Source: Acidimicrobiia bacterium (GTDB lineage Bacteria; Actinomycetota; Acidimicrobiia; Acidimicrobiales; Poriferisodalaceae). Taken from it: a DNA stretch of 35,458 bases. Below the pieces are notes generated by a model that made no database searches, was not told where the DNA came from, and saw only the letters and a program-made list of their open reading frames with translations. Every line of letters starts with the position of its first letter. The stretch's first letter is position 1. The stretch is taken from the NCBI GenBank assembly GCA_012960315.1, contig DUBN01000006.1:1-35458 (forward strand). The letters are read 5' to 3'. This document shows, in pieces, positions 1 through 35,458 of this stretch. The translations under genes and the position numbers were made by a program.

Positions 1-75
1 GAGGGTCTACGGTTCGCAATTCGTGAAGGTGGCCGCACTGTGGGTGCGGGTCGAGTCACCAAGATCCTCGAATAA
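1..75 (+). CDS. tuf: Elongation factor Tu, C-terminal end (partial)
   Basis: Reading from base 1 in frame 1 gives 24 codons ending at TAA 73-75. The translation contains [14 protein letters not shown] and ends in VTKILE, the nearly invariant C-terminus of EF-Tu (end of the third beta-barrel domain). EF-Tu is the cytosolic GTPase that delivers aminoacyl-tRNA to the ribosome. The 5' part lies outside the window. The stop is only 4 nt before the rpsJ start, so tuf and rpsJ are very likely on one transcript. Confidence 0.95.
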
Positions 76-79
76 CCTC

Positions 80-400
80 ATGGCTGCTTCACAGAGGATC
101 CGCATCCGCCTTAAGGCATACGACCACGACATCATCGACCAGAGCACTCAGAAAATTGTCGAAACCGCTCTTCGTACCCAAGCAACCATTAAAGGGCCAG
201 TCCCTTTACCGACAGAAAAACATCGGTACACAGTGGTGCGCTCGCCTCACAAAGACAAAGATTCGCGAGAACACTTCGAGATGCGGATCCACAAAAGACT
301 CATCGACATACTCGAGCCTTCACCCAAGACTGTCGATTCGCTACAACGACTGGAATTACCAGCCGGCGTCGATATCGAAATTAAAATCCAACAGAATTAA
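80..400 (+). CDS. rpsJ: 30S ribosomal protein S10
   Basis: This 106-residue protein starts [16 protein letters not shown] and contains [19 protein letters not shown] and [16 protein letters not shown], the core signatures of S10 (usual length about 102). S10 is a 30S head protein and, as NusE, also joins NusB in antitermination complexes. I chose ATG 80 because it lies 4 nt after the tuf stop and matches the family N-terminus. The frame is open further upstream (ATG 23), but that stretch overlaps tuf and has no family similarity. A long non-coding gap follows, which is unusual in this operon. Confidence 0.97.
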
Positions 401-621
401 ATCCCAGGTGCTTCAGGGTGGTGATTAGCCCTGAGCCCCGCTATCGTTTACCCTCCGCGCATCTCATATATTTGGATGCACGAACCGACGTCCGGCAAGG
501 CCGGCCCCAGGGCTGGAACCGGTCGGCACAACCCAATTTCTCGCTCCGCCGGCTTCGCCGAGCGGAGCGTTCGCGTGAACGGCGGCCGATCGGCCCCATC
601 TGGAAGAGGAAGACACCCGAC
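401..621 (+). promoter_or_regulatory. Structured rpsJ-rplC leader, candidate r-protein RNA element
   Basis: This 221-bp gap has several potential stem-loops. Stem 413-418/429-434 (TCAGGG/CCCTGA) follows rpsJ. Stem 459-463/475-479 is GCATC/GATGC. Stem 500-506/521-527 is GCCGGCC/GGTCGGC with one G-U pair, and competes with a small hairpin at 492-504. The strongest is 542-553/557-569, twelve pairs with one bulged A and a 3-nt loop. A 12-nt palindrome lies at 584-595. A purine-rich Shine-Dalgarno (GAAGAGGAAG, 603-612) precedes the rplC ATG. Other junctions in the superoperon are under 35 bp. An autoregulatory leader or attenuator is my inference; I do not recognise a named RNA family. Confidence 0.5.
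467..472 (+). promoter_or_regulatory. Possible -10 box upstream of rplC
   Basis: TATATT matches the sigma-70 type -10 consensus at five of six positions. It sits in the only AT-rich stretch of an otherwise GC-rich gap. No convincing -35 hexamer is visible 16-18 nt upstream. If used, it would give an rplC leader of roughly 140 nt containing the strongest hairpins. Confidence 0.3.
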
Positions 622-1254
622 ATGGCGAATAAGGCGATAGTCGCCATAAAAGTCGGTATGACCCAGCTCTGGGACGAGGACAATCGAGTTGTTCCCGTCA
701 CCATGCTGCAGGTCGAGCCATGTCGTGTGGTCCAGGTCAAAACCGATGAACGAGATGGTTACACCGCCGTCCAAGTCACCTTCGGCCAACGCGAAGCAAC
801 GAAGTTAAGTAAACCCGAAGCCGGACATTTTGATGCCGCCGGTGTTGAGCCGGGTCAACGCCTGGTTGAATTGCGGCTTGACGACGTCAGCGAAATTGAA
901 GTGGGACAAGAATTCGCGGCGGATGTTCTTGAAGCAGGCGAAAAAGTTGACGTAACCGCGGTATCCAAAGGCAAGGGCTTTGCTGGCGTAATGAAACGCC
1001 ACAACTTTGCCGGGCTAAAAGCCAGTCACGGCGTCCGCGGCCACCGAGCCCCCGGATCTATCGGTGCCTGTGCCACACCGTCGCGGGTTTTCAAAGGGAA
1101 AAAAATGCCGGGCCGTATGGGAGCAGAGAAAGTCACCACGTTGAACCTCACTGTTGTACAGGCAGATGCTGAGCGCGAAATCTTGCTCATTCGCGGTTCA
1201 GTGCCTGGCCCTAAAGGAGGCGTCGTTGTAGTCCGCGACGCCGTGAAGGGTTAA
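622..1254 (+). CDS. rplC: 50S ribosomal protein L3
   Basis: This 210-residue protein starts [20 protein letters not shown], where the L3 pattern of an early KxGMTxxW segment is clear. It also contains [29 protein letters not shown] and [11 protein letters not shown], the conserved L3 core and long loop that reaches the peptidyl-transferase centre. L3 binds 23S rRNA early in 50S assembly. The frame stays open back to GTG 418, but residues encoded before 622 are not L3-like and ATG 622 has a good Shine-Dalgarno. The gap to rplD is 2 nt. Confidence 0.97.
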
Positions 1255-1256
1255 AC

Positions 1257-1874
1257 ATGGCAACTACTCTCGATCTTCGAACACAAGACGGCAGCACCGC
1301 CGGAACAGTCACCCTTGACGACACCATTTTTGGAATTGAACCCAACATGGCTGTTCTCCATCAGGTGGTCACCGCTCAGCTAGCAGCACGACGGAGCGGA
1401 AGCGCCAACACTAAAACACGGGCAGAAGTACGTGGCGGTGGAGCAAAACCCTTTCGACAAAAAGGTACCGGTAGAGCTCGCCAAGGTTCGACTCGAGCTC
1501 CCCAATTCACCGGCGGTGGCGTAGCGCACGGCCCGAAACCACGCAGCTACCGCCAAAAGGTAAACAAAAAAATGACTCGACTAGCGTTGCGTTCAGCATT
1601 GAGTGATCGTGCCCACAGCGAACGCGTCGTCGTGATCGACGAATGGCGTTTCGATACTCCCCGAACTAAAGACGCAATCTCTGCTTTAACAAGCTTGGGG
1701 TTAGATGGCAAAGTAATGATGGTAGTGACAGCAAACGACGACACCGCCGTGCGCAGCTTTCGCAACCTGCCATCGGTCCAGTTAGTCGAAGCTGGCGAAC
1801 TAAACGCCTACGACGTCCTTTGCTCAGACTGGCTTGTCTTCACCCGTGAGACCCTCCCAGGGGGTGACTCATGA
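1257..1874 (+). CDS. rplD: 50S ribosomal protein L4
   Basis: This 205-residue protein carries the long arginine- and glycine-rich loop of L4, including TRAEVRGGGAKPFRQKGTG and RARQGSTRAPQFTGGG, which lines the nascent-peptide exit tunnel. The C-terminal half has the expected globular pattern with DVLCSDWLVFTRETL near the end. L4 binds 23S rRNA domain I, and in some bacteria it represses its own operon. It starts 2 nt after rplC and overlaps rplW by 4 nt (ATGA), indicating coupled translation. Confidence 0.96.
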   Translation: MATTLDLRTQDGSTAGTVTLDDTIFGIEPNMAVLHQVVTAQLAARRSGSANTKTRAEVRGGGAKPFRQKGTGRARQGSTRAPQFTGGGVAHGPKPRSYRQKVNKKMTRLALRSALSDRAHSERVVVIDEWRFDTPRTKDAISALTSLGLDGKVMMVVTANDDTAVRSFRNLPSVQLVEAGELNAYDVLCSDWLVFTRETLPGGDS

Positions 1875-2161
1875 AGAACCCACGTGATGTCGTCATCGCG
1901 CCTGTAGTTTCCGAGAAGTCTTATGAGCAACTTGAACAGAACGTCTACGTGTTCAAGGTGGACACCTCAGCTTCGAAACCAGAAATTCGACTCGCAATCG
2001 AATCAATCTTCGATGTAACGGTCACAAAGGTCAACACTCTCAACCGCAAAGGCAAAGTGCGTCGCAACCGACGAAGTAACACCGTCGGAAAACGGGCTGA
2101 CACTAAGCGGGCCATCGTCACCCTCGCCGAGGGTGACTCGATCAAGATCTTCGAGACATAG
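1871..2161 (+). CDS. rplW: 50S ribosomal protein L23
   Basis: This 96-residue protein opens [20 protein letters not shown], the typical L23 start, followed by [20 protein letters not shown] and [14 protein letters not shown]23 sits at the exit of the peptide tunnel, where trigger factor and SRP dock. Its start overlaps the rplD stop by 4 nt, and rplB follows after 2 nt. Confidence 0.96.
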
Positions 2162-2163
2162 AC

Positions 2164-3000
2164 ATGGGAATACGCGTACGCAAGCCATCAAGTCCAGGCA
2201 GACGCTTTCAGACCGTCTCGGACTTCAGTGAGATCACTACCACCACTCCTGAAAAATCTCTTCTCGCAAAGAAACATTCCACAGGTGGCCGAAACAACAA
2301 CGGCCGGAGAACCTCCCGTCACCGCGGTGGCGGCCATAAACAGCGCTACCGCATCATCGACTTCAAACGGAACAAAGATGGAGTGCCCGCCACGGTTGCA
2401 ACCATCGAATATGACCCAAACCGTAACTGTCGCATTGCGCTCCTTCACTACCACGATGGCGAAAAACGTTACATACTGGCCCCCGCTGGGCTTGAAGTAG
2501 GGGACAAACTTGAGAATGGACAGCGCGCTGAAGTCCGGACAGGGAACACCCTGCCGCTGCGCTACCTGCCCGTAGGTACCACCATCCACAACATCGAACT
2601 GAAGCCCGGAGCCGGAGGCCAAATGGCCCGATCAGCTGGCGCAGGCGTTCAACTTGTCGCCAAAGAAGGTGCTTACGCAACACTGCGGCTACCCAGCAGT
2701 GAAATGCGACGCGTCCCTATCGACTGCCGCGCCACCGTCGGCGCAGTAGGAAACGCCGAAGCTGACCTCGTCAAGATCGGTAAAGCTGGACGCAACCGCT
2801 GGAAGGGTGTTCGACCTCAAACCCGTGGCGTTGCAATGAACCCAGTCGACCACCCACTTGGCGGTGGCGAAGGTAAGACGTCTGGTGGCCGTCACCCTGT
2901 TTCCCCATGGGGCAAACCTGAAGGCCGTACACGCAAAAAGACCAAAAAGTCCAACGACATGATCATCCGCCGTCGCCGTACACGCGGATCGCGGAGGTAA
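2164..3000 (+). CDS. rplB: 50S ribosomal protein L2
   Basis: This 278-residue protein is the normal length for bacterial L2. It begins [17 protein letters not shown] and contains [20 protein letters not shown] and [17 protein letters not shown]. Near the C-terminus [20 protein letters not shown] includes the histidine that is important for peptidyl-transferase activity. The C-terminal tail is strongly basic. L2 is a primary 23S rRNA binder at the subunit interface. Confidence 0.97.
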
Positions 3001-3003
3001 TCG

Positions 3004-3282
3004 ATGCCACGCAGTTTGAAAAAAGGCGCATTCGTTGACGACCACCTCCTTAAAAAGGTGGACGCCCTCAACGAAAGCGGTGAGAAAAAAGTCATCAAAA
3101 CCTGGAGCCGACGATCAACCATCATTCCTGAGATGATCGGCCACACGATCGCTGTACACGATGGACGTAAACACGTTCCCGTTTACATCACCGAGGCAAT
3201 GGTCGGACACAAACTTGGCGAATTCTCTCCACCGCGAACATTTAGATTCCATGCAGGACAAGAACGCGGCGGCAACAGATGA
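3004..3282 (+). CDS. rpsS: 30S ribosomal protein S19
   Basis: This 92-residue protein starts [20 protein letters not shown] and contains [38 protein letters not shown] and [13 protein letters not shown], all diagnostic of S19. It forms a complex with S13 in the 30S head and contacts the A-site finger region. It overlaps rplV by 4 nt (ATGA at 3279-3282). Confidence 0.97.
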
Positions 3283-3977
3283 GCGGCCTGATTGATCTTG
3301 ACACCATCGCCGGTGCACGATCCACACATAAATTCGCTCGCCTCTCGGCTTCTAAGGTACGAGTCGTCCTCGATCTCATTCGCGACGAAGATCTTGAACA
3401 AGCCCGCGACGAACTTCGATTCTGCGACCGAGGAGCCGCGACGATCATCGCCAAAGTTCTCGAAAGTGCCGTCGCCAACGCCGAGAATAACGAGCACCTG
3501 TCCGCAGATGAGCTTTACGTCGCTGAATGCTGGGCAGACGAAGGCCCCACCCTCAAACGCTGGCGCCCCCGCGCTCGCGGGCGAGCAACGCGCATCAACA
3601 AACGAACCTGCCACATCACTGTGGTGGTTGCTCAGCTAGACGAAGACGAACTAGAAACCCGAGCGGCTCGTCTTGCAGCCGCGGGACGTCGGAGCGCCGA
3701 TGCGGATCGTGCCGCTCGTGTCGCCGGGAGCAAGGGCCCCGACGAAGAAACAGACGAAAATGACGTCGCGACCATTGACGAAGAAGTAGTGAACACCGAA
3801 GGTGCAACTGACGACGTCGCAGAAGAAACCGCAGACAACGACACCACGATCGACCAAACCGAAACCTCAGAAGAGGTTCTGAGCGACGTCGGCGAAGAAG
3901 ATGTAGCTGAGGTTGAAACCTCAGACAAAACCGAAGCATCAGATGAAGCCGCTGACAACGACGAGAAAGAAGCCTGA
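3279..3977 (+). CDS. rplV: 50S ribosomal protein L22 with long acidic C-terminal tail
   Basis: Residues about 10-118 are the L22 core ([47 protein letters not shown] and the final beta strand HITVVVAQ). Standard L22 ends near there, at 110-115 residues. This protein is 232 residues: a helical Arg/Ala-rich linker (about 121-150) is followed by an acidic tail. The last 82 residues hold 34 Asp/Glu, three Lys and no Arg. L22 lines the exit tunnel with L4, and its outer end lies on the solvent side near the tunnel exit, so the tail would probably be exposed there (inference). Some actinobacterial L22 proteins are also extended. The start overlaps rpsS by 4 nt. Confidence 0.96.
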
Positions 3978-3979
3978 TC

Positions 3980-4870
3980 ATGGGTCAAAAAGTCAACCCG
4001 TACGGCTTCCGACTCGGGATCACCACCGATTGGAAATCTCGCTGGTACGCAGACAAGGAATACCAGGACTACGTCATCGAAGACTGGGAAATTCGCAACT
4101 TCCTCAGAACAGAACTTCCTCACGCCGCCATCAGCCGTATCGAAGTCGAACGCACCCGAGACCGTCTCCGAGTCGACGTCCATACCGCACGGCCAGGCAT
4201 CGTCATTGGACGACGCGGAGCTGAAGCGGACCGTCTCCGCGCGGGCCTGACGAAGATCTCAGGTAACCCGAAAGTGCAACTCAATATTCAAGAAATCAAA
4301 CAGCCTGAACTCGACGCTGCACTCATTGCTCAAGGTGTAGCTGATCAACTAGCCGGCCGAGTCGCATTCCGACGAGCAATGAAACGCGCAGTACAGAACG
4401 CCCAAAAAGCAGGAGCTCTCGGCATCCGAGTCCAATGCTCCGGCCGTCTAGGCGGATCCGAGATGGCCCGAACCGAGTGGTATCGAGAAGGACGAGTACC
4501 CCTGCACACTCTTCGCGCCGACATTGACTACGGCTTCCGCGAAGCTCGCACAACCGCGGGCCGAATCGGAGTCAAAGTTTGGCTCTACAAAGGTGACATC
4601 TTGCCCTACAAGGTCTCTGCCGATGAACGCATAAGCCGTGAAGCGGCGATGGCGGCCGGCGAAACCCCGGGTGCAACCGAACACAACGCACCAGTGGTCT
4701 CGTCTGGCGGACGTCGAGCAGATGCCCCAGGTGACGAAATCGATGAACCCGCACCACTGGTCAAAGAAGCTGACCCAGAGTTCGAAAAGCTTTTAGAAGA
4801 AGAAGAACAGATCGAACGCGCTACTCGCGAACAAAGCCAAACCCCCAACTTCCGACCGGGAGACGACTGA
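3980..4870 (+). CDS. rpsC: 30S ribosomal protein S3 with charged C-terminal extension
   Basis: The protein is 296 residues. It starts [18 protein letters not shown], has the KH-type VIGRRG loop at about residues 75-80, and carries [19 protein letters not shown] and [17 protein letters not shown] of the S3 C-terminal domain. The family core ends near residue 210 (KGDILPYK). The remaining roughly 85 residues are a Glu/Asp-, Ala- and Pro-rich tail ending in a short acidic helix (about 262-281) and FRPGDD. S3 lies at the mRNA entry channel of the 30S subunit and contributes to mRNA unwinding. The gap after rplV is 2 nt. Confidence 0.96.
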
Positions 4871-4871
4871 A

Positions 4872-5288
4872 ATGTTGATGCCCCGGAAAGTTCGACACCG
4901 CAAAACACATCGCGGTCGCATGAAAGGTCGCGCCAAAGGCGGTACCACCATGCATTTTGGTGATTTTGGCATCCAAGCTCTTGAACCGGGATGGATTACT
5001 GCCCGACAAATCGAAGCTGCGCGTATCGCAATGACGCGTCACGTTAAACGTGGTGGAATAGTTTGGATCAATATCTTTCCGGATAAACCGGTCACAGCGA
5101 AACCTGCAGAAACCCGAATGGGTTCAGGCAAGGGAAACCCCGAACGGTGGGTAGCGGTGGTTAAACCAGGAAGAGTGATGTTCGAACTCGGTGGCGTTGA
5201 GCCTGAACTTGCCCACGGGGCGTTAAACCGCGCTATCCAAAAACTACCCATTAAAGCCCGCATCGTGAGTCGCGAGGAGGCGATCTAA
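4872..5288 (+). CDS. rplP: 50S ribosomal protein L16
   Basis: This 138-residue protein starts [19 protein letters not shown] and contains [20 protein letters not shown]-like text ([20 protein letters not shown]), [20 protein letters not shown] and MFELGGV, all L16 signatures. I chose ATG 4872 because family members begin ML(M/L/Q)P and GGGAG (4858-4862) is well spaced; ATG 4878 would remove the first two residues. L16 organises the A-site and tRNA acceptor arm region of the 50S subunit. The stop overlaps the rpmC start by one base (TAATG). Confidence 0.97.
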
Positions 5289-5512
5289 TGACAGCTGCAA
5301 CTGCTTTACGCGAGTTCGCTGATGATCAGCTACTCGACCAACTCAACGAAATGAAACACGAGCTGTTCAATCTCCGATTCCAGTTCGCGACGGGTCAATT
5401 AGAGAACCCAGGACGAATCTCTCAAGTCAAACGAGACATCGCCCGCATTAACACGATCCTCAGAGAACGAGAGATCGCAGCTGCAGAGGCAGCAACGATG
5501 GAGGACAACTGA
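5288..5512 (+). CDS. rpmC: 50S ribosomal protein L29
   Basis: This 74-residue protein is almost wholly helical, with the L29 patterns [20 protein letters not shown] and [19 protein letters not shown], forming the expected helical hairpin. L29 sits by L23 near the tunnel exit. A short Ala/Glu tail follows the core. It is joined by one-base overlaps to both rplP and rpsQ. Confidence 0.95.
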
Positions 5513-5790
5513 TGAGTGACACACAGGTCACCCCTGAAGAACGCAATCGACGAAAAATCCGTGAAGGACTGGTCGTATCCACCTCAATGGAGAAAACCGT
5601 TGTCGTGGCAGTGACGGAACGCGTCCGTCATCCCCGTTATTTCAAAACTGTTCAACAAACTAAGAAGCTCTACGCGCACGACGAACAAAACGACGCTCGC
5701 CCTGGCGATCGAGTGCGAGTCATGGAGACTCGACCTCTTTCGAAGAAAAAGCGGTGGCGTTTGCTTGAAATCATCGAACGAGCCCGTTGA
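5512..5790 (+). CDS. rpsQ: 30S ribosomal protein S17
   Basis: This 92-residue protein has an OB-fold pattern with [40 protein letters not shown] and [20 protein letters not shown], typical of S17. S17 is a primary binder of 16S rRNA in the 30S body. ATG 5512 shares its first base with the rpmC stop codon. A 16-nt gap then separates it from the rplN start. Confidence 0.96.
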
Positions 5791-5806
5791 TTCTGGAGTA
5801 GATGCA

Positions 5807-6175
5807 GTGATCCAACAAGAATCCCGACTCAAAGTTGCCGATAATTCCGGTGCAAAAGAAGTTCTGTGCATCCGAGTTCTTGGAGGCACAGGGCGACGCT
5901 ACGCGTCCATTGGCGACGTGTTTATTGCCACCGTGAAAGACGCCATCCCCGGCGCCGCCGTAAAGAAAGGCGAGGTCGTTCGCTGTGTTGTCGTGCGCAC
6001 ACGAAAAGAACGGCGTCGCCCCGATGGCAGCTACATCCGTTTCGACGAAAACGCAGCCGTACTTGTAGATGACAACCGCCTACCTCGCGGTACACGCATC
6101 TTCGGTCCGGTGGGGCGTGAACTGCGAGACCAGCGCTTTATGCGCATCGTCTCATTGGCGCCGGAGGTCCTCTAA
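5807..6175 (+). CDS. rplN: 50S ribosomal protein L14
   Basis: With GTG 5807 as start the protein is 122 residues, exactly the usual L14 length, reading (M)[20 protein letters not shown]. It contains [40 protein letters not shown] and [13 protein letters not shown]. An in-frame ATG at 5765 lies inside rpsQ and would add unrelated residues. GGAG at 5794-5797 is well placed for GTG 5807. L14 sits at the subunit interface and forms an intersubunit bridge. Confidence 0.96.
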
Positions 6176-6483
6176 TGAAAATTAAGAAGGGTGATCTGGT
6201 GCGTGTCTTATCTGGCAAAGACAAAGGAACTGAGGGACATGTCATGTCCGTCAACGCCGAAAGTGGACGTATCACTGTCGAAGGTGTGCATACCGGACGA
6301 AAACATCAGCGCCCCACCCAAACGAACGATCAAGGCGGAATCATCGATATTGCCTTAACCATCAATGTTTCCAATGTCGCAGTCGTATGCCCGAAAACTG
6401 GTGAAGCAGGGCGAGTTGGCTACCGGATCGAAGGGGACACGAAAGTGCGCTACCACAAGAAATCAGGGGAGGAACTGTCGTGA
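6175..6483 (+). CDS. rplX: 50S ribosomal protein L24
   Basis: This 102-residue KOW-domain protein starts [20 protein letters not shown] and continues [18 protein letters not shown], the standard L24 opening. L24 is an early assembly initiator of the 50S subunit and also lies by the tunnel exit. ATG 6175 overlaps the rplN stop by one base (TAATG). Its own stop overlaps the GTG start of rplE by 3 nt within GTGA. Confidence 0.96.
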
Positions 6484-7049
6484 ACGCGACAATGATGGAA
6501 CCCCGGATGAAGGCGCTCTACCGCGATACTCTTCGGGACCAATTACAAACCCAGCTCGATTTACCCAACGTGATGCAGGTCCCCACGATGAGTAAAATCT
6601 CTGTTAATTCAGGTGTCGGAGACGCACTCATCAACCGTGCATTTCTTGATGGGGCGATGGAAGACCTCACAAAGATCACTGGTCAAAAGCCGGCGATCAC
6701 ACGAGCGAAAAAGTCCATCGCCGCATTCAAACTCCGAGAAGGCAACGCCATTGGGGCCAAGGTCACTCTTCGAAACAATCGGATGTGGGAGTTCTACGAC
6801 CGTCTTGTGAGTTTGGCCATTCCCCGAATACGCGACTTCCGTGGACTGTCACCTCGTTCTTTTGACGGACATGGCAACTACACATTCGGCGTCACAGAAC
6901 AACTGATCTTCCCGGAAATCAGTTACGACTCCGTCAATAAAATCCGGGGCATGGATATCACGATCGTGACATCCGCCACCAACGACGAACACGGCCGTGC
7001 GCTTCTAACGGCACTCGGGTTCCCATTCCGCACTGAGGGACAGAACTGA
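6480..7049 (+). CDS. rplE: 50S ribosomal protein L5
   Basis: This 189-residue protein has the L5 pattern: [79 protein letters not shown] and [12 protein letters not shown]5 binds 5S rRNA and contacts the P-site tRNA. GTG 6480 is favoured by GGGGAGGA at 6466-6473 and by the 4-nt overlap with rplX. ATG codons a few residues downstream are alternatives. Confidence 0.96.
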
Positions 7050-7234
7050 TGGCTAAGAAGGCTCTTCGCAACAAGCAGCAACGTACGCCCAAATTCAAGG
7101 TGCGTGCCTACACGCGCTGTCGCCGATGCGCTCGACCGCGGTCGGTGTACCGCAAGTTTGGACTCTGTCGAATATGTCTACGGCAAATGATTCACGCTGG
7201 GGAAATCCCAGGCGTGACCAAGGCGAGCTGGTGA
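7049..7234 (+). CDS. rpsN: 30S ribosomal protein S14, zinc-binding type
   Basis: This 61-residue protein is the short S14 type Z. Its four zinc-ligand cysteines are visible as C24-x2-C27 (TRCRRCARP) and C40-x2-C43 (GLCRICLR), followed by the family ending [11 protein letters not shown]. Zinc-independent S14 paralogues, when present, are longer and usually located elsewhere. The start shares a base with the rplE stop (TGATG). Confidence 0.97.
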
Positions 7235-7247
7235 GGGGAGATATCAA

Positions 7248-7652
7248 ATGACCATGACTGACCCGATAGCCGACATGCTCACGCGTATCCGCAACGCGCA
7301 CCAGGGGTACAAGGACAAGGTTGAGATGCCGTCCTCAAAACTTAAAGAATCTCTCGCTGCGATACTCAAAGCTGAGGGGTATGTCGCTGATTACCAAGTA
7401 GCTGACGCGCAGGACCGACCAGGTGACACCCTGTCAATCGATTTGAAGTACACCCCTGACCGGAGCCGAACTATCTCTGGCTTAAAGCGGATATCAAAAC
7501 CGGGTCTTCGCGTGTACACCAAGTCAAGCAATGTCCCCCGGGTCCTTGGCGGACTCGGCATAGCCGTTCTTTCGACCAGTAAAGGCCTAATGACCGACAG
7601 AGAAGCTCGCCGCAATCGCATGGGCGGCGAAATCCTTTGTTACGTCTGGTAG
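7248..7652 (+). CDS. rpsH: 30S ribosomal protein S8
   Basis: This 134-residue protein contains [14 protein letters not shown] at its start, then [20 protein letters not shown] and [20 protein letters not shown], and ends EILCYVW, all typical of S8. ATG 7248 has an AGGGGAG Shine-Dalgarno at 7234-7240 with 7-nt spacing; ATG 7254 (MTDPIAD) is the alternative. S8 is a primary 16S rRNA binder and in E. coli represses the spc operon. Confidence 0.97.
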
Positions 7653-7661
7653 GAGGCAAAG

Positions 7662-8201
7662 ATGTCGCGTATAGGTAAAGCTCCCATTTCAGTTCCCGAC
7701 GGCGTCACTGTTGAAGTTTCAGCTGGTGCAGTCAAAGTTTCGAGCAAGCAAGGTGAGTTGCGTCAGGAGATACCTGACGGCATTCAGGTAGAAGTTCAAG
7801 ACGCCGCTGTTGCTGTCACTCGAAGTGACGACAGTCGCCAGCAACGCTCGCTTCACGGACTTACACGCGCCTTGGTTAACAACATGGTTGAAGGCGTTAC
7901 GAATGGTTTCATGAAAGAACTGAATATTGTTGGAGTTGGCTACCGAGCACAGGCAAAAGGCAACAGCTCGTTAGAACTAGCTCTCGGCTTTAGCCACTCG
8001 GTGAAAGTAGAAGCGCCCGAAGGCGTCACGTTTGATGTTCCCGAACCCACGATCATCAAAGTTTCAGGTATCGACAAACAACTTGTCGGGCAAGTCGCCG
8101 CTGACATTCGAGCGCTAAAAAAACCCGAGCCATACAAAGGCAAAGGCATCCGGTACGTCGGTGAGCACGTGATCCGCAAAGCCGGCAAGTCCGCAAAGTA
8201 G
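7662..8201 (+). CDS. rplF: 50S ribosomal protein L6
   Basis: This 179-residue protein starts [19 protein letters not shown] and has the two-repeat L6 fold. The C-terminal signature [20 protein letters not shown] is clear. L6 lies near the factor-binding centre and the sarcin-ricin loop. A Shine-Dalgarno (GGAGG) is present upstream within the 9-nt gap after rpsH. Confidence 0.97.
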
Positions 8202-8209
8202 GTATGAAC

Positions 8210-8563
8210 ATGACTTCACGAACCGCTCAGCGGCAACGTCGCCAACGGCGAGTCCGCAAAAAAGTTAACGGCACATCTGGTTGTCCTCGATTGAGCGTTT
8301 TCCGTTCAAATCGACACATCTCAGCGCAAATCATTGACGATGAAGCGGGACGCACGATTGCCGCAGCCTCTACGTCTGAAGCAGACTTGCGGAGTACCGC
8401 GACCAGCAACAAAGAAGCCGCCAGCAAAGTTGGTCAGCTACTAGCTGAACGAGCAAAAGCAGCTGGAATCGAATCCGTGGTTTTTGACCGCGGCGGAAAC
8501 AAGTACCACGGCCGTGTAGCGGCCCTCGCCGACGCAGCCCGCGATGCCGGGCTGAAGTTCTAG
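8210..8563 (+). CDS. rplR: 50S ribosomal protein L18
   Basis: The protein (117 residues from ATG 8210) has a basic N-terminus, then [19 protein letters not shown] and ends [19 protein letters not shown], all characteristic of L18. L18 binds 5S rRNA with L5. Two in-frame ATGs are available. The first (8204) is only one base after the AAGTAGG sequence, while 8210 is spaced 7 nt and gives the family-like start [11 protein letters not shown], so I prefer 8210. Confidence 0.94.
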
Positions 8564-8572
8564 GAACCAGTT

Positions 8573-9229
8573 ATGACTGACGCTAACCAGAATCAACCTC
8601 GCCGCAACGACGATCGAGGTAACCGCCGACGAGATGATCGTCGACGCGAAGACAACCCTAGGAATAGTGGCGACGATGGTCTCCGCGAGTCCAGAGTTAT
8701 CACTATCAACCGGGTAGCGAAGGTCGTAAAAGGTGGTCGAAGATTCTCCTTCACGGCGCTCGTGGTGATCGGTGACGGCGCTGGTCAGGTCGGGCTTGGT
8801 TACGGGAAAGCAAAAGAGGTGCCCCTCGCTATTCAAAAAGGCACTGAAGAAGCAAAGAAAAACCTCTTCCGTGTTCCGTTAGCGGGTTCGACAATCATCC
8901 ACCCCATCTTGGGTGTGATGGGAGCGGGCCGAGTATTACTGAAACCAGCAGCCCCCGGTACCGGAGTGATCGCTGGCGGTGCAGCACGCGCTATTCTCGA
9001 AGAAGCAGGCGTCAACGACGTGCTCGCTAAATCTCTTGGTTCGTCAAACCACATCAACGTGGCTAAGGCCACCGTCGCCGGCCTGAAAGGCTTGAAGAGA
9101 CCGGACGAAATTGCTGCTCTGCGTGGCCTTTCTGCCGAAGAATGCATTCCTGCTGGACTATTAGCGGCATATCTCGAATCAGAACGACAAGTTCTTCGAT
9201 CTAAGCCATCTGCTGAGGTGTCCTCGTGA
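8573..9229 (+). CDS. rpsE: 30S ribosomal protein S5 with charged N-terminal extension
   Basis: Residues from about 40 onward are S5: [59 protein letters not shown], and the second domain with [21 protein letters not shown]5 helps form the mRNA entry channel and is linked to decoding accuracy. The first roughly 38 residues are a low-complexity stretch of Arg, Asp and Asn (for example [13 protein letters not shown]) with no counterpart in shorter S5 proteins. ATG 8573 is the only good start before the core. The stop overlaps rpmD by 4 nt (GTGA). Confidence 0.96.
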
Positions 9230-9405
9230 GTGGTCTAACAGTCACTCAAGTTCGCTCAGCGATTGGCTCCAAACCGAAACATCGTGGGACCCTTAGGGCT
9301 CTGGGATTGGGACGGATTGGCAAAACCAACACCCTGCCCGACCGACCTGAAATCAGAGGAATGATTCAAAAGGTTGCGCATCTTATCGACGTCCAGGAAG
9401 ACTGA
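9226..9405 (+). CDS. rpmD: 50S ribosomal protein L30
   Basis: A 59-residue reading frame starts at GTG 9226, overlapping the rpsE stop, and ends at TGA 9403-9405. It reads (M)[38 protein letters not shown] and [17 protein letters not shown]. The RxTLRALGLxxxxxxxxxxD and RGMIxKVxHLI patterns identify L30. It occupies the standard slot between rpsE and rplO. It could be missed in automated calls because it is short and starts with GTG. Confidence 0.96.
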
Positions 9406-9418
9406 AGTAGAGACACTC

Positions 9419-9910
9419 ATGCTCAAACCACATGACTTACAGCCGGCTCCCGGTTCCAAAAAGAAACCGAAACGCGTTGGTCGCGGTATCGGTGGTAAGG
9501 GTGGAAAAACCGCGGGCCGAGGTACCAAAGGCACCAAAGCTCGTAGCAAAGTGCCTGTCTGGTACGAAGGTGGCCAGCTGCCGCTCCAACGGCGACTGCC
9601 GAAGATGAAGGGTTTTACGAACCCGTTCCGCGTTGAATACCAGCCGATCAACCTTGACACGATCACAGACTCAGGCCTTACCGAAGTTACTCCGGAGGGA
9701 CTACTCCAAAAAGGTCTTGTATCTAAGGGTGCGATGGTAAAAATTCTCGGCAGGGGGCAAATTGATCGCCCGCTGACCGTGAAAGCACACGCAGTGTCAA
9801 AAAGCGCGGAAGAGGCCATCTCAGCTGCAGGGGGTACGGTTGAGATCCTGCCGCCTACCTTCAAAGGTCCACGTCCGCCGGCACGCGGCAACCAGCACAC
9901 CAACCGATAA
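9419..9910 (+). CDS. rplO: 50S ribosomal protein L15
   Basis: From ATG 9419 the protein is 163 residues, starting [19 protein letters not shown]. The glycine-rich region [19 protein letters not shown] follows, then [20 protein letters not shown], as in L15. The frame is open upstream to 9374, but that part overlaps rpmD and is not L15-like. L15 is a late 50S assembly protein. The C-terminus ends in a basic Pro/Arg-rich tail. Confidence 0.95.
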
Positions 9911-9922
9911 ACGAGGTTTACC

Positions 9923-11245
9923 TTGCTCGGGAGTATGCGCAACATGTTTCGTGTACCGGATCTTCGAGGGAAGATCCTGTTCACCATCGCCATCCTCGGC
10001 GCGTACCGGCTCGGATCTCAGGTACCTGTGCCCGGCATTGACTTTGACGCGATTTTGGCGCTGCGAGAACAAGCCGACCAGACCGGTGGCGTGCTCGCAT
10101 TGCTCAACCTGTTTTCTGGTGGTGCCCTAACTAACTTCGCAATATTTGCGTTGGGGATCATGCCGTACATCACGGCATCGATCATCATTCAGATTCTCAC
10201 TGTCGCGATTCCCCGTCTAGAGCAGCTACAACAGCAAGGGGCAGTGGGTCAGAGAAAGATCACCCAATACACCCGATATCTCACCTTGGCCATTGCATTT
10301 ATTCAGGCCACAGGAATCACGTTCATCTTCGGACGGGGACAGGGAACAGCCCTCGGTAACACCAGTGCCGTGATCGTAATACCCAATTTCACGTTCGCTC
10401 GGGTCGGACTTGTCATTCTCTCGCTGACGGCCGGTGTCGCTCTGCTGATGTGGATGGGTGAACTCATCAGTCAACGAGGTGTCGGAAATGGCATGTCGCT
10501 ATTGATCTTTGCCTCCGTCGTCTCAACGATCCCCTTTGACGGAGCGCGGCTTCGGGCCGTCCAAGGCAACTTTTACCTCGGAGCCGCCATCGTGGTTGCC
10601 ATCGGGATGATGGTGGCAATCGTTTTCATCGAACAGGGTCAACGCCGCATTCCCGTCCAGTTCTCAAAACGTCAAGTAGGGCGCCAAATGTATGGCGGTC
10701 AAAACACCTACATACCCCTCAAAGTCAACCAATCCGGCGTTATCCCCGTAATTTTTGCCAGTTCGATCCTGTTCTTGCCCGTGCTTTTGTCTAACGTCGC
10801 CAATTGGGGCTGGTTCCAGACGTTTGTCAACGACTACCTCACCCAACCCGACAGCATCGTCTACATCCTCTTCTTTGGCATGTTGATCGTTGGCTTCGCG
10901 TACTTCTACACAGCGATCTCCTTCGACCCAGCGCGTCAGGCCGACAACATCCGTAAGCAGGGAGGCTTCATCCCTGGAGTTCGCCCAGGCCCACAAACCG
11001 AACGGTATCTCGCGAAAATTCTGAACCGTATCACCCTCCCCGGAGCCCTCTTCATCGCATTCGTAGCTCTCATCCCAACGGTGCTCCTTTCTCTCACAAG
11101 TGATCTCGGTGCCATGGGTGGCGGGGGAGCCTCTATCGGATTTGGCGGAGTGTCGATACTCATTGCAGCAGGCGTCGCGCTCGAAACGATGAAACAGATC
11201 GACAGCCAGTTACTTCAACGCAATTATGAGGGCTTCCTCAAGTAG
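9923..11245 (+). CDS. secY: Protein translocase subunit SecY
   Basis: This 440-residue multispanning membrane protein has the ten-helix SecY pattern, with LRGKILFTIAILGAYRLGSQ at the first segment, the plug-region stretch LALLNLFSGGALTNFAIFAL, and LGIMPYITASIIIQILTVAI. The cytoplasmic loop RRIPVQFSKRQVGRQMYGGQ is diagnostic. SecY forms the SecYEG protein-conducting channel. I chose TTG 9923 because GAGG at 9913-9916 is 6 nt upstream and the resulting N-terminus aligns with other actinobacterial SecY proteins. ATG 9935 is the alternative. Confidence 0.96.
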   Translation: MLGSMRNMFRVPDLRGKILFTIAILGAYRLGSQVPVPGIDFDAILALREQADQTGGVLALLNLFSGGALTNFAIFALGIMPYITASIIIQILTVAIPRLEQLQQQGAVGQRKITQYTRYLTLAIAFIQATGITFIFGRGQGTALGNTSAVIVIPNFTFARVGLVILSLTAGVALLMWMGELISQRGVGNGMSLLIFASVVSTIPFDGARLRAVQGNFYLGAAIVVAIGMMVAIVFIEQGQRRIPVQFSKRQVGRQMYGGQNTYIPLKVNQSGVIPVIFASSILFLPVLLSNVANWGWFQTFVNDYLTQPDSIVYILFFGMLIVGFAYFYTAISFDPARQADNIRKQGGFIPGVRPGPQTERYLAKILNRITLPGALFIAFVALIPTVLLSLTSDLGAMGGGGASIGFGGVSILIAAGVALETMKQIDSQLLQRNYEGFLK

Positions 11246-11260
11246 GCGTGGATCGATCCG

Positions 11261-11815
11261 ATGACTCGACTCGTAATTTTAGGTAAGCAAGGAGCCGGCA
11301 AAGGCACTCAATGCGCGCTACTTGTCAAGCACTATGGCATTCCGCACGTCTCCACCGGCGACATGCTTCGAGCCGCAGTCGCAGAAGGTACCGAGCTAGG
11401 GCTACAAGCCAAAGAAGTAATGGAAGCCGGTGAGCTCGTTTCAGATGATCTCATCCTCGGAATCGTTCGAGAACGTCTCGCACAACCTGATGCCCAACTT
11501 GGGTTCCTACTAGACGGGTTCCCACGTACTGATGTACAAGCTCGAGAGTTAACAGCATTGCTTGCACCCAACGCGATCGACGTGGCGATTGATATTGAAG
11601 TTCCCGACAACGTCGTGACAGAACGAATGTCGGCCAGAGGTCGCGCGGACGACACTCCAGAAGCTATCGAGCGAAGGCTTGAGATCTACCAAACAGAAAC
11701 CGCCCCTCTCTTAGAGTTCTTCTCATCACAGGGCATTCTGGTCTCCGTTGATGGCCTCGGAACCGAAGACGAAGTGCAAGATCGCATTGTTGCCGCGACT
11801 GAAAGAATTCGTTAA
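11261..11815 (+). CDS. adk: Adenylate kinase, short-LID type
   Basis: This 184-residue cytosolic kinase interconverts ATP + AMP and 2 ADP. The P-loop GKQGAGKGTQ is at about residues 8-17, HVSTGDMLRAAV carries AMP-site residues, and GFLLDGFPRTDVQA is the DGFPR motif. After VTERMSARGRADDTPEAIER the long LID domain with zinc cysteines is absent, so this is the short form found in actinobacteria. The gap from secY is 15 nt. In many genomes map follows adk; here it does not. Confidence 0.96.
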   Translation: MTRLVILGKQGAGKGTQCALLVKHYGIPHVSTGDMLRAAVAEGTELGLQAKEVMEAGELVSDDLILGIVRERLAQPDAQLGFLLDGFPRTDVQARELTALLAPNAIDVAIDIEVPDNVVTERMSARGRADDTPEAIERRLEIYQTETAPLLEFFSSQGILVSVDGLGTEDEVQDRIVAATERIR

Positions 11816-11817
11816 CC

Positions 11818-11961
11818 ATGGCTGAGAGATTGGTGCGTGAACCGGCTCACGGTATGCTCTTCATTCGGCTCGTTGGTGGATCCAATGATGCCGCGTCCGC
11901 ACTCGGTCGTATTTCTGGTGCGATGTCTACCCCGCGACCCCAGCCTCAGGTACTCCAATGA
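11818..11961 (+). CDS. Short IF-1-like protein at the infA locus (uncertain)
   Basis: A 47-codon frame begins 2 nt after the adk stop and its TGA overlaps the rpmJ ATG as ATGA, the same coupling seen at real junctions in this operon. It reads [19 protein letters not shown], then [17 protein letters not shown] and a Pro/Gln-rich end. The pattern V-x-E-P-x5-F-x3-L ... L-x2-ISG-x-M resembles the first half of IF-1 (VVEPLPNAMF ... VLAHISGKM), with about 3 extra residues in the middle. The last ~28 residues of IF-1 (YIRILPGDxV and beyond) are missing. The position is that of infA. It may be a divergent or decayed IF-1, or an unrelated small protein. A Shine-Dalgarno is not obvious. Confidence 0.5.
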
Positions 11962-12071
11962 AAGTCCGCCCCAGCGTCAAAAAGATCTGTGACAAGTGCG
12001 AAGTTGTCCGGCGCCACGGTCGAATTCGCGTGATTTGCCCCAACCCGCGCCACAAGCAGCGGCAGGGATAG
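11958..12071 (+). CDS. rpmJ: 50S ribosomal protein L36
   Basis: This 37-residue protein reads [19 protein letters not shown] and then [18 protein letters not shown]. Zinc ligands C11, C14, C27 and H32 are all present, so this is the zinc-containing form. L36 is a small 23S rRNA-binding protein. The ATG overlaps the stop of the preceding 47-codon gene; rpsM starts 12 nt after the TAG. Confidence 0.97.
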
Positions 12072-12083
12072 GAGTTTCTAACT

Positions 12084-12461
12084 ATGGCCCGTATTTCAGG
12101 AGTTGATCTCCCTCGAGAGAAACGAGTAGAGATCGCACTCACCTACATCTATGGAGTCGGTCGCACCCGGTCTGCAGATATTTGCGAAGCTCTCAATATC
12201 GGTCTGGCCACTCGTGTCCGCGACCTGACTGACGAAGAAATCGTTGGTGTGCGAAATTTCATCGACGAGAACTACACCGTCGAAGGTGACCTTCGACGAG
12301 ATGTTGCGCAAGACATCAAACGAAAAATCGAAATTGGATGTTATCAAGGAATCCGTCATCGACGCGGACTACCCGTCCGAGGTCAACGCACTCATACCAA
12401 CGCTCGCACACGAAAAGGCCCCCGCAAAACCGTAGCGGGCAAGAAAAAGGTCCTCAAGTGA
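12084..12461 (+). CDS. rpsM: 30S ribosomal protein S13
   Basis: This 125-residue protein starts [20 protein letters not shown] and continues [15 protein letters not shown], then [37 protein letters not shown]. These are the S13 helix-turn and C-terminal tail motifs. S13 in the 30S head contacts L5 and P-site tRNA through its basic tail. A Shine-Dalgarno (AGGAG, at about 12070-12074) precedes it. Confidence 0.97.
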
Positions 12462-12493
12462 TTGCCGGCCAGGAAACGGACTGAAAGAAAATC

Positions 12494-12892
12494 ATGGCCA
12501 ACCCTGAACCAGCGCCGCGTCGATCCCGCCGCAAAGAACGTAAGAACATCGGCCACGGCGTCGCTCACATTAAGAGTTCTTTCAACAACACAATCATCAG
12601 TTTCAGCGACCAGCAAGGCAACGTTGTGTCGTGGTCTTCTGCCGGCAATGTCGGTTTCAAAGGCTCACGCAAATCCACTCCTTTTGCCGCTCAACAAGCC
12701 GCTGAGCAGGCTGCTCGTAAAGCAATGGAACATGGAGTACGAAGAGTTGACGTCCAAGTTAAAGGCCCAGGCTCCGGACGTGAAACTGCGATCCGTTCAA
12801 TACAAAACGTGGGTATTGAAATCACCGGGATCAAAGACATGACACCCGTACCCCACAATGGTTGTCGACCACCCAAGCGTCGGAGGGTTTGA
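12494..12892 (+). CDS. rpsK: 30S ribosomal protein S11
   Basis: This 132-residue protein contains [59 protein letters not shown] and ends with [18 protein letters not shown], all S11 signatures. S11 lies on the 30S platform by the mRNA exit. The N-terminus has a short Pro/Arg-rich lead before the core. It is 32 nt after rpsM and 3 nt before rpsD. Confidence 0.97.
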
Positions 12893-12895
12893 CAA

Positions 12896-13513
12896 ATGTC
12901 ACGCTATACCGGACCCAAAGCCAGAGTTTCGCGTCGTTTAGGTATCAACGTCTGGGGAACAGAAGGCGAAACTAAGGCGCTAGACCGCCGACCCTACCCA
13001 CCAGGCGAACATGGTCGCGGGCGCAGGCGAAGCCAGAACTCTGAGTATCTCGTCCAGCTTCAGGAGAAGCAGAAGGCACGATTCAGCTACGGAATCACCG
13101 AAAGACAGTTCCGCAACACCTATAACGAGGCTGCTAGCCAGCGCGGCGTTACAGGTGAAATTCTTCTCCGCCTTCTCGAACTCAGACTCGACAACATTGT
13201 GTACCGCGCCGGTTGGTCAGCAACACGTCCACAAGGTCGCCAGTTCGTAAATCACGGACATATAAACGTCAACGGTCGACGGGTTAACATCCCCAGCTTC
13301 CGTGCCCGCAAAGGTGACGTCATCGAATTGCGGCCCAAGGCCCGCGAAATGGTCACCATACGATGGAACCTTGATGTGCTCGATCGTGCTGCACCAATGT
13401 GGCTCGACGCTGGCGACAATGGCCAACAGGTCACTGTGAGAGAAGTACCAACACGCGAACAAATTGAAATTCCCGTTCGCGAGCAGCTCATTGTTGAGCT
13501 GTACAGCAAATAG
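12896..13513 (+). CDS. rpsD: 30S ribosomal protein S4, zinc-free type
   Basis: This 205-residue protein starts MSRYTGPKARVSRRLGINVW. The cysteines found in zinc-binding S4 are replaced (PKARVSRR), so it is the C-minus type. It contains RRPYPPGEHGRGRRRSQNSE, then the S4 RNA-binding domain with LELRLDNIVYRAGWSATRPQ and NGRRVNIPSF. S4 initiates 30S body assembly and in E. coli regulates the alpha operon. Confidence 0.97.
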   Translation: MSRYTGPKARVSRRLGINVWGTEGETKALDRRPYPPGEHGRGRRRSQNSEYLVQLQEKQKARFSYGITERQFRNTYNEAASQRGVTGEILLRLLELRLDNIVYRAGWSATRPQGRQFVNHGHINVNGRRVNIPSFRARKGDVIELRPKAREMVTIRWNLDVLDRAAPMWLDAGDNGQQVTVREVPTREQIEIPVREQLIVELYSK

Positions 13514-13539
13514 TCCACCCCTGGCCCAATGGAGATATC

Positions 13540-14502
13540 GTGAGCATGCTCACCATGCAACGTCCGACGGTTGAAGCCCTCGATGACGAGCAAAATAACC
13601 GCCAACGTTTCGCCGTTGGCCCCCTTGAACCCGGATTCGGGCACACTATCGGCAACTCCCTGCGACGGACATTGCTGTCGTCGGTACCTGGTGCCGCCAT
13701 AACCCAGGTCAAATTCGACGGCGAAAGAGCTCTGCACGAGTTCGCAACTATCGACGGCGTAGTTGAAGATGTAACAGACCTTATTCTCAACTTCAAAGAC
13801 ATCGTATTGACGTGTCACGACGACGAACCCGTCGCTGTGCGACTGGATGTCTCGGGCCCCTGCGACCTCACCGCGGGTGATGTTGACTGGGGAGTTGATG
13901 TCGAATGCGTGAATCCCGACTTACAGATAGCCACACTGAGTAAAGGCGGTCGGCTTGCAGTCGACATCACCGTTCAACGAGGACGCGGTTATTTGTCCTC
14001 GGAAAATCAAGACAACAGTTCCACTATCGGTGTTATCCCCATTGATGCCATTTTCAGTCCGGTGCGTCGGGTTTCATTAGAGGTAGAGCCCACTCGTGTT
14101 GAACAGTCAACAAACTTTGATCGGCTGATCCTGGACATCGACACCGATGGAGCCATCAGCCCAAGAGATGCTCTTGCGTCGGCTGGCGACACGCTGCGTA
14201 CCCTGGTCGGACTCGTGGCAGATATGAGCGACGAGCCCCTTGGCTTAGAAATTAACGAGGTGGCCATTGTCGAGACGAGTTCGCCGGAACTTGACATGCC
14301 GATCGAGGACCTGGACTTGAGTGAACGGCCACGCAACTGTCTAAAGCGCGGCCAAGTCAACAGTGTTGGGGAACTCCTAGAAAAGAGCATCGACGACTTG
14401 ATGGCGATCACCAACTTCGGTTCAAAGTCGCTTGATGAGGTTATTCAAAAACTCGACGAGCGTGGTCTAGCCCTCAAAGGCATGACCCCCTCAGTTCAGT
14501 AG
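13540..14502 (+). CDS. rpoA: DNA-directed RNA polymerase subunit alpha
   Basis: This 320-residue protein has the N-terminal dimerisation domain ([38 protein letters not shown]) to about residue 230. A flexible acidic linker follows, then the C-terminal DNA-binding domain (about 250-315) with [19 protein letters not shown] and [19 protein letters not shown]. The arginine equivalent to E. coli R265 appears to be kept. GTG 13540 has GGAG 5 nt upstream. ATG 13546 would give MLTMQRPT, closer to other actinobacterial alpha subunits, and is a strong alternative. Confidence 0.97.
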
Positions 14503-14512
14503 GAGCCACTTC

Positions 14513-14881
14513 ATGCCAACTCCCAAAAAGGGTCGCCGGTTAGGTGGCAGCTCGAGCCATCAACGCTCCATCTTGGCTAATCTCGCCGCCTCGCTGTTCG
14601 CAGCTGAAGCTATTGAAACCACCGAAGCTAAAGCTAAGACTTTGCGTCCCTACGCCGAAAAATTGATCACAAAAGCCAAAAAAGCTAGTGCTGGCTCAAA
14701 CAGCTTGCATCGTCATCGCCAACTCGTTGCAAGTTTGAACGGGGACCAGGAGATGGCTCAAAAACTGATCGACGAGATCGGTCCACGATATGAAGACCGC
14801 CCAGGTGGCTACACCAGAATTCTGAAACTCGGACCCCGCCAAGGTGACAATGCTCCGATGGCGCTAATCGAACTGGTCTAG
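14513..14881 (+). CDS. rplQ: 50S ribosomal protein L17
   Basis: This 122-residue protein starts [20 protein letters not shown], then [20 protein letters not shown] and [19 protein letters not shown], typical of L17. It continues [20 protein letters not shown] and MALIELV. L17 lies near the tunnel exit at the base of the 50S subunit. AGGAG at 14501-14505 is the Shine-Dalgarno. It closes the ribosomal superoperon; no intrinsic terminator is visible before the next gene. Confidence 0.97.
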
Positions 14882-14891
14882 CTGGTACGTC

Positions 14892-14897
14892 TAGGAT
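14892..14897 (+). promoter_or_regulatory. Possible -10 box for a leaderless RraA-family mRNA
   Basis: TAGGAT fits the TANNNT -10 pattern and ends 6 nt before ATG 14904, so transcription could start at or near the start codon. The embedded AGGA could instead act as a Shine-Dalgarno, so the two readings compete. A small hairpin (CCAGC 14898-14902 / GCTGG 14906-14910) places the start codon at its loop. Confidence 0.3.
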
Positions 14898-14903
14898 CCA
14901 GCC

Positions 14904-15599
14904 ATGCTGGACGCGACGATAATCGCAACCCTCCAAAAATTCGATACCCCCACCATCTGTAACGCTTTAGAACTCGTCGTTCCCGAACGACGAGCCGAAG
15001 GTTTCACGACGCAGCCTTTCGTGTGTCACGACCCTTCCCTTGCCCCGATGGTGGGCTATGCGCGCACAGCGAAAGTACGGGCAACAGCCCCATCGGGACG
15101 CTCCAAAGAAGATGACTTAGCTGTGCGGGTCGGCTATTTCAAACATATCGCAGAGCCACCGGGACCAACGGTGACAGTTATCGAAGACATAGACGATCCT
15201 GTTGGCTTTGGGGCCCATTGGGGAGAGGTCAACAGCAACGTCCATAAAGGGCTGGGGTCGGTAGGTACCGTTACCAACGGATCCATCCGAGATACAGATA
15301 TGTGGGCCAAAGGTTTCGGAGCTCTCGCTGGGTCCCTTGGACCTTCCCACGGTTGGATTCACGTAGTCGAATACGGAATCCCCGTCGAGGTGCATGGCAT
15401 GACCGTCGCTCCCGGCGACCTTATCCACGCAGACCACCACGGGGCGGTGGTGGTACCTCACCATGCCGCCGCCGAAATCGAAAACGCGGTCCAGCGTTTA
15501 ACGAAAGCCGAAGCCCGACTCATTGGCCCGTCTCAACAAGCGGATTTCAACATCGAACATCTGATATCAATTCTCGACCCACAAGGTCGAGATCACTAA
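14904..15599 (+). CDS. RraA / 4-hydroxy-4-methyl-2-oxoglutarate aldolase family protein
   Basis: This 231-residue protein has the fold signatures of the RraA-like family. FDTPTICNALE lies near the N-terminus, VGTVTNGSIRD at about 120-130 holds the Arg-Asp pair used for substrate and metal binding in the aldolases, and APGDLIHADHHGAVVVP is at about 169-185. Family members include class II HMG/CHA aldolases, oxaloacetate decarboxylases and the RNase E inhibitor RraA. The intact RD motif supports an enzyme acting on a 2-oxo acid (inference), but the substrate cannot be read from sequence. It separates rplQ from truA and converges with the next gene, stop codon touching stop codon. Confidence 0.85.
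   Translation: MLDATIIATLQKFDTPTICNALELVVPERRAEGFTTQPFVCHDPSLAPMVGYARTAKVRATAPSGRSKEDDLAVRVGYFKHIAEPPGPTVTVIEDIDDPVGFGAHWGEVNSNVHKGLGSVGTVTNGSIRDTDMWAKGFGALAGSLGPSHGWIHVVEYGIPVEVHGMTVAPGDLIHADHHGAVVVPHHAAAEIENAVQRLTKAEARLIGPSQQADFNIEHLISILDPQGRDH
15572..15592 (-). terminator. Candidate hairpin terminator between convergent genes
   Basis: An 8-bp perfect inverted repeat (TCTCGACC / GGTCGAGA, loop CACAA at 15580-15584) lies at the end of the RraA-family coding region, 8-28 nt beyond the stop of the minus-strand deacylase. Neither side has a good T tract, so it may be weak or Rho-assisted. It also encodes protein on the + strand. Confidence 0.35.
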
Positions 15600-17309
15600 C
15601 TAGACGAGTGCCGTCACGGGCTCGGTATCTCTGCCTGAACGAAGCAATGTTCCCGGTCGAGAATCAGTAAATTGACCGTCCGCCACCGCTTGTTCCCCAT
15701 TGATGAAGACGTGACGCACCCCGATGGCTTCACCGTAGAGACGCCATGCGCCTCCGGGAAGATCCTCTCGAACCTCGATCTCTTCTGGAGCGACCTTCTC
15801 TGGATCAAAGAGCACAAGGTCCGCCCACCACCCCTGCTCAATGCGGCCTCGATGTTTCAGTCCATACAAACGTGCCGGCACATCAGTGAGTTTGTGCACC
15901 GCTACCTCAAGGCTCATCAACTTCTTGTCCCGAGCTGCTGCAAGAAGATAGGTCGAATAATTGAATGTTGCGAGAAAGTCCAGGTGTGCACCAGCATCAG
16001 ACGCGCCAATTAGGCAACGATCGTCATTCCACAGTGCCTGCCGCAACGCCCACGACTCATCATTATCCCCTGCTGCGGGCGGATAGAGACCAGTTTTTAA
16101 CTCATCAGCAACAACGATCTCGCACAACGCGTCCCACGGTGTCTGGCCAAATTCTTCGGCGATGTCACCGATCGAGCGGCCCTCAAGATGTTTTAACTCG
16201 TCTTTCTTCACTTCTCCCACCGTCAAACGTTCCCATCGCGCTATTCCGCGAAAAGCACTTGGCTGTTGAGCGTCCTCGTTCAATTTGGCACGGCGAACGG
16301 GATCCGCTAGCAACGCCATTTTTTCCTGGTTTGGCAGGGCCATTGGCTCAGCCCAGCCGTGCAATGTGTCCAGCAAAAAACCGCTCTCAAAACACAGGCG
16401 ACTTTCAGCAGGCATCGGCGCTGTTAATGCGATGACACGACCTCCCTGGCGCGCCGCGTAATTGGAAGCCTGTAACTTTTCTTCGATCACATCAGCCTGA
16501 CGCGCATTCGCGAAAATAACGTTCCAATTCAACGGTCTGTCCGCCGCTACGGACATGTCGGTGAGTAGCTGGTAAACGCTTTCATCGAATCTTTCAACCG
16601 TGGGGATGAACTCAAGAGCAACGGCTCGTGTATCTCGCAGCACCGAACAAAGCTCTACTAGTTCGCGTTCTGATGCGTGACGTGACGGTACGGCGTTGCC
16701 TTCCGCGTCGTTATGAGTTTTTGCCCAAGAAGAGCTGAATCCCAGACCGCCGGCTTCAATGCTTTCAGCCAATAAATCTTTCATTTCTTGCAGTTCGTCG
16801 GGTGATGCGGGTTCACCGACTGATCTTTCCCCCATCACTGCACGTCGCAACGCGCTGTGACCTACTAAAAAGCCGGCGTTGGGCATCAACGTGCCTTCGA
16901 TCGCGTCAAGGTATTCCCCGAACGTTCTCCAATTCCAAGGCACCCCCTCCTGAAGGGAGGCCAACGGCATCCCTTCCACTCGCGCCAGCATGCGCATCAG
17001 GTAATCAGCGCCCTCAGGTTCTAAGGGCGCGATCGTAAAACCGCAGTTGCCGCCGATGACAGTGGTGACGCCGTGCAAAGGTGATGGCGACAGTGTGGTA
17101 TCCCAAAAAACTTGAGCGTCAAAATGAGTGTGAATATCTACGAAGCCGGGAGTGATAACGAGGCCCGTTGCGTCAACTTCTTGAAGAGCCTCTTCAACGA
17201 TCTCGCCGATCGCGACTATGCGCCCATCACGCACGCCGACGTCGCCAGGACGTCTTTGATCGCCGGTGCCGTCGATCACCATGCCATTACGAATCACTAG
17301 ATCGAGCAT
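15600..17309 (-). CDS. N-acyl-D-amino-acid deacylase family amidohydrolase
   Basis: This 569-residue protein belongs to the urease-like amidohydrolase superfamily. MLDLVIRNGMVIDGTG is the usual start. VDIHTHFDAQ (about 57-66) carries the metal-binding HxH, and VIGGNCGFTIAPL is typical of the D-aminoacylase / N-acyl-D-amino-acid deacylase branch. IGASDAGAHLDFL near residue 435 holds the late metal-binding Asp. Such enzymes hydrolyse N-acylated D-amino acids or related amides, but the exact substrate is unknown. I prefer ATG 17309 over 17312 because the GGGAGG Shine-Dalgarno is then 6 nt away. It is the only clear minus-strand gene in the window. Confidence 0.88.
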   Translation of the reverse strand: MLDLVIRNGMVIDGTGDQRRPGDVGVRDGRIVAIGEIVEEALQEVDATGLVITPGFVDIHTHFDAQVFWDTTLSPSPLHGVTTVIGGNCGFTIAPLEPEGADYLMRMLARVEGMPLASLQEGVPWNWRTFGEYLDAIEGTLMPNAGFLVGHSALRRAVMGERSVGEPASPDELQEMKDLLAESIEAGGLGFSSSWAKTHNDAEGNAVPSRHASERELVELCSVLRDTRAVALEFIPTVERFDESVYQLLTDMSVAADRPLNWNVIFANARQADVIEEKLQASNYAARQGGRVIALTAPMPAESRLCFESGFLLDTLHGWAEPMALPNQEKMALLADPVRRAKLNEDAQQPSAFRGIARWERLTVGEVKKDELKHLEGRSIGDIAEEFGQTPWDALCEIVVADELKTGLYPPAAGDNDESWALRQALWNDDRCLIGASDAGAHLDFLATFNYSTYLLAAARDKKLMSLEVAVHKLTDVPARLYGLKHRGRIEQGWWADLVLFDPEKVAPEEIEVREDLPGGAWRLYGEAIGVRHVFINGEQAVADGQFTDSRPGTLLRSGRDTEPVTALV

Positions 17310-17336
17310 CATTCCCCTCCCGCCGCGTTATGAAAC

Positions 17337-17342
17337 TACCGT
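17337..17342 (+). promoter_or_regulatory. Possible -10 box for truA
   Basis: TACCGT fits TANNNT and ends 7 nt before GTG 17350, with no Shine-Dalgarno visible. It lies in the short (40-bp) divergent gap between the deacylase and truA starts. No clear -35 is seen. Confidence 0.25.
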
Positions 17343-17349
17343 CCTAGCA

Positions 17350-18117
17350 GTGACCTCTGCCCAGAACATTCGAATTGACCTTGCTTACAAGGGAACTCAT
17401 TTTCGCGGTTTCGCCGAGAACTCAGGGGTACGCACCATCGGAGGCGAAATACGGTCAGCGATCCAACAAGTACTCGGAGAACCCATCGACATAGCGGTAG
17501 CTGGTCGAACCGATGCCGGTGTTCACGCCTCGGGACAAGTGATTTCTTTTCAGACCACCAGCGCTAGGTACGACCCTGACCGGTTACAGAATTCGATTAA
17601 TCGAATCTGTGGACCAGATATCCAAGTTCACGAAATACGGACCGTTGGAGCTGATTTCGACGCACGCTTCTCAGCGAGCCGTCGTCGCTACCACTACAAC
17701 GTACTGAACTCTCCAGTTGCCGATCCGCTCCTCTCGGACATCGAGTGGCACATCAAAGAACCGCTTGCCGTTGATGAAATGAACCGAGCTGCACAACGTT
17801 TTCTAGGTGAACATGACTTCACGTCCTTTTGTCGTCGACCGAAAGGACAACTTGAAGCATCGCTTGTGCGAACCATTCACCGCGCAGAATGGCATGTGCA
17901 ACGTCAGCAAAGAATCCAATTTGAAATCGCTGCCAACGCGTTTTGTCATCAAATGGTGCGGTCACTCGTGGGTTTCTGTGTCGCTGTAGGAACGAACAAG
18001 CGGCTAGCGCAAGACGTCGAAACCGTGCTGAATGCTAAAGATCGGAGCGCAGCAGCCCCGATAGCGCCTCCTCACGGTCTTACCCTGGTCCACGTCACCT
18101 ACCCTCAAGATGACTAA
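17350..18117 (+). CDS. truA: tRNA pseudouridine synthase A
   Basis: From GTG 17350 the protein is 255 residues, near the normal TruA length. It reads NIRIDLAYKGTHFRGFAENS at the start. The catalytic aspartate lies in VAGRTDAGVHASGQVISF, and FDARFSASRRRYHYNVLNS follows. EHDFTSFCRR and FEIAANAFCHQMVRSLVGF complete the family pattern. TruA forms pseudouridine at positions 38-40 of tRNA anticodon arms. The frame is open upstream to 17266, but that part overlaps the divergent deacylase gene. truA-rplM-rpsI is a conserved order. Confidence 0.94.
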   Translation: MTSAQNIRIDLAYKGTHFRGFAENSGVRTIGGEIRSAIQQVLGEPIDIAVAGRTDAGVHASGQVISFQTTSARYDPDRLQNSINRICGPDIQVHEIRTVGADFDARFSASRRRYHYNVLNSPVADPLLSDIEWHIKEPLAVDEMNRAAQRFLGEHDFTSFCRRPKGQLEASLVRTIHRAEWHVQRQQRIQFEIAANAFCHQMVRSLVGFCVAVGTNKRLAQDVETVLNAKDRSAAAPIAPPHGLTLVHVTYPQDD

Positions 18118-18264
18118 ATAAGACGGAAACAACAAATCCCTCACAATCAGCGTTTGTCGTTTCAGCATGACGCCCGTAGCCTTGGTCCCCGGCCACTCCA
18201 CTTGTGTGCCACGCCGAATCTGACAAAGATTCACGTTTTCGAAATCCCGAGAGGTTGACGCATC
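18118..18264 (+). promoter_or_regulatory. rplM upstream region with a possible promoter and small hairpin
   Basis: This 147-bp gap has TTGTCG (18154-18159) and TAGCCT (18177-18182) separated by 17 bp, a weak sigma-70 type match. A short stem-loop follows (GAATC TGACAAA GATTC, around 18220-18237), then GAGG at 18251-18254 before the GTG start. The rplM-rpsI pair often has its own promoter, so an internal promoter is reasonable, but the match is modest. Confidence 0.3.
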
Positions 18265-18714
18265 GTGCGTACCTATGCCCCCAAAGCGAGCGAAATCGAA
18301 CGGAAATGGTTCGTCGTCGACGCAGAGAACCTCGTGCTTGGCCGCATGTCCACCGAAGTAGCTCGCATTTTGCGTGGAAAACATAAACCCACATTCGCTC
18401 CCTACTTGGATTGCGGTGATCACGTCATCATCATCAACGCGTCCAAAGTCGTTCTGACCCACGAGAAAGCCGAGAAAAAACTCGTTCACCGGCATTCGGG
18501 CTACCCCGGCGGTATTAAAACTCATACCTATGCTGAGTTGCTCTCCACCCAGCCCGAAGATGCCGTTCGACGGACAATCAAAGGGATGCTTCCCAAAAAC
18601 CGGTTAGGTGCACAAATGCTCACCAAACTTAAAGTGTATGCAGGGTCAGAACACCCACATTCAGCACAACAACCGGAAACCCTTGTGCTCGAACACGCAG
18701 TGGCCAAAGCCTGA
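18265..18714 (+). CDS. rplM: 50S ribosomal protein L13
   Basis: This 149-residue protein starts (M)[19 protein letters not shown] and continues [58 protein letters not shown] and [20 protein letters not shown] are L13 signatures. L13 is an early 50S assembly protein and in some bacteria regulates its own mRNA. GTG 18265 is supported by the N-terminal alignment and GAGG upstream. rpsI follows after 13 nt. Confidence 0.96.
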
Positions 18715-18727
18715 GATCGGAAAACAC

Positions 18728-19120
18728 ATGACTGCTCCACTCACCCAAACAACAGGTCGTCGCAAAGAAGCCATTGCCCGCGTACGGCTTCGTCCTGGAA
18801 CAGGTGTGATCACCTGCAACAAGCGCGCTTTCGACGATTACTTCACATCTTCTGTTCATCGGCTGCTGGTCACAGAGCCTCTGCGGTTGCTGGAGCAGAT
18901 CGAAACTTATGACATCGATGTCACGCTCAACGGTGGTGGACCAGCGGGCCAGGCAGGTGCGCTTCGGTTGGGTATCGCTCGGGCGCTCATTGAGCTCGAT
19001 CCCGAGCAACGGCCCGTACTGAAGGCAGCAGGTCTATTAACGCGTGATTCTCGCGCTAAAGAGAGCAAAAAGTACGGTCTTAAGAAGGCTCGCAAGGCTC
19101 CGCAGTACTCGAAGCGCTAA
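18728..19120 (+). CDS. rpsI: 30S ribosomal protein S9
   Basis: From ATG 18728 the protein is 130 residues, the family length. It contains [59 protein letters not shown] and the ending [12 protein letters not shown]. The C-terminal Lys-Arg contacts P-site tRNA in known 30S structures. The frame is open to 18608, but that overlaps rplM and is not S9-like. Confidence 0.96.
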
Positions 19121-19137
19121 ACCTCCAAGGAGTCGAC

Positions 19138-20466
19138 ATGACATTGTCATTCGGCACCGACGGCGTTCGCGGTCCTACTCCGGAACTACTGAACAAACAC
19201 TTCGTTGCTTGTCTGGCGACAGCCGCAAGTGAAGTGCTGTCTACCGATCACTGGATTCTGGGACGCGATACCCGCGAGTCAGGGGCAGCTCTTTTACAAG
19301 CGATGGCTCAAGCTATAGCTGCGGGCGGAAAAATTGTCGTCGACGCTGGAGTGGTCCCCACACCCACCGTGGCCTACCTCTCTAACGCAGAGAACTGCGC
19401 AGGAATTGTGATATCGGCCTCCCATAATCCATGGAGTGACAACGGCGTGAAGATCTTTGCCCCAGGGGGTCGCAAACTTCACGATCACGAACAAGCAGCC
19501 ATCGAAAATCGGTTTGCTGCTCTAATCGAAGAGCCCGCCACGCCTATCGATGAGCCACGCAGGGTTGTTACTGAACACCCGGACCCGCTGCAACCTTGGG
19601 TCGCATCAATCGAGGACGCCATAGAAAAAAGAAGTTTGGAAGGTCTTCACATTGTTGTTGATTGCGCAAACGGTGCGGCATCCCATGTTGCTGAACCCCT
19701 CTTTAGGCAACTTGGTGCGCGTGTCGAAGTTATCCACGCCTCACCCGACGGTCGCAATATCAACCAAAACTGTGGATCAACCCACCCATCGATCGTGAGT
19801 GAAGCAGTGTTGGCGAAACAAGCTGACCTAGGGCTAGCTCTAGACGGAGATGCTGATCGGCTCATAGCTGTGGCATCAGATGGCACGATCATTGACGGCG
19901 ACCGACAACTCTGTTTATTCGCCAAAGATTTCGTTCAACGAAACCAACTCACCAACCGAAGCGTTGTTGCCACGGTGATGTCGAACCTCGGGCTGCGACA
20001 AGCCTTAGAACAAGTCGACATCACAATGATCGAAGTGCCGGTAGGTGATCGCAACGTACTGGCCCAACTTGACGCAGGAGCCGCCATTCTCGGAGGTGAA
20101 CAGTCTGGTCACCTTATATTTCGACAACACGCCACCACAGGCGACGGCTTACTCACCGGAGCGTTATTAGCTGACCTGGTACTTCGCTCAGGAAGAAAAA
20201 GTTCAGACATCGCTGGCGAAACCATGCACCAGTTTCCCCAAATACTCATCAATATTCCCGTCCAATCAAACCCGGCTCAGTTACCTGACCGCTTCAGCGA
20301 AGAAATCGTTGGAGTTGAAACTCGACTCGGTGACGCCGGTCGAGTTCTCGTACGTGCAAGTGGCACCGAACCCGTCATTCGGATCATGGTGGAAGCAGCC
20401 GAAGAGGTCACAGCACAACGCGAAGCTGACTATCTAGCTGACATCATTAAACGCGCTGCGAACTAA
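19138..20466 (+). CDS. glmM: Phosphoglucosamine mutase
   Basis: This 442-residue enzyme converts glucosamine-6-phosphate to glucosamine-1-phosphate for UDP-GlcNAc synthesis. It starts FGTDGVRG, the active-site phosphoserine is in VISASHNPWSDNG (Ser95), the metal loop is LALDGDADRLIAVA, the sugar-binding loop is LGGEQSGHLIF, and the phosphate-binding loop is RASGTEPVIRIMVEA. A good AAGGAG Shine-Dalgarno precedes ATG 19138. The next gene is a GlmS-like protein, the enzyme one step earlier in the pathway. Confidence 0.96.
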   Translation: MTLSFGTDGVRGPTPELLNKHFVACLATAASEVLSTDHWILGRDTRESGAALLQAMAQAIAAGGKIVVDAGVVPTPTVAYLSNAENCAGIVISASHNPWSDNGVKIFAPGGRKLHDHEQAAIENRFAALIEEPATPIDEPRRVVTEHPDPLQPWVASIEDAIEKRSLEGLHIVVDCANGAASHVAEPLFRQLGARVEVIHASPDGRNINQNCGSTHPSIVSEAVLAKQADLGLALDGDADRLIAVASDGTIIDGDRQLCLFAKDFVQRNQLTNRSVVATVMSNLGLRQALEQVDITMIEVPVGDRNVLAQLDAGAAILGGEQSGHLIFRQHATTGDGLLTGALLADLVLRSGRKSSDIAGETMHQFPQILINIPVQSNPAQLPDRFSEEIVGVETRLGDAGRVLVRASGTEPVIRIMVEAAEEVTAQREADYLADIIKRAAN

Positions 20467-20495
20467 ACCGCGGATAAGAGCGCCCAAGCCGCCGC

Positions 20496-20501
20496 TACCC
20501 T
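20496..20501 (+). promoter_or_regulatory. Possible -10 box for a leaderless GlmS-like mRNA
   Basis: TACCCT fits TANNNT and ends 7 nt before ATG 20509. The bases between (CATCAGC) contain no Shine-Dalgarno, and none is visible in the 42-bp gap after glmM. This spacing would give an mRNA starting at or near the start codon. Confidence 0.3.
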
Positions 20502-20508
20502 CATCAGC

Positions 20509-23500
20509 ATGTGCGGCATCATCGCCGTCCTTCGCGGACCAGATAACGGATCGGTGCTTAGAGCCGACGAGGTCCTCGCGCGGCTAGGCATAGCCGTCGA
20601 GTCGCTTCTCTCAGCAACCGGCGAGCTGGCCCTCATCGCCGCGAAAACCAGAGAAGCCGCCGACCATCTTTCGGCGATAGACCAAGACCTGCGGACCCTG
20701 CCGGGGATGCGGTTGCTGGTCTTCGACCGACCCACAGCTCTCGCCATCGCGGGCGAGATAGAACGAGCCCGGGGCGCACTCGCAAATGTCGACAGTCATC
20801 TTGACCAACTAACTGTCGACGCAGAAGACCTGAACTCAGGCCTCGTCGAAGTTCGCGACGCGTTATGGGCAATAGAACGAGATCGGCTGCGTAACGCAGA
20901 AGCGATCATCGATCTGGCCCAGGGTGCGCCGCAGTCGAAGGCCTTACCCGGATTGATGTCTATCCAGACCGCTCTTTCAGCCATCGATCGACTCGAAGTT
21001 CGCGGACGCGATTCTGCCGGCCTACAAATTTTCGTTGCCAACCACGGGCTTCCCGACAAAGCACTCCAAGGAGCCCGCTTCAACGATCCGGTCCTACGGT
21101 CAGGAGCGACACGCAACCTTGGTGAGCACATCGCCTTCGTATATAAGAACGCCGCCGAAATTGGTGACCTCGGTGACAACACCGACGCTCTGAGAACGGT
21201 CATCCGCTCCGATGAACTTCTCCACCAGGCGCTCGCTGGATCGGAATCGGAAGTCATTGTCCTGGGACACACCCGCTGGGCCAGCGTCGGTGTCATCTCC
21301 GAGCCAAACGCCCACCCCCTGGACTCCCACGAGCTAGGACATCCCAACCACACATATGTAGCGGCAGTGCTCAACGGCGATATCGACAACTACGCAGACC
21401 TCATCGAACTTCACGATGTCGAAGTCGCTCCAGAAATTACAACAGACGCCAAGATCGTCCCGACGCTCCTCAGTAGAAAGCTGGCGACGGGCTCTGAAAA
21501 CATCGAGTCTTTTCGAACCACCGTCTCGGCGTTTGAAGGTTCAATGGCCATCGCAAGTCACTGCGCAGATGAACCACAGAAGTTGTCACTAGCGTTACGC
21601 GGAAGTGGCCAGGCCATCTACGTTGGTATCGCTGACAACGCATACGTAGTGGCCAGCGAACCCTACGGTGTGGTTGAAGACACTGCTCAATGGTTACGCA
21701 TGGATGGCGAAACTCCTGCAGATCCCGAACAGCCCATCTCAACAGCTGGGCAGATCCTCGAACTGGATGGATCACTCGCTGGGACCATCGAAGGGATCAC
21801 CCGCCTCGCCTACGACGGTACGAAACTTCCCATCCTTCAAGATGAGATCGCAAGGGCAGACATCACAACTCGTGATATCGACCGAGGCGACGCACCCCAC
21901 TACCTACTCAAAGAAATCGAAGAAGCACCGCAATCAGTCCACAAAACCCTCCGCGGACGCATTACCGAAGTTGAGGGGAAGCTCCAGGTGCGTCTTGGGT
22001 CCGACGTCATCCCGCACAGCGTCGAACGAGCGCTGGTAGCTAAGACGATTCGACGAGTAATTGCCATCGGTCAGGGAACAGCTGCCGTTGCAGCGCGCGC
22101 CATCCCCCAATTTCTTACTCCACTGATAAAGAAAACGGAACTCATCGTTGACGCTCAACTCGCCACCGAACTCAGCGGGTTCTCTATGGCCGACGACATG
22201 TCGGACACCTTGGTCATTGCTGTCAGCCAGTCAGGCACCACCACCGACACCAATCGCACCGTTGACCTCGTCCGCCAGCGGGGAGGCCACGTAATAGCCA
22301 TCGTCAACCGCCGCGGCAGCGACCTGACAGATAAAGCCGACGGTGTTTTGTACACATCTGACGGTCGAGACGTTGAAATGTCCGTCGCATCCACCAAGGC
22401 GTTTTATGCCCAAGTGGTTGCCGCAGTACTGCTCAGCAGCGCCCTGGCCGACCTCATTGACGCAGATCGAGACCGAACTGGCATCGTTGAGGCACTCCGC
22501 AGGCTCCCCGACGCAATGCGACAAGTAATAGCTACTCGCCCCGCCATAGCTGAAGCTGCTCAACGACACGCACCACAAAAACGTTATTGGGCTGTCGTGG
22601 GAAACGGGCCGAACCGAATCGCAGCAAACGAAATCAGAATCAAGCTGTCAGAGCTTTGCTACAAAGCCATCCCTGAAGACGGAACTGAAGACAAAAAACA
22701 CATAGATCTGTCCTCTGAACCACTCATTTTTGTTTGCGCAACTGGACTCAGTGGATCAAACCTGGACGACGTCGCCAAAGAAGTCGCGATCTACCGAGCC
22801 CACAAAGCAACCGCCATCGTCGTCGCAAACGAAAATGAGGCTCGTTTCGGAGCCGCAACTGAACTTCTAACAGTTCCTCATCTCCACACGTCACTTGATT
22901 TCATTCTGGCAACCGTCGTCGGCCATATCTTCGGCTACGAAGCAGCCCTCGCAATTGACGCCCAGGCACTGCCGCTAAGAGAAATGCGGGCCAGTCTTGA
23001 AAACACCATCGCGGATGGAGTACTTGTTGACGGCGCTTTTGAACAACTGCAAGATGAACTTCTTGCACCAGGTCACCGCTTTCTCGATGGTCTACGTAGC
23101 GGCGCCTACGACGGACATCTCGAAGCCAGCACAGCTGCAAAGCTTGTCACCATTTTGAGATATGGCACTGGAGTAGCGTCCCTCGACAGTTATCAGATGG
23201 AAATTGGAAAAGTAGGACGACCAGGAGTCGTCGTCGACGACCTCAACGCAGCACTGACCAAAGCCATCGACGAACTCACCCGACCCGTAGATGCAATCAA
23301 ACATCAAGCCAAGACCGTCACCGTAGGGGTCTCACGCTCCGATGAAAGCTTGCTGATGTCTGATCTAGCCAAGGCGACTCTCAACGCGGGCACACCACGA
23401 GACCGGCTCTCGTATCGGGAACTGCGAACATTGGCAGCTTTGGATCCAGCCGTGACGGAAATCATAGGTTGGACTCGATACCGAATCGAAGGTGACGTTG

Positions 23501-23901
23501 AACACGACGCCACCATCCAGGTAGTTGATCGCGGAGGGATAGCGACAGGTATCACATCTAGAACCGATGCCAACCCAACGTTGAGAGGTGGCAAACACCG
23601 CGCAGCTTTCGAACGAGAAATCATGGTCGGCGTTGGCAGCGACGGGCGAAGCGTCATTCATATACCCGAAGTCAAAGACAACCAAACGACGGGCCTAACA
23701 CTTCTCCACTGTCGGTTTCATGAACGACTCCCCACAACAACCATTCGCGCCGTCATGCAGGGGTACCGAGGAAGATATGGCGCTCTCAAAGACGCCGTTA
23801 CAGAGTCCCGCCCCACCTTTCGTGATGACATCCTCGCGACTTTGGACGTGGTGGAACTACTCACCCGTCCCGTCTACTCACTCGCGGAGCATTGGACATG
23901 A
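20509..23901 (+). CDS. glmS: Giant GlmS-like glutamine-fructose-6-phosphate aminotransferase
   Basis: The protein is 1130 residues; ordinary GlmS is about 610. MCGI at the start gives the Cys2 nucleophile of class II glutamine amidotransferases. After an extra helical segment (about 16-148) the domain resumes with RGRDSAG (165-171), GHTRWA (253-258) and NGDIDNY (290-295). The first sugar-isomerase domain has SQSGTTTDT (573-581) and VASTKAFYAQ (626-635). The second (about 690-815) keeps likely equivalents of E. coli E488 and H504 (E715, H731). AKTVTV (934-939) holds the probable K603 equivalent (K935) after a further insert (about 825-925). About 185 residues follow. Retained catalytic positions and the glmM neighbour suggest glucosamine-6-phosphate synthesis. 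The stop overlaps acpS by 4 nt. Confidence 0.85.
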   Translation: MCGIIAVLRGPDNGSVLRADEVLARLGIAVESLLSATGELALIAAKTREAADHLSAIDQDLRTLPGMRLLVFDRPTALAIAGEIERARGALANVDSHLDQLTVDAEDLNSGLVEVRDALWAIERDRLRNAEAIIDLAQGAPQSKALPGLMSIQTALSAIDRLEVRGRDSAGLQIFVANHGLPDKALQGARFNDPVLRSGATRNLGEHIAFVYKNAAEIGDLGDNTDALRTVIRSDELLHQALAGSESEVIVLGHTRWASVGVISEPNAHPLDSHELGHPNHTYVAAVLNGDIDNYADLIELHDVEVAPEITTDAKIVPTLLSRKLATGSENIESFRTTVSAFEGSMAIASHCADEPQKLSLALRGSGQAIYVGIADNAYVVASEPYGVVEDTAQWLRMDGETPADPEQPISTAGQILELDGSLAGTIEGITRLAYDGTKLPILQDEIARADITTRDIDRGDAPHYLLKEIEEAPQSVHKTLRGRITEVEGKLQVRLGSDVIPHSVERALVAKTIRRVIAIGQGTAAVAARAIPQFLTPLIKKTELIVDAQLATELSGFSMADDMSDTLVIAVSQSGTTTDTNRTVDLVRQRGGHVIAIVNRRGSDLTDKADGVLYTSDGRDVEMSVASTKAFYAQVVAAVLLSSALADLIDADRDRTGIVEALRRLPDAMRQVIATRPAIAEAAQRHAPQKRYWAVVGNGPNRIAANEIRIKLSELCYKAIPEDGTEDKKHIDLSSEPLIFVCATGLSGSNLDDVAKEVAIYRAHKATAIVVANENEARFGAATELLTVPHLHTSLDFILATVVGHIFGYEAALAIDAQALPLREMRASLENTIADGVLVDGAFEQLQDELLAPGHRFLDGLRSGAYDGHLEASTAAKLVTILRYGTGVASLDSYQMEIGKVGRPGVVVDDLNAALTKAIDELTRPVDAIKHQAKTVTVGVSRSDESLLMSDLAKATLNAGTPRDRLSYRELRTLAALDPAVTEIIGWTRYRIEGDVEHDATIQVVDRGGIATGITSRTDANPTLRGGKHRAAFEREIMVGVGSDGRSVIHIPEVKDNQTTGLTLLHCRFHERLPTTTIRAVMQGYRGRYGALKDAVTESRPTFRDDILATLDVVELLTRPVYSLAEHWT

Positions 23902-24266
23902 CGCTCGGTATCGGTATCGACCTCGTCGATGTTCAACGATTTCGCAAAGTCCTCCAGAGGCGAGAAAAAATTGGTAGCCGGCTGTTCACGGACAACGAAC
24001 TTTCCTACTGTCACACAGTCGTTGACCCCGCGGAGCGAATGGCCGTTCGCTTCGCCGCTAAAGAAGCAGTGATGAAAGCCCTTGGGGTTGGGCTAGGGAG
24101 CGTACGTTTCCGCGAAATAGAAGTCACTAAAGACCCGTCAGGGCGTCCCAGCCTCGTGCTCCACGGGGCTGCCGCACAACTCGCAGCCGACACAGGCGTT
24201 CGCCAATGGCACATCTCACTCAGCCACACTGCTTCGGTGGCCGAGGCGTTCGTCATCGCGGAGTAA
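23898..24266 (+). CDS. acpS: Holo-[acyl-carrier-protein] synthase
   Basis: From ATG 23898 the protein is 122 residues: MTLGIGIDLVDVQRFRKVL, with the magnesium-binding Asp in GIDLV, then RFAAKEAVMKALGVGLG (the conserved F-x-x-KEA motif) and WHISLSHTASVAEAFVIAE. It transfers 4'-phosphopantetheine from CoA to acyl carrier protein. ATG 23898 overlaps the upstream stop as ATGA; a TTG at 23892 is in frame but less likely. Confidence 0.95.
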   Translation: MTLGIGIDLVDVQRFRKVLQRREKIGSRLFTDNELSYCHTVVDPAERMAVRFAAKEAVMKALGVGLGSVRFREIEVTKDPSGRPSLVLHGAAAQLAADTGVRQWHISLSHTASVAEAFVIAE

Positions 24267-24272
24267 CTCATC

Positions 24273-25610
24273 GTGTTACCGGTCATCACCCCAGCAGAAA
24301 TGAGCGACATTGATGCTGACGCCCCAGAACCCAAACAAGTTCTGATTCAACGAGCCGGATACGCCACAGCAAACGCGGCTATTGCGATGCTGGGAGGTGG
24401 CTACGGGCGTCGCGTCAGCATCATCGTGGGAAAAGGAAACAATGGCGAGGATGGCCGAATCGCGGCACAAATCCTCACACGACGGGGAGTCCGTTGCGCC
24501 CTTCGCGATCCAGGCTCGGTACTTCTGGACGAATGTGATCTTGTGATTGACGCCGCGTACGGCACAGGGTTTCGAGATAGCTGGGACCCACCCCCACAGC
24601 CAAAAAGCCCGGTACTGGCCATAGATATCCCATCGGGTGTTGATGGTCTCACCGGTCAAGACTTTGGGTCACTCCAAGCACAACACACAGTGACCTTTGG
24701 TGCATTAAAACCGGGTCTTTTGCTCGAACCGGGGGTGAGCCGCGCCGGAGAGGTACACGTATCCGATTTAGGGTTGGATGTCACTCGGTGCCGCGCAGCG
24801 TTTCTCACCGACCAAGATCTCCAAGGTCCCCTGACCCAACGAACCCCAACCGACCACAAATGGTCAAACTCACTGAGAATCATCGGCGGATCGCCGGGCA
24901 TGACCGGAGCAGTCCAACTAGCAACCCATGGGGCGCTGCGTGCAGGAGCAGGAATGACCGTCGTCTCTTCGCCCACAGTTGGCCCATCGGAACTCAACCT
25001 TCCCACTGAAGCGGTAGCAAGACCCCTCTCATCGGTCAACTGGACTTCACAAGTCCTCGCCGACCTTGAACGTTTCGACGCCCTGCTGATCGGGCCTGGG
25101 CTAGGTGTCGACGCCGAAACTCTCGCAGCGACCGCCGAACTTATTGAACGCGCACCGGTACCGGTGGTGGTAGACGCTGATGCGTTGTCGGCTATCGCTG
25201 CCCACCCCAACTGCATAAAGGGTCGCTCAGCCCCCACTGTCCTCACCCCACATGACGGAGAATTCAAAACCCTCACGGGTGCTCAACCGGGACTCGACAG
25301 GTGTTCCTCGGTCCGCTCCGCAGCGCGACGCTCCATCGTTTTGCTCAAAGGACCAACAACACTGGTCGCGAACCCAGACGGCGAACTGATTTTCGTCAGA
25401 AGCGGTGACCAGCGATTGGCCACCGCCGGCAGCGGTGATGTACTCGCTGGAATCATCGGAGCCCTCATTGGGTATGCCCCAACACATCTCGCCGTTGCAG
25501 CCGCTGCTCACTGGCATGGACGAGCAGCGGCACTCGGGCAATCAGGGATGATTGCTAGCGACCTTCCCTCCCTGCTTCAGCCAGCTCGATCGGCGATGCT
25601 TTCACCATGA
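24273..25610 (+). CDS. nnr: Bifunctional NAD(P)HX epimerase / ADP-dependent dehydratase
   Basis: This 445-residue protein repairs hydrated NADH and NADPH. The N-terminal epimerase domain (about 1-190) has LIQRAGYATANAA, a KGNNGEDG loop where most family members have GNNGGDG, VIDAAYGTGF and AIDIPSGVDGLTG. The C-terminal dehydratase domain (about 200-440) has GGSPGMTGAVQLA, GPGLGVD, VVDADALSA, LTPHDGEF, VLLKGPTTLV and ATAGSGDVLAG, the ribokinase-like active-site region. GTG 24273 is the start, 6 nt after acpS. It overlaps alr by 4 nt. This operon position is common in actinobacteria. Confidence 0.94.
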   Translation: MLPVITPAEMSDIDADAPEPKQVLIQRAGYATANAAIAMLGGGYGRRVSIIVGKGNNGEDGRIAAQILTRRGVRCALRDPGSVLLDECDLVIDAAYGTGFRDSWDPPPQPKSPVLAIDIPSGVDGLTGQDFGSLQAQHTVTFGALKPGLLLEPGVSRAGEVHVSDLGLDVTRCRAAFLTDQDLQGPLTQRTPTDHKWSNSLRIIGGSPGMTGAVQLATHGALRAGAGMTVVSSPTVGPSELNLPTEAVARPLSSVNWTSQVLADLERFDALLIGPGLGVDAETLAATAELIERAPVPVVVDADALSAIAAHPNCIKGRSAPTVLTPHDGEFKTLTGAQPGLDRCSSVRSAARRSIVLLKGPTTLVANPDGELIFVRSGDQRLATAGSGDVLAGIIGALIGYAPTHLAVAAAAHWHGRAAALGQSGMIASDLPSLLQPARSAMLSP

Positions 25611-26725
25611 CTGACAGCAGCCGACCCACATGGTGCGACATTGACCTCGCAGCTCTCGAACGTAACTACTCGGCAATAAAACAGGTTGTTGGAGCAAGCA
25701 AGATGATGCCAGTCATCAAAGCTGATGCCTACGGTCATGGTCTCACCCAAATAGGAACCCGTCTTCAAGAGATCGGTGCGCCGTGTCTGGCGGTTGCCTA
25801 TGTCGAGGAAGGTCTCGCTCTGCGAGCCGCCGGGATCACAGTGCCGATCCAGGTTCTTGGAGGGGCAGTAACCCGACAAATTCCCTTGTTTCTCGAACAC
25901 GACCTTACGTTTACCGCCCCTTCAGTAGACAAATTGTTGCAAATCTCGGATGCCGCCGAAGCCGCAAACACAACGGCGAAAGTTCACTTGAAAATTGATA
26001 CTGGAATGGAACGAATAGGTGTCCACCACTACAACGCTGACACCCTTTTCGAAGCCGCGCTCAGCTGCACATCGCTTGAAGTAGAGGGAGTCTTCAGCCA
26101 CATCGCCTCAGCCGACGACACCGACTTGGGATTTGCTCGAATACAACTCGAACGTTTCCTCGAAGCGCTCGACTTTTACGATCGTCGCAGCCTCCCCACC
26201 CCAACACGTCACATAGCGAACTCCGCCGCCATCGTTGCGCTCCCAGAGGCACACCTTGACCTGGTCCGACCTGGGTTATTGCTCTACGGAATTGAACCAA
26301 CAGACCAAACATCGAAAACGATCACCGTTGAGCCGTTGCTGTCGTGGCGCAGCGAAGTCATATATTTCAAGGTCGTAGAAGCCGGAAGCCCAGTGAGCTA
26401 CGGCGGAACATGGGCACCTGAACACTCAACACGAATGGTGACGCTCCCCGTTGGTTACGCCGACGGGTACCGCCGGGCCCTCTCAAATCGGGCCCAAGTT
26501 CTGATTAAAGGAAACCGTCATAACGTCGTGGGACGCGTATGCATGGACCAAACAATGATCGATATCGGTACGGCGAGCGCATATAACGGCGACCAAGTAG
26601 TCCTCGTAGGGTCCGACGGAAACCAGCAAATAACGATCCGAGATCTCGCACTGTGGTCTGACACCGTTCCCTATGAGATCTTGACCTCCATTACGGCGAG
26701 AGTTCCACGCCGGTGGCACTCGTAA
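25607..26725 (+). CDS. alr: Alanine racemase
   Basis: This 372-residue PLP enzyme makes D-alanine for peptidoglycan. The PLP lysine is K38 in VIKADAYGHG. HLKIDTGMERIGVH, the SYGGTWAPE segment, LPVGYADGYRRALSN and GRVCMDQTMIDI are the other family motifs. The start ATG 25607 overlaps the preceding stop (ATGA). Its place next to acpS, nnr and tsaE is typical of actinobacteria. Confidence 0.96.
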   Translation: MTDSSRPTWCDIDLAALERNYSAIKQVVGASKMMPVIKADAYGHGLTQIGTRLQEIGAPCLAVAYVEEGLALRAAGITVPIQVLGGAVTRQIPLFLEHDLTFTAPSVDKLLQISDAAEAANTTAKVHLKIDTGMERIGVHHYNADTLFEAALSCTSLEVEGVFSHIASADDTDLGFARIQLERFLEALDFYDRRSLPTPTRHIANSAAIVALPEAHLDLVRPGLLLYGIEPTDQTSKTITVEPLLSWRSEVIYFKVVEAGSPVSYGGTWAPEHSTRMVTLPVGYADGYRRALSNRAQVLIKGNRHNVVGRVCMDQTMIDIGTASAYNGDQVVLVGSDGNQQITIRDLALWSDTVPYEILTSITARVPRRWHS

Positions 26726-26732
26726 CTAGCCG

Positions 26733-26738
26733 TACAAT
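26733..26738 (+). promoter_or_regulatory. Possible -10 box upstream of tsaE
   Basis: TACAAT matches the -10 consensus at five of six positions and lies 15 nt before ATG 26754 in the 28-bp alr-tsaE gap. No good -35 hexamer is visible. The leader would be short and has no Shine-Dalgarno. Confidence 0.35.
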
Positions 26739-26753
26739 CGAAATACATTCCTC

Positions 26754-27260
26754 ATGTTGCACGTTCGAACCCGCTCCGTAGATGCCACCCGACAAGTAGC
26801 AGCGGCACTCGAACCGCTAGTACGCCCAGGCGATGTCATCCTGCTCTCCGGGGACCTCGGTGCGGGAAAAACAGCGTTTGTGCAAGGACTAGCCGTAGCT
26901 CTTGGCATCCAAGAACGAGTGACGAGTCCCACCTTCACCCTCGCAGCCAGTTATGAAGGTCGCCTCCGCCTCCACCACCTCGACGTGTACCGCCTCGATA
27001 ACCTCGCCGAAGTCTTAGATCTCGACCTCCCCGAACTCCTCGAAGACCGAGCCGTCATCTGTATCGAATGGGGCGAAGTTGTCGTACCCGAACTTCCCAG
27101 AGACTTTCTGCGAATCCGCATCCAACTCGGGCACCTTGAAGAAATCGACGACGCTCGAGTACTCGAAATTGAGCCAATCGGCCCATCGTGGGTGTCAAGG
27201 AACCAACAACTCAACCTTGCCTGGGCAGACTGGGTCATCAGCGAAACGGAAGACTTCTAA
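26754..27260 (+). CDS. tsaE: tRNA threonylcarbamoyladenosine biosynthesis ATPase TsaE
   Basis: This 168-residue P-loop protein has the Walker A motif GDLGAGKT (33-40), VTSPTFTLA and LHHLDVYRLDN, and ICIEWGEVV, all family motifs. TsaE is the ATPase that acts with TsaB and TsaD to make t6A at position 37 of ANN-decoding tRNAs. It starts the tsaE-tsaB-rimI-tsaD set. tsaB begins 1 nt after its stop. Confidence 0.95.
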   Translation: MLHVRTRSVDATRQVAAALEPLVRPGDVILLSGDLGAGKTAFVQGLAVALGIQERVTSPTFTLAASYEGRLRLHHLDVYRLDNLAEVLDLDLPELLEDRAVICIEWGEVVVPELPRDFLRIRIQLGHLEEIDDARVLEIEPIGPSWVSRNQQLNLAWADWVISETEDF

Positions 27261-27261
27261 C

Positions 27262-27960
27262 GTGCTCGTCCTCGGCATCGAAACGGCCACACCTCAAGTG
27301 GGCGTCGCCATCGGAGGGCACGAAGGTGTCATCGCTTCCTTCCATACCGCCCGCGATCGGCGCCACGCCGAAACGCTCGCACCCGCGATCCAATTTCTTT
27401 GCGCGCAAACCCGCATCGATCTCAACGAAATAGGTGTAGTTGCTGTTGATATCGGCCCAGGCCTTTTCACCGGGTTGCGAGTAGGGCTCGCGACCGCCAA
27501 AGCCCTCGCTCACGCCTGTAAAATTCCCATGATTGGGATCTCTAGCCTTGATCTGGCAGCCTTCCCCGCTCGTTTCTCCGATCGCCTCATCGTCTCTACC
27601 GTCGACGCTCGGCGCGGAGAAATCTTTTACGCCACCTACCGTAGGACCGCTGGAGGGATACAACGAATCTCTGAACCGCGCGTCGATCAACCCGACAACG
27701 TTGCCAACCAACTCACCGCTCAAGGCGAAGACTGTCTCGTCGTCGGTGACGGGGCACAACGCTACGCCGAAACCTTCCAAATACTGCGAGGCGTGGAAAT
27801 TGGTGAAGAAGGATTTCGATACCCCAATGCGGGATCCCTGGTCGAGTTAGCCCACCCCCGCGCCCTACGCGAAGAATTCGTTTCATCGTCGGAAATTGAA
27901 CCCCTATACCTCAGAGCCCCTGACGCCAGAATCAACTGGCAAAAGCGGGAACGCTCATGA
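27262..27960 (+). CDS. tsaB: tRNA threonylcarbamoyladenosine biosynthesis protein TsaB
   Basis: From GTG 27262 the protein is 232 residues and starts (M)LVLGIETATPQVGVAIGG. It contains VAVDIGPGLFTGLRVGLATA and AHACKIPMIGISSLDLAA, the actin-like ATPase fold motifs of TsaB. TsaB dimerises with TsaD as a scaffold. The frame is open upstream to 27079, but that overlaps tsaE. The stop overlaps rimI (ATGA). Confidence 0.94.
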   Translation: MLVLGIETATPQVGVAIGGHEGVIASFHTARDRRHAETLAPAIQFLCAQTRIDLNEIGVVAVDIGPGLFTGLRVGLATAKALAHACKIPMIGISSLDLAAFPARFSDRLIVSTVDARRGEIFYATYRRTAGGIQRISEPRVDQPDNVANQLTAQGEDCLVVGDGAQRYAETFQILRGVEIGEEGFRYPNAGSLVELAHPRALREEFVSSSEIEPLYLRAPDARINWQKRERS

Positions 27961-28493
27961 TGACCTCCGACGCCCACGTGCTTATCGAACCGATGCGGAA
28001 ACGACACGTGCGTGCTATCAGAACTATCGACAAACAGGTGTACACCAAACCTTGGTCAGCGGCGATGTACCACGATGAACTACGTCAGCGTGACCGTCGC
28101 GCCTATTACGTTGCCCACCACGACAACCACATCGCTGGGTACGGCGGCGCGATGATCGTCCACGACGAAGGACACATTACGTCGGTTGCGGTTGCACCAC
28201 ATGCTCAAGGACTCGGTATCGCTACCCGCCTGATGGTCGCTGTCCACCGCGGATGTCTCCCTCACAAAATCTCCGCGATGACCCTCGAAGTTCGAGTGTC
28301 CAACGAACGCGCCCAACGTCTGTATCGGCGCTTCGGATACGCCCCCGCAGGTGTCCGGGCCGGCTACTACGGCGACAACGGCGAAGATGCTCTAGTGATG
28401 TGGTGTCACGATGTGCAAGAAATTGGGCACATCGACCTGCTCGCGCAAATCGAAACCGAAATAGATGGCACTACCGACTGGGGGTCACTATGA
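27957..28493 (+). CDS. rimI: GNAT N-acetyltransferase, RimI-like
   Basis: This 178-residue protein has GNAT motif A (SVAVAPHAQGLGIATRLMVA, about 79-98) and motif B-like LEVRVSNERAQRLYRRFGYA. VYTKPWSAAMYHDEL resembles the RimI N-terminal acceptor-peptide region. RimI acetylates the N-terminus of S18 in E. coli, and actinobacterial versions may act more broadly. About 25 C-terminal residues extend beyond the usual core. ATG 27957 overlaps tsaB; the next codon ATG 27960 is an alternative. Confidence 0.9.
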   Translation: MMTSDAHVLIEPMRKRHVRAIRTIDKQVYTKPWSAAMYHDELRQRDRRAYYVAHHDNHIAGYGGAMIVHDEGHITSVAVAPHAQGLGIATRLMVAVHRGCLPHKISAMTLEVRVSNERAQRLYRRFGYAPAGVRAGYYGDNGEDALVMWCHDVQEIGHIDLLAQIETEIDGTTDWGSL

Positions 28494-29494
28494 CCACTGT
28501 TCTGGGAATCGAAACCTCATGTGACGAAACTGCAGCAGCAGTGGTTGTAGATGGTCGCGATGTGTTATCGAATGTCGTCAGCAGCCAAGTAGACCTTCAT
28601 GCCCGCTATGGCGGCGTGGTCCCAGAAATCGCCGGCCGAGCTCACGAATCACTCCTCACACCGGTTGTAGCGGAGGCCATGGTCGAAGCCGGGGTGACGA
28701 GTCACGACATCGACGTTGTCGCAGCCACCCGTGGGCCAGGACTCATCGGGAGCCTCCTGATAGGTGTCTCAGCGGCCAAAGCGCTCTCATTGGGATGGAA
28801 CGTCCCTTTTATTGGCATTAACCACCATGAAGCGCACCTCTACGCTGCCCTATTAGAAGAACCGGAACTGGAATTCCCGCTTTTGGTCATGCTTGTGAGC
28901 GGTGGACACACCATGCTGATTGAATTTCAAGCCCATGGCCGATACCGCCTTCTTGGGGCAACGGTCGATGACGCTGCAGGCGAAGCATTCGACAAAGTCG
29001 CCCGGTATTTAGGTTTGGGATATCCAGGAGGTCCAGCTATCGACGAGTTGAGCCAGCAAGGTGATCCACAAGCAATCAAATTCACACCCCCAATGCGTAA
29101 CGACGGACTCGATTTTTCCTTTTCTGGTTTGAAAACAGCGGTCGTTAACTATGTTCGCCAACACCCCGACGTGGAAACCGCTGACGTCGCAGCATCATTT
29201 CAGGCAGCAGTCGTAGATGTCTTGACCCACAAAGCTCAACGAGCCGCCCGAGAGATAGGTGCCACAGGCATTTGTCTAGCTGGAGGGGTCGCCGCGAACA
29301 GCGAACTTCGCGAAAAAGTTCTCGATATCTGCGTTGAAGATGGCATACAAGGCTTCCTTCCCTCCCGCGCTATGTGCACCGACAACGCGGCGATGGTCGC
29401 AGCTACCGCCTGGTGGAGAATGGACAGCGATGGGCCGTCTCCGCTAGATCTCGGAGCAGATCCGAGCCTTAAGCTGCCCTTTATCGACTCCTAG
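28490..29494 (+). CDS. tsaD: tRNA N6-adenosine threonylcarbamoyltransferase TsaD
   Basis: From ATG 28490 the protein is 334 residues: MTTVLGIETSCDETAAAVV, with the iron-binding motif GINHHEAHLYA, MLVSGGHTMLIE, the phosphate loops LGLGYPGGPAIDEL and DFSFSGLKTAV, and CLAGGVAANSELR. TsaD transfers the threonylcarbamoyl group to A37 of tRNA. The longer frame back to 28253 runs through rimI and is rejected. ATG overlaps the rimI stop as ATGA. Confidence 0.96.
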   Translation: MTTVLGIETSCDETAAAVVVDGRDVLSNVVSSQVDLHARYGGVVPEIAGRAHESLLTPVVAEAMVEAGVTSHDIDVVAATRGPGLIGSLLIGVSAAKALSLGWNVPFIGINHHEAHLYAALLEEPELEFPLLVMLVSGGHTMLIEFQAHGRYRLLGATVDDAAGEAFDKVARYLGLGYPGGPAIDELSQQGDPQAIKFTPPMRNDGLDFSFSGLKTAVVNYVRQHPDVETADVAASFQAAVVDVLTHKAQRAAREIGATGICLAGGVAANSELREKVLDICVEDGIQGFLPSRAMCTDNAAMVAATAWWRMDSDGPSPLDLGADPSLKLPFIDS

Positions 29495-29538
29495 AGGCCA
29501 ATTTCATCGAATTTTCGCGGAAACGTCGACCTCACAGG

Positions 29539-29568
29539 TTGTTTCTCGGCGGGCGCGCGCCATATCGT
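29539..29568 (+). promoter_or_regulatory. Candidate groESL promoter
   Basis: TTGTTT (29539-29544) and TATCGT (29563-29568) are 18 bp apart and resemble a vegetative sigma promoter. The -10 element abuts the CIRCE repeat, so repressor binding would block it. The match to consensus is moderate. Confidence 0.35.
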
Positions 29569-29594
29569 TAGCACTCTCCCTATGAGAGTGCTAA
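29568..29594 (+). promoter_or_regulatory. CIRCE operator (HrcA binding site)
   Basis: A perfect inverted repeat TTAGCACTC (29568-29576), 9-nt spacer, GAGTGCTAA (29586-29594) matches the CIRCE consensus exactly. It lies 46 bp before the groES start. HrcA normally binds CIRCE to repress groESL, with heat shock relieving repression. The hrcA gene is not in this window. Confidence 0.95.
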
Positions 29595-29640
29595 CGCATC
29601 CATAGGGTTTCACTAGACAAGCTATGGAGGCGAACAGCCG

Positions 29641-31579
<1,939 letters not shown>

Positions 31580-31596
31580 TTCACATCTGACTCGAA

Positions 31597-31634
31597 TCGA
31601 GGCGGGCCTTCGGGCCCGCCTCGAAACGTTTTCA
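31597..31634 (+). terminator. Intrinsic terminator after groEL
   Basis: A 12-bp perfect stem (31597-31608 with 31613-31624) is closed by a C-UUCG-G tetraloop (31609-31612), one of the most stable RNA loops. A short T-rich stretch (GTTTTC, 31628-31633) follows. It starts 18 nt after the groEL stop. Confidence 0.9.
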
Positions 31635-31646
31635 CCTCAATTGTCC

Positions 31647-31652
31647 TAGGTT
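31647..31652 (+). promoter_or_regulatory. Possible -10 box for a leaderless Nudix mRNA
   Basis: TAGGTT fits TANNNT and ends 6 nt before GTG 31659, just downstream of the groEL terminator, where a new promoter is expected. The AGG inside the box or GAGG touching the start codon could be read as Shine-Dalgarno, but spacing is poor for the latter. Confidence 0.3.
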
Positions 31653-31658
31653 GCTGAG

Positions 31659-32339
31659 GTGAACCAACTCCAGCGCGGCGGACCTCAACGAATCCCCCGA
31701 CCGGACAACTGGACCCCCGGCAACCCCGCACCATGGCTCCACGCAACAGACGTAGATCTCGACACCCTTGAGCGCCGGCTTCTCACGCGAACCTCCGGAT
31801 ACCAACAAACCGGAGCGCCGCCACCCAAACGCCACTCAGCCGTCCTCATAGCCCTCTACAGCGACCCCGAACCGACTGTTGTGCTCACCCGCCGGACCCA
31901 ACAAATGAAAGCCCACAGCGGCGAAGTGAGCTTCCCGGGCGGAGGACAGGATCCTGGCGAATCCCTCTGGGATACAGCTTGCCGCGAAGCCCGAGAGGAA
32001 ATTCAACTCGACACGACTCTCGCGCGCAGGATCGGCGAACTCGATCACCTCACGACCGTTTCCTCCCAAGCCCGAATCGTTCCCTACGTTGCGCGACTTT
32101 CACAACCACCCTCAATGACCGCAAACCCAGATGAAGTCGACGAGATTTTGCTTGTGTCGCTTTCAGAACTGCTACTTCCCGAGGTCTATCGAGAAGAGAG
32201 ATGGCAGTGGCCCGGCTCGAATCAACAACGTCCCATCTATTTTTTCGATCTCTTCGGAGACACGGTGTGGGGCGCCACCGCCAACCTCCTTCGCCAATTG
32301 CTTGTTACGGCGCTCGGTTTACCAGAACACGAAAAATAA
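31659..32339 (+). CDS. Nudix hydrolase, CoA pyrophosphatase-like
   Basis: This 226-residue protein contains HSAVLIALY, then [20 protein letters not shown] and the Nudix box [20 protein letters not shown] followed by EI. The segment from [10 protein letters not shown] into [11 protein letters not shown] is the pattern of the NudL/YeaB CoA pyrophosphatase subgroup, which cleaves CoA to 3',5'-ADP and 4'-phosphopantetheine. The exact substrate is inferred from this subgroup pattern. The N-terminal roughly 25 residues are Pro-rich and family-variable. It stands alone between a terminator and guaA. Confidence 0.85.
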
Positions 32340-32400
32340 ACCGGAACCGACGGCCAATGGCCGCTACAGTCAAATACTTCCCCGAGCGGACGAATCGCGC

Positions 32401-33954
32401 ATGGTCCAGGTCGATAACGCCCACCAAACAGTTCTGGTCGTCGATTTTGGCGCCCAATACGCACAACTGATCGCACGCAGAGTCCGCGAAGCGCGGGTGT
32501 ACAGCGAAATTGTGCCCAACACCGTTACCGCTACAGAAATCAGTGACCGCAACCCGGCGGCCATCATTCTCTCCGGAGGACCCAAATCAGTCCATGCCGA
32601 CGGGGCGCCCCTCATAGACCCCGACGTCTATGAACTCGACATTCCCATACTCGGAATCTGTTACGGCTCCCAACTCATCGCCCATCAATTGGGCGGAACT
32701 GTCGATCGCAGTGGACGCGGAGAATACGGCAGAACCCAACTTTCCCTCACCGGCGAACCGTCGCAGTTGTTGCCCGACGGGGTTGCCACTGGAGACGTCG
32801 TATGGATGTCCCACTTCGACGCTGTTACCGAACCCCCCCAAGGGTTCGCCGTTAGCGCCTCCACTGTCGACGCCCCAGCAGCGGTCATCGAAGACGCCAA
32901 CCGTCGAATCTATGGTGTGCAATACCACCCCGAAGTCGCTCACACTCCCCACGGCCAATCCCTCCTCCAACGGTTCCTGGGAGAAGTCGCACACTGTCGA
33001 GCGGACTGGACGATGACGAACGTTATTGACGAAAGCGTCGAAGCCATACGAAGCCAAATAGGGGAAGGAAGAGCGATCTGTGGTCTGTCGGGCGGAGTTG
33101 ACAGCGCCGTCGCCGCTGCTCTAGTCCACAAAGCAATCGGATCACAGTTGGTGTGCGTGTTTGTTGACACAGGTCTCATGCGACTGGGCGAAGGCGATCA
33201 AGTCGTCGAGACATTCCAACGCACTCAAGGTATTGAACTCATCCACGAACGCGCAGCTGACACCTTTTTCGAAGCGCTCCAAGGGATCACCGACCCCGAA
33301 GACAAACGAAAAACCATTGGCGAAAAATTCATTCGTATCTTCGAACAAGCACAAGGCGGCATTACCGACGCCCGTTTCCTCGTCCAGGGAACCCTCTACC
33401 CCGACGTCATCGAATCAGGAACCAACGACGCCGCAAAAATCAAAAGCCACCACAACGTCGGCGGACTCCCCGACGACATGGAATTCGAACTCGTCGAACC
33501 ACTCCGAAATCTTTTCAAAGATGAAGTCAGAGCAGTCGGTACCGAACTTGGACTACCTGACGAAATCGTTTGGCGGCAGCCGTTCCCAGGACCAGGTTTG
33601 GGCGTGCGGATCATCGGAGAAGTCACCCCCGAGGCCGTCGCTATCCTCCAACACGCCGACGCGATCGTCAGAGAAGAAATCCTCCAGGCAGGACTTGAGC
33701 GAGAAATTTGGCAAGCATTCGCCGTGCTTGCCGATATCCGCAGCGTGGGAGTCATGGGCGACGAGCGAACATATGCACGACCAATCATTATCCGAGCAGT
33801 CACCAGCGAAGACGCAATGACCGCTGATTGGGCTCGCCTGCCCTACGAAATTCTCGAAAGCATGTCATCAAGAATCATCAATGAAGTCGATGGCGTCAAT
33901 CGAGTGGTGTACGACATCACCTCCAAACCGCCAGGCACAATCGAATGGGAGTAA
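32401..33954 (+). CDS. guaA: GMP synthase (glutamine-hydrolysing)
   Basis: From ATG 32401 the protein is 517 residues. The class I glutaminase domain (about 1-200) has [19 protein letters not shown], the nucleophile Cys in [15 protein letters not shown] and the His-x-Glu of [13 protein letters not shown]. The synthetase domain has the PP-loop [18 protein letters not shown], and the C-terminal domain has [18 protein letters not shown] and ends KPPGTIEWE. It converts XMP to GMP. The frame is open upstream to 32131, but that overlaps the Nudix gene. The 61-bp upstream gap contains a small CGGCC-AAT-GGCCG hairpin and TACAGT (32365-32370), a possible -10. Confidence 0.96.
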
Positions 33955-33958
33955 TCAG

Positions 33959-35110
33959 ATGACTGACCTCCCCCAAGGTTTCACCGTCCACGTCGCCAAT
34001 ATGGGTGTCAAAGACGACACCAACGACGTCATGGTGCTCAACTGCGAAACCCCAGCAACAGCAGTAGGGGTATTTACCCGAAGCCGATTTGTTGGACCCA
34101 GCGTGACGATCAGCCGACACAACATCTCTTCTGGTACCGCCAGAGCAGTCGTTGTTGTATCTAAAAACGCGAACGTGGCCACCGGTGCCACCGGCCACGC
34201 GAACGCGACAGAAATCACACAACTCGTCGGCGCGGCGATCAACGCCGACCCCTCCGAGGTGATCATTGGTTCCACAGGCGTTATCGGCGTTCAATACCCC
34301 ATGGAACGCATCCGATCGCACCTGACCACACTTCACACCCCCTTTCAGGAACGATCAGCGGACGTTGCAGCCTCCGCCATCATGACCACCGACACCTACC
34401 CCAAGGTTGCATCAGCTTCAGCTGGACCAGCGACAGTCGTAGGTTTCGCCAAAGGCGTAGGCATGATCGAACCCGACATGGCGACAATGATCGCGGTCAT
34501 CACCACCGACGCCCACATTTCCGCCCACGAACTGGATCGAACCTTTCGGCGAGTTGTTGATCGTACTTTCAACGCGCTGAGCATCGACACTGACACATCA
34601 ACCAGCGATATGGCTGTCGTCCTCGCGTCAGGGATCGCTGGCCCAACCGATGAGACCCAGTTCGAAGCGGCCCTATTAGATGTCTGCCTCAATCTCACCC
34701 GCCAACTCGCCGCGGACGGCGAAGGAGCAGAAACCCTCATTGTTGTCAACGTCACCCGGGCACGAGACGACGATCAGGCTCGACGTGTGGCAAAAGCCAT
34801 CGTTAACTCGCCGCTGGTGAAAACTGCAATCCACGGACGCGACCCCAACTGGGGGCGCGTAGCAATGGCCATAGGTAAATGCCACGACGACACAGATATC
34901 AACCAAGAAGAAGTCACCATCTGCTTCGGTCATCAAGAGATGTACCCCACCCCCGCCACCTCACCAGCGTTGTTAGAACTCGAGACGTACCTTGCCAGCG
35001 ACGAAGTTCACATTGGAGTTGATCTCGGCCTAGCTGAGGGAACCTTTACCGCGTACGGATGCGACCTCACCGACGGCTACGTTCGCATCAACGCCGACTA
35101 CACGACCTGA
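33959..35110 (+). CDS. argJ: Bifunctional ornithine/glutamate N-acetyltransferase ArgJ
   Basis: From ATG 33959 the protein is 383 residues, slightly short for ArgJ. It has [17 protein letters not shown]-like [28 protein letters not shown] and the self-cleavage region [20 protein letters not shown], where the Thr of ATM becomes the nucleophile of the beta chain. [14 protein letters not shown] and [20 protein letters not shown] close the family pattern. ArgJ recycles acetyl from acetylornithine to glutamate in arginine synthesis. Other arg genes are not adjacent here, which is unusual. It starts 4 nt after guaA. Confidence 0.93.
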
Positions 35111-35118
35111 ACCCTGCG

Positions 35119-35458
35119 ATGAGCGACAACAACATCCTCGAAGGACTGAACCCCGCACAACACGACGCGGTCATCCACCGCGGCGGGCCAATGCTGGTCG
35201 TGGCAGGTGCCGGATCGGGAAAAACTCGAGTCCTCACTCATCGCATCGCCCACCTCATCCAACAAGACAACGTCAGCCCATTTGGAATCCTCGCGATCAC
35301 CTTCACCAACAAAGCCGCCCAAGAGATGAAGGATCGGGTAGCACGCCTGGTAGGCCCCGTCGCCGAAAAAATGTGGGTATCAACGTTCCACTCGGCGTGT
35401 GTGCGGATACTGCGCCGCGACGCAGAACGACTTGGGTACCCCAGCGCGTTTTCCATAT
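35119..35458 (+). CDS. pcrA: PcrA/UvrD-type ATP-dependent DNA helicase (partial, 5' end)
   Basis: The first 113 codons are present and the frame runs off the window end. It reads [20 protein letters not shown] (Q motif region), [20 protein letters not shown] (Walker A), [18 protein letters not shown] (motif Ia) and [20 protein letters not shown] (motif Ib). These define a superfamily 1A helicase, and guaA-linked pcrA is known in actinobacteria. The start ATG 35119 follows the argJ stop by 8 nt. PcrA versus UvrD cannot be separated without the C-terminus. Confidence 0.92.

Follow-up and report, generated by a model that had tools for sequence, protein, structure and literature searches.

The DNA analysed here, which we call the window, is the whole 35,458-nucleotide stretch of contig DUBN01000006.1 from an Acidimicrobiia bacterium. 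On its plus strand, a frame of 1130 codons at 20509-23901, with an ATG start and zero internal stops, encodes a giant form of GlmS. This enzyme catalyses the step that commits the cell to amino sugars for its wall, and textbooks use it to illustrate ammonia channelling; canonical GlmS proteins have about 608-610 residues. The features of the locus are as follows.

19138..20466, + strand: glmM, phosphoglucosamine mutase, the next pathway step (NCBIfam TIGR01455, E 1e-132, 443 bits, just below the cut-off of 447.55; conserved order)
20509..23901, + strand: giant GlmS, 1130 aa (ORF; 57-row alignment A1; AlphaFold2 model with pLDDT 87.5 and pTM 0.79)
20509..20535, + strand: strand 1 and the nucleophile Cys, residues 1-9, C2 = Cys1 (C2 in 87/87 sequences; strand 3-9 in the model)
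20536..20943, + strand: insert 1, a helical segment of about 130 residues lying within 10-145 (canonical GlmS alignment; helices 19-136)
20944..21867, + strand: remaining class II glutaminase domain, residues 146-453 (superposition on 1xff_B; Pfam GATase_6)
21868..22962, + strand: two isomerase SIS domains, residues 454-818 (VIA match to 7dnr_A; Pfam SIS, matched by the first domain)
22963..23292, + strand: insert 2, a helical bundle that follows the second SIS domain and precedes the catalytic tail, residues 819-928 (gap in canonical GlmS; modelled helices)
23293..23334, + strand: catalytic tail, internal, residues 929-942, K935 = K603 (entropy 0.03 bits; pLDDT <50 in the full model)
23335..23898, + strand: added C-terminal alpha/beta domain, weakly PAS/GAF-like, residues 943-1130 (model of fragment 816-1130, pLDDT 93.1; absent in the G291 relative)
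23892..24266, + strand: acpS (10-base overlap with the 3' end of the giant glmS if the TTG start is used)

The original prediction described an uninterrupted 1130-codon frame carrying the GlmS motifs in their usual order, and the ORF and its translation bear this out: MCGI, RGRDSAG, GHTRWA, NGDIDNY, SQSGTT, VASTKAF and AKTVTV follow one another along the protein. The three large extra segments also lie where they had been placed, as gaps against 36 canonical GlmS rows (35 distinct), with about 130 residues in the glutaminase part, after strand 1 and ahead of the RGRDSAG helix, about 105 before the lysine tail, and about 190 after the tail. The alignment to canonical GlmS adds two smaller expansions that had not been mentioned, one of about 40 residues between RGRDSAG and HTRWA and one of about 20 in the region 397-440. 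The equivalences originally drawn by eye (C2 to Cys1, E715 to E488, H731 to H504, and K935 to K603) are exact in the alignment. An Rfam scan of the window returned 0 matches at gathering scores, and thus no known glmS ribozyme is present in it.

The catalytic core and the ammonia gate

In the E. coli enzyme, Cys1 hydrolyses glutamine, K603 binds the opened sugar, and E488 and H504 serve as acid/base groups. Residues were compared over hand-chosen tree rows, consisting of 24 giants, 27 canonical actinomycetotal sequences (26 distinct) and 9 outgroups. Every giant in this set (24/24) keeps C1, R73, W74, H86, N98, G99, D123, S347, Q348, S349 and T352, as well as V399, S401, K485, E488, H504, A602 and K603, all in E. 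coli numbering. Across 87 giant sequences there is no substitution at any checked catalytic site, apart from two sites at each of which a single row has an X. Two features by which the GlmS/GFAT superfamily is recognised are found: the GATase fold with its Cys nucleophile C2 (87/87), and the double SIS with SQSG, VASTK and the equivalents of E488, H504 and K603. In the window's protein, the glutaminase part 146-453 holds the R-loop R165-G171, the Q-loop region H254-S264, N289, G290 and D313, and the SIS part 454-818 holds S573, Q574, S575, T578, K712, E715 and H731. Mean column entropy is 0.03 bits in the catalytic tail, 1.01 in the SIS part and 1.25 in the glutaminase part.

The predicted structure superposes on full-length E. 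coli GlmS (2j6h_A) over 586 residues, with rmsd 4.5 and Z 39.5. Taken separately, the domains superpose at rmsd 1.7-2.9: residues 2..453 match the E. coli glutaminase domain 1xff_B over 234 residues (rmsd 1.7, Z 30.4), and residues 457..818 match 7dnr_A in VIA over 342 residues (rmsd 2.5, Z 38.7). Within the K935 tail (929-942) and within the segment leading up to H731 (723-728) the pLDDT is partly below 50, so the model gives no proof that these reach the active site. Retained residues and predicted fold together argue strongly that the giant acts as a glucosamine-6-phosphate synthase.

Other positions, those of the gate between the two active sites among them, differ. The changes Y28R, Y25V, N600H, L601Q and C300Q, in E. 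coli numbering, occur in 24/24 giants and in 0/36 canonical rows. H77, kept in 36/36 canonical rows, is lost in all 24 giants, which have V, I or M instead. That is, 0/24 giants keep any of Y28, H77 and L601, and 36/36 canonical rows keep all three; to regard these three as family-defining is our own reading and not that of NCBIfam. The window's protein has R167 for Tyr28, H932 for Asn600 and Q933 for Leu601. According to the accessible part of PMC7948480, the W74 equivalent of GFAT2 contacts Tyr35, Arg33, Leu675 and Ala676, which by our own mapping would correspond to Y28, R26, L601 and A602.

The fixed changes that might affect ammonia channelling sit in the gate loops, outside insert 1, and the rebuilt gate probably alters the coupling of glutaminase to isomerase. 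Gate residues invariant in 36 canonical rows have been replaced together while the catalytic residues were kept, which amounts to a natural experiment; the giants thus make it testable which features of the gate channelling truly needs.

The added segments

The first insert had been called helical, and the AlphaFold2 model agrees, with high-confidence helices. This insert is the least conserved part of the protein, with a mean column entropy of 2.22 bits, and is therefore the weaker candidate for a regulator; its only well-conserved piece is the last long helix (106-136, 1.41 bits). No clear match to its fold appears among the VIA rows listed for either the full model or the fragment, and Pfam scans found no match to a ligand-binding family in any added part.

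The C-terminal domain has an entropy of 1.23 bits, about equal to that of the glutaminase part, and the charged residues R964, D965, R1018, K1029, D1045 and R1047 are invariant in it (57/57). Its top VIA match is the large GDH 7jsr_A (Z 8.8, 156 residues, rmsd 4.5), and large GDH, GAF, chemoreceptor and kinase sensor entries show a weak likeness at Z 6.3-8.8. Foldseek gave no match at E<=1e-3, the best being a GAF domain entry at E 3.7e-3. When 56 members were scanned against Pfam at E<=1, neither PAS nor GAF was among the families listed for this domain; the matches are scattered, share no common family, and reach E 0.0048 at best, in one member. We dismiss as chance two PDB profile matches of the C-terminal part (E 0.75 and 0.99), and we likewise reject sequence kinship with the PAS region of L-GDH (hhalign probability 0.3 with three L-GDHs and 0.1 with a 50-row alignment). 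The PAS/GAF likeness may hint at a resemblance of fold only.

One relative, in genome G291, serves as a natural control without the C-terminal domain. Its 1051-aa frame is 45% identical to window residues 1-943 and ends just past the tail; beyond this shortened glmS the contig runs on into nnrD, and no trace of the domain is found in the 6.2 kb of sequence examined. The protein retains the gate motifs RGRDSAG, HTRWASVG and HQAKTVTV. Since this relative has tail and gate and has lost the domain, the domain is a separable module, an add-on that the enzyme can do without, and gate and domain are not strictly coupled.

How might such a protein work? Cys2 would hydrolyse glutamine and ammonia would pass to the SIS isomerase, where the opened sugar would be bound by Lys935, with E715 and H731 as the acid/base groups. 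The gate joining the two active sites, rebuilt with giant-fixed residues, would couple them differently. The catalytic tail lies between the helical bundle and the C-terminal domain, and this domain might conceivably sense a ligand or partner and act on the tail, so modulating sugar binding and ammonia sealing. Feedback by UDP-GlcNAc is a property of eukaryotic GFAT.

Alternatively, the giant may be a true GlmS whose additions are structural only, serving oligomer assembly or stability and sensing no ligand, and we put this at somewhat below even odds. The modelled helices of insert 1 and of the bundle resemble packing elements, insert 1 varies freely, no added part matches a ligand-binding family, and the G291 relative manages without the C-terminal domain. 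However, that domain is conserved nearly as well as the catalytic parts, and its invariant charges go, in our judgement, beyond the usual needs of packing.

The more ambitious reading is of a new regulatory class of GlmS, with the tail clamped by the bundle and a separable ligand-sensing domain, and with the gate (Y28R, loss of H77, L601Q) co-switching both sites; such a class would have taken over the locus of canonical GlmS in many Acidimicrobiia and spread to a few further actinomycetotal families. We consider this rather unlikely, and judge it less probable because the G291 relative keeps the gate without the C-terminal domain.

Distribution, divergence and identity of the enzyme

Defining near-full-length as a match from residue 1 to at least residue 1127, 102 of 110 loci qualify, and these give 87 distinct giant sequences, the window's own included. 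The nearest relative is 94.7% identical (L002; L031 is the same protein in another collection). Alignment A1 has 57 rows, drawn from the window, ten hand-picked loci and loci L031-L110, at less than 80% mutual identity and with X-bearing rows excluded; A2 has 56 of these rows (L066 omitted), and A3 and A5 have 42 each. Architecture and key catalytic residues are kept in all 57 aligned homologues. Judged by this alignment and the 87 sequences, the giant is a genuine GlmS variant that occurs throughout the lineage and has its catalytic residues intact. This supports the original interpretation in part, the regulatory or oligomeric role that it suggested being a conjecture. An apparent intein in L011 was rejected, its extra 107-residue stretch being X from a run of N. 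Separately, a few relatives have broken or cut giant copies (G047, G253, G320).

Among 296 genomes of the class Acidimicrobiia, 115 carry the giant, 162 carry canonical GlmS (best E <1e-80, read by eye off the search table), and 0 carry both. The remaining 19 fall in neither class, including G149, where a frame of 152 aa matches the end of the canonical model, and G247, which has a fragment. The window's genome, 96.55% complete, has a single GlmS match; the giant is one of its two SIS-domain places at E<=0.01, and a GlmU-like protein is encoded as well. A second, normal GlmS in this genome, which the original prediction had named as evidence against it, was looked for and none was found, an outcome that favours the finding.

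Upstream of the giant glmS lies glmM in 73/80 loci, and the order glmM-glmS-acpS-nnrD holds in 54/80. Of 20 canonical loci, picked by hand for family spread, 14 have glmM no more than about 1 kb upstream. Giant and normal glmS genes thus usually share the same genomic place, after glmM.

In the tree the 24 giants group together as a single clade, set apart by a very long branch, the stem pieces between giant and canonical sequences measuring 4.92 and 3.43 changes per column, and identity to bacterial GlmS is about 25-30%. The window's protein scores 224.2 bits against a cut-off of 418.05 for NCBIfam glmS (TIGR01135) and 238.7 against 381 for PRK00331. Because both scores fall below the curated cut-offs, the giant is left outside these equivalogs, and annotation by such cut-offs would miss the window's enzyme and likely also those of other giant-bearing genomes.

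So long a branch leaves room for a changed substrate. It could be, then, that the giant is a GlmS-family amidotransferase that aminates another sugar phosphate, with GlcN6P made by a different route; the large divergence, the sub-threshold model scores, and the replacement of C300 by Q and S303 by A in 24/24 giants all point that way. However, Ala at S303 is also found in 8/27 actinomycetotal and 5/9 other canonical rows, the nearly complete genome yielded no second GlmS, giant and canonical forms exclude one another across the class, and the gene adjoins glmM at the locus that canonical glmS occupies in sister lineages. We regard this alternative as improbable. That the long frame is an artefact of assembly or binning, or a fusion in a single genome, is refuted by 87 distinct sequences from many separate MAG projects, the broken or cut copies that might favour it occurring in a few relatives and not in the window.

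Our main reading, to which we assign a probability of roughly 0.8, is that the giant is the organism's only GlmS: a strongly diverged, double-size enzyme at the canonical glmS place by glmM in many Acidimicrobiia, with standard chemistry and changed coupling. A group of Actinomycetota thus appears to make its first cell-wall amino sugar by a double-size form of a universal enzyme. Among the matches listed in the open-licence literature on GlmS in these bacteria or on the GlmS tail, judged by title and abstract start, no giant GlmS is described; in the accessible main text of a paper on signature indels of Acidimicrobiia (PMC5962788), GlmS, glucosamine and SIS have 0 occurrences.

Comparison with known systems

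The closest structural match of the giant's C-terminal domain is the N-terminal ACT/PAS segment of L-GDH180 (PDB 7jsr), described in the accessible part of PMC8175468 as an enzyme of nitrogen metabolism to which putative sensor domains have been added. The comparisons made gave this likeness no sequence-profile support, and the window's genome has no L-GDH at E<=1e-50.

Human GFAT1 (PDB 6svq, 6r4j) has the same core fold as the giant (6svq_B, Z 40.4, 592 residues, rmsd 4.5), and eukaryotic GFAT, like the giant, is extended when compared with bacterial GlmS. According to the available portion of PMC7948480, the extra human segment lies internally and is 46 residues long (K211-V256 in GFAT2); the giant's additions are larger than this one and, by our reading of the alignment, would lie elsewhere.

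With E. coli-type GlmS (PDB 2j6h, 1jxa, 1moq, 1xff) the giant shares the class II glutaminase, the double SIS isomerase and the catalytic residues, and with bacterial GlmS in sister lineages the locus beside glmM. It differs in length, 1130 residues versus about 608, through three large and two smaller additions, and in its gate, where Y25, Y28, H77, N600 and L601 are all replaced. Finally, the catalytic tail, a free C-terminus in canonical GlmS, is internal in the giant.

Anatomy of the giant protein

The original prediction described a long uninterrupted frame carrying a GlmS core together with extra segments, and this description is borne out by the open reading frame, by alignment with canonical GlmS, and by a structural model. 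The reference alignment holds 36 canonical rows (35 distinct): 27 are from Actinomycetota, 26 of these belonging to the window's class, and the remaining 9 come from other groups.

20509-23901, + strand: giant glmS, 1130 codons without an internal stop
Behind strand 1, about 130 residues: insert 1, helical (alignment and model)
Ahead of HTRWA, about 40 residues: smaller addition (alignment with canonical rows, and model)
Within 397-440, about 20 residues: smaller addition (alignment with canonical rows, and model)
About 819-928: helical bundle (alignment and models)
943-1130: C-terminal domain (alignment and models)

The only Pfam matches over cut-off in the window protein are GATase_6 (248-384) and a single SIS domain (515-642); the NCBIfam GlmS models cover 154-816 and 240-815, with scores far under their cut-offs; and a search of PDB sequences matches the core only, to GlmS/GFAT and related SIS entries (best E 7e-24). 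The AlphaFold2 model, built from 57 homologues (mean pLDDT 87.5, pTM 0.79), superposes 234 residues of its glutaminase part (model 2..453) on E. coli 1xff_B at an rmsd of 1.7, 342 residues of its isomerase part on 7dnr_A at 2.5, and, taken whole, 586 residues on 2j6h_A at 4.5.

Conservation was measured as the mean column entropy over 87 giant sequences. Insert 1 varies most, at 2.22 bits, followed by the bundle at 1.46; the glutaminase part (146-453) and the C-terminal domain lie close together at 1.25 and 1.23, the SIS part has 1.01, and the catalytic tail has 0.03. In the model, helix 143-162 precedes R165 of the R-loop. Because insert 1 joins this helix at its far end, we consider it less likely that the insert itself obstructs the glutamine site. 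Judging by their N-termini, two canonical GlmS proteins of 640 and 625 aa (L181 and L182) may carry small insertions close to strand 1, in the same place as insert 1 of the giants. A 107-residue extra stretch at another locus, L011, was rejected as a real insert: it consists of X, from a run of N (missing or masked sequence).

Distribution, locus and descent

Across a sample of 296 genomes of the class, we identified giants by A2, a profile of homologues covering the C-terminal part, and canonical GlmS by TIGR01135. A2 matches 115 of the 296 genomes; TIGR01135 finds 274 at E<=1e-40, with 159 over cut-off. When canonical GlmS is defined by TIGR01135 E<1e-80, 162 genomes are canonical, 115 giant, none both, and 19 neither. 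One giant-bearing genome, G086 (E 6.7e-129; 1139-aa frame), has one TIGR01135 match, whose E of 6.3e-64 is within the range of giants. Most genomes hold a single A2 match; where G170, G223 and G344 show another, it is a fragment. Two full matches occur in G253 (74% complete), each in a giant gene broken at a contig end (L302 and L303), and these represent either two copies or two strains. The giant gene of the two-contig genome G047 (L301) is broken into two frames near residue 735, either by sequencing error or by a true break.

The window's genome had been singled out for a check for a second, normal GlmS, and a single GlmS was found there, alongside one other SIS protein (343 aa) and a protein resembling GlmU, whose 347 bits fall short of the 366.85 cut-off. 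In a phylum-wide sample of 396 genomes, which overlaps the class sample in part, 31 carry a giant, and 9 of these lie outside the class. A canonical gene over cut-off accompanies the giant in just one of the 9, G384 (L193, L205); given its size of 6.5 Mb and contamination of 5%, this genome may be a mixed bin.

The gene order glmM-glmS-acpS-nnrD is found at 54 of 80 named giant loci, many of which are broken by contig ends. The remainder read glmM-glmS-acpS (10), glmM-glmS-nnrD (5), glmM-glmS (4), glmS-acpS-nnrD (6), or glmS alone (1). At 20 chosen canonical loci of the same order and class, glmM lies within about 1 kb upstream of glmS in 14, with acpS downstream as well in 12 of those 14, among them L173 and L174, where it is 2-3 kb away; at L177 glmM is about 5 kb off with no acpS match. 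Since these neighbours are common to both forms, the giant occupies the place of canonical glmS in sister lineages. A putative TTG start listed for acpS of the window shares 10 bases with the end of giant glmS (window 23892-23901), an overlap that would permit translational coupling. Outside the class, no glmM, acpS or nnrD was found within the stretches fetched around five giants of family f105 (L195-L199) and one of f82. Nor do the five f105 genomes hold a canonical GlmS over cut-off, and their giants look like a transfer to a new genomic place.

The tree was computed from 601 shared columns, under an 80% filling rule that removes columns filled in giants only. The 24 giants included group together as a single clade (support 100/100), and the stem that divides them from every canonical row has pieces of 4.92 and 3.43 changes per column. 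The giants of families f75, f82 and f105 nest among Acidimicrobiia rows, with modest support at some of these forks, a pattern consistent with the gene having left the class by transfer. Because the root cannot be placed in this tree, it does not decide whether a foreign glmS replaced the resident one or the gene changed rapidly in place.

Catalytic residues and the ammonia gate

Residues were compared between the 24 giants and the 36 canonical rows, with Enterobacter GlmS as reference and in E. coli numbering. All 24 giants keep C1, R26, R73, W74, H86, N98, G99, D123, G301, S347, Q348, S349, T352, V399, S401, K403, K485, E488, H504, A602 and K603; the proposal that C2, E715, H731 and K935 of the window protein are the catalytic equivalents is correct in this alignment. 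By contrast, the replacements Y28 to R, Y25 to V, C300 to Q, N600 to H and L601 to Q occur in 24/24 giants versus 0/36 canonical rows, and the position of H77, which is H in every canonical row (36/36), is V, I or M in every giant (24/24). When the comparison is widened to 87 giants, R167, Q522 and Q933 are present in every one, and residue 260 is divided between V (63) and I (24).

A passage of PMC7948480 describes the GFAT2 equivalent of W74 as contacting Tyr35, Arg33, Leu675 and Ala676, and the hydrophobic channel of GlmS from W74 to the C-tail as a seal against ammonia loss. By our own mapping, the four GFAT2 residues correspond to Y28, R26, L601 and A602 of GlmS. As the catalytic residues are kept and the gate residues are replaced jointly, the chemistry is most likely retained and the gate has been rebuilt in concert, a remodelling absent from the original prediction. 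We infer that the rebuilt gate alters ammonia channelling.

The C-terminal domain and the internal tail

Modelled as a fragment, residues 816-1130 reach a pLDDT of 93.1 but a pTM of only 0.63. Foldseek returns no match for the fragment at E<=1e-3; its best rows, all at E>1e-3, are GAF, chemoreceptor and kinase sensor domains and a large glutamate dehydrogenase (GDH). VIA gives Z 8.8 to residues 174..357 of large GDH (156 aligned, rmsd 4.5) and scores many GAF and sensor-domain entries at Z 6-7; the helical part reaches Z of about 8 with unrelated bundles, values near 8 being common by chance. In an Acidimicrobiia GDH (L239), Pfam matches the ACT, helical-motif, catalytic and C-terminal parts, and none falls in 197-368, between ACT1 and HM1, where a PAS-type domain is expected. 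Sequence kinship between the GlmS domain and this PAS region was rejected, as profile comparison showed no relation. Given this result and the low structural scores, we describe the domain as weakly PAS/GAF-like and assign it to no family.

One of the 115 genomes matched by A2, G291 (window's order, family f32, completeness 95%), owes its place there to A2 positions 1-130, which represent the bundle and tail.

L299 565-3720 (G291): short giant glmS, frame of 1051 aa, identity to window residues 1-943 of 45%

This frame halts directly past HQAKTVTVGISRR. An nnrD-like gene begins 17 bases further on, the gap giving no acpS match, and the 6.2 kb covered at this locus hold no significant match to window residues 943-1130. 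The contig extends past the short gene, which is therefore not truncated by a contig end, whereas the copy in G320 is. The protein retains the gate motifs as well as the other two inserts. Of two further genomes in this genus, G301 carries the complete giant, and G234 (f32, 98% complete) has neither a giant nor a GlmS match at E<=1e-40; its lone weak GlmS-model match (E 3.5e-26) spans positions 1-221, the glutaminase part only, and its GlmS is either absent or unassembled. We take the G291 form to mean that one lineage has lost the C-terminal domain. The domain is a separable module, without which the enzyme apparently manages. Because the gate is kept where the domain is absent, an obligate cooperation between the two is weakened as a reading.

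The tail bearing K603 is the C-terminus in canonical GlmS. In the window protein the catalytic tail is internal: the helical bundle runs into it, and directly behind it comes the C-terminal domain. The tail is nearly invariant across giants, and its residues 929-942 have pLDDT <50, which would fit a mobile segment, although low pLDDT is no proof of mobility. We infer a mechanism in which the C-terminal domain controls the tail through a putative ligand: binding would shift the domain and pull on the tail segment, the part that would form the sugar site and seal the channel. The domain-free protein of G291 implies that the domain is apparently not needed for the enzyme to exist.

Overall, what the original prediction saw has held and what it suspected has largely held, the regulatory role it suggested being a possible one. 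The giant is a family-wide variant of a known enzyme, mutually exclusive with the normal form in the class sample.
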